From the NCBI GenBank assembly GCA_024683485.1, contig JAIKYD010000057.1, forward strand, positions 1 to 64,000: 64,000 bases of DNA. The letters run 5' to 3'. The DNA comes from Saccharofermentans sp. (GTDB lineage Bacteria > Bacillota > Clostridia > Saccharofermentanales > Saccharofermentanaceae). The position numbers were made by a program, and so were the translations under genes. Under the pieces are notes generated by a model. That model was not told the origin of the DNA. It did no database searches and saw only the letters and a list, made by a program, of their open reading frames with translations. This document shows, piece by piece, positions 1-64,000 of this stretch. The number at the start of each line of letters is the position of its first letter. Positions within the stretch are counted from its first letter, which is position 1.

Positions 1-399
1 ATACTGGTCTTGTTTGCTGTATCCTGGGTGGCCGATGTTATCACTATGCTTATAATAGGCGCGGTATATACTAAAATCTTAAATGAAACTGAACTGGCCG
101 GCGGTGCAGGTGCTTCCGGTCTGGCTTTCTGCTTTATGCCGATCGTTATGTACGCGTTATTTGTTCTTGGAAGAAAATACGGATTCGGCAAGCTCTTTAA
201 GCAAATTTCATTTTATTTCCTGATGTCGATGGCCGTTCCAACACTTATAATTTCATTAAGTCCGAGTGTAAGTGGTGTTACAGGAATAGAGTCTATGATC
301 ATACACCTTTTGGCACTGGTTATCGGGACTATATTTACGATTGTTTTCCGCAAGTCTATAACCGCTTATTTTGATAAAACAAAATCAGAAACTGTATAA
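1..399 (+). CDS. Multi-pass membrane protein, probably 5'-truncated by window edge
   Basis: Frame open from base 1; four hydrophobic helices; stop at 397-399. Confidence 0.6.
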   Translation: MLVLFAVSWVADVITMLIIGAVYTKILNETELAGGAGASGLAFCFMPIVMYALFVLGRKYGFGKLFKQISFYFLMSMAVPTLIISLSPSVSGVTGIESMIIHLLALVIGTIFTIVFRKSITAYFDKTKSETV

Positions 400-434
400 T
401 ACTATTCATCTTATATATTTTTGGGGATGAATAC

Positions 435-1205
435 GTGCGTAACGAAGAGATAATTGAAACAAATAGAGAATACTGGAACAAGCACGCAGATCAATGGTTT
501 GGAACAACAGCGCTTCCAAAGTATGGTGTCCGTTTTCCCACCGAAGATGACCTTCATCTGTTTGGCGATGTGAATGGCACGAAAATGTTGGAGATGTGCT
601 GCGGAAGCGGTCACTCTCTTCTTTATAATGCAGCAAAAGGTGCCGGTGAATTGTGGGGAATCGATCTGTCTCAAAGCCAGTTGGATAATGCTGCAAAACT
701 TCTGGGTGATAACGGATACAGCGCGAAACTGATATGTGCAAAAATGGAAGAAGACATAGATGTTCCGAAGTCTTATTTTGATTATGTTTATTCCATTTAC
801 GGAATAGGGTGGACCACGGACCTGCAGGGTACATTTGATAAGATCGCATCTTATCTGAAGAAGGACGGTATATTTATCTTCAGCTGGCATCACACTCTGT
901 ATTACTGCATTGCCTGGTCATGTGATGAGAGACAGAATATATTGATCGATGATAAGCTCGTGATGACAAAAAGTTATCTTGATGAATCGTATTTCAAGAT
1001 GCCGGTCGATGACAGCGAGATCGTATTATGCAACCGGAAGATATCGACATATATAAATGCATTGGCTAAAGCCGGATTCGTTGTAGAACAGTTTGTTGAA
1101 GAAAGTGATACTGATTCTGAGGAAGCAGCAGATAAAACTGATCTCAAGACACGAAAGGCAGAAATGCTGCCGATCTCATTTTGCATAAAAGCAAGAAAAC
1201 TATAG
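435..1205 (+). CDS. Class I SAM-dependent methyltransferase
   Basis: MLEMCCGSGHSLLYNA motif I and DYVYSIYGIGW; typical Rossmann MTase layout. Confidence 0.85.
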   Translation: MRNEEIIETNREYWNKHADQWFGTTALPKYGVRFPTEDDLHLFGDVNGTKMLEMCCGSGHSLLYNAAKGAGELWGIDLSQSQLDNAAKLLGDNGYSAKLICAKMEEDIDVPKSYFDYVYSIYGIGWTTDLQGTFDKIASYLKKDGIFIFSWHHTLYYCIAWSCDERQNILIDDKLVMTKSYLDESYFKMPVDDSEIVLCNRKISTYINALAKAGFVVEQFVEESDTDSEEAADKTDLKTRKAEMLPISFCIKARKL

Positions 1206-1256
1206 TATACTATTGCATAGTATATTGGCAGATTTAAAGAATAATAGGAATGCGAA

Positions 1257-2174
1257 ATGAAAAGAATAATTGCGTTGTCACTTGTTGCAATCATGCTTCT
1301 GGTTATGTCCTCATGCAGCACTAAAAGTGTTGAATCAACTTCGGCTGAGATTTTGACTTCGGAGAATACGATGGCGGTTGAGACAGAATCCTCGGCAAGT
1401 GCTGCCGAAGAAAAGAGCATGATTGCAGAGAGGGAGATCAGAGTCCTGGATTACACAGATTCCAAGAAACAACTATTCATCAATAGAGATGATGTGGAAC
1501 TCTCAGGTATTCTCTACCTGCCTGATGGTGACGGACCTTTCCCGGTAGTGTTTTTCGCAAATGCCATCGGGTCAGGATATGAATATCTGGAAGATATAGC
1601 AAAAAGACTTACGAAGAACGGAATAGCTACAGTTTTATTTAATTTTGCAGGTGTGGCCGGCACCGATGATCTGACAGTCCTGACAGAGGCAGAGGATCTT
1701 AAGGCTGTAATAGGCGGTGTGCGTACTTTGCCGGTAATTGACAGCAGCAATGTTTTCCTGTTCGGTCACAGCTTCGGTGGTTTGGTTGCTTCATATGTTG
1801 GTTGCAATTATCCTGAAGAGATCAAGGGGATGATCCTTATAGAACCGGCATATCATCTGAAAGACGAGATAAGCGGAAGCGATCCTAATATGTCGACTAT
1901 ACCCGAATCAATATTAACGAAGCGGTTTATTGAAGATCTGAACACATTTGATATTTACGATTATATGCCATCATTCAGGGGAAATGTGATCATATTCCTT
2001 GGAACTGCAGAAGGTTCATTCGGCCGGTCATGGCCATCATTATATGATAAAGCGCAAGAACAATTCCCGTCAGCAGAACTCATTTATGTTGAGGGAGCTG
2101 ATCATGGTTTTATGTCAGTCGGCAGGGAAGATGTGAAGCAGAAGTCTCTGGAATTTATAAAGAATAATATCTAA
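1257..2174 (+). CDS. Alpha/beta hydrolase lipoprotein
   Basis: Signal peptide with lipobox (LVMSSC); GHSFGG nucleophile elbow; C-terminal GADHGF histidine. Confidence 0.85.
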   Translation: MKRIIALSLVAIMLLVMSSCSTKSVESTSAEILTSENTMAVETESSASAAEEKSMIAEREIRVLDYTDSKKQLFINRDDVELSGILYLPDGDGPFPVVFFANAIGSGYEYLEDIAKRLTKNGIATVLFNFAGVAGTDDLTVLTEAEDLKAVIGGVRTLPVIDSSNVFLFGHSFGGLVASYVGCNYPEEIKGMILIEPAYHLKDEISGSDPNMSTIPESILTKRFIEDLNTFDIYDYMPSFRGNVIIFLGTAEGSFGRSWPSLYDKAQEQFPSAELIYVEGADHGFMSVGREDVKQKSLEFIKNNI

Positions 2175-2248
2175 GTATTTTATGTTTGGTATTTCAGTGA
2201 TTATTTGAGAAAGCAGAAGGATAAGATACTTAAGAAATAATAGTGATA

Positions 2249-3196
2249 ATGGCCAATAGTCTATTTATCGAAGGTTTGATAGAAAACGACAGATACAAAC
2301 TCTTGGCAGCTCCTAAGAGTGATCTGCATAATCATTCAACCAAGGGATGCAGTTTGGCGTGGGTTGAAGAAAGAACGGGACATTCATTTCCAAAGCCTCC
2401 TTTGAGATTTGACGGCCTTGAGGGAATGCAGAAATGGTTCACTTCCTATATCAAACCCTTTTGTTCAGGTTATGAAGGGATAGTCTTACGGTGGGAAGGG
2501 GCGTTTGCGGAAGCCGGACGCAATAACATAAAAAGGCTTGCAATGAATTTCGGTGCTGAGGAGATCGAGCTTGCAGGAGGAATTGATGATTTCCGGAAAC
2601 TGATCGAGGTTTTTCGTATGAAACACTGCCCGGAAACTGATTTCGAGCCTGAACTGACGTATATTTCATCCTGTGATATTGATGAGGCATCGGATTCAAT
2701 TGATAAATATCTTCAGTCCGGTTACTTCAAGTCAATTGATGTATGTGGTGGTGAGAATATCAGGCCGTTTGAAGCATTTCTTCCTTTATACCGAAAAGCA
2801 GAACGTTATCATCTTATTAAAAGAATGCATGTTGGTGAAAGTGGAACTGCGGACGACGTGAGAAGAGCGGTCGAACTGCTTGGACTTGATGAAGTCCACC
2901 ACGGAATAGGAGCTGCAGGTTCAAAAGATACTATGCGTTTTCTTGCTGATAATCACATACAGCTTAATGTCTGTCCTTCCAGCAATGTCATGCTCGGTTA
3001 TGCTGAAGACTATAAGGATCATCCGATTAAAACTCTGGTGGATAACGGTGTTGAAGTGACGATAAATACCGATGATCTTCTGATCATTAACAGTTCCATT
3101 GAGAATGAATATCTTAAGTTATATGAGGCAGGAACATTAACTGCAGAACAGTTGGAAGAGATAAGAATTAGAGGACTGACAGGAAGAAGTAAGTAA
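2249..3196 (+). CDS. Adenosine deaminase-like metal-dependent hydrolase
   Basis: DLHNHS, HVGE, HHGIGA, NVCPSSN and INTDDL motifs resemble ADA family; ATG at 2249 inside the 2243 ORF. Confidence 0.75.
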   Translation: MANSLFIEGLIENDRYKLLAAPKSDLHNHSTKGCSLAWVEERTGHSFPKPPLRFDGLEGMQKWFTSYIKPFCSGYEGIVLRWEGAFAEAGRNNIKRLAMNFGAEEIELAGGIDDFRKLIEVFRMKHCPETDFEPELTYISSCDIDEASDSIDKYLQSGYFKSIDVCGGENIRPFEAFLPLYRKAERYHLIKRMHVGESGTADDVRRAVELLGLDEVHHGIGAAGSKDTMRFLADNHIQLNVCPSSNVMLGYAEDYKDHPIKTLVDNGVEVTINTDDLLIINSSIENEYLKLYEAGTLTAEQLEEIRIRGLTGRSK

Positions 3197-3426
3197 ACGG
3201 TAGAAGTAATTGGAACATTACCATAGAGAAATTACTTGAAGTGAATTTTGAGAGGGTTTTAAACAGAAAAAAGGTGGAGTTTATCTGTTCTGTTCACATG
3301 CATCTTTGGCTCCGATCAGAATTATCTTGAATTTTAATATTCGGTTAATGTTAATCGATCATTCATGTAAGACAGGGATTATATGCTTATGACATAAGAT
3401 AACCTTGACATTAAAGGAGACATGTC

Positions 3427-5319
3427 ATGACAAATATAATCCCGGCATTTTTGTCGGTAATAATCCTTATTTCTACAATGGGAACTTATCCCAAGGTTTC
3501 ATCAGAGAATGCAAAAGCAACGCCAACAGGCATAGTTTATGAGCAGATCGGTAACAGTATTGACAGTTATATTGAAGAACGTGAAGCAGGACTTGCTTCC
3601 TGCGAGGTGAGTGTATTCGGCAGGGACGGCATTATCTATAATGGTTATTATGGTTATGCGGATATAGAAAACAATGTGCCTGCCGATGAACAGACCGTTT
3701 ACGAATGGGGCAGCACATCAAAGATCCTTGTGTGGATTTCGGTTATGCAGCAATGGGAGATGGGCGCTATCGACTTTGAAGAAGATATCCGTACATATCT
3801 TCCTGACGGATTTCTTACAAAACTAAAATACCATGAAGAAAAGATTACCATGCTTGATCTTATGAATCATAAAGCCGGCTTTCAGGAGAGTTTTTTCGAG
3901 AATCAGGAAGCAGCCCCTGGCGATGTGTATGACAGCTTAGAGGATGCAGTAAGAGCCTGCGAATGCTATCAGGCGTACCATGTGGGAGAGTATACTGCAT
4001 ATTCCAACTGGGGAACTGCTCTTGCGGCTTACATCGTTGAGCGGACCAGCGGACTTGATTATGTTACATATGTTAATCAGAATATTTTCACGCCCTTGGG
4101 CATGGATCATTCCTCCATTGATCCTCAGCAAAAAGATAATGAATGGGTTGCCCAAAAACGTCATGAACTGAAATGCTACTGCCGTTTTGCCGATCCCAGG
4201 GATAATGAGGATTTTGGTGAATGCCGTTATGCGGTGCAGCTTTTCCCCGCTGGTGCCTGTGTGAGCACTCTTGCAGATCTTTCAGCTTTAGGTCAGGCAC
4301 TTGTCGCAGAAGACTGCCCCCTGTTCGAAAATAGCAATACCCGTGATGAGATGTTTAGTGCAACCTCATACTATGGTGATACTGACGTTGCAAAAAACTG
4401 TCATGGTCTATGGACCAATGAATACAAAGTTGAAACACTAGGACATGGCGGAAATACAGCCGGTTGCACAGCGAATCTTGAGTTCGATCCTTTAAGCGGC
4501 CTCGGAGTTGCAATACTCACAAATGAAAGTGGTGAGACCGCTTTTTGCAACGGGATCCCCGTTCTCCTGTACGGTCATTATACCGATAGGGAAGATTACA
4601 AGCATTATGATGGCAATTGCGGGGATATCAGTGGGGTTTATTATTCCAAGCGCAGTATATGTGAAGGTCCTGCAAGCGGAATGCAGTATATGGATTCAGT
4701 ATTTCCCCTCAGCAAAAATGTTGACGGGACATATTCGATTAAGCTTTTCGGCATCACTTTCAATGATACGTTGAAGTTTATTCCAGTCGGCGGGAATCAG
4801 TATATCTATGATTCAAATGGTATGGAAATGTTCGTATATGTAAAGGACGGCATATTCGAGATTGGTTACATGGACTACGTCCGCAGCAACACCGGTGCAG
4901 CTCCCACAGTTGTCAATTACGGATTTATGATATTCGGTCTGATATGTCTTTTGACCTTGCTGATAAAGATGATTGTATTAGTAGTGCGAAAGGCACGCAA
5001 GTTGAAAAATAAATACTCTAAGGCAGATAAAATGATATTGATACAGCAGGCAATATATGCAGTTTCAGGAATAATATATGCGTTGTTTGCATTAGTAATG
5101 ACCGGTACACCTACACTTGCATTCGTGACGGTATCATGCATTTTTGCATCGTTCCTTGCAGTTATTTCGCTTGCAAACAGCGGTATGTTATGCATTAATA
5201 CTGTCAAGAGTGATGTAAAAACACGCACAAAAATAAAGCAGTATACATGGGCGGTGATTTGCCTTGCATATTTCGTGTTCATTATAGGAATGCAGATGTA
5301 CTGCTTCTGGAAAGTATAA
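3427..5319 (+). CDS. Serine hydrolase (class C beta-lactamase/PBP-like) with C-terminal TM region
   Basis: STSK (SxxK), YSN and HGG motifs; about four C-terminal hydrophobic helices. Confidence 0.85.
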   Translation: MTNIIPAFLSVIILISTMGTYPKVSSENAKATPTGIVYEQIGNSIDSYIEEREAGLASCEVSVFGRDGIIYNGYYGYADIENNVPADEQTVYEWGSTSKILVWISVMQQWEMGAIDFEEDIRTYLPDGFLTKLKYHEEKITMLDLMNHKAGFQESFFENQEAAPGDVYDSLEDAVRACECYQAYHVGEYTAYSNWGTALAAYIVERTSGLDYVTYVNQNIFTPLGMDHSSIDPQQKDNEWVAQKRHELKCYCRFADPRDNEDFGECRYAVQLFPAGACVSTLADLSALGQALVAEDCPLFENSNTRDEMFSATSYYGDTDVAKNCHGLWTNEYKVETLGHGGNTAGCTANLEFDPLSGLGVAILTNESGETAFCNGIPVLLYGHYTDREDYKHYDGNCGDISGVYYSKRSICEGPASGMQYMDSVFPLSKNVDGTYSIKLFGITFNDTLKFIPVGGNQYIYDSNGMEMFVYVKDGIFEIGYMDYVRSNTGAAPTVVNYGFMIFGLICLLTLLIKMIVLVVRKARKLKNKYSKADKMILIQQAIYAVSGIIYALFALVMTGTPTLAFVTVSCIFASFLAVISLANSGMLCINTVKSDVKTRTKIKQYTWAVICLAYFVFIIGMQMYCFWKV

Positions 5320-5328
5320 GGAAATGAT

Positions 5329-6249
5329 ATGGCGTTAACTACAAAACAATTCCAAATTTTAACTGATATAAACATTGTTTGGGATTTTCTTGTTGATATT
5401 TATGACAGAGAAAATGGGAGCGGTATGCCGGCCCCGTTTTTTGAACATGCAATCCGCGCTTCGTGGATGGATGCGTCTTATTCACATTTGGACAGATTCT
5501 GGTTTGATGGTGATAAGGTCGTTGCTTTCGTATATTATGAAGCACCGGTAACTGATATTTATTTTGCAGTTCGAAAAGGATACGAGTATCTTGCTGATGA
5601 ATTGATAGATTATGCGGTTACGACAATGCCGAATTTTGACGGCAATCAGCAATTTGTGCTTTTCAATGGACAGGAATTCTTGATGGAGTCTGCAAAAAAG
5701 CGCGGATTCAGTATGGTGTTTGAATATGAGAGTCGCGTATTTGATTTTAAGAACGAATTGAATTATGAATTACCGGAAGGATACCATTTTGTAGAACCGG
5801 CAGATGTTGATGTGTTCAAGTTGTCTAAGCTCTGTTGGTACGGATTTGACCATGGCGATGAACAGGAGTTCACTGATTGGGATAAATATGATGACAGTAA
5901 TGACTGGACGCCAGCAAAATCGCATAAAGACTGCGTAGCAGAATTTATGGCACCGTCTCCTCACTCAACGCATGAATACGACGTTGTTATTGCTGATGAG
6001 AACGGCGAATATGTGTGTTTTGCAGGAATGTGGTGGATTTCTCAAAATAAGCTGGCTTATATGGAACCTCTATGCACTTCTCCTGAGCACCGGAGGAAGG
6101 GGCTTGCTGCTGCCGCGCTTACAAGGCATTACCGTAGAATGAAATCTCTAGGTGCAACTCACATGTCCGGCGGAGACGATCCGTTTTATGAGAAAATAGG
6201 ATACGGAAAAGGATTCCATTTTTCGTTCTGGAAAAAAGAACGGCACTAA
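5329..6249 (+). CDS. GNAT family N-acetyltransferase
   Basis: CTSPEHRRKGLAAAALTRHYRRMKSLGATH acetyl-CoA binding motif. Confidence 0.85.
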   Translation: MALTTKQFQILTDINIVWDFLVDIYDRENGSGMPAPFFEHAIRASWMDASYSHLDRFWFDGDKVVAFVYYEAPVTDIYFAVRKGYEYLADELIDYAVTTMPNFDGNQQFVLFNGQEFLMESAKKRGFSMVFEYESRVFDFKNELNYELPEGYHFVEPADVDVFKLSKLCWYGFDHGDEQEFTDWDKYDDSNDWTPAKSHKDCVAEFMAPSPHSTHEYDVVIADENGEYVCFAGMWWISQNKLAYMEPLCTSPEHRRKGLAAAALTRHYRRMKSLGATHMSGGDDPFYEKIGYGKGFHFSFWKKERH

Positions 6250-6297
6250 TTGTGTTGAATTGTTTGAACAGAAGGTAAACAGGGAACAGAATCAAAA

Positions 6298-7011
6298 ATG
6301 ATACTTATATTTGATCTTTTCGAGACACTTGTTGAAGACATCAGGATGGATTTTAATCTGGGATTGAAACCACTTTGGGAAGAACACTATAAAGATAAGT
6401 GTTCGTTTGATGAAATCAAAACGTATGGTGAAGAATTATTCATACATATGACAGAACTTCATAAGAAGGGTTTTGAGTTTCCCTTTGTAAAAGATGAACT
6501 GCCGATGTATGCGGAAAAATACGGCGGCGATGTTATAAGCATGAGCATAGAAGAGGAAGCAGAATTTCTGAACCGGTGCAATGAAGTGAGGGTGTATGAC
6601 GGATTAATTGATATGCTCGATCATTTTGAAAAAGAGAAAATACCGATGTATGTATTATCAAACAGCGGCTTCAGAGCAGGTGCGCTTCAATTATTGCTTA
6701 AACAACATGGCGTAGATAAATATTTTAAAAAGATTTGGTCAAGTGCTGATTTTGGCAAGGTCAAACCTTGTAATGAGTTTTTCGAGATGGCTGTAAGAGA
6801 GATCATTAAAGAGAATCCAAATTGTACCAGAGACGATATGTTTTTTATCGGAGATACTTATAAGACGGACATTATTGGTGCTCACGATGAAGGAATCAGG
6901 GCAGTGTGGATCAACCGCAAAGATGAGCCTGATGTTAACGGATTTGCATCTTATCAGATAAAGAATGTAACAGAAATTCTTAATTGTCCTATTACAGAAC
7001 CAGTGAGATAA
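6298..7011 (+). CDS. HAD family hydrolase
   Basis: MILIFDLFETL, VLSNSG, FIGDTYKTDIIGA motifs. Confidence 0.85.
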   Translation: MILIFDLFETLVEDIRMDFNLGLKPLWEEHYKDKCSFDEIKTYGEELFIHMTELHKKGFEFPFVKDELPMYAEKYGGDVISMSIEEEAEFLNRCNEVRVYDGLIDMLDHFEKEKIPMYVLSNSGFRAGALQLLLKQHGVDKYFKKIWSSADFGKVKPCNEFFEMAVREIIKENPNCTRDDMFFIGDTYKTDIIGAHDEGIRAVWINRKDEPDVNGFASYQIKNVTEILNCPITEPVR

Positions 7012-7081
7012 CTGATAATTGGAATGACGAGAAAGGTTGGAACTGGAATTGTAATTCTTGTAGTGGAAGGAGACATATAAA

Positions 7082-7840
7082 TTGAGTTATTTCAAATACT
7101 GTGATAAACAAATTTACTATGACGAAACCGGTGAAGGAATACCGCTCATATTGCTTCACGGAAACACCTCATGCGGTAAGATGTTTGATCCAATAGTTCC
7201 GGCTTTAGCTGCGAATTATCGGGTTATAGTTCTTGACTTTCTCGGAAACGGCAGATCTAGCCGTATTGGTAAATGGCCATCAGATCTATGGTTTGACTGG
7301 GCAAAACAGGTTAAGGCACTCTGTGATCATTTAGGACTCGAGAAGGTATATCTGATAGGCAGCAGCGGAGGCGCTCTGGCTGCAATTAACACGGCTCTTG
7401 AATATCCAGAACTTATAAATGCTGTTATAGCGGACAGCTTTATGGGGCTTATAGCTGATCCTGAAATTACCGGTCAGATCCGTACAGGACGTGCTCAGGC
7501 TAAGCAATTTGATGGATTTGTTAATTATCTTAAATCCATCCATGGCGATGATTGGGAAGATGTTTTTGATGCTGACACTGATGCGGTATTAAGGCATGCA
7601 GATGAGATCGGCACATTTATTCACAGTCCGGTAGAAGAACTCAAAGTAAGAATGCTGCTTACGGGAAGTATGGAAGATGATATGTTTCCCAAGGGGCATT
7701 GCATGAAATTGTTCGAAGAGATATGTGCCAGGACTGATATGACGGAGATGCATGTTTTTGAGCATGGTGGTCATCCTGCGATGATGAGTAATATGGATGA
7801 GTTTATAGAAATCAGCGGTCAATTTTTCTGTAAGGTATAG
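7082..7840 (+). CDS. Alpha/beta hydrolase
   Basis: LLHGNTSCG and GSSGGALAA motifs; TTG start. Confidence 0.85.
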   Translation: MSYFKYCDKQIYYDETGEGIPLILLHGNTSCGKMFDPIVPALAANYRVIVLDFLGNGRSSRIGKWPSDLWFDWAKQVKALCDHLGLEKVYLIGSSGGALAAINTALEYPELINAVIADSFMGLIADPEITGQIRTGRAQAKQFDGFVNYLKSIHGDDWEDVFDADTDAVLRHADEIGTFIHSPVEELKVRMLLTGSMEDDMFPKGHCMKLFEEICARTDMTEMHVFEHGGHPAMMSNMDEFIEISGQFFCKV

Positions 7841-7888
7841 ATCTCGAAGACCATAACCGGTAGTTCAAGAATATAAAGAAGATAGTAT

Positions 7889-8518
7889 ATGAGCATAAGA
7901 ACAAACTATGAGAAATGGTATGAAGGAGACAATTATTACTGGGGATTGGAACCCGGAAGTTTCCTTGAAGAACTGATTGCATTGTGTCCGCCTTCTTCTG
8001 ATAAAAAAGTTCTTGATATAGGCTGTGGAGAAGGTAAAGATGCCGTGTATATGGCTCAGAAGGGCTATGATGTTACTGCATTTGATCTTACTGAGAACGG
8101 CGTCAGAAAGACCATTGCTTTGGCTGAGTCCAAAAATGTTAATGTCAATGCATATGTCGATGACATAAATACCTTCAGCACTGATGAGAAGTTCGACATA
8201 GTTTATTCAACAGGTACTGTTCAATATCTTTTCGAAGAGAACAAAAAAGAATTCTTTGAGAAACTGGACAGGATTACAAAGCCGGACGGCATCGTTTACA
8301 TAAATGTATTTGTAGAGAAGTCATTCCTTGAATTGCCGCCGGATTGGGATAAAGAAGAGAAGATGTGGAAGTCGGGTGAGCTTTTCACTTATTTTGCGGA
8401 CTGGAAGTTTGAGCGTATAGATGAAGTGATATTCGAGGATAACAGTGGAGGAATACTGCATTATCACTGTATGGACACTATTATCTGCAGAAAGGTGTTG
8501 AAACATGATCTATCTTGA
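7889..8518 (+). CDS. SAM-dependent methyltransferase (TehB-like)
   Basis: VLDIGCGEGKDAVYMAQKGYDVTAFDLT motif. Confidence 0.85.
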   Translation: MSIRTNYEKWYEGDNYYWGLEPGSFLEELIALCPPSSDKKVLDIGCGEGKDAVYMAQKGYDVTAFDLTENGVRKTIALAESKNVNVNAYVDDINTFSTDEKFDIVYSTGTVQYLFEENKKEFFEKLDRITKPDGIVYINVFVEKSFLELPPDWDKEEKMWKSGELFTYFADWKFERIDEVIFEDNSGGILHYHCMDTIICRKVLKHDLS

Positions 8519-9056
8519 AACTGACAGACTGATTCTCAGAGACTATGTAACCGGAGATTTCGATGATTACTATAGATTGATGACCGACGATCAGACCATG
8601 TATTACATGAAGGATATTAAGCTTGATTCAATTGAATCTGCTAAGGAAAACTTTGCAAATATATTGAAAGACATGGCGGGTAATGAACGGAAGTATTATT
8701 TCCTTCACATGATGTTGAAAGAGACACAAGAGCAGGTGGGAAGTATTGGATACACTGTTGTCGATAATACTCCTGTCGGTAAGATCGTTCATATGGGTTA
8801 CTTTACCTATCCCAAGTTCTGGGGTAACGGTTACACATCAGAAGCTCTGAAAAAGGTAATCGAATATGCATTTACAGAGGATAATGTGTACAGGATAACT
8901 ACCGGATGTCTTGCAGAGAATAAGGGCTCGGAACGTGTCATGCAAAAGTGCGGAATGATAAAGGAAGCGGAACATGTCGAATACGAATGGCATGATGGCA
9001 GGATGAAAAACCGCCTTGAATACAGGCTGCTTAAATCTGAGTTTGATATATCCTGA
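8505..9056 (+). CDS. GNAT N-acetyltransferase (RimJ/RimL-like)
   Basis: LETDRLILRDY N-terminus; WGNGYTSEALKKVIEYAF; overlaps upstream gene by 14 nt. Confidence 0.85.
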   Translation: MIYLETDRLILRDYVTGDFDDYYRLMTDDQTMYYMKDIKLDSIESAKENFANILKDMAGNERKYYFLHMMLKETQEQVGSIGYTVVDNTPVGKIVHMGYFTYPKFWGNGYTSEALKKVIEYAFTEDNVYRITTGCLAENKGSERVMQKCGMIKEAEHVEYEWHDGRMKNRLEYRLLKSEFDIS

Positions 9057-9262
9057 GAGGCAAACATTGCACCATACAATAAAATATTAAGTTCGTTTAT
9101 GAAGCCGTTAACAAACCAAACAATCTGTTATGGTTCTGTTAAATTGGTCATTTTGATGTGTTGGTGTGGTATTATCCGCCTATAAGATGTGTGATAAGTC
9201 ATTATGTATTTGGCACAGCATTATTATAATGTTAGTTGCAAAACATGACAGGTGGAGCCGTA

Positions 9263-10816
9263 TTGAGTAAGAAACGCAATAAAGGTCTGAGCATAAAGAT
9301 CGTAACTGCATTGTATTCTTCAGCAGTTATTGTTGTATTGACGATTATTACTGTAATCGTCGGTTACAGACTCTATGAGAAACATGTCATGGAGCACTAC
9401 AGCAAGTATACAACGACGGTTCTTGAGTATGCATTCAGTGCTGCCCAGGAGTATTCATTCGGTGATATGATAGCTGACCGGGATATGCCGGATGCTTATG
9501 AACAAATGAGATCAGAATTAAACCATGTTAAGGAGTGTTCTGAGATCGATTATCTCTATGCGGTGTATTTCGATGACATCAATGATATTCACAGTCTGAA
9601 ATACGCTATCAACACCAAGACTGCAAAAGAACTCGAGAATGGCGGAACCTATACCTATCTGGGAACTCCTTGTGAAGAGGGAAGTTTTCAGGAGGATACA
9701 TTGCTTACCCTTCATGAAGCCGTGCTGACCAAAAAGAGGGAAAGCGGTGTTCTTCAGGGCTATTCAGAAGGGTATGGGTACATGTTTAATGGTTATAAAG
9801 TCATTTTTGACAGTAACGATAACCCTGCCGGCCTTTTGTGTGTGGAGATTGATGTCAGTAATATACGGGCTGAACTTAACCGCTACATCCGCAATATTGT
9901 GCTTTTTGTTGCTGCCTTTACGATAATTATCACCATAATATTTGTGGCTTTGTCTGAGTCTTATATTATCTATCCGATCACCAAGCTTACAGAATCTGCA
10001 AAAGACTTTATAAAGAATATCGGCGATCAGGATTCAATCGATAGAAGTGTTAAGGAGTTAAAGTCTATCGATATCCGCCCGGAAAATGAGATTGGCGAGC
10101 TTTATACGACCGTCAGTAAAATGGAATCTGATATGGCTGATCAGTACCGTGATATACGCCAGTATTCCGAAAATGTTATGAAGATGCAGGACGGTCTTAT
10201 CCTGCTTATGGCGGATATGGTCGAAAACCGTGATTCAGATACAGGTGACCATATTCAAAAGACTGCTGCGTATGTAAGGATAATCCTTAGGGGCTTGAAG
10301 CGGAAAGGATACTACCTTGATAAGCTTACCCCGACATATATGGAATATGTGGAAAAATCCGCTCCGCTGCATGATGTCGGTAAGATAAGGATCCCTGATG
10401 CCGTGCTTAATAAACCGGGAAAACTGACTCCTGAAGAGTACGAGATCATGAAGACTCATGCTTCAGCAGGCAAGGAAATAATCAATAAAGCTATCGATAA
10501 TACTGTTGAAGGCGAGAATTACCTCAGAGAAGCTTGCAATATGGCGGCATATCATCATGAACGCTGGGACGGCAAAGGCTATCCGGAAGGCCTGAAGGGT
10601 GAAGAGATTCCTCTGTCTGCCAGGGTTATGGCTGTGGCAGATGTTTTCGATGCCTTGTGTTCGAGCCGCGTTTACAAACCGCCGTTCCCGATCGATGATG
10701 CCTTGAAGATAATCGAAGAAGGTAAAGGAACCCAATTCGATCCGAAGTGTGTAGAGGTCTTCTTGGAGGCACTCCCTGATATTAAAGCTGTGTTGAGAAA
10801 GTACAATAAAAAGTAA
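9263..10816 (+). CDS. HD-GYP domain protein with N-terminal membrane sensor region
   Basis: HDVGKIRIPD and HHERWDGKGYP motifs; two TM helices flanking an extracytoplasmic segment; TTG at 9263 preceded by ggtggag. Confidence 0.85.
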   Translation: MSKKRNKGLSIKIVTALYSSAVIVVLTIITVIVGYRLYEKHVMEHYSKYTTTVLEYAFSAAQEYSFGDMIADRDMPDAYEQMRSELNHVKECSEIDYLYAVYFDDINDIHSLKYAINTKTAKELENGGTYTYLGTPCEEGSFQEDTLLTLHEAVLTKKRESGVLQGYSEGYGYMFNGYKVIFDSNDNPAGLLCVEIDVSNIRAELNRYIRNIVLFVAAFTIIITIIFVALSESYIIYPITKLTESAKDFIKNIGDQDSIDRSVKELKSIDIRPENEIGELYTTVSKMESDMADQYRDIRQYSENVMKMQDGLILLMADMVENRDSDTGDHIQKTAAYVRIILRGLKRKGYYLDKLTPTYMEYVEKSAPLHDVGKIRIPDAVLNKPGKLTPEEYEIMKTHASAGKEIINKAIDNTVEGENYLREACNMAAYHHERWDGKGYPEGLKGEEIPLSARVMAVADVFDALCSSRVYKPPFPIDDALKIIEEGKGTQFDPKCVEVFLEALPDIKAVLRKYNKK

Positions 10817-10833
10817 TCAATTAATAGGAACTA

Positions 10834-11427
10834 TTGATAATGAAAGTGTTTATTGTATATTGTCATCCGTCTGAGGACTCTTTTACCAGAAACATGCGTG
10901 ATGCTTTCATAAGAGGTGTAACTGATTCAGGCAACGAATATATTATGTCTGATCTCTATAAGATGGGATTTGATCCTACGATGACCGAACAGGAATACTT
11001 GAGAGATGCAAATTACAGGAACACGCCTGAAGTTGCAGATGATGTATTTGCAGAACAGCAAAAGATCAATTCTTCTGATGCGATTGCCTTTATCTATCCG
11101 GTGTTCTGGACTGAGGCTCCGGCAAAACTGGTAGGCTGGTTTGACAGAGTGTGGTCTTACGGATTTGCATATGGTGAGAAGACCATGAAGATGCTGGATA
11201 AAGCGGTAATACTCTGTTCTGCCGGAAATCCGCTTGAAAGGCTGGAACAGTTTGGACTTTTAGAAAGCATGAAGAGAGTTATGTTAGGTGACAGACTTTT
11301 CGGGCGGGCCAAAGAAACTGATTTTATTGTTTTTGACAGTACTTCCCGGGAGAAGGAACTGCGTGAGATGAATTGGGAAAGCAATCTTCAAAAGGCCTAT
11401 GAAGCGGGAAAGAATCTCTTTGGTTGA
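10834..11427 (+). CDS. NAD(P)H dehydrogenase (quinone)/flavodoxin-like fold protein
   Basis: MKVFIVYCHPSEDSFTRNM, IAFIYPVFWTEAPAKLVGWFDRVW motifs. Confidence 0.85.
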   Translation: MIMKVFIVYCHPSEDSFTRNMRDAFIRGVTDSGNEYIMSDLYKMGFDPTMTEQEYLRDANYRNTPEVADDVFAEQQKINSSDAIAFIYPVFWTEAPAKLVGWFDRVWSYGFAYGEKTMKMLDKAVILCSAGNPLERLEQFGLLESMKRVMLGDRLFGRAKETDFIVFDSTSREKELREMNWESNLQKAYEAGKNLFG

Positions 11428-11658
11428 ACTTGGCTGCGCCGGGTATTGACTGCCAGATTGATTACGACTGTGCTCACTGGCAAGCGGTACTATCGATATA
11501 GTATATCTTGAAGACTGATAGGTACTATAGTAAAACTGTATCCAACCCGGCGTTGTGTTTTTTCCAAAAACGAATTGTTAGTATTCCCGGCACGCCTCTG
11601 ATATATTGAAACCATCAAAGATGCATCGGAGAAATAACATTTATTGTGAGGTATCAAT

Positions 11659-11900
11659 ATGTCGTTAGGTAATAATATCAAGAAATACCGCATTCGAAGA
11701 TTAACGGATATCTGGATTTCTGTGAACAGATCCGTTTGGCAGACAAAGCTGATGTGATCAGGGATTACGGCGAGCATGCAGCAGATAACATGATTAAATA
11801 CACAAGAGATTGGATAGACGGGAAACTTCAGTTTATGCTCGGACAGTTAAAGGAATGGAGCGATGAGAATGATTTCGCGAAGTTCGAAAAAATGATTTGA
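11659..11900 (+). pseudogene. Decayed XRE-type HTH regulator remnant
   Basis: MSLGNNIKKYRIRR start, then frame is lost; +1 frame reads NGYLDFCEQIRLADKADVIRDYGEHAADNMIKYTRDWIDGKLQFMLGQLKEWSDENDFAKFEKMI* to 11900. Confidence 0.5.
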
Positions 11901-12052
11901 ACTGAGCACTATAATGAATTCTTATCAAATGAGCCGGGAGAGTGTTTGTAAAACGATCCCGGTTCTATTATTTTTGAAAATTGTATAAGCGGAGAATTGA
12001 ATTTGTTTTCTGTTAGAATATAAAAGATTCCCATTGAATGGAGGAATAAGCA

Positions 12053-12562
12053 ATGCTGATAGAAACTGACAGACTGAAAATTAAAGATTTTACAATGGAT
12101 ATGGCAGAGGCAGTCCATTTGAATTCTCTTGATGAAGATACCAGACGGTTTGTGCCGGATGAGGTTTTCGAGACTGTGGATGAAGCCAGAGAGACCGTGG
12201 AATTCCTGATGTCAAGGTATGAAGGCACAGAAGGACCTTTTGTTTATCCTGTGTTCATTAAAGATACAGGAGATAATATCGGATATGTGCAGATGGTTCC
12301 GCTTGATGACGGCAATTGGGAAATAGGATATCACGTTGCGAAAAGATTCACCGGCAACGGATATGCTACTGAGGCCGTAAATGCCTTTATTCCGGTTATC
12401 ACTGAAAAGATCGGGATAACCGAAGTAAATGGAATATGCCTTAGTGAGAATGTTGCATCAAAGTGTGTACTCAGGAAATGCGGCTTTGAAGAGATTTCCG
12501 AAGGTGAGGGGAACTATCAGGGCGAAGAAAGAGAGATATTTAAGAGCGTACTTAAACTGTGA
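12053..12562 (+). CDS. GNAT N-acetyltransferase
   Basis: IETDRLKIKDF and RFTGNGYATEAVNAF motifs. Confidence 0.85.
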   Translation: MLIETDRLKIKDFTMDMAEAVHLNSLDEDTRRFVPDEVFETVDEARETVEFLMSRYEGTEGPFVYPVFIKDTGDNIGYVQMVPLDDGNWEIGYHVAKRFTGNGYATEAVNAFIPVITEKIGITEVNGICLSENVASKCVLRKCGFEEISEGEGNYQGEEREIFKSVLKL

Positions 12563-12607
12563 TGATCCTGTTTGCGGATAGGGTTTGGAAAGAAGAAAAG
12601 AATTAAG

Positions 12608-13447
12608 ATGAAGATCAAAATAGCATTTCTTCAGCTGGTTCCGGGAAAGACTCTTGAAGAACAGCTGAATATTGGAATCGAAGCCTGTAAGGAAGCAAAG
12701 GAAAAAGGTGCGGACATAGCGCTGTTTCCTGAAATGTGGAGTGACGGGTATTATATTCCGCAGGATGTGAATGAACTTAAAAGTCTTGCAATAAGTAAAG
12801 ACAGTGATTTCATAGATGCGTTCAGAAATCTTGCCCAAGGTCTTGAGATGGCCATCGGTATTACATTTCTCGAGAAGAATGAGGATAATGCTCCTCTTAA
12901 TTCTGTTATATTCTTTGACCGTGCCGGAAAAGGAATATTGCATTATTCCAAAGTTCATACATGTGCTTTTGCTGATGAGGCAGTACTTGCCGGCGGGGAT
13001 GATTTCTATGTGGCAGAACTTGATACCGGAAGTGGCAGCATAAAGATCGGTTCCATGATCTGTTTTGACAGGGAGTTCCCGGAGAGCTCAAGGATCCTTA
13101 TGCTTAAAGGTGCGGAGATAATCCTTCAGCCGAATGCTTGTCCTCTTGAGATCAACCGCCTTGCAGCATTAAGAACAAGAGCCTATGAGAATATGGTAGC
13201 TGTTGCAACCTGCAATTATGCCCAGGGCCAGCCTGACTGCAATGGACATTCCGTTCTTTTTGACGGCGTTCCTTGGCTGCCTGATGAACCTGGTGTGAGG
13301 GACATGTGCGTTTTCGAAGCTCCCGGAAAAGCAGGTGTATATGTTGCTGAACTCGATGTAGACCAGTTAAGACTTCACAGGTCCCGCGATGTAATGGGTG
13401 AAAAATTCAGACACCCCGGAAAGTATGGCATCTTAGCGGAAACTTAA
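12608..13447 (+). CDS. Carbon-nitrogen hydrolase (nitrilase superfamily)
   Basis: Glu-Lys-Cys triad context: FPEMWSDG, YSKVHTCAF, GSMICFDREFPE; ATG at 12608 preferred over upstream TTG. Confidence 0.85.
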   Translation: MKIKIAFLQLVPGKTLEEQLNIGIEACKEAKEKGADIALFPEMWSDGYYIPQDVNELKSLAISKDSDFIDAFRNLAQGLEMAIGITFLEKNEDNAPLNSVIFFDRAGKGILHYSKVHTCAFADEAVLAGGDDFYVAELDTGSGSIKIGSMICFDREFPESSRILMLKGAEIILQPNACPLEINRLAALRTRAYENMVAVATCNYAQGQPDCNGHSVLFDGVPWLPDEPGVRDMCVFEAPGKAGVYVAELDVDQLRLHRSRDVMGEKFRHPGKYGILAET

Positions 13448-13601
13448 GGGATGGATGTTGATCAGTTCCGTTGATATTTGCCCTTGCGGCATATATTTGG
13501 CATAGATTTCGTGACAAATCAGGGAATAGCCTTTCTCAAAACACAAAAATATTTTATATTGCAGACAGGGGATAATATTTATAGTTCTGGAGGCTCCAAT
13601 T

Positions 13602-15992
13602 ATGAAGAAGCTGAAAGTGTCTGCGCTTGTAATGGCAGTTGTTATGCTTATGCCATTGCTCTTGTCGTGTTCGAAAAGCAAATCGGCAACTAAACTTGCC
13701 GGAAAGGATGACCCCTGGTACGAGTCATTCAGGTTTGATCTTGAACCAGATCAGGCAGCTACTGAGTTATCAGGCGGAAGTGTTGTCTGTTATGGAAACG
13801 GAAAGATATACCATCTTTACAGTCTCACAAACATCGCTGATTTTGACGATTACCGGAGAACAATACTTGATACATATGATGAAGACGGTAAACTTATTAA
13901 CCGTGTAAAACTTAAAGATCCTGAGAATTATACGATCGATGATATCGATGCTGTCAGGATCGGGGAAGATGGCATAACGGCCGAAGCGGTAGTATCACTT
14001 TTCGCACCGGGAGGGTTTTATACCGCAGTCGTTAAGATAAATCTTGCCAGCGGGGAAACCAGGGAACCTGAGATACTCTCAAAAGAACCGGGTAAACCTC
14101 TCGAACTCGAGCTGGATGAGAAGTCAACAGTGGGTGTTTCAGATGTTTATATTGCAGGTGACTATATTATTTCGGTTATCCTTAACGGTAGAACCGCAAA
14201 TGAAACTGAAGTCCATGCTTATGCATTCAGGGGTTCAGAATATTTAGCTGAACTGGATCTCTCGGGCATGTCCCGTGTTTTTGATGTTGACGGGTTCTCG
14301 TACGATTCTAAAAGCAACACGTTGTTTACTGTTGGTTATACCTTGACAGACGGTCCCATGGTTCTTGAATTCGAACCGGATACTGGCAGCCGGATAAAGA
14401 ATGAGAAATATGATGCCAATTCTGATAACGGAGTAAACCTTGCCGATTACAGGACTATTGCAAGTGGTGAGTTATGCCGTATAGATATGTTGGGAAACAT
14501 AACGGAATTTGATATGCAGTCCCGTGAAGTCAGGACTTTGATCGACAACAACTGGTATACGCCTTATTTCTCGGATCTTTCAAGGCAGAAAGTTGAACTT
14601 GTGGCCTGTGATAACAATACAGCTGTTATCCACACAGTTGATTCAACGGAATATTCAATGTTCTTTACCGGAAACAAGGAGACAGTTACAATTCTGAAGA
14701 AAACTGAAGAAAACCCTCATGCAGGGAAGAAGATAATAGAACTCGCCACTCCGATTGACAAGGGAATGACGGAATATCTGTCAAATGCTGTCTATGAATT
14801 CAACAGAACAAATGATGAATATCTCATAAGAGTTTGGAGCAAATACAAGACCGGCATTATGGCAGGAAGAAGTTTTTCCATACTTGATGCCGATGACGAG
14901 AAACTCTATACGATGATACAGGAACTTAACGGTTCTGAAGCGCCTGATATCGCAATCGGAATACAGAAGAATTATGCGATGAGGGATGATGTTTTCGAGG
15001 ACCTTACAGGATACCTTGATCAGGAGGTTATGGATAAACAGTTTGCGAATATCATTGAGGCATCAAAGATCGGAGGCAAGCAGTATTTTCTGCCGGTTAC
15101 TATTGAGATAGAAGGTCTGGTAACGGAAACGAGTCTGGTCAGGAACGGTGCATGCGGCATTACTTTCGAGGACTTTGACAGGATGATCGAACAGGACCTG
15201 GATGGTTTTTCTCCTTACGACTATCCATTGTCAGAATATAACTACAAGAAAGATTTTATCCTTTCGTGCATTGATACTAAAGCAGTGATCGAAGGCGGAG
15301 AAGTAAACTTCGGAACAGAACAGTTTATTGAGGCAGTAAAGTATTCTGATGAGCATTTTTCTCAGGATGGTTTTACAAAACCGTCAGATTATGTCTGGGA
15401 TGACGAGGTGAGGAGAACACGCTCGGAATGCCGCTATGACAAGATCGGGAGTTATATTGATTTTGTTCATGCATGTAAATCCGGTGACGGAAGCTACACA
15501 ATAATTGGAACACCTTCCGTGGATGCCTCAGGCCCGAGATTCAGAGCAGTTGAGACGGTTTCAGTAACGTCCGTTTCCGATGTAAAGGATGGTGCAAAGA
15601 TATTCTTAAACTTCCTTTTTTCAGGAGCCGGGTTTGGAAGTTCATCGAAAGAATTTCAGAATATAGTCACTAACAGGGAGATAATGCAGAGAAATATAGC
15701 TATAACGGCGGAGAAGAACAACACCGGAGAGAAGGTCGATGAGGAAATGTCTTCCTATATGACCGGGCTTGGTGAATTGTCGAACGTGTACGGATATAAG
15801 TATTCTTCCAAGGAAATGGAGAAACAGATGATGAACAGTCTGTCGGCCATATCCACATATTATTACGATGATCCCGTTATTACGGCTTTCCTGGTTGAGG
15901 ATCTTGCTCCATATTATGCAGGAGACCGTTCGCTTGATGATGTCGTCAAGATCTTGAATGACCGCACGAATAAATACATAAAGGAAATGTGA
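13602..15992 (+). CDS. Large lipoprotein with C-terminal extracellular solute-binding-protein-like region
   Basis: MKKLKVSALVMAVVMLMPLLLSCSKS lipobox; C-terminal half resembles ABC sugar-binding proteins. Confidence 0.6.
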   Translation: MKKLKVSALVMAVVMLMPLLLSCSKSKSATKLAGKDDPWYESFRFDLEPDQAATELSGGSVVCYGNGKIYHLYSLTNIADFDDYRRTILDTYDEDGKLINRVKLKDPENYTIDDIDAVRIGEDGITAEAVVSLFAPGGFYTAVVKINLASGETREPEILSKEPGKPLELELDEKSTVGVSDVYIAGDYIISVILNGRTANETEVHAYAFRGSEYLAELDLSGMSRVFDVDGFSYDSKSNTLFTVGYTLTDGPMVLEFEPDTGSRIKNEKYDANSDNGVNLADYRTIASGELCRIDMLGNITEFDMQSREVRTLIDNNWYTPYFSDLSRQKVELVACDNNTAVIHTVDSTEYSMFFTGNKETVTILKKTEENPHAGKKIIELATPIDKGMTEYLSNAVYEFNRTNDEYLIRVWSKYKTGIMAGRSFSILDADDEKLYTMIQELNGSEAPDIAIGIQKNYAMRDDVFEDLTGYLDQEVMDKQFANIIEASKIGGKQYFLPVTIEIEGLVTETSLVRNGACGITFEDFDRMIEQDLDGFSPYDYPLSEYNYKKDFILSCIDTKAVIEGGEVNFGTEQFIEAVKYSDEHFSQDGFTKPSDYVWDDEVRRTRSECRYDKIGSYIDFVHACKSGDGSYTIIGTPSVDASGPRFRAVETVSVTSVSDVKDGAKIFLNFLFSGAGFGSSSKEFQNIVTNREIMQRNIAITAEKNNTGEKVDEEMSSYMTGLGELSNVYGYKYSSKEMEKQMMNSLSAISTYYYDDPVITAFLVEDLAPYYAGDRSLDDVVKILNDRTNKYIKEM

Positions 15993-16032
15993 GTTGCTTA
16001 AGGCTAATTGCCGGTCAATAACACAACTGTAT

Positions 16033-16061
16033 TTGACAATTACCGGCTTGCCTTATATTCT
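16033..16061 (+). promoter_or_regulatory. Sigma-A-type promoter for fur-family gene
   Basis: TTGACA - 17 nt - TATTCT, 30 nt upstream of the 16091 start. Confidence 0.6.
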
Positions 16062-16090
16062 AACTAAGGAATATCAAGCGGAGGTTCGGA

Positions 16091-16510
16091 ATGGGCAGGA
16101 CAAAGAGTGGCTCTTATAATACAAAACAATCGTGTGAGATACTGAATTTCCTGAAAGATAATCCAGGCTCGCATTTTACGAGCCAGGAGATATCGGACCA
16201 CTTCAGAGCGCAGGGAATCAATATCGGTCAGGCTACGATCTACAGACGGCTGGACCGCCTGACTACCGAAGGACTTGTAAACAAATATATCATCGATGAG
16301 AAATCACCGGCCTGCTACGAATACATCGGCACAGGACACTGCAGCCACGGGAAGTGTTATCACATGAAGTGCGAGAAGTGCGGAAAGCTTATCCATCTGA
16401 ACTGTGATGAGATAAACGCTTTTTTCGAGCATGTGTCAGAAGAGCACGGTTTTGTGCTGGATCCCAAACGTACTGTGTTTTACGGAATCTGCAAAGACTG
16501 TAAGTCCTGA
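16091..16510 (+). CDS. Fur/Zur/PerR family transcriptional regulator
   Basis: QATIYRRLDRLTTEGLV winged helix; CEKCGK and CKDC zinc motifs. Confidence 0.9.
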   Translation: MGRTKSGSYNTKQSCEILNFLKDNPGSHFTSQEISDHFRAQGINIGQATIYRRLDRLTTEGLVNKYIIDEKSPACYEYIGTGHCSHGKCYHMKCEKCGKLIHLNCDEINAFFEHVSEEHGFVLDPKRTVFYGICKDCKS

Positions 16511-16540
16511 GATTTCTGTTTGTATTTTTTAGCTATCCGT

Positions 16541-17968
16541 TTAAAGCATATTGGCGCGTTTGGTGACTTCGTCTCTTCTGCGCTTGATTATTCTTGCGCG
16601 GAATATCAGGAGTATGATCACGAGGAGAAGAAGGAGTCCAGATAATACAGCGAATGTGATGAGGATACTTCTTACGCTGGTAAGGTTTGTTATCTTCTCG
16701 GGATTGACTTCTACCACGCCGGCTTTTTTCTCGATCACGATGACAAGGGTTCCTATGAGGTATGTCTTATCGGTATAGACTTTGCAGAGCGGGATCTCCA
16801 GTGTCTGCTGTGATGCCTGGGTATCGATAACTGTCTGCGACAGATCAAGTCTGTTGGTGCTTCCGAGCTGGGCTCTTGATGAAGTTGTTGTTATATATCT
16901 GTCGAGAACGGCTCTCTGATCTGATATATATAAATTTGTGTCAGACAGGAGGTCCTTTATCTGTGCGTTCGCCTCTTCGATAAGTGGAGCGAATTCACTC
17001 TCAGTGATCTCGACTGTTGCAAATGTGGAATATCCGTATTCGAAAAGCTTTATAAGATCAGCGTATCTCGTATCTGCATCGATTGAATTAAAGACGCAGC
17101 CTATAAGGTTTCTGTTGTTTTTTCTGGCAGCCGCACAGAGCGTGTAGCCTGCTGCATCTGTAAAACCTGTCTTGCCGCCGACATAGTATTCATAACCGAA
17201 TTCAGTCGTGCTGACGAATTTGTTTCCGTTTGTCAGTTCTCTCTCGCTGCTGTACTTGTTCGTAGCATCGATTGTGTAGGAGAGTGTTTTGGCGATTTCA
17301 GAATAATCAGTGTTGTTTACGGCTTCGTTAAGGATCAGAGCCATATCGTAAGGTGTTGTTATGTTCTCAGGGTTTGAAATACCGAATGCAGAGTCGAAGT
17401 TGGTGTTTGTACAACCGATCTCCGATGCTTTTGCATTCATCAGTTCGCAGAATTCGGATTCTGTTCCGCTCATGTACATGCCTAGCGCCAGGGAAGAGTC
17501 GTTGGCGGAGATAAGGACAGCCGAATATACGAGGTCCTTGACGCTTATCTGTTCGCCTTCCTGCAGGCCGAGCGTAACGTAGTCCGGAGGAATATCATCA
17601 ATAGCATCAGCTATTTCAGATGATATCGTGACGATATCTGTCATTTCGAGGCGCTGAAGAGCGAGGAGTACCGTCATTACCTTGGTCATGGATGCAGGTT
17701 CCCTCTGTACATCGTAATCCTTGCCCAGAAGGATGGCACCGCTGTTGGCATCATATAAAACATAAGAAGTGGCAGAGATCTCAGGGGCGTCTTCATGAAC
17801 TTCATTAAGGAGATCGGTCTTGCGTTCTGCGGTTGTAACTATTCCGTCATTGGGATCTTCTCCGTAGTTATCCGCGAAAATATACCCCGGTGCATATGTC
17901 CAAAGGGTTGTGGCTGAAAGGATTAATGCCACTAAGCCGGTCAATATCTTTTTGCCGAAATTGATCAT
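16541..17968 (-). CDS. D-alanyl-D-alanine carboxypeptidase (low-MW PBP)
   Basis: SMTK, SAND, KTG catalytic motifs; signal peptide; ATG at 17968 with ggag RBS upstream. Confidence 0.9.
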   Translation of the reverse strand: MINFGKKILTGLVALILSATTLWTYAPGYIFADNYGEDPNDGIVTTAERKTDLLNEVHEDAPEISATSYVLYDANSGAILLGKDYDVQREPASMTKVMTVLLALQRLEMTDIVTISSEIADAIDDIPPDYVTLGLQEGEQISVKDLVYSAVLISANDSSLALGMYMSGTESEFCELMNAKASEIGCTNTNFDSAFGISNPENITTPYDMALILNEAVNNTDYSEIAKTLSYTIDATNKYSSERELTNGNKFVSTTEFGYEYYVGGKTGFTDAAGYTLCAAARKNNRNLIGCVFNSIDADTRYADLIKLFEYGYSTFATVEITESEFAPLIEEANAQIKDLLSDTNLYISDQRAVLDRYITTTSSRAQLGSTNRLDLSQTVIDTQASQQTLEIPLCKVYTDKTYLIGTLVIVIEKKAGVVEVNPEKITNLTSVRSILITFAVLSGLLLLLVIILLIFRARIIKRRRDEVTKRANML

Positions 17969-18110
17969 AAGGTCTCCTGTTCTGATTTTTGACCATAACA
18001 TTTTATATTGTTTTTGCTTAAAAACAAACTGTCCACGCGGTATTGTAATTTAATTATAAATATGAGCGGATTTACTGTATAATTAGCAAGGTTATGAAAT
18101 GAGGCTGTAA

Positions 18111-19574
18111 ATGGCGATAATAAAGACTACAGAAAAAGACAGGCTGGAATATGAATCCAGCGTTAATGAACTTAAAGAGTATTTCTCTTCTTTGGGTACC
18201 CGTAAGGGAAGACCTTTAACATATAATGTGCTGACTTACGGTTGTCAGCTAAACGAATCGGATTCCGAGAAGATCTCCGGAATGCTCGCTTCAATGGGGT
18301 TGACTGCTTCTGAGGGCGGAGAACTTGATGATGCCGATGTAATTGTGTTTAACACATGTTCTATAAGAGAAAATGCTGACAGGCACTTATTCGGAAATCT
18401 TGGTGTTTTCAAGACGTTGAAGAAAAATGACAGGGATGTGGTCATTGCAGTCTGCGGATGCATGATGAAAGTTCCGGAGAATGTTGCCAGGATCAAAAAA
18501 TCGTATCCGTATGTGGATCTGGTTTTCGATCCCCAGCAATTACACAGATTTCCCGTGCTCTTAAGAGACTCGATCAGGAATAAGAAACAACTTGTAAATA
18601 TCTCTGCTGATGACTATATTGCGGAAGACAGTTTTTTCCCAATCGACAGGAAAAGAAAGTTCAGGGCACTTGTGCCCATCATGTACGGATGCAATAACTT
18701 CTGCTCTTACTGCATCGTTCCCTATGCCAGAGGAAGAGAACGTTCCAGAAGTTTTGATGAGATAGTTAATGAACTTCAGGAACTGGCAGCCAGGGGCTAT
18801 AAGGAAGTCATGCTCCTGGGACAGAACGTTAACTCCTACAAGGGAGAAGACGGAAAGACATTTGCAGATATTCTTAAGGCAGCTTCTGAGTTCAGTGAGT
18901 TCTCGAGAGTAAGGTTCATGTCTTCGCATCCGAAGGATCTGTCTGACGAGGTCATAGAGATAATGGCGTCAAGACCAAATGTTGAGAAACACCTTCATCT
19001 TGCCATGCAGTCGGGATCCGATAAAGTGCTCAAGGATATGAACCGTCCTTATACAATAGCGAGATTCCTTGAGATTGCTGATACATTCAGAACCAGGGTT
19101 CAAGGCGGATCGCTTACGACGGATATCATCGTCGGTTTCCCGGGTGAGACGGAAGAGGACTTTGAAGAGACGCTTAAGGCCGTTGAAAGAGCACAGTTTG
19201 ATGCGGCATTTACGTTCCAGTATTCTGCCAGACCTGGTACCAAAGCGGCTGCTTTTAAGAACCAGATCCCTCAGGATGTCGTTACAGAACGTTTCGGGCG
19301 TCTAACTGAATACACTAACCGTTATGCTGAAGAGTCAAACAAAAGGCTTGTTGGAAAGACGCTTGAAGTTCTTATTGAGGGTATCAGCAAAGCAGGCGAT
19401 ATGACTTTCAGTGGCAGAACCATAACTAACCATCTGGTCAACTTTACGATCCCTGAGGAACTCGGGATCGAACCCGGACCGGATATGCTTGAAGGCAGGC
19501 TTTGTGAGGTCAGGATAGAACGTGCAAGACCATATTCCGTTGACGGCGAACTCGTCAGTCTGAAGGGGGAATAA
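18111..19574 (+). CDS. miaB: tRNA-2-methylthio-N6-dimethylallyladenosine synthase MiaB
   Basis: YGCQLNESDSEK, CNNFCSYCIVPYARGRERSR radical-SAM motif; TRAM C-terminus; upstream of mutS. Confidence 0.95.
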   Translation: MAIIKTTEKDRLEYESSVNELKEYFSSLGTRKGRPLTYNVLTYGCQLNESDSEKISGMLASMGLTASEGGELDDADVIVFNTCSIRENADRHLFGNLGVFKTLKKNDRDVVIAVCGCMMKVPENVARIKKSYPYVDLVFDPQQLHRFPVLLRDSIRNKKQLVNISADDYIAEDSFFPIDRKRKFRALVPIMYGCNNFCSYCIVPYARGRERSRSFDEIVNELQELAARGYKEVMLLGQNVNSYKGEDGKTFADILKAASEFSEFSRVRFMSSHPKDLSDEVIEIMASRPNVEKHLHLAMQSGSDKVLKDMNRPYTIARFLEIADTFRTRVQGGSLTTDIIVGFPGETEEDFEETLKAVERAQFDAAFTFQYSARPGTKAAAFKNQIPQDVVTERFGRLTEYTNRYAEESNKRLVGKTLEVLIEGISKAGDMTFSGRTITNHLVNFTIPEELGIEPGPDMLEGRLCEVRIERARPYSVDGELVSLKGE

Positions 19575-19577
19575 ATC

Positions 19578-22307
19578 GTGGCCGATAACGGTTTTGATGA
19601 GAATAATGTTAAAGCTGCGGGCCAGTTCCCGATGAAACTGTCGGATCTGAAGCCTGATGAGCTTTCCCCGATGATGCAGCACTATGCCGAGATGAAGGCA
19701 AAATGTACTGACTCGTTCCTGTTCTACAGGCTGGGCGATTTTTATGAGATGTTTTTCGATGATGCGGTAAGGGGAGCAAAGATACTTGAACTTGCACTTA
19801 CCAGAAGAGACTGTGGTTCAGGCTACAGGGCACCTATGTGCGGTATTCCTTTCCATGCGTATTCAACCTATGCCAACAGGCTTGTACAGGCAGGGTATAA
19901 AGTTGCGATCTGTGAGCAGCTTGAGGATCCGTCTGTTGCCACAGGACTTGTAAAGCGCGGAATAATCAAGATCCTGACTCCCGGAACGATAACTGAATCC
20001 GGCGGACTTGAGGATAGGAAGAATAATTTCCTTATGAGCATTTACTGTGTCGGTTCCCAGTTCGGTGTTGCCTGCGCGGATATCTCAACTGGTGACTTTG
20101 AAGCCACACAGCTTACATTGACTGATAACGGTGAACATCTTATCAACCTCATCGGCAAGTATTCACCGTCAGAGATAATCTTTAATTCCAATTTCGAAGA
20201 TACGCCCGAGATCATGGCGATAAGGAACGGTACCGGTATCGCTCTTACACGCAGGAACGACAGGGATTTTGCGGAAAGCTTATTCAGGAACAGCGGCACT
20301 GCAGTTCAGGATGCAAAACTCTTTACCAATCCCGAACTGATGTACTGTGCATGTTCGGCTCTTTTGCTCTATGCTGAAGAGACCCAGACAGATAAGGTCA
20401 AGCACCTTGACGTTGTAAGATGCTACAAAATCTCGGATACGATGGAACTCGACATCGCCACGCGCAATGGTCTTGAACTTACATCTACAATAAGAACCAA
20501 GCAGAAGAAGGGATCTCTGCTTTGGGCTATAGACAGGACAAAGACTTCGATGGGCGCAAGGCTTCTCCGCAAATGGGTAGAAGAACCGTTGATTTCCGTC
20601 AAGGCTATCCACCGGAGGCTTGATGCAGTCGAAGAAGCTAAAGAACGGTATATGGCCCGTCAGCAGATCATCGAAGGTCTCTCGGGGCTCTACGATATCG
20701 AGCGGCTTGCCGGCAAAGTCTCACTCGGCACCTGTAATGCCAGGGATCTGCTGTCACTCCGCAATTCGCTCCGTAAGATCCCGTTTGTTAAAGATGGTCT
20801 TGAGGAATTCTCCAAAGGTCTGTTCAAAGAGATAAAAGTCTCGATGGATCCTCTGTCTGATGTTCTTGATGTGCTCGAGAAGGCTATCAGCGAAGATGCC
20901 CCTGTCACGGTTAAAGACGGTGATATTATCAAGCGCGGATATTCCGCTGAATGTGATGAACTTTACGATCTTGCGAAGAACGCTAAAGAATACATAATGC
21001 AGCTTGAGAACAACGAACGCGAGAGGACAGGGATAAAGACTCTTAAGATCGGTTACAACAAGGTTTTCGGATATTTCATAGACATTCCGAGAAGCCAGTC
21101 TGACAAGGTGCCTGAAGAATATGTAAGAAAGCAGACGCTGGTCAACAACGAACGTTATATTACTCCGCAGATAAAGGAACTTGAAGATAAGATAGTAAGT
21201 GCCTCATCGCGCCGCATAGCACTGGAGTATGAACTGTTCACCGGAGTCCGTGATCTTGTGGCATCAAGGTCACAGCAATTGTTTGATACGGCCAGGGCAA
21301 TCGCTCAGACTGATGTCATCACTTCACTTGCGGAACTTGCCGAGAATGAGAATTATGTTAAGCCAGTAATAGATGATTCCGAGATAATCGATATCAAGGG
21401 AGGAAGACATCCTGTTGTTGAGCAGATGATGATGTCATCGCATGAGACATTTGTTCCCAATGATATTTCCATGGATGAGGACAGGCGCCTTATGGTGCTT
21501 ACAGGTCCTAATATGGCCGGTAAATCAACGTTTATGAGACAGACAGCACTTATCGTCCTAATGGCACAGATAGGTTCTTTTGTCCCGGCTTCGAGCGCAA
21601 GGATCGGACTTGTTGATCACATTTTCACGAGGATCGGCGCATCGGACGATATCTCGACCGGACAGTCAACGTTCATGGTCGAGATGAAGGAAGTATCTTA
21701 TATCCTTAAGAATGCTACCCGCAGAAGCCTTCTTCTTCTCGATGAGGTCGGAAGAGGTACGAGTACCTATGACGGACTGTCGATCGCCTGGGCTGTAATC
21801 GAATATATCGTTGACCCGAATATTCTTTACGCAAGAACTATTTTCGCGACGCATTATCATGAACTCAATCAGCTCGAGCGTTTGAGCCGCGGTGTTTATA
21901 ACAATCATGTTGAGGTCAGGGAGGAAGGTGACAGCGTTACATTCCTTCACAAGATCTCAGAGGGCGGTTCTTCTGACAGTTACGGTATAGAAGTCGCAAG
22001 GCTCGCCGGACTTCCATCAGATGTTCTCAAGCGCTCGAAATCAATCCTTTCGGAACTTGAGAGAATTGGCAGATTCAAGGTAAAGGGCAACCGCGAGACT
22101 TTAGGCAACGATGAGGAACTCTCGACCGAGGTAATGCCAGGTCAGGAATCGTTCTTCAATCCTGACAATGTTGTTTACCGCAAAGAAGACAAGATCCGTC
22201 AGACTTTAAGGGAGCTTGATCCGACTAGATTAACCCCTATCGAAGCCATGAATATTCTCTATGAATTAAAGCAGAAGTGCTCGGAGGAAGACGTTGGGCA
22301 GGATTAA
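19578..22307 (+). CDS. mutS: DNA mismatch repair protein MutS
   Basis: FYRLGDFYEMFFDDA, TGPNMAGKSTFMRQ, DEVGRGTSTYDG. Confidence 0.97.
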   Translation: MADNGFDENNVKAAGQFPMKLSDLKPDELSPMMQHYAEMKAKCTDSFLFYRLGDFYEMFFDDAVRGAKILELALTRRDCGSGYRAPMCGIPFHAYSTYANRLVQAGYKVAICEQLEDPSVATGLVKRGIIKILTPGTITESGGLEDRKNNFLMSIYCVGSQFGVACADISTGDFEATQLTLTDNGEHLINLIGKYSPSEIIFNSNFEDTPEIMAIRNGTGIALTRRNDRDFAESLFRNSGTAVQDAKLFTNPELMYCACSALLLYAEETQTDKVKHLDVVRCYKISDTMELDIATRNGLELTSTIRTKQKKGSLLWAIDRTKTSMGARLLRKWVEEPLISVKAIHRRLDAVEEAKERYMARQQIIEGLSGLYDIERLAGKVSLGTCNARDLLSLRNSLRKIPFVKDGLEEFSKGLFKEIKVSMDPLSDVLDVLEKAISEDAPVTVKDGDIIKRGYSAECDELYDLAKNAKEYIMQLENNERERTGIKTLKIGYNKVFGYFIDIPRSQSDKVPEEYVRKQTLVNNERYITPQIKELEDKIVSASSRRIALEYELFTGVRDLVASRSQQLFDTARAIAQTDVITSLAELAENENYVKPVIDDSEIIDIKGGRHPVVEQMMMSSHETFVPNDISMDEDRRLMVLTGPNMAGKSTFMRQTALIVLMAQIGSFVPASSARIGLVDHIFTRIGASDDISTGQSTFMVEMKEVSYILKNATRRSLLLLDEVGRGTSTYDGLSIAWAVIEYIVDPNILYARTIFATHYHELNQLERLSRGVYNNHVEVREEGDSVTFLHKISEGGSSDSYGIEVARLAGLPSDVLKRSKSILSELERIGRFKVKGNRETLGNDEELSTEVMPGQESFFNPDNVVYRKEDKIRQTLRELDPTRLTPIEAMNILYELKQKCSEEDVGQD

Positions 22308-24294
22308 TATCTTAGATACAAAGACCGCAAATGCCATTAAGGCCGGTGAAGTAATAGAACGGCCGGTTTCCGTTGTCAAAGAGCTATTTGACAATGCGGT
22401 TGACAGCGGTGCATCAAGGATAACTGTTGAATTTGCCGGCGGCGGGATCTCTCTGATCCGTGTCACCGATGACGGCTGCGGAATGGACAGGGAGGATGCC
22501 CAAAAGGCCTTCCTGATACATGCCACATCAAAACTTCATTCGATAGAAGATATCTATTCACTTTCCACGATGGGGTTCAGGGGAGAGGCGCTGGCTTCGA
22601 TCGCCGCGTGTTCGGACTGTTCTATAACGACAGGCATTAAGGGTGATAAGACAGGTACCAGAGTTGTTTATGAGGACGGTTCACTGAAAGGTGTTTATGA
22701 CTGTTCTTCCTGCTCGGGAACTACTGTTGAGGTAAGGAATTTGTTTAAGAATCTTCCTGCCAGATACAAATTTCTCAAGAAGGATTCCACAGAAGGTATG
22801 TATATTACGGGACTTATCGAGAAACTCGCAGTGATAGTTCCTGAGATATCTATAAAACTCATTAAGGACGGATCTGTGTTATTTACCACTCCCGGAAACG
22901 GTTCTTCTATTGATGCCGTTTACGCGGTTTATGGCAAAGAGACTGCCAAAGCACTGGTGCCGGTAAGTTTTAAGTATGAAGGCGGAAGGATAGAAGGCTT
23001 TACGGGACTTACTTCTTTTGTAAGAGGCAACAGGGGCCTTCAGGTTGTGTTCGTTAACGGAAGACTGATACACAGCAAGACTGTGTCGGCTGCAGTGGAT
23101 GAAGCATATAAGAATGCAGTAATGAAGAACAAATTCCCTGTATGTTTTCTTATGCTCTACTGCGAACCCGGAACCGTTGATGTCAATGTTCATCCGCAGA
23201 AGAGTGAAGTTAAGTTCAGCAATGACGGCGATATCTTCAGGCTTGTTTATCACGGTATAAAAGATGCACTTAACAAGAGCGGCGAAGCAGGAGCATTATT
23301 CAGTGGAATTGCTTCCAAAGAAGAGGAAGAGACTCCCGTTGGAGCGCAGCTCAGATATGATTTCTCGTCGTCTGCATCAAAGACAGCGGCTTCCGGTTCA
23401 GTTACGGATCCTGGTTCAGCTGCAAAAGCTTCATCCGGAACATCTGCATCTTATTCCACATCCCATAAACTGGGACAGCAGGGAGATCCTGCTGCTGCCA
23501 ACAGGCTGCTGAAGATACTGTCAGAGTTCAAGCCTGACATAGATGCAATAAAAGAAACGGCAGACGTGGCTCAGGATCAGAAAACAGGGAATGATCAGGC
23601 GGTTCCTTTTGCAGGTGAGTCTGATGCTGGAGTTCAGAACTCTGATGATGCGTCTGTTACTGCGCCCGCAATAATTGAAGATGTATCTGGGAACCGTGTC
23701 ATCACAGATATTGACAGACTTGCGGCTGCAAGTTTTGTGGGGATAATCTTCTCGACATACATAATCCTGCAAAATGAGGATATATGTTTTATAGTGGATC
23801 AGCACGCTGCCCACGAAAGAGTTTTGTATGAGGAATTCATGGTTAAGAAAAAACCGGGCGTTACGCCTGCTGTGGAACAGGTACTGACGCCGCAGATCCT
23901 CACTCTTTCATGGGAAGATTACGCTTTTGTTGAAGACAACATTGAACGGTTCAAAGACAATGGTTTTGAACTTGAACTCCTTGGTGACAGGCAGATCGCA
24001 GTCAGGACGGTTCCGCTCGGAAAAGCCGGAAAGCAATCTGAAGTGTTTGGGGCGATACTGACTGATCTTAAACGAGATGTTCCTTCTAAATCCGAGATAT
24101 GGTATCAGCTTATACAGACTACTGCCTGTAAAGCGGCTGTAAAGGCAGGCGACAGGCTTTCCGAGAAAGAGGCGATGAGTCTTGTGGAGAAACTCTCCAA
24201 ACTTGAAGATCCTTATCACTGCGCTCACGGAAGGCCGACTTTCTTTACTGTCTCCAAAAAAGATTATGAGAAAAACTTCAAGAGAATCGTCTGA
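22294..24294 (+). CDS. mutL: DNA mismatch repair protein MutL
   Basis: ELFDNAVDSGA, DDGCGM, GFRGEAL GHKL motifs; CxH-type CAHGRPT motif. Confidence 0.95.
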   Translation: MGRINILDTKTANAIKAGEVIERPVSVVKELFDNAVDSGASRITVEFAGGGISLIRVTDDGCGMDREDAQKAFLIHATSKLHSIEDIYSLSTMGFRGEALASIAACSDCSITTGIKGDKTGTRVVYEDGSLKGVYDCSSCSGTTVEVRNLFKNLPARYKFLKKDSTEGMYITGLIEKLAVIVPEISIKLIKDGSVLFTTPGNGSSIDAVYAVYGKETAKALVPVSFKYEGGRIEGFTGLTSFVRGNRGLQVVFVNGRLIHSKTVSAAVDEAYKNAVMKNKFPVCFLMLYCEPGTVDVNVHPQKSEVKFSNDGDIFRLVYHGIKDALNKSGEAGALFSGIASKEEEETPVGAQLRYDFSSSASKTAASGSVTDPGSAAKASSGTSASYSTSHKLGQQGDPAAANRLLKILSEFKPDIDAIKETADVAQDQKTGNDQAVPFAGESDAGVQNSDDASVTAPAIIEDVSGNRVITDIDRLAAASFVGIIFSTYIILQNEDICFIVDQHAAHERVLYEEFMVKKKPGVTPAVEQVLTPQILTLSWEDYAFVEDNIERFKDNGFELELLGDRQIAVRTVPLGKAGKQSEVFGAILTDLKRDVPSKSEIWYQLIQTTACKAAVKAGDRLSEKEAMSLVEKLSKLEDPYHCAHGRPTFFTVSKKDYEKNFKRIV

Positions 24295-25253
24295 TGGATA
24301 GATCATTTCCTGTTCTCGAGAAGTATTCATTTATTCCGGTCATTGCCGGGCCTACTGCAAGCGGTAAAAGCGCTCTTGCAATAGAAATATGCAGGGAAGC
24401 TGACGGGGAACTTGTCTGTGCCGATTCAATGCAGATATATAAAGGACTTGATATCGGTACTGCAAAGGACACCGAAGTAGATCTTGGCGGTATTCCTCAT
24501 TACATGACTGATCTTATCGCACCTGGGACAGATTTCTCTGTTTATGATTATGTAAGCACAGTGCTTCCTGTTATCAAAGATATTCTCGAACGTGGCAAGC
24601 TTCCTGTTGTCTGCGGAGGCACCGGTCAGTATATCTCCTCGCTGCTTTATGGTCTGGATTACGGAACAGGCGATGATGAAGCTGAACTCAGGGCAAGAAC
24701 TGAGCTGGAGGAAGAACTTAATAGATCAGGAATAGACGTCTTATATGCAAGACTAGTTGAGGAAGATCCTGAAGCTGCAAAACTTATTCATCCAAATAAC
24801 ACGAGAAGGGTTATCAGAGCACTTGCTGTTCATAAAGCTTTGGGAATCACTTTCAGCGAGAAGAACAGAAGATCAAAAGAGAAGGGACCCGAGTATCCAT
24901 TTAAGGTCTTCATGATCGACTGGGACAGGGCAGAACTATACAGCAGGATCAACAGAAGAGTCGGTATTATGATAGAGAATGGTCTGGTTGATGAAGCAAA
25001 AATGCTCATTGATTCCGGAGTCAGCAGATCTTCCACCTGTTGGCAGGCGATTGGATATAAGGAAATGCTCAAATATCTTAACGGGGAAGAGACTTTGGAA
25101 GATGCAGCCGACCGTATCAGGATCGGAACAAGACATTACGCCAAAAGGCAGCTTACCTGGCTCAGGAATATGGGCGATGATGTTACATGTCTTAAACCGG
25201 ATTCACCTGAGGTTAATGCAGCGATCGTACTTGAACAATGTAAAGGTAAATGA
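24294..25253 (+). CDS. miaA: tRNA dimethylallyltransferase MiaA
   Basis: GPTASGKSALA P-loop; DSMQIYKGLDIGTAK; start overlaps mutL stop by 1 nt. Confidence 0.95.
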   Translation: MDRSFPVLEKYSFIPVIAGPTASGKSALAIEICREADGELVCADSMQIYKGLDIGTAKDTEVDLGGIPHYMTDLIAPGTDFSVYDYVSTVLPVIKDILERGKLPVVCGGTGQYISSLLYGLDYGTGDDEAELRARTELEEELNRSGIDVLYARLVEEDPEAAKLIHPNNTRRVIRALAVHKALGITFSEKNRRSKEKGPEYPFKVFMIDWDRAELYSRINRRVGIMIENGLVDEAKMLIDSGVSRSSTCWQAIGYKEMLKYLNGEETLEDAADRIRIGTRHYAKRQLTWLRNMGDDVTCLKPDSPEVNAAIVLEQCKGK

Positions 25254-25354
25254 ACCAGGATATATCAATAATCAATTCCAAAAATAAACAAATAATTCGC
25301 TTGTTCAAGTTGAAAAGAGAAGAGAATCATTCCGAAACATAACCCGAGAGTAGG

Positions 25355-25555
25355 AAAATTGAGACTAATTTGAAGAGAAGCAACGAGATTTCCGTAATCT
25401 AAAAAGCAAACAAAAAGGATCCCGGCTCAGGGATCCTTATGCAAAAATGCATTGTTTTCAATGGTTTACGGTGTTTTATTCGTTTGTGTGAGTATAAAAG
25501 ATCAATCAAAAGGCTTTTAACTAATCAAGAAATTTTCAATACTAGTCTCAATTTT
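25355..25555. repeat. 13-bp perfect inverted repeat bounding a non-coding interval
   Basis: AAAATTGAGACTA at 25355-25367 and TAGTCTCAATTTT at 25543-25555. Confidence 0.6.
25404..25438 (-). terminator. Rho-independent terminator downstream of lexA
   Basis: Minus strand AAGGATCCctgagccGGGATCCTT followed by TTTGTTTGC. Confidence 0.7.
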
Positions 25556-25639
25556 TGAGGAAAAGTTCAAAAATACTTGAAAAACTGCTCACAGCACCGA
25601 TAATTATATTAAAAACTATTGGCGCCAGGAAGGAGGTAG

Positions 25640-26296
25640 TTAATCAATTGAATATCGATGCAGACCGACTACCTTTCCAAGGATCCTGCAGCCTTCTTTA
25701 TTAAACGCGATCGGTGAATAGGCATCGTTCTCAGGGAAGAGATATGGTATGCCGTTCTTCTTTCCAAAACGTTTAACTGTGGCTTCCTCATCAATTAAAG
25801 CAGCAATAATGTCTCCTTCATCACAGGAGTCCTGTTTACGTACTATGATGATATCGCCGTCAAGGATATGAGCATTTATCATACTATTGCCCTTAACCTT
25901 GAGCATAAAGGCTTCGGAATCTCCGATAATCGATTTGCTGACAAGTAATGATTCACTGTAGTCTTCGTGAGCCAGGATCGGAATGCCGGCAGTTATCTTA
26001 CCTATTACGGGAATGCTACGGTAACCGGAAAGAGAAGTAACATTAGTTGAAGCAGGAGTGTCTTGCTCGATGTATTCCGTATCCTGTCTGATAACGATCG
26101 CCCTGCGTAATCCGGGTCTGTATTCGATCCGGCCCTGACTGTCCAATTGTTTGAGATAAGTATGTACTGAGGATGTCGACTTTAGTCCGACGCCGGCGCA
26201 AATATCTCGCACTGAAGGAGAAATCTGATTGTTGCTGATATAGTCGCAAATGTAGTTATATACGCGCTCGATAGTCTTCTTGTCGTTGCTTTGCAT
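25640..26296 (-). CDS. lexA: LexA repressor
   Basis: wHTH SVRDICAGVGLKSTSSVHTYLKQL; S24 peptidase KGNSMINAHILDGD; ATG at 26296 preceded by GGAGGA. Confidence 0.93.
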   Translation of the reverse strand: MQSNDKKTIERVYNYICDYISNNQISPSVRDICAGVGLKSTSSVHTYLKQLDSQGRIEYRPGLRRAIVIRQDTEYIEQDTPASTNVTSLSGYRSIPVIGKITAGIPILAHEDYSESLLVSKSIIGDSEAFMLKVKGNSMINAHILDGDIIIVRKQDSCDEGDIIAALIDEEATVKRFGKKNGIPYLFPENDAYSPIAFNKEGCRILGKVVGLHRYSID

Positions 26297-26332
26297 ATAA
26301 TATCCTCCAAACATATTTTCTATATTAGTTTA

Positions 26333-26364
26333 GCACTATTATCTGCAGTGTCAAACAATTGTTC
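26333..26364 (-). promoter_or_regulatory. Putative lexA promoter overlapping a LexA-box-like palindrome
   Basis: Minus strand GAACAATTGTTT (26364-26353) abuts TTGACA, with TAAACT 16 nt downstream. Confidence 0.5.
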
Positions 26365-26397
26365 ATTTTTAATGATTTTCGAGAGGAGTAACACTTT

Positions 26398-27057
26398 ATG
26401 AAAAAAAATAAGAAAAAATTATTCGAATATAAACACAATTATGCCAATGAACATGATAACGCCTTAGATGATTCTATTGAGAATGTTGCTTCTTTCGATG
26501 AAGCCAGAGCAATAATCAAATCCAGACTCAGCAGACTTAATGCTGATCTGACTGAGCATACCGATACTGAGGACAAGCTTCTTAGTGAGATATGCAAAGC
26601 CTATGAGGACAAGAATGTTGATTTTATGGATATTTATGCCGGATATTATGCTCCATGCAATGTGTCTGATCCTGTTTATGTTCCGAAAGGACAGGGTGAT
26701 ATGAATGATGTAATGATAAGTTTTTCTGAAGGCTATAACGAGTTTATCACGTCTTTGGAGGAACAATATGTGGGTTGTCTGAGCAGAAGAAGACGTGCAA
26801 CGATCCTGCTTAGCAGAATGCTCTCGATCAAGCTTCCTTATTCAAGACTTATGTATCTGTATTACTATAAAAAGCAGGATCCTGAAGAGATAAGCGAGAG
26901 TCTCTATATCAGCAGAGCCACTTTCTTCAGACTGAAATCTGCAGCCATCACTGCTCTGACCAGTCTGTATTATTCTTCTGATGACGGAGATGATCATGGA
27001 GAGAATGAAGAGTCTGAAGAGCCTGATGAGCCCGAAAATGATGAACAGGGCGCATAA
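26398..27057 (+). CDS. Sigma-region-4/HTH-like protein of unknown function with acidic tail
   Basis: PEEISESLYISRATFFRLKSAAITAL HTH-like segment; C-term SDDGDDHGENEESEEPDEPENDEQ. Confidence 0.55.
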   Translation: MKKNKKKLFEYKHNYANEHDNALDDSIENVASFDEARAIIKSRLSRLNADLTEHTDTEDKLLSEICKAYEDKNVDFMDIYAGYYAPCNVSDPVYVPKGQGDMNDVMISFSEGYNEFITSLEEQYVGCLSRRRRATILLSRMLSIKLPYSRLMYLYYYKKQDPEEISESLYISRATFFRLKSAAITALTSLYYSSDDGDDHGENEESEEPDEPENDEQGA

Positions 27058-27156
27058 AGACATTTAATTCTTCTGCCTAAACGGCAGGTTACTTTGACGG
27101 GTTGAATAATTAAAAGTGATTCATTAGTAAAACAATGCTATAATCGGCACAGAAAG

Positions 27157-27642
27157 GTGAAGATCATGGCTATTGATACTGATGACAGAAACTCAGAGTC
27201 CCGGTCAGCTGTTGCTAAAAGCAATGCAATGCTTGACTTCTTAGGTTGCTCATACCGGGCGACTGTAAGACTCATTAAAGGTCTTCCGTCCAGGTTTGTT
27301 AACTTTATTAAGCGTAAGATCAAGGAATACCGCAACAGGCCCAAAAGGACTGATATCAGCCGTGTTTATGTTGTAGTCGGATATACGACGAAGAAACGTG
27401 TAGATGAGAAATTCAATGCGGAAAGACGGATGATGATAATCAGGAGAGGCCTGTTGCTGCTTATATTCATTCTTATTCTTTTTATTGCAGTTGACAGAGT
27501 TGCGGGGCTTATTAACTATGGCGAAATGGCCCAGATCTTCGGCATTGAATCCTGGGATGAAGTAGTGGAGAACGATCCGTTTGCCGACAGGAACAAACCG
27601 GGTCAGGGTACTGCTTATACAGAGCCTGAAGGAACAAACTGA
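27157..27642 (+). CDS. Hypothetical single-pass membrane protein
   Basis: ORF with TM helix GLLLLIFILILFIAVDRVAGL. Confidence 0.6.
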   Translation: MKIMAIDTDDRNSESRSAVAKSNAMLDFLGCSYRATVRLIKGLPSRFVNFIKRKIKEYRNRPKRTDISRVYVVVGYTTKKRVDEKFNAERRMMIIRRGLLLLIFILILFIAVDRVAGLINYGEMAQIFGIESWDEVVENDPFADRNKPGQGTAYTEPEGTN

Positions 27643-27694
27643 TTTCCGGAAGAGTTGTTTTTCGGGTTTGATCAAAAAGATAGAGATAAATCTC

Positions 27695-27731
27695 AAAAAT
27701 GAAAGTTTGCAATATCAAACTTTCATTTTTT
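27695..27731 (+). terminator. Rho-independent terminator
   Basis: AAAAATGAAAGTTTG-caatat-CAAACTTTCATTTTTT. Confidence 0.75.
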
Positions 27732-27740
27732 AATTGCCTA

Positions 27741-27769
27741 TTGAAATTGAGAAAGTGTTGTAATACTAT
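27741..27769 (+). promoter_or_regulatory. Putative sigma-A promoter for gdhA
   Basis: TTGAAA - 17 nt - TACTAT. Confidence 0.45.
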
Positions 27770-27806
27770 ACATAACGATTGGTTTAAACTAGGTTGTTTT
27801 ACCTAA

Positions 27807-29249
<1,443 letters not shown>

Positions 29250-29276
29250 TAATTTATTTCTGATATTCCAGACGAT

Positions 29277-29312
29277 AAAGGGCTGTCTCATGAGCAATGG
29301 GGCAGCCCTTTT
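29277..29312 (+). terminator. Rho-independent terminator after gdhA
   Basis: AAAGGGCTG...CAGCCCTTTT. Confidence 0.7.
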
Positions 29313-29468
29313 GGTATGTTCAGAATATACAAAAGACGTCTTATTGCCACAGTTTTCTTTTAATATTTGTAAATAGGCAAAGTAAATTACGGTGTTATAA
29401 TTGATTGTCTTTTTGAAGAAACGGAAATAACTTGCTTTTGAGCAAATAATTGGAGATATATTGAAGAA

Positions 29469-30569
29469 ATGAGCAGGAATGACCGAGGCTCTGAAGGGAG
29501 TAAGCCCCGTAAGAAGTCAAAGGTCTTAAGATCTTTTGTCAGAGTTCTGGCAGCCTTTTTAGGATTTGCCGTCGGATTTACTTTATACTGGTTTTACATT
29601 TTCGGTGGGACTTTTGTATCCGTTCCTGTTGTAAGCCGGGAAGACTATTCCACAGTTGATATAACTGACAGCGGCAGTACGACCGGCGGAGATGTCAGTT
29701 CCTCATGGGAAGACGGGGGACATACCAGGCTTTTCTATGATCCTTCGCATCCTATCATAGAAGTAAAGCAGAAAGACCCTGATATCGAGAATATCCTTGT
29801 TTTCGGAATCGATGCCAGAAGCACTGACGATTACGAGTGCCGTACAGACAGTATTATGATCCTGTCAGTAAACAAGCGTGATGATTCACTGAAACTGATC
29901 TCACTTATGAGAGATACAGGCGTTTATTTGGGTGATACAAAGGATACCCTGGGTTCAAGACTGAATAAACTTAATTCCGCTTATCATTTCGGCGGAGTCG
30001 GCATGATGATAAATACTATTAATGTTACGTTTGGACTTGATATCCAGCGCTTTGTCATGTTTGACTTCGGCAGTGCGTCCAGCATTATCGACCTTTGCGG
30101 CGGTGTTGATATTGATGTTAAGCCTGAGGAACTTTCCCATGCAAACCGTTATCTCGATCAGATGTATGAACTTGACGGAAACACCTCTCCGCATATTATG
30201 AAAGGCGGTGTCCAGACTTTAGACGGTCATCAGGCAGTTGCATGGACAAGGATCAGATATCTTGATTCGGATTTTGTAAGAGCTTCCAGGCAGAGAACTG
30301 TTGCTACTGCCTTGATGAAAAAGGTCAATAGTATGAGTTATGCGGGAAAACTTCAGCTTTTGAATGATTCTGCCGGAGTCTTCGAGACAAATATGCAGAG
30401 TGTTGATATAATGCGTGTGGCACTTAACTGCTTTGACTGCCTTGACAATCTTGAAGAGAAAAGAATTCCGGAAGACGGACTTTTCGAAGTCCAAAATGAT
30501 CCGTGGATGATGAAGATAGATTTTGCTACGCAGGAGCAAAGACTTAACGACTATATTTGGGGTGAATAA
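29469..30569 (+). CDS. LytR-CpsA-Psr (LCP) family protein
   Basis: TM then NILVFGIDAR, RTDSIMILSVN, LISLMRDT and HFGGVGMMINTIN motifs. Confidence 0.9.
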   Translation: MSRNDRGSEGSKPRKKSKVLRSFVRVLAAFLGFAVGFTLYWFYIFGGTFVSVPVVSREDYSTVDITDSGSTTGGDVSSSWEDGGHTRLFYDPSHPIIEVKQKDPDIENILVFGIDARSTDDYECRTDSIMILSVNKRDDSLKLISLMRDTGVYLGDTKDTLGSRLNKLNSAYHFGGVGMMINTINVTFGLDIQRFVMFDFGSASSIIDLCGGVDIDVKPEELSHANRYLDQMYELDGNTSPHIMKGGVQTLDGHQAVAWTRIRYLDSDFVRASRQRTVATALMKKVNSMSYAGKLQLLNDSAGVFETNMQSVDIMRVALNCFDCLDNLEEKRIPEDGLFEVQNDPWMMKIDFATQEQRLNDYIWGE

Positions 30570-30571
30570 CA

Positions 30572-32314
30572 ATGAGTAAGACAGTAGCTACTTGTATTGC
30601 TGAGACTAACCTTGTTCAGGGAGAACCGCAGGAGAATGTATTCTTTCTTACACTTTCACGTAAGATAGAGGATTTCCCGAATGAGTTCTTAAGGACGGCA
30701 AAATCCACGTCTCCGATACAGATCTATGCGCTCTTCTCGACGATCGGACCTGACAACTATGCGGCTGTTTTGAATCTTGAACTGAATGCTGAGCTTGAGA
30801 AGATCGCTTCCAAATGCTCTAATCAGGCTGTTCTTGATTTTGACGGATTTGCAAACCAGGTTATCAACACTCTTAATGTAAAAGTATGCAATTTTGCTGC
30901 CAATAAGGGAACACAGTTTAAGACATCCATGTCGATGTTTGTTATTGAAGGGGATATACTTCGTGTAATTCATGTTGGTATTACCAAGGCAGTTCTTTTC
31001 CGTAACAACCGCATTATGCTTCTTACAGAAGAACAGACAGTTGCTCACAGATATGTTCAGATGGGAGCCATTCAGGCCTCTGAGGAACTTACCCATCCCG
31101 AAAACATGAATCTTACACAGTATCTCGGCAAGATGCCCCAGGAAGGTCCTGTCAATGCGGATAAGAAGGTTCATGTAAAGCTTCAGGACGATGATGAACT
31201 GTTCCTTATGGGAGTAGGTCTTTCCAGAAAACTCCCTTCACAGATGCGCAATTCCATTATTGCCAAGCCTTTGTCAACTGAAGTAAAGTCTAAAGAGATC
31301 ATCAATGCGGCTGTCAGTTACGGTCTTAAGGCCGGTCTTACGCTTATAGACGTAAAAGTTGAATCAACCTTCCTTCTTCCCGGAGATGCAGTAATCAACA
31401 GCAATCTAAAGACTGATGCCCAGGTGTCATCCAGACCCGGCAATGCTGCAAAAGCTCAGTCGAACGCTTTCTCGAATTTTGATACTGAAGATGATTCTTC
31501 TGATACAATAAACTTCGTTCCAGGGGCCTCAGGTTCCGGTTCATATGATGAGGAGGAAGAACCTATAGTGAACGAGAAGAAAGAGAAACTTAAGACGATA
31601 ATAATCCCTATCGTTATCTTTATTATCTGTGTTCTGATAGGCTTCGGTGCCACATTTATGATATTCAATATGAAGAATCTGATCAGTTTCTCAGAAACAA
31701 CGACGGTTCTTCCCAACAATGTTATAGGCACTGTCCTCTATGCAGCGAGTGACGGAAGTCCTGTTTATTCCACACCTTCTCTTGACGGAACGGTTATTGC
31801 CCAGCTTAAGCGGGGTGATACAGTTACACTTCAGGAGATAACGGATGCTTCCTTCTCAAAGATTGTTACAAAAAATAACGTTACGGGATATGTGTTAAGT
31901 GCCCAGTTCCTTGAAGAGGATCCTACATACAACGATCCTACTACCGCGATGACAGCTGATCCCACACCGGTTCCGACATCAGAATCAACAAGTGAAGCCG
32001 CAACGTCTATGACAACAACCGCTGTTCAGACTGACAGATTTAACAACGAGACTCAGGCAACAACAACGACTACAACATCTGAGACAACAACGGTGGCTAC
32101 GGTTGAGCCCGGTGATCCAACACCTACTCCAACCGAGTCAACAACAGAATCTACGACAGAGTCGACCACTGAGTCAACGACGGAATCGACTACTGAATCA
32201 ACTACTGAGTCAACAACAGAATCCACGACTGAGTCTACTACCGAGTCGACCACAGAGGCTACAAATCCTCCGGCAGATGATGTTCCTGCTCCCGGCGGCG
32301 AAGACGGAAACTGA
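30572..32314 (+). CDS. PP2C-like (apparently degenerate) cytoplasmic domain + TM + SH3-like extracellular domain + TTES-repeat tail
   Basis: VIEGDILRVIHVGITKAVLFRNNRIMLLTEEQT resembles PP2C core; TM IIIPIVIFIICVLIGFGATFMIF; SH3-like VYSTPSLDGTVIAQLKRGDTVTL; (TTES)n. Confidence 0.55.
   Translation: MSKTVATCIAETNLVQGEPQENVFFLTLSRKIEDFPNEFLRTAKSTSPIQIYALFSTIGPDNYAAVLNLELNAELEKIASKCSNQAVLDFDGFANQVINTLNVKVCNFAANKGTQFKTSMSMFVIEGDILRVIHVGITKAVLFRNNRIMLLTEEQTVAHRYVQMGAIQASEELTHPENMNLTQYLGKMPQEGPVNADKKVHVKLQDDDELFLMGVGLSRKLPSQMRNSIIAKPLSTEVKSKEIINAAVSYGLKAGLTLIDVKVESTFLLPGDAVINSNLKTDAQVSSRPGNAAKAQSNAFSNFDTEDDSSDTINFVPGASGSGSYDEEEEPIVNEKKEKLKTIIIPIVIFIICVLIGFGATFMIFNMKNLISFSETTTVLPNNVIGTVLYAASDGSPVYSTPSLDGTVIAQLKRGDTVTLQEITDASFSKIVTKNNVTGYVLSAQFLEEDPTYNDPTTAMTADPTPVPTSESTSEAATSMTTTAVQTDRFNNETQATTTTTTSETTTVATVEPGDPTPTPTESTTESTTESTTESTTESTTESTTESTTESTTESTTESTTEATNPPADDVPAPGGEDGN
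32135..32260 (+). repeat. 12-bp periodic coding repeat encoding (TTES)n
   Basis: About ten TTES units with varied synonymous codons. Confidence 0.9.
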
Positions 32315-32375
32315 GGTAATTAATCATCCGGTCTTTCGGGATTTCTGGTCGTACTGAAAAAATACTAAAAAATTA

Positions 32376-32408
32376 AACCCAAGAAGTTGGACAAAGACTT
32401 CTTGGGTT
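32376..32408 (-). terminator. Rho-independent terminator downstream of aspartate kinase
   Basis: AACCCAAGAAGT-tggacaaag-ACTTCTTGGGTT with minus-strand TAATTTTTTAG. Confidence 0.75.
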
Positions 32409-32478
32409 CATTTCATAATGACCATTTTGGATATTACGGTTTTTGAGGGCTTCGGAGAGGTTCTGCCAGACCTGAATC

Positions 32479-33831
32479 TCAATATCTGAAAAGCTCTTTG
32501 TAGAGTACCCTTACAGCATAAGAGCAGTAAGATTCAGAGACACCGAACATCATGGAGATCTCGGATGCTCCCTGGTTAACAATTCTCAGGTTGATACCTG
32601 CATTGGAGAGGGCTGAAGCGGCTCTTGCCATGATACCTACTGAATTTGCCATAGCTTCACCGACGATCATGACAATGGCGAGATCACGGTCAACGCTGAC
32701 TGATGCTCCGAGTTCATCCTCGATCCTCTTAACGATCTTTGCTTCCTTTTCTTCTGTGAAGTACTTCTTGCGGAGTACGATAGTGACTGTGTCGATTCCG
32801 GAAGGAATATGGTCTATAGAGATAGCTTCATCAGAGAAAATCTTCAGGAGCTGTGCTAGGAAACCTACCTGGCGGTTCATCATGTATTTGCTTACCGTAA
32901 CAGTGCAGAAGCCCTTGTCTCCGGCGATTCCTGTTACGAGTGAATCGTAATGTGAACGCTTGGATACGAGCATCGTTCCCTTTGCTGATGGGTTGTTGGT
33001 GTTCTTGATATTGAGCGGTATTCCGCGTGCGAATACAGGATAGATAGCTTCTTCGTGAAGTACTGTAAAGCCTGCATAGGAGAGCTCTCTCATCTCATCG
33101 TATGTGATTTCTGTAATAGGGAAGGGGTTCTTTACGAGATTGGGATTAACGGCAAAGACATTGTCAACGTCTGTCCAGTTCTCATATACATCAGCGCCGA
33201 CAGATGCAGCGAGGATCGAGCCTGTGATATCAGAGCCGCCTCTTGAGAAGGTAATGATCTTGCCACTCTTGGATACACCATAGAATCCCGGGAAAACAAG
33301 AATAACATCTGCTTCGTCTTTCAGTTTTGCAAGGTTGTCGTAAGTCTCGGGGAGAATGACGGCTTTGCCTGCTTCGTCGTGTTCAAGATAAAGACCGCAT
33401 ACTTCAGGGTCGCAGTACTTTGCAGGATGTCCTGTCGAAGTGAGATAGAAGGCAACCAGTCTTGCACAGCAGTCTTCGCCCATTGCCTTGACCGAATCGA
33501 GATAAGCGATATCTTCGGTGTAATCAGCTTCAACGATCTTTTGAAGTCTGTTCTCGATGTCGGGGAGGACTTCTTTGATGCCTAATTCATCTGCGATCTC
33601 CTCGTAACGTGCGAGTACAGCCTGAACTTCCTTATCGTATGATTCTCCGGCAAGTCTTGCTTTGGCAACGGAGATAAGAAGGTCCGTTACCTTTGTGTCA
33701 TCCTTGGTTCGCTTGCCCGGTGCGGAAACGACCATGATCTTTCTGTCTTCGTCTGACAGAAGTATGTTGCAGACCTTCTGAATCTGGAATGCGTTGGCAA
33801 GAGATGACCCGCCGAATTTAGTAACTTTCAT
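32479..33831 (-). CDS. lysC: Aspartate kinase
   Basis: VTKFGGSSLA N-terminus; FSRGGSDITGS; C-terminal ACT-like region. Confidence 0.93.
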   Translation of the reverse strand: MKVTKFGGSSLANAFQIQKVCNILLSDEDRKIMVVSAPGKRTKDDTKVTDLLISVAKARLAGESYDKEVQAVLARYEEIADELGIKEVLPDIENRLQKIVEADYTEDIAYLDSVKAMGEDCCARLVAFYLTSTGHPAKYCDPEVCGLYLEHDEAGKAVILPETYDNLAKLKDEADVILVFPGFYGVSKSGKIITFSRGGSDITGSILAASVGADVYENWTDVDNVFAVNPNLVKNPFPITEITYDEMRELSYAGFTVLHEEAIYPVFARGIPLNIKNTNNPSAKGTMLVSKRSHYDSLVTGIAGDKGFCTVTVSKYMMNRQVGFLAQLLKIFSDEAISIDHIPSGIDTVTIVLRKKYFTEEKEAKIVKRIEDELGASVSVDRDLAIVMIVGEAMANSVGIMARAASALSNAGINLRIVNQGASEISMMFGVSESYCSYAVRVLYKELFRY

Positions 33832-33964
33832 AGATTTAGTGCTCCTTGACTTGTCATTTAGCCTAAATATAATATCACAAGCGCGAAAATAAATGATTAT
33901 AATATTTTTGTCGCGAAAATATAGTCAGTATGTAATACTGCCATGTATCTACAGGAGAACAACT

Positions 33965-34462
33965 TTGAATATTTTCAAAGCTATGAAACCCGAGAAAGTC
34001 TATGAGAGTCTTGTCCTGATACCTTGGGATGAGCTTGCCGGTGACGGTATAAAGACAGCGCTTCTTGATTTTGATAACACACTCGGGCCTGATCATGCGA
34101 CAGAGCCTGAAGAGTACAGTTATAAATGCGTAAGACTTATCGAGGAGAAGGGGATACGATGCTGTCTTGTTTCCAATGCCAAGTCAGGACGTTCAGCGAA
34201 GATCGCGGAAATGCTGAATATCCCTGTGGTTACTTATGCCAATAAGCCGGGCACGTCCGGAATCATTAAGGCTATGGCTCTTATGGAATCTTCTCCTGAA
34301 CAATGCGTTATGGTAGGAGATCAGGTTTTTACTGATGTGATCGCAGGCAACAGATCGGGAGTCAGGACATTTATGGTTGAGAAACTTCATAAACCTGAGA
34401 TCTGGTATGTAATGCTCAAGCGCCCTTTCGAGAAACTTGTCAGGATCATCGGAAAATTCTGA
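33965..34462 (+). CDS. yqeG: YqeG family HAD IIIA-type phosphatase
   Basis: TALLDFDNTLGP, LVSNAKSGR, VGDQVFTDVIAGNRSG; TTG at 33965 with aggag RBS. Confidence 0.85.
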   Translation: MNIFKAMKPEKVYESLVLIPWDELAGDGIKTALLDFDNTLGPDHATEPEEYSYKCVRLIEEKGIRCCLVSNAKSGRSAKIAEMLNIPVVTYANKPGTSGIIKAMALMESSPEQCVMVGDQVFTDVIAGNRSGVRTFMVEKLHKPEIWYVMLKRPFEKLVRIIGKF

Positions 34463-34575
34463 ATGAATACGGATGTGTTTCAGATTAAAGCTTTTATCGT
34501 GATACTTGCATAGAAATGCTCTTTCAAGTAAAATTACACAGTTAAGCACTTATTTATTAAAAAGGAGAAATATTT

Positions 34576-35133
34576 ATGATCAGCGCAGGAGATTTCAGAA
34601 ACGGACTGTGTTTTGAGATGGACGACCAGGTTTATCAGGTCGTAGAGTTCCAGCATGTTAAGCCCGGTAAGGGAGCTGCTTTCGTAAGAACGAAGTACAA
34701 GAATGTTAAGACAGGATCTGTTGTTGAGAGATCTTTTAACCCTAACGAGAAGTTTGAACAGGCACAGCTTACAAGACAGGATATGCAGTTCATCTATGCA
34801 GATGGTGATCTTTACTACTTCATGGATCAGGATACTTATGAGCAGACACCTATCCATCAGGACAAGATCGGCGACGGAATCAAGTTCCTTAAGGAAGAGA
34901 TGGTTTGCAAAGTCGTATCCTACAAGGGCGACATTTTCCAGGTTGAGCTTCCTATCACAGTAATCCTTGAGATCACAGAGTGTGAGCCTGGTGTTAAGGG
35001 CGATACAGCTAACAACGCTTCCAAGTATGCAACACTTGAGACAGGTGCTGTTGTTAAGGTGCCTCTTTTCGTTAACCAGAATGAGAAGATCAAGGTTGAC
35101 ACAAGAACAGGCGAATATCTCGAGAGAGCTTAA
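34576..35133 (+). CDS. efp: Elongation factor P
   Basis: [43 protein letters not shown]. Confidence 0.97.
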
Positions 35134-35226
35134 TTTAGTTTGTTTTATCTGCCGTCAGCGCGATTATGCGTTGACGGCATAAATATACCCGCACCTTTAA
35201 AGACCAGAATAATCTAAGGAACCGAT

Positions 35227-35595
35227 ATGGAAGACAATACTAACATCGAATCCATAAAAGGCGATCGTTCAATGACTCAGGGCTTTGTTGCCCAGTATGC
35301 GTCTGAAGCAGCGCTCCAGATAGATGGTGTTTTGTCATTGGTTCCATCTTTTGCGGTCGCGCTTAAGGAGAAGGCGGGTGTAGTACATGAAGGCAAAGGG
35401 GTAAGAGTTGTTTTCGGTGATACCGCAGAAGGCTCAGTATCTATTACCGTATATCCGATTGTTAAATACGGAATGATAATCCCCGAGATTGCCTGGATGA
35501 TCCAGGAAAAGGTTAAAAAAGACGTCGAACGCTTTACCGGACTTACGGTGGAGAGTGTCGACGTTTATGTTTGCGGGGTCGAGGAGGTGTCATGA
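35227..35595 (+). CDS. Asp23/Gls24 family envelope stress protein
   Basis: ALQIDGVLSLV, VSITVYPIVKYGMIIPEIAWMIQEKVKKDVERFTGLTVESVDVYVCGV. Confidence 0.9.
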   Translation: MEDNTNIESIKGDRSMTQGFVAQYASEAALQIDGVLSLVPSFAVALKEKAGVVHEGKGVRVVFGDTAEGSVSITVYPIVKYGMIIPEIAWMIQEKVKKDVERFTGLTVESVDVYVCGVEEVS

Positions 35596-36146
35596 ATTCT
35601 TTTATCAGAGCATTGATGTTCATTTATTCCGTTGTAATAGCAGTAATCTCTGTTGTGCTGTTATATGCACTTATCGATGACGGAATCTTTGCCGACATCC
35701 TGTCACCTTTATCTTCAATAGTAACCGGGCCTGTCAGCAAGTATATCTATCTGGGTGTTCTTATGCTCCTGTTCGTAACGTCTATCATTTCGATCATGAA
35801 CATAATCACATCCGGCAGACTTAACCGTACCAGACTTAGAAAGAATGATATCGGTACAGTTGACATCGGACCTGACGCGATCGAGAGTATTGCGCTTAAT
35901 GCCGCAAAGTCCGCACAGGTCGGTATCAAGAGTGCGAGATGCCATGCGGCTCCCGCCAAGAATCAGGCATTAAAGGTAACGGTATCCTGCGAGCTTTATT
36001 CCAATGTTGAGATCCCTTCCTCCATGGCTAAGGTTCAGGAGAAGGTTAAGAAGGATATCGAGAGATATACCGGAATCGCAGTCGAGCAGGTCGTAGTCAG
36101 AGTCTCCAAGGTTGAGCAGGCTCAGACAAGAGTAGAGAGCAGATAA
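35592..36146 (+). CDS. amaP: Alkaline shock response membrane anchor protein AmaP
   Basis: Two TM helices plus Asp23-like C-terminus; follows the Asp23 gene. Confidence 0.85.
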   Translation: MNSFIRALMFIYSVVIAVISVVLLYALIDDGIFADILSPLSSIVTGPVSKYIYLGVLMLLFVTSIISIMNIITSGRLNRTRLRKNDIGTVDIGPDAIESIALNAAKSAQVGIKSARCHAAPAKNQALKVTVSCELYSNVEIPSSMAKVQEKVKKDIERYTGIAVEQVVVRVSKVEQAQTRVESR

Positions 36147-36148
36147 TA

Positions 36149-36385
36149 ATGGAAAGGTTCTTATCCAAGCTTTTCGAGAAACTGCGCAACACCAAGGCTG
36201 GTGTTATCTTTGCTGTCTTTTTCTTTATCACGGGACTTCTTCTTTGTATTTTCGGATTTTTTAAGACACTTTTTATCTTATTGTTTACGGCGGTAGGTTT
36301 TTTTGTAGGTTCGTTTCTGTTTTCTGATACGAGCAGATTTAAGAAGTTTCTTGACAGGATCTTGCCTCCGGGGAGGTTCAGATGA
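36149..36385 (+). CDS. DUF2273-like small membrane protein
   Basis: 78 aa, hydrophobic hairpin; position between amaP and nusB. Confidence 0.7.
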   Translation: MERFLSKLFEKLRNTKAGVIFAVFFFITGLLLCIFGFFKTLFILLFTAVGFFVGSFLFSDTSRFKKFLDRILPPGRFR

Positions 36386-36780
36386 GCAGAATAGAGACAA
36401 GAGAACATGCTATGGAATTGCTGTTCCAGATTGGTTTCAGGAATGATCCTATTAGTGAGCAGATCGATCTTTTCAGGGAGACTTGTCCTGATATCATCGA
36501 AGATGAGGCTTATTTTCTTGATATCGTTTACGGTGTAATAAACAGCAGGGACGAGATCGATAACAAGTTTGTTCCTTTCCTTAAGAGGTGGAAGCTTGAA
36601 CGTCTCCCGCAGACAGACCGCATCATCCTTGAGATTGCCGTATATGAGATCCTCACAGTTGATGAGATCCCGGTATCGGTTTCTATCAATGAGGCTGTCA
36701 AGCTTGCTAAAAAATTCGGAACCGACAACTCATCATCTTATATCAACGGTGTCTTGAGCAATTTCGTAAAAAGCCTTTGA
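36382..36780 (+). CDS. nusB: Transcription antitermination factor NusB
   Basis: RIETREHAMELLFQ...LPQTDRIILEIAVYEIL...SVSINEAVKLAKKFGTDNSSSYINGVL. Confidence 0.95.
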   Translation: MSRIETREHAMELLFQIGFRNDPISEQIDLFRETCPDIIEDEAYFLDIVYGVINSRDEIDNKFVPFLKRWKLERLPQTDRIILEIAVYEILTVDEIPVSVSINEAVKLAKKFGTDNSSSYINGVLSNFVKSL

Positions 36781-36784
36781 ACTC

Positions 36785-38011
36785 ATGTTCGATTTTGATA
36801 GTGTAAGCCGTCTTAACGGTTATATAAAACAATCTCTCAGTGACAATCCGTATCTTGCCGAACTCAGTGTGGTTGGAGAGATATCGCAATATACTGTGTC
36901 TTCAAGAGATCATGCCTATTTCTCGATTAAGGATGACCAGTGTGTGATCAATTGTGTTATCTTTGCCGGGAACAGAATGGGACTTCGGATCGAACCTGAA
37001 GTAGGCATGAAAGTAAAAGTCTATGGAAGTGTTGATTTCTATCCGCAGGGCGGAAAGGTTCAGATAATCGCAAAGAACATCGAGGATATGGGTGCAGGAG
37101 ACCTTCACGAACAGTTCAATAAACTGTTCAAGAAGCTGCAGGACGAAGGACTGTTTGACAGTTCACATAAGAAGCAGATACCCGTGCTGCCAAAGCGTAT
37201 AGGTGTGGTAACATCCGGCTCAGGCAAGGTAATAGCTGATATTGTTAATACTGTGCGCAAAAGAAATCCTCATCATGATATCCTTCTTTATTCCGCAAGT
37301 GTTCAGGGTGCTGAATGTCCGCCTGAGGTTATCAGCGGGATCAAATATTTCAACAGCGAGAAGAATGTTGATGTCATCATCGTTGCAAGAGGCGGGGGTT
37401 CTTTTGAGGAATTGTTCTGCTTCAATGATGAAGGAATTGCAAGAGCGGTATTTGCAAGTGATATTCCTGTCATATCAGCTATAGGTCATGAACCGGATTA
37501 TACGATAATCGACTATGTTGCCGATGTGAGGGCTGCGACTCCGACTGCAGCAGGTGAGATGGTCATAGCTTCGTATGATGATCAGAAGAAGGAAATAGAT
37601 AATCTGGCGCTCAATCTTGAGATATCTATCGATCAGTTTGTGGACTCTAGACGCAAGGCGCTGGATGTATTCAAGAATCACAAAGCCCTTCATTCACCTG
37701 CATACTATGCCTCGGAACAAAAGGCTGTTGTAAGAGAATTAAGGACAAGGCTTGATTCGCTTTCGGGACAGTTCGTTAAGCAGACGTCATCTGACATCAA
37801 TGAGATCAAGGTCAGACTTGATGCTTTGAATCCGGGAAATGTCCTGAAGAGAGGCTATTCATATGTTTGCAGCAAAGATGGCAAAGCTATAGAGTCAGTT
37901 AAGTCCGTTAACCCTGGAGACAGTGTAAACATAGTCTTATCCGACGGAATGTTGTTAAGTGAGATAAAAGAGATTTCTGATAAAGACGACGGAGGAAACA
38001 AAGATGCCTGA
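36785..38011 (+). CDS. xseA: Exodeoxyribonuclease VII large subunit
   Basis: GVVTSGSGKVIADI, IIVARGGGSFEELFCFNDE, SAIGHEPDYTIIDYVADVRAATPTAA. Confidence 0.96.
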   Translation: MFDFDSVSRLNGYIKQSLSDNPYLAELSVVGEISQYTVSSRDHAYFSIKDDQCVINCVIFAGNRMGLRIEPEVGMKVKVYGSVDFYPQGGKVQIIAKNIEDMGAGDLHEQFNKLFKKLQDEGLFDSSHKKQIPVLPKRIGVVTSGSGKVIADIVNTVRKRNPHHDILLYSASVQGAECPPEVISGIKYFNSEKNVDVIIVARGGGSFEELFCFNDEGIARAVFASDIPVISAIGHEPDYTIIDYVADVRAATPTAAGEMVIASYDDQKKEIDNLALNLEISIDQFVDSRRKALDVFKNHKALHSPAYYASEQKAVVRELRTRLDSLSGQFVKQTSSDINEIKVRLDALNPGNVLKRGYSYVCSKDGKAIESVKSVNPGDSVNIVLSDGMLLSEIKEISDKDDGGNKDA

Positions 38012-38246
38012 ATCTAAAGAGAATGAGATGTCATATGAAGCCTGCATGGCTGAACTTAGACAGACGGTAAATAAGCTCTCGGAAGGCAAGGTCACACTTG
38101 ATGAGTCGCTGAAGCTTTATGAGCGTGGCATCGAGCTTGTTTCTATTTGCGAGAACAAGCTTAACGAAGTGACTGCCAGGATAGAAGCAGTCAACAAGGC
38201 AAACGGGACAACGGATCCACTTAATATCAGCGAGACCGGAGTTTGA
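38004..38246 (+). CDS. xseB: Exodeoxyribonuclease VII small subunit
   Basis: YEACMAELRQTVNKLSEGKVTLDESLKLYERGIEL. Confidence 0.95.
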   Translation: MPESKENEMSYEACMAELRQTVNKLSEGKVTLDESLKLYERGIELVSICENKLNEVTARIEAVNKANGTTDPLNISETGV

Positions 38247-38248
38247 TA

Positions 38249-39172
38249 ATGGGAAGGGAAGATATTAGCACTCTGCTCGGGAAGACTGAGGAGTGGATAT
38301 TACCTGAGCTGCAAAGCATTTTCGATGAAGAAGAGAGCCTGGATATAACAGTCAAGGCTGCTTTGTACAGTCTTTTTGCCGGTGGTAAAAGACTAAGACC
38401 TTTGATGATGCATCTTACTTCGGAAATGATCGGTCTTGGGTCTGATATTGAGCCTGACGTAAGATACTTTGCCGCAACACTTGAGATGCTGCATACATAT
38501 TCTCTTATTCACGATGATCTGCCGGCATTGGATAACGATGAACTCCGCAGGGGAAAACCGACGTGCCATATGGTATTTGGTGAAGGAATAGCAGTTCTTG
38601 CCGGAGACTTGCTTCTCAATAAGGCGATGGAGAGAATGTTCAGTATCTGCGAAAAGAACCCCGGATATATTTATACCGCTTCGGTGATGTCTGAAAATTC
38701 CGGAATAAAAGGTATGCTCGGAGGCCAGAGCATTGATATTGCCTCAGAGGAAAAGGAGATTCCATTGGATCTTCTGATCAGGCTCCAGGAGAAGAAGACA
38801 GGTGCATTTATTGAGTCGGCAGTGGTAACCCCTTACTATCTGTCAAAAAAGATGACAAGGGAAGAAAGTATAAATGACATCACTGCGGAATACCTGAGGA
38901 AGCTTGCAGCGCATATCGGTCTGGCTTTCCAGATAAAGGACGATATTCTTGATGTTACTTCCAGCAGTGAGGTATTAGGGAAGAGTACCGGCAAGGATGC
39001 CAGGGATTCAAAAGCAACATTTGTTACACTTCTCGGGCTTGATGGTGCTAACATGAAATTAGAGGAAGAAAGCAGGAGCATCTCGGTGATTCTTGCCAAG
39101 TTAAAAGGGCAGGGGTTCGATACCTCTGACTATGAGACGTTGAAAGAATTTCTGGTAAACAGGGACAGGTAA
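38249..39172 (+). CDS. ispA: Polyprenyl synthetase (farnesyl/geranyl diphosphate synthase)
   Basis: GGKRLRPLM, HDDLPALDND and KDDILD motifs. Confidence 0.93.
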   Translation: MGREDISTLLGKTEEWILPELQSIFDEEESLDITVKAALYSLFAGGKRLRPLMMHLTSEMIGLGSDIEPDVRYFAATLEMLHTYSLIHDDLPALDNDELRRGKPTCHMVFGEGIAVLAGDLLLNKAMERMFSICEKNPGYIYTASVMSENSGIKGMLGGQSIDIASEEKEIPLDLLIRLQEKKTGAFIESAVVTPYYLSKKMTREESINDITAEYLRKLAAHIGLAFQIKDDILDVTSSSEVLGKSTGKDARDSKATFVTLLGLDGANMKLEEESRSISVILAKLKGQGFDTSDYETLKEFLVNRDR

Positions 39173-41052
39173 TGGATTATAAGTTTCTTGGAAATGACAT
39201 CACTCGCGACACTCTTAAGGCGATGAAGCCTGAAGAGCGGGAAGTGTTGTGTTCCGAGATAAGAGATAAGATCCTTAATACTGTATCTGCGAATGGAGGA
39301 CACCTTGCGAGCAATCTTGGCGCGGTCGAACTGACCGTGGCTTTACTGTCAGTATTTGACTATAAGCAGGACAAGATAGTTTTCGATGTCGGACATCAGT
39401 GCTATCCGTATAAACTTCTCACCGGAAGATATGACAGATTCAATACACTGAGACAAAAAGACGGAATATCTGGATTCCCGAGAATATCCGAATCGCCTTA
39501 CGATGCATTTGATACAGGTCACAGTTCAACTTCTATATCGGCAGCGATGGGTATTGCAAGAGCAAGGGATCTGGATGGTAAGAAGAACTATGTTGTTGCT
39601 GTAATAGGTGACGGTGCACTTACCGGAGGTCTTGCTTACGAGGCTATCAATAACCTTGGCCATAGCAAGACAAAGATGCTCATAATCCTTAATGATAACG
39701 AGATGAGCATAGACAAGAACGTAGGTGGATTGTCCAAACATCTTTCGAAGCTCAGAATCTCGAGCGGGTATATCTCTGCAAAACAGACAACGGAGTCTTT
39801 CCTTAAGAAACTCGGTTTCTTTGGCCGCGGGCTTATAAAGATAATACTTGCGATCAAAGATTTCTTCAGGTTTATTCTGTACCGCAAGAAGCCGTCAATG
39901 TTCGAAGATCTCGGACTTGTATATTACGGCCCCATCGACGGTCACAATATGAACGATCTCATCAAGGCTTTTGATGCTGCGAAAGACATTAAAGCACCTG
40001 TTTTGATCCATGTTCTTACACAGAAAGGCAAAGGTTATGGCCCAGCGGAAATGAATCCGTCCGATTACCATGGCGTGGGACCATTCGATCTGAATACTGG
40101 TGTTACTGTTGGAAAGAATTGCTACACTACTGTCTTTGCCGACACGATGATCGAACTTGCTGCCAGAAATCCGAAGATCGTAGCTATATCCGCTGCTATG
40201 ACAATAGGAACCGGCCTCGAGAATTTCCAGATGAAGTATCCGGCAAGGTTCTTTGACTGCGGAATCGCGGAAGAGCACAGTGTAACGATGGCTGGAGGTC
40301 TTGCAGTATCTGGGTTCATACCTGTTGTTGCAATCTATTCTTCATTTCTTCAGAGAGCATATGATGAGATGATCACAGACTGCTGTTTTATGAACAGTCA
40401 TGTTGTATTTGCAGTGGACAGGGCTGGCTTTGTCGGCAATGACGGTCATACACATCACGGACTGCTTGATATTTCCTACCTTAACTCGATGGTAAACATG
40501 ACAGTATTCTCGCCCAGGGATTATACGGATCTGAGAAGATGTCTGAAGTATGCGGTCGAAGATGTGAAAGGTCCTGTTGCGGTCAGATATCCGAGAGGCG
40601 CTTCACCTTTCGAGACGGAAGAACCCTTGTATCAGGATGTTCCGGACTGCGTTAAGCCTCATATCTCACGTGATTATGGCAAAGACTTCGCAATTGTTTC
40701 CACAGGGCGTATATGTGAAGAAGCCGACAGGGCTGTTGAGATACTTAAAGAGCAGGGAATTTTGGGCAGGCATATCAATGTTTCTATGATAAAGCCTATG
40801 CCTGCAAAGGAGATATGGGATCTTCTGGTAGGTGTAAAGAATGTGTTCAGTCTTGAGGAAGGTATTATCAGCGGTGGCTTCGGTGAAGCACTTGAACGTG
40901 AGATGCAGATCCTCGGTTTTGAAAGTGATGTAACTGTTTTCGGAGTCAGGAATCCTATTGTAAGGGCAATGTCCCAGAAAGATCAGATAAAGTTCTGCGG
41001 ACTGGACAGCGATACAGTAGCATCTTCAATTAAGTCGGCATTATCGGTCTGA
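39172..41052 (+). CDS. dxs: 1-deoxy-D-xylulose-5-phosphate synthase
   Basis: GGHLASNLGAVELTVAL, FDVGHQCYPYKLLTGR, GDGALTGG, DRAGFVGNDGHTHHG. Confidence 0.97.
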   Translation: MDYKFLGNDITRDTLKAMKPEEREVLCSEIRDKILNTVSANGGHLASNLGAVELTVALLSVFDYKQDKIVFDVGHQCYPYKLLTGRYDRFNTLRQKDGISGFPRISESPYDAFDTGHSSTSISAAMGIARARDLDGKKNYVVAVIGDGALTGGLAYEAINNLGHSKTKMLIILNDNEMSIDKNVGGLSKHLSKLRISSGYISAKQTTESFLKKLGFFGRGLIKIILAIKDFFRFILYRKKPSMFEDLGLVYYGPIDGHNMNDLIKAFDAAKDIKAPVLIHVLTQKGKGYGPAEMNPSDYHGVGPFDLNTGVTVGKNCYTTVFADTMIELAARNPKIVAISAAMTIGTGLENFQMKYPARFFDCGIAEEHSVTMAGGLAVSGFIPVVAIYSSFLQRAYDEMITDCCFMNSHVVFAVDRAGFVGNDGHTHHGLLDISYLNSMVNMTVFSPRDYTDLRRCLKYAVEDVKGPVAVRYPRGASPFETEEPLYQDVPDCVKPHISRDYGKDFAIVSTGRICEEADRAVEILKEQGILGRHINVSMIKPMPAKEIWDLLVGVKNVFSLEEGIISGGFGEALEREMQILGFESDVTVFGVRNPIVRAMSQKDQIKFCGLDSDTVASSIKSALSV

Positions 41053-41147
41053 CATTGTCATATATAATCTGTATTTGATTAATTAACTGTATTTTTATTC
41101 ATTAAAGTGATTAAATATATAGATACTCTGATGGGAGGATATTCGTC

Positions 41148-42029
41148 ATGAATTACGGAATCTGTTCAAACGGTTCGAGAGATACCGGTTACGGGACCGC
41201 GATCAGGACTGCGCAGATAATCGCTTCTCTCGGATCAACCCCGGTCTTTGAGATGGGGATGGATGAGGAGTGTCCGGCGCTGAAAGAAGTCCCGGGAGTT
41301 GTTTTCGCTGATTTTGCGGAATCAGATATTAAGGCAGTCATCTCTATCGGAGGTGACGGTACATTCCTCTCGAAGGTTGCGAAATACAGAGATCTGGATA
41401 CTGAATTTGTCGGGATCAATCTTGGTTCTATCGGTTTCCTCAATGAGATCATGTTTGATGATCTCGAGAAAGACCTGGGCCAGCTCCTGTCCGGGGATTA
41501 CAGCACCATTGACAGGACGCAGCTCAAGTGTGATGTCTATAACAAAGATGGTGAACTTAAGGGAAGCTGTGTATGCCTGAATGACATTATCATAGTCAGA
41601 GGGGCTAAGCCGCATATAACGACTCTTGTGCTCTCGATCGACGGACAGATCATCGAACGCTTCAGGGGTGACGGTCTTGTAATTGCCACGGCAACCGGTT
41701 CTTCGGCATATTCATTATCGGCAGGCGGTCCTATCCTAATGCCGGATATGAAGGACATTATTGTTACCCCTATCTGCTCACATACTTTGAATGGATACAC
41801 TTATGTCGCCACATCCGAGAGCGAGATAAAGATCGGACTTGAAAAGATCGAGACAGTTCCTCTTATATGTCCTGACGGAAGGGATTTCGTAGAACTTGAG
41901 AGTTATGATTCGATCGTTATCAAAAGATATGACAAAGTACTCAAGACAGTCTGCCTGAAGAAAGACAGCTTCTTCAGCAATGTCAGAAAGAAGATAGTAC
42001 AGAGAGGTTATTTCTATGAAAACCGCTAA
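41148..42029 (+). CDS. nadK: NAD kinase
   Basis: SIGGDGTFLS, GINLGSIGFL, ATATGSSAYSLSAGGPI. Confidence 0.95.
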   Translation: MNYGICSNGSRDTGYGTAIRTAQIIASLGSTPVFEMGMDEECPALKEVPGVVFADFAESDIKAVISIGGDGTFLSKVAKYRDLDTEFVGINLGSIGFLNEIMFDDLEKDLGQLLSGDYSTIDRTQLKCDVYNKDGELKGSCVCLNDIIIVRGAKPHITTLVLSIDGQIIERFRGDGLVIATATGSSAYSLSAGGPILMPDMKDIIVTPICSHTLNGYTYVATSESEIKIGLEKIETVPLICPDGRDFVELESYDSIVIKRYDKVLKTVCLKKDSFFSNVRKKIVQRGYFYENR

Positions 42030-42480
42030 GAATTCAAGGCAGGAGCGGATACTCTCGCTCATCAGGGATAATGATATATCGACTCAGGAAGAACTGACCG
42101 CAAAGGTCAACCAGGCGGGCTTCGAAGCAACACAGGCAACGATCTCACGCGATATTAAGGAACTTGGAATTATCAAGATCACACTTCCCAACAGGGCGAC
42201 AAAATACTGCGTGCTTGACCGGACCGGTGACACTGCTCCTGGAAGACTTCTTGCTGTGTTTTCCAACAGTATCGTATCTGTTAATCAGGCAATGAATCTT
42301 ATAGTTATTAAGACCTTGCCCGGAATGGCTCAGGCTGCCGCATCCGCTCTCGATTCCATGCATCTTGAGGAATGTACTGGAACGATAGCCGGTGATGATA
42401 CTATCTTTGCCGCATGTCCCGGAATAGAAGAGGCAAAGGCTTTGGAAATTACTATCTCTGACATGATGGAAAAAGGCTGA
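42016..42480 (+). CDS. argR: Arginine repressor ArgR
   Basis: SRQERILSLIRDNDISTQEELTAKV...QATISRDIKELGIIK; GTIAGDDTIF. Confidence 0.93.
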   Translation: MKTAKNSRQERILSLIRDNDISTQEELTAKVNQAGFEATQATISRDIKELGIIKITLPNRATKYCVLDRTGDTAPGRLLAVFSNSIVSVNQAMNLIVIKTLPGMAQAAASALDSMHLEECTGTIAGDDTIFAACPGIEEAKALEITISDMMEKG

Positions 42481-42484
42481 TTTA

Positions 42485-44176
42485 ATGCTTGTAAGACTAG
42501 AGATAAAAGATTTTGCAGTCATAAGCAATGTTGTTTTCGAGCCCGGAAAAGGTCTTAATGTAATCAGCGGTGAGACCGGTGCCGGCAAAAGTCTTATTGT
42601 GGATGCGATAAGCCTGATACTTGGAGCTAAAGCATCAAGGAACCTTATCCGTACGGGAAGCACATCGTGTTTTGCTGAAGCAGTATTTGACTGTTCGGAA
42701 ATTAAAGATAACAGTTTCCTTGAGATTCTTGACAGCAATGGCATTCAGGATGATGACGGTATGCTGATAATCAGCAGAACTGTTTATGACAGCGGCAAAT
42801 CAGTTGCAAGAGTTAATGGAACCGGTGTTACCAATTCAGTCTTAAGAGCGATATCTTCCTTGCTCGTTGATATACACGGGCAGCATGACACACAGGCTAT
42901 ATTTGACGAGAGTACTCATGTTAAACTTCTGGACCGTTTCGCCGGCGGTAAATGTGTTGAACTGCATGGTAAATATGTTAAGAGCCTCCAGGAATTCAAG
43001 TCTCTGGTCTTGCGCATCAAGGAGATATCTTCGTCACCGGATTATCTTGAACGCCGGCGCGAGTATCTTGAGTTTGCGGTAAACGAGATAGATCAGGCGG
43101 CATTCAAGGATGGCGAGGAAGAACTTCTGTATGAGACAAAGAAAAGAATCTCACAGAATGAGGTCCTGTTTACCAGCCTTTCAAATGCACAGAGTTTTCT
43201 GTCATCTGACAGTGCTTATCAAAGTCCGGTTCAGGCAGTTGATCAGGCAAGCAGGGAACTTATTAAAGCTTCACATACAGATGAGAGTCTTAAAGAGATT
43301 GCGGAGCGTGCCAATGCTTTGGCACTAGAACTTGATGCCTTATCATCTGATGTTGATAAGATCCTTGCAGACCGTAACTATGATGAAGGTTTAAAAGAAC
43401 GTACCGAACAGCGTATAGGACTTCTCTATGAACTAAAAGCAAAGTATGGTGCGACAATTGAAGATATCAACAGATTTGCGGAAGATTCGCGCAAAGAACT
43501 TGATTCCATTGAGAAAAATAAGGATATATTGCAGGAACTGAAGAAAGAGCGGGCCGCTAAAGAAAAGGATCTTCTGAAACTTGCTGAAGACCTTTCTTCA
43601 GAACGCAAATCTTCTGCCCGCAAACTCGAAAAGGCTATCACCAGAGAACTTGCTGATCTTGAGATGCCCAATGCCATATTTGAAGTAAGTTTCTCACGCA
43701 GAGAGAAAGCCAGGTTCTTTTCTCTGTCCGGAATTGATGACATCTCTTTCCGTTTCAGTGCGAACCCCGGTCAGGAAGCAAGACCTTTGTCTGCAATAGT
43801 CTCCGGAGGCGAGGCATCAAGGATAATGCTTGCAGTAAAGAACGTCCTGAGCAGAGTTGATCTTATACCGACACTTATTTTCGATGAGATCGATACAGGA
43901 GTATCGGGAAAAGCATCTCTTGCAATAGCAAACAAACTCAAAGCCATAGCATCTGATCACCAGGTGCTGTGCGTAACCCATACTGCACAGATTGCTGCAG
44001 CTTCTGACAGGGGATTTGTTTTAACAAAGAATGTATCAAACGGCAACACAGAAACTGTCTGCACAGTATTGGAAGGTGATAGTAAGATCAGTGAAGTATC
44101 AAGACTTCTGTCAGGCAGTGATTCCGATTCGTCGTTAAAACTTGCCGAAGACCTGATAAGATCATTTGGCGTATGA
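42485..44176 (+). CDS. recN: DNA repair protein RecN
   Basis: GETGAGKSLIVDAI, HGQHDTQ, FDEIDTGVSGKA. Confidence 0.96.
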   Translation: MLVRLEIKDFAVISNVVFEPGKGLNVISGETGAGKSLIVDAISLILGAKASRNLIRTGSTSCFAEAVFDCSEIKDNSFLEILDSNGIQDDDGMLIISRTVYDSGKSVARVNGTGVTNSVLRAISSLLVDIHGQHDTQAIFDESTHVKLLDRFAGGKCVELHGKYVKSLQEFKSLVLRIKEISSSPDYLERRREYLEFAVNEIDQAAFKDGEEELLYETKKRISQNEVLFTSLSNAQSFLSSDSAYQSPVQAVDQASRELIKASHTDESLKEIAERANALALELDALSSDVDKILADRNYDEGLKERTEQRIGLLYELKAKYGATIEDINRFAEDSRKELDSIEKNKDILQELKKERAAKEKDLLKLAEDLSSERKSSARKLEKAITRELADLEMPNAIFEVSFSRREKARFFSLSGIDDISFRFSANPGQEARPLSAIVSGGEASRIMLAVKNVLSRVDLIPTLIFDEIDTGVSGKASLAIANKLKAIASDHQVLCVTHTAQIAAASDRGFVLTKNVSNGNTETVCTVLEGDSKISEVSRLLSGSDSDSSLKLAEDLIRSFGV

Positions 44177-44874
44177 GTAAGAATAGAAACTATAAAAAGC
44201 TTGCTGTAACCTTTTCCTTATGTGCGCTGGTGTGCGGCATAATTCATGTTTTTTGTGAATTCTTTCCCTTTGAATATAACGGTGAGGGTGGTATCGATTA
44301 TTTAGGGCAGGCGCTTGTCTGGGTTCTGTTTGTTAAAGCGCTTCTTTACGGTACGCTTGTTGTATATCTTATATTTGCGGTAGTTGCCACTGTTTTTTCC
44401 GTAAAGACAATAAGGGCAAAAGAAACACGCAAACAAGGCATTGTGTCTCTTATCCTTTCATGGATCTGCGGAATGGTGATTGCAGGACTCATAACTGCAA
44501 ACGTTCTGATAGACATTAGCAATAAGAAGAATATACAAGTGGATGTAAAAGATGTCACTCTGACAACGGATTATGACGGAGAGCCTGCCGTGAGGGTTGA
44601 AATAGAACTGTATAACGGTTCCAAAACGACCATAAGCTATCTGTCATCCGTATATTATGAGGTTACTCAAAACGGCAAAGAACTGTCCCACGCAGTTCTT
44701 CCTGAAGACCTTGATGATGATGATCCGGAAATTAAACAGCTGGAACCCGGAGATTCGGTTACGATTATAAAGGGATATGAACCTGAGGTTCCTGATGAGC
44801 CTGTAAATATCCTGTGCAGAAGTTATGACGGCAGATTCGTATATGTTGATGACGGGTTTGAGATTGAGAAATAA
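44173..44874 (+). CDS. Membrane protein with C-terminal DUF5067-like extracellular domain
   Basis: Three TM helices; EPAVRVEIELYNGSKTTISYLSSVYYEVTQNGKEL beta-rich tail; ATGA overlap with recN. Confidence 0.5.
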   Translation: MSKNRNYKKLAVTFSLCALVCGIIHVFCEFFPFEYNGEGGIDYLGQALVWVLFVKALLYGTLVVYLIFAVVATVFSVKTIRAKETRKQGIVSLILSWICGMVIAGLITANVLIDISNKKNIQVDVKDVTLTTDYDGEPAVRVEIELYNGSKTTISYLSSVYYEVTQNGKELSHAVLPEDLDDDDPEIKQLEPGDSVTIIKGYEPEVPDEPVNILCRSYDGRFVYVDDGFEIEK

Positions 44875-44891
44875 CTCTGCTTTTGTGAGTA

Positions 44892-44943
44892 TTGCTCATA
44901 ATTTTTCGATAGTGTAAAGTATAAGTGTATTCAGTGGCAGGCA
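44892..44943 (+). promoter_or_regulatory. Promoter/leader element A shared with element B (49108-49158)
   Basis: TTGCTC-17 nt-TAAAGT inside TAGTGTAAAGTAT, then 13 nt, then GGCAGGCA. Confidence 0.55.
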
Positions 44944-45040
44944 CTTTTGCTTTTAATATTTTTGATTTTCCATTCACAGATCAGTTTTATATTCAGACGT
45001 TTAAGTCTTTAGATTTACATAGCGAAAAGGGAGAATCTTT

Positions 45041-45511
45041 ATGCAGAATTTTTGCGGAAAATGCGGATCAAGTTTGGAGCCCGGACAAAAGTTTTGTATG
45101 TCCTGCGGAGCTGTCGTACCAACTTCTGATCCCGTGCCACCTCCTCAGGCTCCTAAACCTGTTCCTTCAGAATCTCAGTCTGTTGAAATTGTTTCCCAAC
45201 CGGTTGCTTCAATTCCCCAGCCTGTGGCAAGTGTTCCTCAGCCGGTCAGTCCTGCTGTTGTACCTGTAGCAAATAATTCGCTGTTAAGAGAAGATAATAT
45301 CCCTCCTGCTCAGAAAGTTGCACAACCGAAGGTCAGTAACACACAGACTGTTAATGCGCAGCAGATACAAGATGATGGTCAGTTTGACTGGAACCGTGTT
45401 CAGCCAAGGACTAAACCTGCCGGAGGCCGTGTTCTTATAATCGCAATATCAATATTGATAACGGGACTTGTACTATTGATTTGGGCATTATCAGTTGCAG
45501 TAAGCGTTTGA
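45041..45511 (+). CDS. Zinc-ribbon protein with P/Q/V-rich linker and C-terminal TM anchor
   Basis: FCGKCGSSLEPGQKFCMSCGAVVP; PVASIPQPVASVPQPV linker; TM at C-terminus. Confidence 0.75.
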   Translation: MQNFCGKCGSSLEPGQKFCMSCGAVVPTSDPVPPPQAPKPVPSESQSVEIVSQPVASIPQPVASVPQPVSPAVVPVANNSLLREDNIPPAQKVAQPKVSNTQTVNAQQIQDDGQFDWNRVQPRTKPAGGRVLIIAISILITGLVLLIWALSVAVSV

Positions 45512-45531
45512 CCGTTAAATAGGGGGCTGAA

Positions 45532-47673
45532 ATGAACAAAAGATCATTTTTCCAGGATGTTGCTTATGCATATTCGTTGCCCTTCCGCAAAGAGGGATTA
45601 AAAGCATTTTTATTTTCCTGTTTGTTTATGTTGATTCCTATAACAGCATTTATCGGTGAAGGAGCTGCTTATTCTGTTGCAGCCGGTAGAAAAGAAGGAA
45701 TAGGAGGATGGGCGAAGCTGGGCCTTAAGCTCATTGCCGTACAGATCATGTATGCTGCTCCTGCTGTCGCAGCTTATGGATTATATTCAATATTGGCTAC
45801 ATATTTATATCTCGGTCTTGTATATCAGTTTATTCTTCTTTTCCTTCTTGTTCTTTGTTCAGCAAGAGCACTTGTGCTGATTCCTGTTGCATCCTGTGCT
45901 GTTGCAATGGGAGCACCACTAAAGATTGCAATAAATGGAAAAGAAATGAATTCCATAATATCAGGAAGCATGGGCAGGTATTTACTGTCAGGTATTATGT
46001 GTTTGCTGATGCTGATTATTTTTGATCTTCCTATGCAAGGAGAATGGCTCATTGTTCTTCAGTATATTCTTGCCTCGATATTTGTGGTTTTATACCGTTT
46101 CTTCAAAGCAGGGCTTTTTATGGGGGTTGTGAGACATTCTCTCGGTATTGCACCACCTTCGGAATATAGAAAGAGCAACGGTGCCAGAATAGGAAAGATG
46201 GTCATATCAGCAGTCTTGTGTGTTGCCCTGATAGGTAATTCTTCATTAAGCGTGTTTGCTACTGGTTTTGATGATGAAAACGGTTTTATAAATTACTATA
46301 GACCAGAAGACGAGGAACCGCAGCCTATTGAGCCGCCAGGACTTGAAGATGTGAGAAATTGGAATAGAAGACCTATTCAAGAATCTACAGGAAAGGATCT
46401 GAATTTGTTATTTAACTTCGCTGGAGATGTTTGCAATGTGACGCCGGTTGTCAGCAATATTAAAAACGGAATTCAAGCTATATATTATTATTATAAGGGA
46501 GTAACTACTACTGATGAAGAACAGAAGAAAGTATACTTTGCAAATTCTTTGTATAAAACGGTTGGAATAATAACTGGTCCATTAACTACGTGGGGAGCTA
46601 AAGTTTTGCAATTTTACGATAAGGCAATGTCTTGGCTTGGCTTTTCTGATGATATATTTGGGACTAAAACGGATGAGTATTTCGGTCCGGTAAAGATCAT
46701 CTTAAAAATTAATGATTTGATGAATGATACGCTAAATAAAGCTGAGGAATATTTTAAACGTGCGGATATTGCATTAGGTGATTTTATAGAATATACAAAG
46801 CGCCGGGTTGCCGAAGGAACGGACTGGTGGCTTACTGAACCGCAGCCACTGCCAGGTCAGAGTGAACTTTTTATAGATAATCCTAACAATCCACTTAACA
46901 CTTCTTACGACAAGAATAACTATGCAGTATCAGAAGGATCATTGGATCTTGACGCTCTTGATGTTGCAGCTAACGCAGAAGAAGAGGATCCGATTGCTGA
47001 TAAACCCGAGTATGACAGTGGAGAAAATAGCAGTGGATCGAATGATGGCCGGAGAGTAAACAATGACAAAACTGCAGAAGACAACAGCGGTGATAAAGAC
47101 GAGATTGATGATGGCATTTCAGCTGATTGGGAAGGAGATAACTTAGGACAGCAGGAGAATATTTTCGATTGTCCGACTGCCATGGAACTTGCCGGATCTT
47201 ATGATAATGGTGTTATTACTTTAAGAGAATACTATATTCCACCTGAACTTCAGAAAGATGAGGAAGATGGTGATGATGGCTGCGACTTTGATATAGATGA
47301 ATATATAGGCAAACCTAATGCCTTCCCGTTTACGCTTGCTTATTCAGATCCAACCACGTTGATCTTTAGTTCAAGCAAGGTAAGTCCTGTATCCGGAACA
47401 TATTCTCCTTATACTGGATTATTGGTAATACCTTCATTTACCATGGAGCAAGATGGAACGAAGATTATAGTATCTATTTCATTTAATCATTGTGCGTTTA
47501 CTGATGAGAGCCACACAGCAGTAGAAGTTTCAGGTACAGTCTTATATGAGTTTACGGGAGAATATAAGGGCGCTTATATCATAGCTGATCTATCCGGAAG
47601 CAGACAGCTTCAGCCAGCTGAAACTGAAACTACTGCCACAGAAGAAGGAGACGAAGAAGAAGGAGACGGCTGA
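45532..47673 (+). CDS. Large membrane protein with acidic linker and unrecognised C-terminal domain shared with the 50385-52250 gene
   Basis: About six N-terminal TM helices, internal signal-like segment VISAVLCVALIGNSSLSVFATG, C-terminal ELAGSYDNG...GEYKGAYIIADLSGS. Confidence 0.7.
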   Translation: MNKRSFFQDVAYAYSLPFRKEGLKAFLFSCLFMLIPITAFIGEGAAYSVAAGRKEGIGGWAKLGLKLIAVQIMYAAPAVAAYGLYSILATYLYLGLVYQFILLFLLVLCSARALVLIPVASCAVAMGAPLKIAINGKEMNSIISGSMGRYLLSGIMCLLMLIIFDLPMQGEWLIVLQYILASIFVVLYRFFKAGLFMGVVRHSLGIAPPSEYRKSNGARIGKMVISAVLCVALIGNSSLSVFATGFDDENGFINYYRPEDEEPQPIEPPGLEDVRNWNRRPIQESTGKDLNLLFNFAGDVCNVTPVVSNIKNGIQAIYYYYKGVTTTDEEQKKVYFANSLYKTVGIITGPLTTWGAKVLQFYDKAMSWLGFSDDIFGTKTDEYFGPVKIILKINDLMNDTLNKAEEYFKRADIALGDFIEYTKRRVAEGTDWWLTEPQPLPGQSELFIDNPNNPLNTSYDKNNYAVSEGSLDLDALDVAANAEEEDPIADKPEYDSGENSSGSNDGRRVNNDKTAEDNSGDKDEIDDGISADWEGDNLGQQENIFDCPTAMELAGSYDNGVITLREYYIPPELQKDEEDGDDGCDFDIDEYIGKPNAFPFTLAYSDPTTLIFSSSKVSPVSGTYSPYTGLLVIPSFTMEQDGTKIIVSISFNHCAFTDESHTAVEVSGTVLYEFTGEYKGAYIIADLSGSRQLQPAETETTATEEGDEEEGDG

Positions 47674-47689
47674 TCAGTTGACATTCTTG

Positions 47690-48397
47690 TTATTGATAAC
47701 TGATCTTTAGAACTTTCTGCCAAACCAATACTAAGATTATGGCTGCGGCTCCTGCTGCAAGTACGGTTATCTGACCGGATGATATAAGTGAACCGTCGTG
47801 GTAATACTTCAGATATTCAAGCAGGAACCGGACCGGGATCGTAACTGCGAGAATAATGTAGATTGCGTGAATCTTGTTGCGCATTTTGGATGTTATGACT
47901 ACTGCGAAAATATGTATAACCAGAAATGCAGCCATATCAACGAGCTGGGCAGGGAAGAATGAACCTGCGTGTTCTCCTCCTAAGTGAACGACAGCGAAAG
48001 GTCCATAATACTCTTTGCCATGACAGCAGCCTGCAAGAAGACACCCTATCTTGGCGAGCGCGTACATCAGAGGAGCGGAAGTGATAAATGAAGCCATTAC
48101 AAGGTCAGGTTTGTCTTTAATGATAATGCCCGAGATAAATACTCCCGCGATCATTCCTACAGCAGCTCCCAAACCCGAGAAACTGACACTGATGCCGTCC
48201 GGAGTTATCTTAAATGTAACGAGAATGGATGTTACCAAAGTGCATATCAGTGTCAGAAGGCATGTGTACTTTATTGTTTGCCAGGCAACTCTGGATCTGT
48301 GCATGCGGAAGACAGCTATTCCAAAACCGGCCACTACTGCAAGGACAACGATCAATGCGTATGGTGACCTGGAAAACTCCGGAATGACTATTTGCAT
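47690..48397 (-). CDS. Prolipoprotein diacylglyceryl transferase (Lgt)-like membrane protein
   Basis: GCLLAGCCHGKEYYGP and FPAQLVD motifs; multi-TM. Confidence 0.75.
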   Translation of the reverse strand: MQIVIPEFSRSPYALIVVLAVVAGFGIAVFRMHRSRVAWQTIKYTCLLTLICTLVTSILVTFKITPDGISVSFSGLGAAVGMIAGVFISGIIIKDKPDLVMASFITSAPLMYALAKIGCLLAGCCHGKEYYGPFAVVHLGGEHAGSFFPAQLVDMAAFLVIHIFAVVITSKMRNKIHAIYIILAVTIPVRFLLEYLKYYHDGSLISSGQITVLAAGAAAIILVLVWQKVLKISYQ

Positions 48398-49009
48398 TTA
48401 GAATCCTTGACAATCTTTAAGCATATAGGCACACATTGCTATCACCAGGATAACGCATATGATCGCTGCAGCCAGTATGCCGATATATACCCATATGAGA
48501 ATTTTCGCAAACTTGCTCTCTTTAAACTTTATTCTTGCAATAATAACCAGGACCCAGGATGCTATGTAAGAACCTCCGATAAGTGTTGACATAAGTGCTG
48601 TGACAGGTTCTACAGCACTGCTGGATGAGGATAATTCCCCAATGTTCTCAAGGAGTGATGACAGTGTACCGGTTAAGACACTCGGAAGGAAATGCAGCCC
48701 AAGAGAGATGAAGCAAAGGATATTGGCTATCTTTCTTCTGCTTGATTTTTGTTCCTGTGACATCATATCAATATCAGAAAGCGGTGCTGCCTGATATGGC
48801 TGGGCCATATATTGAGGCTGTACCTGCTGCTGATAGGGCTGCTGATACTGCTGTTGATACGGCTGCTGATATTGTTGCTGCAAACCCGGTTGATACACGG
48901 GCTGCTGTAAAGGCTGATTGTTAACAGGCTGAACCGGTTGTGCGGGTTGTACAGGCTGTACGGGTATCCCCTGAGGTTCAGAATTATTTATGATGTTATT
49001 GTTGTCCAT
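48398..49009 (-). CDS. Membrane protein with Q/P-rich N-terminal low-complexity region
   Basis: QPVQPAQPVQPVNNQPLQQPVYQPGLQQQYQQPYQQQ then three hydrophobic segments. Confidence 0.7.
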   Translation of the reverse strand: MDNNNIINNSEPQGIPVQPVQPAQPVQPVNNQPLQQPVYQPGLQQQYQQPYQQQYQQPYQQQVQPQYMAQPYQAAPLSDIDMMSQEQKSSRRKIANILCFISLGLHFLPSVLTGTLSSLLENIGELSSSSSAVEPVTALMSTLIGGSYIASWVLVIIARIKFKESKFAKILIWVYIGILAAAIICVILVIAMCAYMLKDCQGF

Positions 49010-49107
49010 TGTTTATCCCTTTCTTTCAGGCTCCGGCCTTGATTCCACGTGTATTCTATCACAAGTCCGCTTTTGAGTACCTAATCTCTGTAAAATGGCT
49101 CTGACAT

Positions 49108-49158
49108 TGTCGCATATATATTTTTAGTGTAAAGTATTGTTATTAGAAGCGGCAGGCA
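49108..49158 (+). promoter_or_regulatory. Promoter/leader element B, paralogous to element A
   Basis: TTGTCG-17 nt-TAAAGT inside TAGTGTAAAGTAT, then 13 nt, then GGCAGGCA. Confidence 0.55.
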
Positions 49159-49338
49159 TTTTGTTTGATTTTCGGATAGTCAGATTATCCTTATCTTAAG
49201 AAATTTTTAGAATATTGTTATTTAATTAATCGTTAGTTAACCGGTATCGGGTAAGGTGTTTTTATAGAATAAGTATTATTTCACATTCGGACTGTTGGAT
49301 TAGTCATTGAGATAATTGAGCGAAAAGGGGGAGACTTT

Positions 49339-50388
49339 ATGCCACGATTTTGCAGAAACTGCGGGACTCAGTTAGGTGATGACGGCCGCTGTCCTAATTG
49401 TGGATGGGCTGCACCGTCAGCGTTCACACCAGTGGAGACTCAAGCAAATGTTGCTGCTGTTAAGCCGCGTTTTTGCAGAAATTGCGGAACTCAGATGGGG
49501 ACTGATGGCCGTTGCCACAATTGCGGATATGTTGTTCCGGCACAACATGCAGTTCCAGTACAGCAGGCACAGCCAGTTCAGTCAATTCAACCAGTCCAGC
49601 AAGTACAACCCGTACAACAGGTCCCTGTAGCACCAGTGGTGGCTTCACCGGTTCAGACAACTCCTGTTCAGGCTCCTCAACAGGTCCCCGTTGCCCAAGT
49701 TCAACCGGCACAGGTTCAAGTTGTGCAGCCTGAGCCCAAAAAGAAAAAACAAAAGGCTGCTAATTCCGGAAAGAAGAAAAAAGGATGGGTTGTTCTGATT
49801 CCTATTGGAGTTATTCTTTTAGGTGTGATAACCGTCCTGATATTGAACTTTACTGGCGTTATCCATCTTTTTGGTAAGAATACATCTGCTACATTCAAGC
49901 GTCCTTCGGCAGAAGAGTATTTGTCAAGACTCGGCAAGATTACCAATAAGGATAGTGCGGATAATGTAGCGTTGCTTACTGAGACAGAAGCTTACAAAGA
50001 GTTTAAGTCACGTGGTTTTACCGAGCAGGCAATCGATGCCTATTATGATATTGAAGGCAATTATATCGGATCCGTAGAAATATCACCAGACAGTAAAGAA
50101 AAACATCCTTCTTATCATGTCCTGTACCGCGCCTCTACCGGTATAGTTTGGACTATCGCGCTGACGGGAGATACCTTCTATGCCGAGCCGGTCAGCCTTG
50201 AAGATTCAAGCACTTGGGATGTTCCCAGGGCAATCTCAGAGTCAAATTTCTATTGGGTATATGATGGAAAAGCAAATGCGTATTATACAGTAGATCTGAA
50301 TAATAATGCACTTGTTCTAAAACATGTTAACAGGATCGATACTGCTACACTTGATAAATTGGATGCAAAGGAGATAGACGGATTATGA
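49339..50388 (+). CDS. Bitopic membrane protein with two tandem zinc ribbons, P/V/Q-rich linker, TM and extracellular domain
   Basis: PRFCRNCGTQLGDDGRCPNCGW and PRFCRNCGTQMGTDGRCHNCGY; TM GWVVLIPIGVILLGVITVLIL. Confidence 0.75.
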   Translation: MPRFCRNCGTQLGDDGRCPNCGWAAPSAFTPVETQANVAAVKPRFCRNCGTQMGTDGRCHNCGYVVPAQHAVPVQQAQPVQSIQPVQQVQPVQQVPVAPVVASPVQTTPVQAPQQVPVAQVQPAQVQVVQPEPKKKKQKAANSGKKKKGWVVLIPIGVILLGVITVLILNFTGVIHLFGKNTSATFKRPSAEEYLSRLGKITNKDSADNVALLTETEAYKEFKSRGFTEQAIDAYYDIEGNYIGSVEISPDSKEKHPSYHVLYRASTGIVWTIALTGDTFYAEPVSLEDSSTWDVPRAISESNFYWVYDGKANAYYTVDLNNNALVLKHVNRIDTATLDKLDAKEIDGL

Positions 50389-52250
50389 AAACAATAAAAA
50401 AGCCTATTGTAGTTATTCTATCAGTCTGCATTCTGATGTCTGTTTTCTCTACTTCTGTTTTCGCGGATAAGAAAAAGGAGCCTGTGGACGGCAGGACATA
50501 CCGTAAGGGTGTAAATATGGTATCTATGGGAGATTCTTTTGCCTCCGGTGAGAGCATAGGTTCCTATGGTACGGGAAGTGTTTACGATGAGGATTTTCTT
50601 GCACACCGTTCATATTATTCCTGGTCTTCATTATTGAAACTCCCGGGAAATGGTGGCGGAAGAATGAGGGATTATAAAGGCACAAAGTGGCAATTTGTTG
50701 CTTGTTCAGGTGCTACCACCGAAAACATTTATGGCACTCAGACTAAGGAATATAATCATAATGGTCAAAAAGGCAGCCATGACCTGCCGCCCCAGCTCGA
50801 TATATTCAGCAGCGGGAAAATTGATCCTAAAGAAGTCGATTATGTCACCCTTTCCATTGGCGGTAATGATGTCGATTTTGCCGGTATCATTAAACGCGCT
50901 ACATTGAATATGGAAGGGTATTCCGGTTTCTGTGCAGATGCAATTAGTGACAAGATTAACCACTTTGATGATCCGGGCGGCACAAGGGATAAACTAATTG
51001 ATACATATCGTGCGATAGCAAAACAAGCACCGAACGCAACAATTATAGTTACCGGTTATCCGCCTCTGCTTGATCCAAAGTGTGCAGATGCTCAATTCTT
51101 CAATGAAGATGAAGCTGAATGGGTTAATATGGGTGTTCATTATTTTAATAGTAATGTAAAACTAATGGTTGAAGAATTAAAGAAAGAAGGAATAAAGATT
51201 GAATTTGCGGATATAGAAGCAAAATTCAGGGGACATGAAGCATATTCAAAAGACTCCTGGATCAATGGCCTTGAATTTGGTCCGGATACAAGAGGTGAAG
51301 AACTTGATGACTGGGCAATAACCAGCATGAATTCGATTCATCCAAATTTTGATGGTGTAAAAGCATATGCTGAGTGCGTTCAGGAAGTAATTGACAAGGT
51401 TGAGAAAGAGAAAGAAAAAGAGAGAAAGAAGCTCGGCCTCGATGACGAAGGAAATCCGATAACTGAAGAATCTTCGTCCTCAGAATCATCTGATCCTGAA
51501 GATGTTGTTCCAGATGATTCCAATGTCGAAGAAAAGGAACTTGATTACGGTTATCCGAATGTATATGAGATCGCAGGTTCATATGATGACGGTCTTTTCA
51601 GTGTTACCGATTATGATATACCGGAAGCTGTTCTTAAAAGTATGAATGATAAAGCGGATTTTTGGTCGAAGATGCTTGGCTGTGATGATGAGGATCTCGG
51701 ATGTGAGGTTACTGAAGAGGATATTACTGTTCATGATGCCGCTTATCCGTTTACTCTTGAATATCTTGGTGATAATACTTTTAAATTTACCAGCTCCAAG
51801 TTGGGAACAACTACAGCATATTATGATCCGTATTCAGGCGCACTTAGTGTGGATCCGATCAACTGCTCGGATATGGGAGGCAAAGCCATAGTTAGATTCC
51901 ATCTGACCTGTAATTACGATGATGTGTATTCGAGGTCGGCTGTAATCATAAGCGGTACAGCATCATTTGATTTTGAAGGCGATTATAAAGGTATGTACTT
52001 TGACGGGGATTTCTCCGGTAGCAAGGATATCCCTTATTATGAAGTCGAAGAGACGACTAATGATGACTGGTTTGATGATTGGCCTGACAACAGTGAAGAA
52101 TGGGATCCTGAGTTATGGGATGAATGGGAGCACCCTGAAGATTATGAATTAACAGATGAAGAAAAATGGCAAGGATTAGAAGAAGACTGGGGAGACAACA
52201 GTAAAGACTGGGATCCTGATATGTGGGATGAATGGGAAGAAGGAAATTAA
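50385..52250 (+). CDS. Secreted SGNH/GDSL hydrolase (SEST-like) with C-terminal domain shared with the 45532-47673 gene and a W/D/E-rich tail
   Basis: Signal peptide; SMGDSFASGE, ACSGATT, SIGGNDVDF, SIHPNFDG blocks. Confidence 0.8.
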   Translation: MKTIKKPIVVILSVCILMSVFSTSVFADKKKEPVDGRTYRKGVNMVSMGDSFASGESIGSYGTGSVYDEDFLAHRSYYSWSSLLKLPGNGGGRMRDYKGTKWQFVACSGATTENIYGTQTKEYNHNGQKGSHDLPPQLDIFSSGKIDPKEVDYVTLSIGGNDVDFAGIIKRATLNMEGYSGFCADAISDKINHFDDPGGTRDKLIDTYRAIAKQAPNATIIVTGYPPLLDPKCADAQFFNEDEAEWVNMGVHYFNSNVKLMVEELKKEGIKIEFADIEAKFRGHEAYSKDSWINGLEFGPDTRGEELDDWAITSMNSIHPNFDGVKAYAECVQEVIDKVEKEKEKERKKLGLDDEGNPITEESSSSESSDPEDVVPDDSNVEEKELDYGYPNVYEIAGSYDDGLFSVTDYDIPEAVLKSMNDKADFWSKMLGCDDEDLGCEVTEEDITVHDAAYPFTLEYLGDNTFKFTSSKLGTTTAYYDPYSGALSVDPINCSDMGGKAIVRFHLTCNYDDVYSRSAVIISGTASFDFEGDYKGMYFDGDFSGSKDIPYYEVEETTNDDWFDDWPDNSEEWDPELWDEWEHPEDYELTDEEKWQGLEEDWGDNSKDWDPDMWDEWEEGN

Positions 52251-52286
52251 TGCTTTAGGATACAATGATTAATACATGATCCACGT

Positions 52287-52323
52287 GGGCTGTCTCAGAA
52301 CAATATGAGACAGCCCGCTTTTT
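52287..52323 (+). terminator. Rho-independent terminator
   Basis: GGGCTGTCTCA-gaacaata-TGAGACAGCCCgcTTTTT. Confidence 0.8.
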
Positions 52324-52344
52324 GAAAGCCGGATTGCATCTGAA

Positions 52345-53250
52345 TTAATATTTGAACCCGTCAACAACCTTTTGCATATCGTCCGGCAACGGTGATTCGA
52401 AAATCTTTACCTTGCCATTGTCAAAAGGATCATTGTATTCGATCTTGCAGGCATGAAGGGCACACCTGCCAGGCAAACTGTCATAGATCAGAGCCTGTTT
52501 TCTAAGTTCCTCATTCGGATTGTCAATTGAGAGCGGACCGTATAGACCGTCTCCCAAGAGAGGATGCCCGACATGACAGCAATGGGTTCGTATCTGATGA
52601 CATCTTCCTGTCTCGAGTTCGAATTCAACAAGTGATATGTCAGCTTTGGAGTAATACTCAACTGTTCTGTAATGAGTAACTGATGGTTTGCCGTTCTCGA
52701 CACAGTCCCGTATCATCACTGAATTCTCGCGCCTTGCTATAGGGAAAGATAACGTGCCGGCTTCAGGATCGAACCTGCCGTAACAGAGAGCCAGATAGGA
52801 TTTCTTAATATCTGCATCTGTAGCGAGCATATTGTGCGCATAACCGTCCTTGGCCACGATCAGCAGACCTGATGTCTCACGGTCAAGGCGCATGACAGGA
52901 TGGAGAGTATTCGGGGAAAGGCAAGTGAGCAAAGAATCTTCAAGATGCCCGTGGGAAGGATGGGTGACCATTCCTGCAGGTTTGTTTATCACTGCATAAG
53001 ACTCATTTTCGAAAAATACTCCAACATTGGAAGGCGGTGTCAGCTTACCTGAGTTATCCTCATATTCAAAGAAGAGCTCATCTCCGGTCTTAACGCGGTC
53101 CTTTACTCTCGCGTGGACACCGTTCAGATCAACGGTTCCGTAGAGTTTTACGCGCTTGACCCATGTGGTGCTCATTGCAAATTCGCGCCTCATTATCTGC
53201 TGGATCTCGCAGCCGTTATATTCACTTTGAACAAAATATTTGATTTTCAT
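52345..53250 (-). CDS. RluA family pseudouridine synthase
   Basis: VINKPAGMVTHPS, MRLDRETSGLLIVAK, GRCHQIRTHCCHVGHPLLGD. Confidence 0.93.
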   Translation of the reverse strand: MKIKYFVQSEYNGCEIQQIMRREFAMSTTWVKRVKLYGTVDLNGVHARVKDRVKTGDELFFEYEDNSGKLTPPSNVGVFFENESYAVINKPAGMVTHPSHGHLEDSLLTCLSPNTLHPVMRLDRETSGLLIVAKDGYAHNMLATDADIKKSYLALCYGRFDPEAGTLSFPIARRENSVMIRDCVENGKPSVTHYRTVEYYSKADISLVEFELETGRCHQIRTHCCHVGHPLLGDGLYGPLSIDNPNEELRKQALIYDSLPGRCALHACKIEYNDPFDNGKVKIFESPLPDDMQKVVDGFKY

Positions 53251-53370
53251 TGTTACATTCTAACAAATTATTGACAGATAAAGCATTTATTTCTAAAATA
53301 TTCAATGGCTTGTCAGAGCCATTTTATACGATCTTTGACAACTAAATATTTTTTGGAGGTGAGTACCAAC

Positions 53371-54942
53371 GTGCCACAGTTACCGTTTTATACTGTAATA
53401 ATCGCGTGCGTTGTTGGTCTTGCTCTGGGCATTATATTAGCATGGGTCTATTTCAAATCTGGAATATCCGGTGAGCAGAAGAGGCTTGCGGAGGACATTG
53501 CAAAATCCAAGGAGGAAAGTGATGTTCTTCTTGCAAATGCACAGAAGGAGGCAGAAAACAACAAGCGTGATTTGCTTTTGCAGGCAAAAGAGGAGGTCTC
53601 ACGTGTCCGTTCTGAATTGGAACGTGAAGCGCGGGAGAAGAAACAGGAGCTTGCAAAAGAGCGCAATAGGCTTGAGCAAAAGGAAGAGAATATCAACCGT
53701 ATTGAAGCAAATTGTGAGCGCAAGCAGGAGGAGATCGAGAGAAAGCAGCAGAATATTGCTGAACTCGAAGCCAGAGCCAAGGATTACGAGCAGCGTAAGA
53801 AGACAGAACTTGAGAAGGTTTCCGGTCTATCGATCGCAGACGCCAGAACTCTGGTGCTTGACGAAGCAAAGCGTGAATATACACATGATATGGTATTGAT
53901 GCTTAAGCAGATGGAAGAGAAAGCTAAGCAGGATGCAGATAAAGTTGCAAAAGACATTATCGTAAACGCTATACAGCGCTATGCATCCGACTACGTATCT
54001 GAAGTCACTGTATCGGTTGTGAATCTCCCTAACGATGAGATGAAAGGCAGAATCATCGGACGTGAGGGACGTAACATCAGAGCAATCGAGACTATTACGG
54101 GAGTCGATCTTATTATCGACGATACTCCTGAAGCTATCGTTCTTTCATCTTTCGATCCGATCAGAAGAGAGATTGCAAAGATGACGATAGAAAGACTGGT
54201 AGCAGACGGAAGGATCCATCCGGCCAGAATCGAAGAGATGGCCGGCAAGGCAAGGAAGGAACTCAATCAGACTATCAAATCCGAAGGTGAGAAGGCAGCC
54301 TTTGATACGGGTGTCATGAATCTGCATCCGGAAGTTATCAAACTCCTGGGACGCCTTCGTTACCGCACATCGTACGGACAGAACGTACTGCAGCACTCTA
54401 TTGAAGTGTCATGGATCGCTGCAATGATGGCGGACGAACTCGGACTTGACAGTAATCTTGCAAGGCGCGGCGGCCTTTTGCATGATATCGGTAAGGCAGT
54501 GGATTTCGAGCAGGAAGGAACACATATCCAGCTCGGTGTCGATATAGCGAAGAAATATCATGAGAGTCCCGCTGTAATTAACTGCATTGAGGCGCATCAT
54601 GGTGATGTTGAGCCTTTGTCTGCAGAAGCCGTATTAGTTGCAGCAGCAGATGCTATCTCTGCAGCAAGACCGGGAGCAAGAAGAGAGAATCTCGAGACAT
54701 ACATCAAGAGGATCGAGAAGCTTGAGGAGATTGCCACAAGCTTTGATGGTGTAGAGAAGAGCTTCGCCATTCAGGCAGGCAGAGAGATTCGTGTTATCGT
54801 ATCACCTGATAAGGTATCAGATGACGAGATGACTCTTAAAGCCCGTGATATCTGCAAGAAGATTGAGGATGAACTCGATTATCCCGGACAGATCAAAGTG
54901 AATGTTATCAGAGAAACGAGGGCAACTGACGTTGCTAAATAA
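53371..54942 (+). CDS. rny: Ribonuclease Y
   Basis: N-terminal TM, coiled coil, [32 protein letters not shown] at 53371 after ggaggtgag. Confidence 0.95.
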
Positions 54943-54998
54943 TTTTATATATATTTTTATTTAACACGTTAGTATCATCTATCAAACCAAAACAAATT

Positions 54999-55049
54999 AA
55001 GGACCTTTTGTCCTGCAGTCATATAAATGCAGGATGATGGGTCCTTTTT
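54999..55049 (+). terminator. Rho-independent terminator after rny
   Basis: AAGGACC with inner TCCTGCA/TGCAGGA stem and GGTCCTTTTT. Confidence 0.75.
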
Positions 55050-55214
55050 GTATTGTTCCAAAAGTCTGATTTTTTGCCGGATCTGCAAATCTGTACGATA
55101 TATCGGACTCAAATTATCAAATGGTTTTGTGCTTGAATGAATTCGAAATCCTTGTGTTATAATCGAAAAGTCAAATACATATATATTATTTATTTTAAGG
55201 AGTTGGGTAGTAAT

Positions 55215-57209
55215 ATGCCGGGTAAGAAGGATTACGGCAATGAGAGCATTTCGATGCTCAAGGGTGCGGACAGAGTCAGACTCCGTCCGGCTGTTATTTT
55301 CGGTTCTGACAATCTTGAAGGATGTATCCATTCCTTCTTTGAGATCCTGTCTAACTCGATCGATGAGGCCAGGGAAGGTCATGGTGACAAGATCATCATC
55401 ACCAGATTTGCCGACGGTACGATCGAAGTCGAGGACTTCGGACGAGGCATACCGATGGATTACAATACCAAAGAGGGAAGATTTAACTGGGAACTTGTTT
55501 ACTGTGAACTGTATGCAGGTGGTAAGTACAACAATAACGCTTCAGGTGATTATGAGTTCTCGCTTGGTCTTAACGGACTTGGTGCCTGTGCTACACAGTA
55601 TGCATCGGAATTCTTTGAAGTAACAGTCTTCAGGGATCATACCAAGTACTCGATGGGCTTTAAGAAGGGTGTTCCTGTAACTGAACTCATGCAGGAGCCA
55701 TACAGATTCAGAAGAACAGGTACTGTTCAGCGCTGGAAGCCTGATACCGAAGTCTTTACTGAGATAATCATTCCTCTTGAGACATTCAAGGAGATTATCA
55801 AGCGCCAGTCTGTTATCAACAGTGGAATCGAGTTTGTGCTTAAGGACGCTGAGTCAGGTGAGGAATTCTCTTTCATCTATCCTGAAGGCATCAAGGGCTA
55901 TGTCGAGGAACTCTCCGATATGAAGGGCTTTACTGAAGTTCATACATTCTCCGGAGAAGGCAGAGGCAGGGATAAGGAAGACCGTGACGAGTACAAAGTA
56001 AGGGCGGAAGTTGCGTTCTGTTTCAACAATGAAGTGAACACTTTGGAATACTTCCACAATTCAAGTTTTCTGGAGCATGGCGGATCACCGGATAAGGCTG
56101 TCAGGAATGCTTTTGTTGCCGAGATCGACAAGCAGATAAAGCAGCGTGACAAATACAAGGCCAATGAATCCAGGATAATATTCCAGGATGTTGCAGATTC
56201 TCTGATCCTTGTAACCAATACGTTCTCGACTCAGACTTCATATGAGAACCAGACTAAGAAGGCCATTAACAACAAATTCATCCAGGACTTCATGACACAG
56301 CTTATCAGAGATAATCTTGAAGTCTGGTTCATCGAGAACAAAGATGCCGCAGATAAGACTATCGAGCAGATCCTTATCAATAAGCGTGCCAGAGAGAATG
56401 CTGAGAAGACTAAGGTCAATATCAAGAAGACTCTCATGGGCAAAGTCGATATCAATAACAGGATCAAGAAGTTTGTAGACTGCAGATCTAAGGATGTCGC
56501 AAAGCGTGAGCTTTATATCGTAGAAGGTGATTCGGCTTTGGGCTCGGTCAAGCTTGGCCGTGATGCCGAATTCCAGGCTGTTATGCCTGTAAGAGGAAAG
56601 ATCCTCAATTGTCTTAAAGCGGATTATGCCACGATCTTTAAGAGCGAGATCATCACAGATCTTCTTAAAGTTCTTGGCTGTGGTGTTGAGATCAAGAATA
56701 AGCATACAAAGGATATGAGTGCTTTCAATCTCGATGACTTGAGATGGAACAAGATCATAATATGTACCGATGCCGATGTCGACGGCTTCCAGATAAGAAC
56801 TCTGATCCTTGCAATGTTATACAGGTTAACGCCGACTCTTATTGAGAAGGGTTATGTATATGTTGCCGAATCGCCTCTTTTCGAGATCACATACAGACCT
56901 AAGGGAAAGAATGCGAAGGAAGAGACTTATTTTGCATTTAACGAGAAAGAGAAGGCTGAGATTCTTGCAAAGGTAGATCCCAAACTCTGCACTATACAGA
57001 GATCAAAAGGTCTTGGTGAGAATGAGCCTGAGATGATGTGGCAGACAACCATGAATCCGAAGTCCAGGCGTCTTATCAAGGCTTGTCCTGAAGATGCGCA
57101 GAGAACAGCTGAGGTGTTTGATCTCCTTCTCGGAGATAACCTTGCAGGAAGAAAACTCCATATCGAGCTGGACGGTAATAAGTATCTCGATATGCTTGAT
57201 TTAGGGTGA
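55215..57209 (+). CDS. Type IIA topoisomerase subunit B (ParE/GyrB-like)
   Basis: LSNSIDEA, GRGIPMD, YIVEGDSALGSVK, CTDADVDGFQIRTL; ATG at 55215. Confidence 0.9.
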   Translation: MPGKKDYGNESISMLKGADRVRLRPAVIFGSDNLEGCIHSFFEILSNSIDEAREGHGDKIIITRFADGTIEVEDFGRGIPMDYNTKEGRFNWELVYCELYAGGKYNNNASGDYEFSLGLNGLGACATQYASEFFEVTVFRDHTKYSMGFKKGVPVTELMQEPYRFRRTGTVQRWKPDTEVFTEIIIPLETFKEIIKRQSVINSGIEFVLKDAESGEEFSFIYPEGIKGYVEELSDMKGFTEVHTFSGEGRGRDKEDRDEYKVRAEVAFCFNNEVNTLEYFHNSSFLEHGGSPDKAVRNAFVAEIDKQIKQRDKYKANESRIIFQDVADSLILVTNTFSTQTSYENQTKKAINNKFIQDFMTQLIRDNLEVWFIENKDAADKTIEQILINKRARENAEKTKVNIKKTLMGKVDINNRIKKFVDCRSKDVAKRELYIVEGDSALGSVKLGRDAEFQAVMPVRGKILNCLKADYATIFKSEIITDLLKVLGCGVEIKNKHTKDMSAFNLDDLRWNKIIICTDADVDGFQIRTLILAMLYRLTPTLIEKGYVYVAESPLFEITYRPKGKNAKEETYFAFNEKEKAEILAKVDPKLCTIQRSKGLGENEPEMMWQTTMNPKSRRLIKACPEDAQRTAEVFDLLLGDNLAGRKLHIELDGNKYLDMLDLG

Positions 57210-57214
57210 TACAG

Positions 57215-59476
57215 ATGGCACGCAAAAAGAAAGATGATAATAATTCAGATTCACTGAAGGCAAGGCTTACGGACAGCAATGCCAAGGATATGCCGGCTGT
57301 TGACCAGCCGATAACCGAGATGCTCGAGATCAATTATATGCCGTATGCGATGAGTGTCATCGTATCCCGTGCTATTCCCGAGATCGACGGCTTCAAGCCT
57401 TCACACAGAAAGCTCCTTTATACGATGTATAAGATGGGACTTCTGGGCGGTAACAGGACCAAGTCTGCCAATGTGGTCGGTCAGACGATGAAGCTAAATC
57501 CTCACGGAGACCAGGCTATCTACGATACGATGGTCAGACTTACAAGAGGCAACGGTTCGCTGCTCCATCCGTTTGTTGATTCAAAGGGTAACTTCGGTAA
57601 GCAGTATTCACGTGATATGCAGTGCGCTGCTCCGCGTTATACTGAGGTAAGGCTTGAGAAGATCTGCGAGGAGATATTCAAGGGTATCGACAAAGATGCT
57701 GTTGACATGATTGACAACTATGATGGTACACTTAAGGAACCTGCGCTGCTTCCAGCGACTTTTCCTACAGTTCTGGTTAATGCGAACCAGGGTATTGCAG
57801 TTGGTATGGCATCCAACATCTGTTCGTTTAATCTTGCGGAAGTATGTGCGGCTACTGAAGCTTACATGAAGGATCCAAACGCGGATCTTTTGGAAGTAAT
57901 GCCTGCTCCGGATTTTTCAGGCGGGGGCAAGATACTTTATAACCGCGAGCAGATGAAGTCGATCTATGAGACAGGAAAGGGTTCCTTCTCTGTCAGGGCA
58001 AAATACAGGATCGATAAGTCCAACAACCTTATTGAGATCACTGAAATCCCGTATTCCACGAGTGTTGAGGCGATAATTGATAATATTGCTGATCTTGTTA
58101 AGAGCGGAAAGGCAAGAGAGATTGCCGATATCAGAGATGAGACGGACTTAGACGGTCTTAAGATCACAATTGACTGCAAGAGAGGAACTGATCATGAGCA
58201 GCTTATGACAAAGCTCTTCAGGTTTACTAAGCTCGAGGATACATTCTCCTGCAACTTCAACATTCTGATCGGCGGATCTCCTAAGGTGCTTGGAGTAAGT
58301 CAGATCCTTAACGAATGGCTTAACTGGAGAAGGGAATGCGTTTGCAGGGAATTGCAGTTCAATCTTGCAAGGATGAAGAAGAGACTTCATCTCCTTGACG
58401 GTCTTGCAGAGATCCTTCTTGATATCGACAAGGCAATAAAGATCATCAGAGAGACCGAGTTGGAAGTAGATGTCGTTCCTAACCTCATGAAGGGTTTCTC
58501 GATCGATGAGGAACAGGCTGAGTATGTTGCAGAGATCAAACTCCGTAATATCAACAAGCAGTATATCATTAACAGAATATCCGACAGGGACAAGCTTAAG
58601 GAGGATATTGCTGATACTGAAGATATTTTGAACAGTCCCAGAAGGATAAACGGACTTATCGTTAAGACATTAAGAGATGTAGCCGAGAAGTACGGACAGC
58701 CCAGAAGAACAGAAATCGTTCAGATGGAAGAGACCGAGACTTTTGTCGAGACAGCCGTTATTCCCGATTACAGGCTTCATCTAATGCTCACCCGTCACGG
58801 CTATCTGAAGAAGCACACCATGAAGTCTCTTATGAATGCCGGTGAGCTTAAGACCAAGGATGATGACGAGATATTCATGGGTTTTGAGTGTGAGAACAGA
58901 TCGGATCTTCTTATTTTCACGGATAAGTGCAATCTCTATAAGACACATGTCTATGATTTCGCAGATACAAAGCCTGGTGAATTAGGTCACTTCCTTGCCA
59001 GTTCTCTTGGCATGGAAGATGGCGAGAAACCGATGTTCATGATATCCACGACCGATTACAAAGGCATTCTGTTCATCGCCTTTGAGAACGGCAAGGCAGC
59101 CCGGTTCCCGATATCCGCATATGAGACCAAGCAGAACAGAAAGAAGCTGATCAATGCATATTTTGACGGAAGCAGGGCGATAGGCTTTATCCTCCTTGAT
59201 GAGACTGAAGATCCGGATCTTATTGTTACCAACAGTTTGGACAAGGCAGCTGTATTTAAGTCATCACTGATCCCGCTCAAGACCACAAGAACGACCCAGG
59301 GTGTTCAGCTTCTTGTATCAAAGAAAGGATCTGTATTAAGATCTCTTGCAAGACTTGCGGAAGTTGAAGTTCAGGATCCGGAATACTACAGGATCAGGAA
59401 GGTTCCGGCGATCGGATACTATATAAAGGAGAATTCTCTGGAGGCAAAGCAGGTTAGCTTTGATGATTTGAAGTGA
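57215..59476 (+). CDS. Type IIA topoisomerase subunit A (ParC/GyrA-like)
   Basis: YAMSVIVSRAIPEIDGFKPSHRKLLYTM; catalytic Tyr context AAPRYTEVRLEK. Confidence 0.9.
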   Translation: MARKKKDDNNSDSLKARLTDSNAKDMPAVDQPITEMLEINYMPYAMSVIVSRAIPEIDGFKPSHRKLLYTMYKMGLLGGNRTKSANVVGQTMKLNPHGDQAIYDTMVRLTRGNGSLLHPFVDSKGNFGKQYSRDMQCAAPRYTEVRLEKICEEIFKGIDKDAVDMIDNYDGTLKEPALLPATFPTVLVNANQGIAVGMASNICSFNLAEVCAATEAYMKDPNADLLEVMPAPDFSGGGKILYNREQMKSIYETGKGSFSVRAKYRIDKSNNLIEITEIPYSTSVEAIIDNIADLVKSGKAREIADIRDETDLDGLKITIDCKRGTDHEQLMTKLFRFTKLEDTFSCNFNILIGGSPKVLGVSQILNEWLNWRRECVCRELQFNLARMKKRLHLLDGLAEILLDIDKAIKIIRETELEVDVVPNLMKGFSIDEEQAEYVAEIKLRNINKQYIINRISDRDKLKEDIADTEDILNSPRRINGLIVKTLRDVAEKYGQPRRTEIVQMEETETFVETAVIPDYRLHLMLTRHGYLKKHTMKSLMNAGELKTKDDDEIFMGFECENRSDLLIFTDKCNLYKTHVYDFADTKPGELGHFLASSLGMEDGEKPMFMISTTDYKGILFIAFENGKAARFPISAYETKQNRKKLINAYFDGSRAIGFILLDETEDPDLIVTNSLDKAAVFKSSLIPLKTTRTTQGVQLLVSKKGSVLRSLARLAEVEVQDPEYYRIRKVPAIGYYIKENSLEAKQVSFDDLK

Positions 59477-61359
59477 CGGTATTTTCTTCCGAGTATCACG
59501 TCGGAGAAGACGCGCGTAAAGGCGGCAAAGGCTACACGGCAGCTGCTGTTCTTTGTGCTGTTATGCTGTTGGCTCTCAGCCTGACGACGTTCTTTATCGG
59601 AAGAAAAAACGCATACGAGAAGGATACTGTGCCGAGTTTTGAGAAAGCGTTGGATGAGGGAAGATATACGGAAGCTCTTGATATCTATCGCGGTATCCAG
59701 GATGAGGTTCTTAAAGCTTCTCCTGAGGAACAGGACTCGAACGCTACCAGGATCAGAATGCTCGATGAGATGGAGAATATCGTCAGAACCCGTGTTGATG
59801 CTCTCTGTGATCACATAGTTTCCAACCGGTATATCCTTACGGCAAGTGACATTAATTTCCTTAATTCAATGAGGGAACTGACGAGTTCAGTTGTATCCGA
59901 GAGAATGTATGGGATATGTGAGGATTTCCTGCTCGGAAATATTGAGAAACCGGTCGTAATGTACTTTTTCGAGCAATTGCAGCCGATAGGCAATTTCTCG
60001 GCAACTGCAAATCCTTTGCTCAGGGAGCTCGATTATATCGAGACAGCGACAGGTGATGTTCAGACAGCTGAGAAGGCGTTGGGAACGGGAGATTACATAT
60101 CTGCTGTCAAAAAGTACACACAGGTCAATGAGAACTATGACGGTTTTGTCGGTGATTACTGTGATAAGAGAGTCAAGGCTATAAAGGCAGAGATGTATGA
60201 ACCTATGATGTCTGAAGGTGAGCATATGATCCAGACATATAAGTTCTATTCTGCAGAGAAGCTTTTCTCGGATCTTGCAACGATCTTTCCTGAAGATGAG
60301 ATGATCAAGGGAAATCTTCTTACAGCAACTTCACACACGAGCGAAGTCAGGGAGTACAGAGGACCTATCGAAGTCATTTGTGTAAGATCCCTCATCGCTG
60401 ATACGGATACGGCATTTGCAGGAAGATACCATTCCAATAATACGGATCTCTATCTTACAGTTTCAGAATTCGAGAAGATCCTCGAGAATCTATATTCCAG
60501 AGACTATGTGCTCGTGGATCCCGAGAATCTCATTGAAGCAAGTGATCCGACTTTCCTTCTTGAACGCAATCTGAAAGTTCCCAAGGGTAAGAAACCCCTG
60601 GTCGTTGTTATTGAGAATCTTCAGTATAACGCCACGGCATATAACTGCGGAACCTGCAGAAGACTGGTGCTCAACGATGAATATCAGGTGTGTGGAGAGT
60701 ATATTAATAATGCAGGGGAGACGGTTGTGAGCAGGACTGCTGAATCAATCGGAATCCTTGATACCTTCGTTGAGAAACATCCTGATTTTACTTATGACGG
60801 CGCAAAGGGAATCATATCTGTAAGCGGTTATGAGGCCTGCTTCGGTTACATAGTAAGCCAGGATGAGATAGATGACCGCAATAATGCTTTGAGTACTGCG
60901 AATCTTACTCCGGTAAACCCTTCTGCAGAAGAGATTACTTACAACAGGGACAGGGTGACGGATATAGTTAATGTGCTTAAGGACAATGGATGGAAGCTTG
61001 CTTCCTGCACATATAATTACATTGAGGACTGCCGTAATACCGAGAAACAGATCCTGATGGACGATACAGAAAAGTGGCTTGACCAGATAGGAAGCCTGTT
61101 TGGTGAAGTTCATATGCTTGTTTATCCGAACGGAAATTATATTTACGGTACTGATGACAGGGCAGTATACTACAAAAATAACGGATTCAGGATTTTCTTC
61201 GGCGGCGGCGCGACACCGTATTATACATATGGTGACAACTATCTGTATCTTGACCGCGCAATGATGAGTTATAAGACACTGACAAGAAAAGCTTATGAGG
61301 AATTGTTTGATTATAACGAGATAATCGATTCTGCAAGAACTCAGAATTCCGGAACGTAA
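59473..61359 (+). CDS. Membrane-anchored polysaccharide-deacetylase-like protein, probably non-catalytic
   Basis: N-terminal TM; TPR-like middle; C-terminal KPLVVVIENLQY...FVEKHPDFTYDGAKGIISVSGYEACFGY...NGWKLASCTYNY...VYPNGNYI. Confidence 0.6.
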   Translation: MTVFSSEYHVGEDARKGGKGYTAAAVLCAVMLLALSLTTFFIGRKNAYEKDTVPSFEKALDEGRYTEALDIYRGIQDEVLKASPEEQDSNATRIRMLDEMENIVRTRVDALCDHIVSNRYILTASDINFLNSMRELTSSVVSERMYGICEDFLLGNIEKPVVMYFFEQLQPIGNFSATANPLLRELDYIETATGDVQTAEKALGTGDYISAVKKYTQVNENYDGFVGDYCDKRVKAIKAEMYEPMMSEGEHMIQTYKFYSAEKLFSDLATIFPEDEMIKGNLLTATSHTSEVREYRGPIEVICVRSLIADTDTAFAGRYHSNNTDLYLTVSEFEKILENLYSRDYVLVDPENLIEASDPTFLLERNLKVPKGKKPLVVVIENLQYNATAYNCGTCRRLVLNDEYQVCGEYINNAGETVVSRTAESIGILDTFVEKHPDFTYDGAKGIISVSGYEACFGYIVSQDEIDDRNNALSTANLTPVNPSAEEITYNRDRVTDIVNVLKDNGWKLASCTYNYIEDCRNTEKQILMDDTEKWLDQIGSLFGEVHMLVYPNGNYIYGTDDRAVYYKNNGFRIFFGGGATPYYTYGDNYLYLDRAMMSYKTLTRKAYEELFDYNEIIDSARTQNSGT

Positions 61360-61374
61360 TATTAATATTACGTT
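61353..61374. terminator. 22-bp perfect palindrome at the 3' end of the deacetylase-like gene
   Basis: AACGTAATATTAATATTACGTT overlapping the stop codon; only a weak T-rich follow-on. Confidence 0.4.
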
Positions 61375-61459
61375 TCATTTTCGATTTGTTTGCACACAAA
61401 AAACGTTTTTTATTATAATGTAAGTTGTGAGGAACCTTTGAAGTTTTCACGGAGGGAGC

Positions 61460-61921
61460 TTGTTTATGGGCAGAATCGACAGACTTACTAATCTTACCGA
61501 GAAGGAAGAGGTCCTTTGGCAGGACAGGAAGAGATATCTCGGATTACCCATTTCCTTCACGATCTACAGTTTCAGCACAAATAAGTTTTACTATAAGAAG
61601 GGTATCTTCAATGTGACTTCAGAAGAGATCCTTTTATACAGAGTATTGGATCTTACTTTCAAGCAATCAATGTGGCAGAAGATCTTTGGTGTGGGTTCAG
61701 TCATTCTTACTACTGCGGACAAATCCACTCCCTTACTCGAGATAAAGAATATCAAGACACCTGACAGAGTCAGAAAGGCTCTGAGTAATCTGGTTGAACA
61801 GCGACGCGACGAGAAGCGTGTCACCGGCAAGGAAATGTTCGGTGCTGCAGGTATGTTCCATGATCACGGTGATCTTGAAGGCGTTGACCTTGATGGCGAC
61901 GGAATAATCGATATTCATTGA
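61460..61921 (+). CDS. PH-like domain protein with EF-hand-like C-terminal loop
   Basis: FYYKKGIFNVTSEEILLYRVLDLTFKQSMWQKIFGVGSVIL; tail DLEGVDLDGDGIIDIH. Confidence 0.6.
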   Translation: MFMGRIDRLTNLTEKEEVLWQDRKRYLGLPISFTIYSFSTNKFYYKKGIFNVTSEEILLYRVLDLTFKQSMWQKIFGVGSVILTTADKSTPLLEIKNIKTPDRVRKALSNLVEQRRDEKRVTGKEMFGAAGMFHDHGDLEGVDLDGDGIIDIH

Positions 61922-61936
61922 TTTTGAGGTAGTATA

Positions 61937-62935
61937 GTGGAGACGAGGATTGACAGATTCGGCAGTGTCCGGGAAGACAAGATCAAACAATTAAAGGAGC
62001 TTATCGCAGAATCCGATAATATTGTTTTCCTTGGAGGAGCAGGCGTATCGACAGAGAGCGGTATTCCTGATTTCAGGAGCGGAGCCGGAATCTATAATAC
62101 AGAGAGCGGTACTAAGTACAGGCCGATAGATATCATTGCACATGATTTCTTCATAGAGCATCCTGAGGATTTCTATGATTTCTATAAGCGTAAGTTAATT
62201 TATCCTGATGCCAGACCCAATAAGGCACACAAGGCTCTTGTCAGACTTGAGAGACAGGGTAAATTGAAGGCTATCATAACCCAGAATATCGATAATCTTC
62301 ACCAGGAAGCCGGCAGTAAATGCGTTATCGAACTTCATGGTTCTGTATTCAGAAATTACTGCATGGACTGCGGGAAGAAGTTCAATATCGAGTATGTTGT
62401 CGCGCAGGAAGGTGTCCCTCACTGTGACAGATGCGGCGGGATCGTAAGGCCTGATATCGTTTTGTATGAAGAGAATCTTGAACATGAGAATGTTGATAAT
62501 GCTATCAAGGCAGTAAAGAAGTGCGATCTGATGATCATTGCCGGTACTTCGCTTACTGTATATCCGGCTGCTACTTTTGCCCAGTTCCTGAAGCATGACA
62601 GAATCGTAATTATAAACAAGAGTTCCACTTACCTTGATCTTAAGGCGCTCCTTACGATACATGATAATGTTGGCGATGTGCTCGATAAGTGTGTTCCGAA
62701 GAGAGTATCGAGGAAGACAACATCTTCCAAATCTGCATCAGGAAAGACTGCAGCCAGGAAGAGTTCTGCCAAGACATCAACTGCTAAGAAGACAGCTTCT
62801 AAGACTGCAGATAAGAAAGCGGCCCCCAAGAGCACCTCAAAGACCGCTTCTTCCGGAAAGACTGCTGCCAAAAACTCTTCTGCATCAACCACGGGGAAGA
62901 AATCTTCTTCTAAGGTGAAGAAGGATGAAAGCTGA
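61937..62935 (+). CDS. NAD-dependent protein deacylase (sirtuin) with K/S/T/A-rich C-terminal extension
   Basis: GGAGVSTESGIPDFRSG, TQNIDNLHQEAG, CMDCG/CDRCGG; long basic tail from about 62700. Confidence 0.92.
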   Translation: METRIDRFGSVREDKIKQLKELIAESDNIVFLGGAGVSTESGIPDFRSGAGIYNTESGTKYRPIDIIAHDFFIEHPEDFYDFYKRKLIYPDARPNKAHKALVRLERQGKLKAIITQNIDNLHQEAGSKCVIELHGSVFRNYCMDCGKKFNIEYVVAQEGVPHCDRCGGIVRPDIVLYEENLEHENVDNAIKAVKKCDLMIIAGTSLTVYPAATFAQFLKHDRIVIINKSSTYLDLKALLTIHDNVGDVLDKCVPKRVSRKTTSSKSASGKTAARKSSAKTSTAKKTASKTADKKAAPKSTSKTASSGKTAAKNSSASTTGKKSSSKVKKDES

Positions 62936-64000
62936 TCTTAAGTTTTACAAAGATAAAGAACAGGTGATAATTGCCGATCTTGCCAAATACGGAAGGCAGA
63001 GCGGCTTTTTATCATTTTTGAGACTGATTCTTTTCCTGGGAGCCGCGGCGCTCATTATCTGGGGATATCTGAGTAATTATCCGCTATTGTATTTTGGTGG
63101 TGGTGCATTTTTTATCGTCTTTGTTGTGCTTTGTTTTATCCATAACGGAATTATGGCAAAGGTCAACTATCTGAATGAACTTTTAAAGATTACTTCATCT
63201 TATATTGCAAGGATTAACGGTGATTTCACAGAGCTCAGGAATATTGCTGTAAAGGGGCTTAAAAGGGCAGATGATATCAGTTCTGCGAAGATCAGCCTGT
63301 ATGGATTGGATTATGATGTGCCTGATCACGATTACTGTGAAGATCTTGATCTGTTCGGCAAGAAATCGCTTTTTGCTCTTTTGAACATATCTGAAACATC
63401 TTTCGGAAGAAGAAGATTTGCCGACAGTCTTTTGAATCCCCATGCATCCGGTATTACCGTTGATGAACTTAAAGCCAAGCAGAAGGCTGTGGCTGAGCTT
63501 TGTTCCAAACCGGATATGCTTATGCATTATCAGGCCATTGCAAGAATGGGTAAGATGACAAAAGATCCTAAAGCTCTTATGTCTTTTGCTAAGGAGGGCT
63601 CGAAAACAAAAACTGCAGCAAATATCCTTGCAGTTATCGGATGTGCAGTCTGGATCTGTGTACCGTTGGCTTTCGCGCTTTTCCCTGATTACGGAACAGC
63701 TTCGATTCCTGCGTGTCTTATCGTAAATCTCATTATCTGGATGATCGGCCGTTCATTTAACGATCAATACATTAAAGCTTGTGAAGGTATGCCATATCAG
63801 GTCAAAACCATTCTGGAGCTATATTCGATACTTGAGGATTCAGACTTTGAGGATGAACTTATCAAGCGCCTTATAAAAGGTGAAGACAGTTCAACGGGCG
63901 CTTTTGAGTCACTCAGGAATTTGGATTCCGTATTAAGAGTGGCAGCACTGCGAAGCCAGCCGTTATTTGCGCTGATCTTAAATCTTGTTTTCCCGCTTGA
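62925..64000 (+). CDS. MutS-related membrane-associated ATPase, truncated at window end
   Basis: ATG at 62925; MKADLKFYKDKEQVII..., two TM helices, DLDLFGKKSLFALLNISETSFGRRRFADSLLNP MutS core-like; absent from ORF track because no stop is reached. Confidence 0.7.
   Translation, partial: MKADLKFYKDKEQVIIADLAKYGRQSGFLSFLRLILFLGAAALIIWGYLSNYPLLYFGGGAFFIVFVVLCFIHNGIMAKVNYLNELLKITSSYIARINGDFTELRNIAVKGLKRADDISSAKISLYGLDYDVPDHDYCEDLDLFGKKSLFALLNISETSFGRRRFADSLLNPHASGITVDELKAKQKAVAELCSKPDMLMHYQAIARMGKMTKDPKALMSFAKEGSKTKTAANILAVIGCAVWICVPLAFALFPDYGTASIPACLIVNLIIWMIGRSFNDQYIKACEGMPYQVKTILELYSILEDSDFEDELIKRLIKGEDSSTGAFESLRNLDSVLRVAALRSQPLFALILNLVFPL

Follow-up and report, generated by a model that had tools for sequence, protein, structure and literature searches.

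A C-terminal domain with a conserved loop cysteine in unrelated proteins of Bacillota and its pairing with an Lgt paralogue

The domain and its predicted fold

The stretch of 64,000 nucleotides analysed here (hereafter the window), from contig JAIKYD010000057.1 of the gut bacterium Saccharofermentans sp., encodes two proteins, P0001 and P0002, which end alike and have nothing else in common. Both open reading frames are intact (713 and 621 aa; Table 1) and both end in a homologous, unnamed domain of about 150-160 aa, as confirmed by comparison of the full-length proteins (blastp, E 2e-22), of the two domain segments (blastp, E 4e-27) and of copy 1 with copy 2 by tblastn (E 2.1e-19, 37% identity across 147 aa). 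Nothing alike was found by blastp beyond residues 537-705 of P0001 and 380-561 of P0002, the N-termini being unrelated. The preliminary description had placed one C-terminal domain in two otherwise unrelated proteins, and both parts of this claim, positions included, are borne out by these searches; the length, the richness in beta-strands and the acidic insertion behind the first block are as it had them. It had not recognised the family, and the domain indeed matches none in Pfam or NCBIfam, with nothing found in PADLOC or among PDB sequences and no relatives in viral contigs. P0001 itself matches no family above the cut-off (a DUF4013-like match lies below it, E 0.36), and P0002, like its sister copy, carries a signal peptide without a lipobox. 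After the barrel, P0002 continues into an acidic tail with W/D/E repeats (WDPELWDEWE; window 52040-52250), also present in the sister copy. In the sister species, too, a homologue of the zinc-ribbon protein encoded ahead of P0002 comes before the domain gene (L075 7704-8633 / 8630-10501).

Table 1. Positions in the window of the two domain-bearing genes, the domain copies and neighbouring genes
Feature	Position	Strand	Basis
Gene A (P0001), 713-aa membrane protein, domain at C-terminus	45532..47673	+	ORF; multi-TM N-terminus, extracytoplasmic region
Domain copy 1 (~155-160 aa, predicted eight-strand meander barrel)	47149..47631	+	homology; AlphaFold2 pLDDT 85.2, pTM 0.77
Copy 1 loop cysteine codon (DGCDF, segment residue 45)	47281..47283	+	alignments
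Divergent Lgt-family paralogue (KIGCLLAGCCHG), convergent with gene A	47690..48397	-	PF01790 E 1.8e-11; outside domain-partner clade (trees)
Double zinc-ribbon + TM protein	49339..50388	+	ORF; 4-base overlap with gene B start
Gene B (P0002), 621-aa secreted GDSL/SGNH hydrolase, domain + acidic tail	50385..52250	+	ORF; PF13472 E 8.5e-9
Domain copy 2	51543..52046	+	homology; AlphaFold2 pLDDT 84.6, pTM 0.76
Copy 2 loop cysteine codon (LGCEV)	51702..51704	+	alignments

AlphaFold2 predicted the same eight-strand meander barrel for both copies, confidently (pLDDT ~85) and with identical strand order, namely one strand, a long helical/acidic insertion of low confidence and then seven strands; the two models were built from the same four-sequence alignment and are not independent. 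The structure prediction proposed as a check in the preliminary description thus gave a common predicted fold, while its hint at lipocalins or other lipid-binding folds found only weak support: lipocalins are among the best Foldseek matches (alone for copy 2, and together with the PknI sensor domain and LpqH for copy 1), but neither model has a match at E<=0.001, and the similarity to the lipocalin fold is weak (E at least 0.03, TM at most 0.5). With lipocalins and calycins the domain has in common the predicted eight-strand meander barrel, a short helix, G-x-[WY] (GxW/GxY) at strand A and a long first loop, but it shows no significant structural or sequence match to them, none of 17 domain members matching lipocalins in Pfam. 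The PknI sensor domain (5xlm) and LpqH (4zjm) of Mycobacterium tuberculosis rank among the best matches (prob 0.99 and 0.77-0.82, respectively; TM 0.31-0.47), but they are other proteins and the similarity is not significant (E ~0.03-0.15). Judged from these models, the barrel is weakly lipocalin-like.

Genomic pairing with an Lgt paralogue

Profile searches of the order and the class recovered further copies of the domain in a GDSL protein of the same genus (sister species G040), in a metallopeptidase-like protein (G090) and in genomes G080, G325 and G425. In the last four genomes, the gene following the domain gene encodes an Lgt paralogue (PF01790) bearing the signature R[IV]GCF[LY]NGCC. 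More divergent relatives across Bacillota form the C-termini of metallopeptidases, subtilases, zinc-ribbon or GYF membrane proteins, and lipoproteins. Genes for Lgt paralogues of a single clade (see below) directly adjoin domain genes whose host proteins are unrelated (metallopeptidase, ZU5-like core proteins, subtilase, lipoproteins and GYF-TM proteins), at more than 15 loci of diverse families.

Among 188 genomes of the order and 388 of the class, the clade enzyme is present in every genome with a detected domain, and enzyme matches of E<1e-100 occur only in domain-bearing genomes (4/188 and 3/388, respectively). As the enzyme model was built from domain-bearing genomes, their high scores arise by construction, and what is informative is the lack of comparable matches elsewhere. 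A search of the phylum with the enzyme yielded five further strong matches (G703, G645, G898, G690 and G811), the weaker ones being housekeeping-type Lgts beside lspA or tsaD. In the first four of these genomes the neighbour is a 220-aa lipoprotein, a subtilase, a GYF-TM protein and a 700-aa lipoprotein, respectively, all of which carry at the C-terminus a G-x-W barrel domain whose loop holds a cysteine. The G811 locus is a damaged metallopeptidase type, in which metallopeptidase, domain start and Lgt paralogue run together in one frame (L090 1669-2943, G811:C60) and most of the domain is absent, likely through an assembly error or a deletion. A prediction fixed beforehand was then met in two further classes, where all six new strong matches (G1060, G1057, G1042, G1038, G1044 and G1036) directly adjoin a domain protein, each domain having exactly one cysteine; three weaker housekeeping-type Lgts from these classes, taken as negative controls, have no domain-protein neighbour. 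The pairing of domain and Lgt paralogue is well supported. Within the open-licence part of PubMed Central, to which the literature search was confined, no description of Lgt paralogues with such partners was found.

The domain profile undercounts divergent members, and many of the genomes searched are MAGs. One type that the profile missed belongs to genus g28 (same family, nine genomes), which holds the sister group of the enzyme; when its loci were read again, the enzyme was found to follow directly a lipoprotein of ~770-805 aa with a divergent C-terminal domain; the proteins of G080 and G325 are homologous to it throughout. When profiles were compared directly, the window-type domain showed no significant similarity to the g28 or G703-type domains; the connection between them runs through the D/E/F/G set (E 3e-5 and 6e-5) and through host proteins that are homologous over their full length. 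At g28 loci L065, L066, L070 and L071 (partially in L073), two ABC transporter ATPase-permease genes come after the lipoprotein and the Lgt paralogue, perhaps forming one operon with them.

In the window genome (G000) and its sister G040 the clade enzyme is unlinked to the domain genes, lying in G000 on another contig (G000:C101:28006-28791). The G040 domain gene sits between ECF-transporter and glycine-rich membrane-protein genes, the very slot occupied by the enzyme in G000, which suggests, without proving it, that domain gene and enzyme were once adjacent in the window genus too.

The enzyme clade and the loop cysteine

A tree of 51 Lgt-family proteins places all 23 enzymes associated with the domain in one clade (support 100/99), and the label of domain association changes once in 100% of bootstrap trees. 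The clade includes the unlinked enzymes of G000 and G040 (the latter on C10) and that of G219, whose neighbour is a subtilase cut by the contig end. By profile these enzymes are of the same family as Lgt (PF01790 scores of 104 and 109 bits for the D and E partners, against a cut-off of 24.9; E 6e-25 to E. coli Lgt, 5azb), but they form a separate clade, do not reach the NCBIfam lgt equivalog TIGR00544 (63-87 bits vs 118.9) and are extra to the housekeeping Lgt, a separate stronger Lgt being found in 10/10 genomes searched (G161, G166, G170, G219, G325, G645, G690, G703, G811 and G898). They also differ from it in that their partner is a folded C-terminal domain and not a lipobox; to our knowledge, all known Lgt substrates carry a lipobox at the N-terminus. 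G000 (~82% complete) yielded no housekeeping Lgt of the canonical GNF type, probably owing to missing sequence; G040 has one.

Compared with 5azb, the equivalent of R239 is invariant in the clade and that of R246 is kept, R143 is Arg in most members and Lys in the g28 group, and Y26 and N149 have equivalents in most. N146 and E151 are both replaced by Cys, H103 by Tyr or Met, and E243 by Leu, while C135, C140 and C141 are invariant in the clade. The reading of the GCC signature as the mark of a dead or non-Lgt enzyme was rejected, since G560, G852, G866 and G900 (all at least 95% complete) likewise have GCFxNGCC in their only Lgt, which adjoins lspA in the first two; the signature is therefore compatible with transferase activity and alone gives no sign of lost function. 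At L095, L100 and L152, too, housekeeping-type Lgts have GCFLNGCC where GNFxNxE is canonical; they lie beside lspA and an RluD-type pseudouridine synthase.

On the side of the domain, a cysteine lies in the loop or insertion after the first barrel strand in 23/23 domains inspected, with mostly G/E/D on its N-terminal side and D/E/G on the other (mostly [G/E]C[D/E]). It is the sole cysteine of the domain in 13 cases, for which the chance under uniform placement is ~4e-8, a figure somewhat overstated by treating the loci as independent. The 817-aa protein of G1042 has no other cysteine, and those of G690 and G703 have, besides it, only that of the lipobox. From these counts, an internal disulfide is excluded as the general role of the loop cysteine. 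Copy 2 in P0002 has a second cysteine (LGCDD) seven residues ahead of that in LGCEV. The loop cysteine is at least 100 residues from the C-terminus, the domain has no TM tail, and no lipobox-like hydrophobic stretch was found ahead of this cysteine.

Interpretation of the pairing and the adjacent Lgt-like gene

Lgt has an outward-facing active site and transfers diacylglyceryl groups to cysteine (PMC4728403). We give about even chances to the domain being the module, at the C-terminus, by which a dedicated lipid-modification system recognises its substrates. Host proteins would be exported via a signal peptide, a lipobox or an N-terminal TM segment; the lipocalin-like barrel would fold outside the membrane, presenting one cysteine on the long loop after strand A; and the paralogue, usually encoded beside the substrate gene, would modify this cysteine, most likely with diacylglyceryl from phosphatidylglycerol, as Lgt does for the lipobox cysteine, so that the modified C-terminal end would become tethered to the outer face of the membrane. 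In the window genome, one such enzyme, on another contig, would serve two substrates, P0001 and P0002. A fuller proposal, somewhat less secure, is a tethering system of Bacillota not described before, in which the folded C-terminal barrel, in place of a lipobox peptide or TM tail, directs the Lgt paralogue to lipidate an internal cysteine, so that a single enzyme could anchor several unrelated surface proteins in trans. What the analysis shows is the domain family, its common predicted fold, its pairing with one clade of enzymes and the conservation of the cysteine; the loop cysteine as substrate, the lipid as modification and the anchoring in the membrane are inferred, without experimental support for the chemistry.

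Several observations weigh against lipidation. E. coli Lgt loses activity with R143K, E151A/Q and H103 substitutions including Tyr (PMC4728403), and the clade has Cys for E151, Tyr or Met for H103, an altered E243 and, in g28, Lys at position 143. The partners H, I, K, G1060, G1057 and those of g28 are already N-terminal lipoproteins, for which a second lipid is not obviously needed, the loop cysteine has no lipobox ahead of it, and in G000 and G040 the enzyme is unlinked to the domain genes. An alternative is that the paralogue is a private Lgt serving only the N-terminal lipobox cysteine of its partner, the domain cysteine having another role; lipoboxes are clear in the partners from G703, G645, G690, G1060, G1057 and the g28 group, but those from G325, G898, G1042, G1044 and G1036 carry cytosolic zinc-ribbon or GYF domains at the N-terminus, together with a TM segment, neither P0002 nor its sister copy has a lipobox, P0001 is multi-TM, and what the partners have in common is the C-terminal domain. 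With the separate stronger Lgt in all ten such genomes searched, this explanation appears improbable. Slightly more room, though still not much, is left for a lipid-binding barrel, with the paralogue handling or presenting the lipid or acting as its membrane receptor without covalent modification, and the cysteine contributing to the contact between enzyme and domain, perhaps through a disulfide to the three invariant cysteines of the enzyme. The predicted eight-strand barrel, its weak lipocalin matches and GxW/GxY at strand A would fit such a role, but no structural match falls below E 0.001, and the GCC motif, being common to housekeeping Lgts, needs no partner-specific role. Already very unlikely is an ordinary mobile beta domain, used in adhesion or sensing, whose pairing with Lgt is operon hitch-hiking: its occurrence on many unrelated ectodomains and its separation from the enzyme in G000 and G040 speak for this reading, and the many adjacent loci of diverse families, the single enzyme clade, the co-occurrence and the prediction met in six of six cases speak against it.

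By analogy, the nearest concept to the pairing of domain and Lgt paralogue is MYXO-CTERM, a sorting element at the C-terminus whose invariant cysteine is predicted to receive a lipid from an Lgt-like enzyme, still unidentified; two-gene loci of enzyme and target are reported for the related MrtJ (PMC11980579). MYXO-CTERM consists of a short motif, a TM helix and an Arg tail and is cut by a CPBP protease (PMC11980579), whereas here the element is a folded barrel of ~150 aa without TM or basic tail after the cysteine, and the Lgt paralogue is encoded beside the domain gene. If lipidation by the paralogue holds true, an Lgt paralogue tied to a folded domain with an invariant cysteine would widen bacterial lipoprotein biology to include lipids at internal or C-terminal sites and offer a genetic pair for testing how C-terminal cysteines become lipidated, the question raised for MYXO-CTERM proteins (PMC11980579). 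The occurrence of the pairing across many Bacillota, together with the cysteine in one fixed loop, suggests an undescribed tethering of proteins to the membrane at their far end.

The Lgt-like gene next to gene A (Table 1) was considered as the partner of P0001 and rejected: it falls outside the clade, and the same locus exists in G040 without P0001, so that its adjacency to gene A may be coincidental. Its product scores 44 bits against PF01790, is fast-evolving, with a long branch, and has Lys at the R143 position. It directly adjoins a gene for a Gln/Pro-rich TM protein (48398-49009, - strand), and the pair is kept in G040 beside recN (L026 8580-10010).
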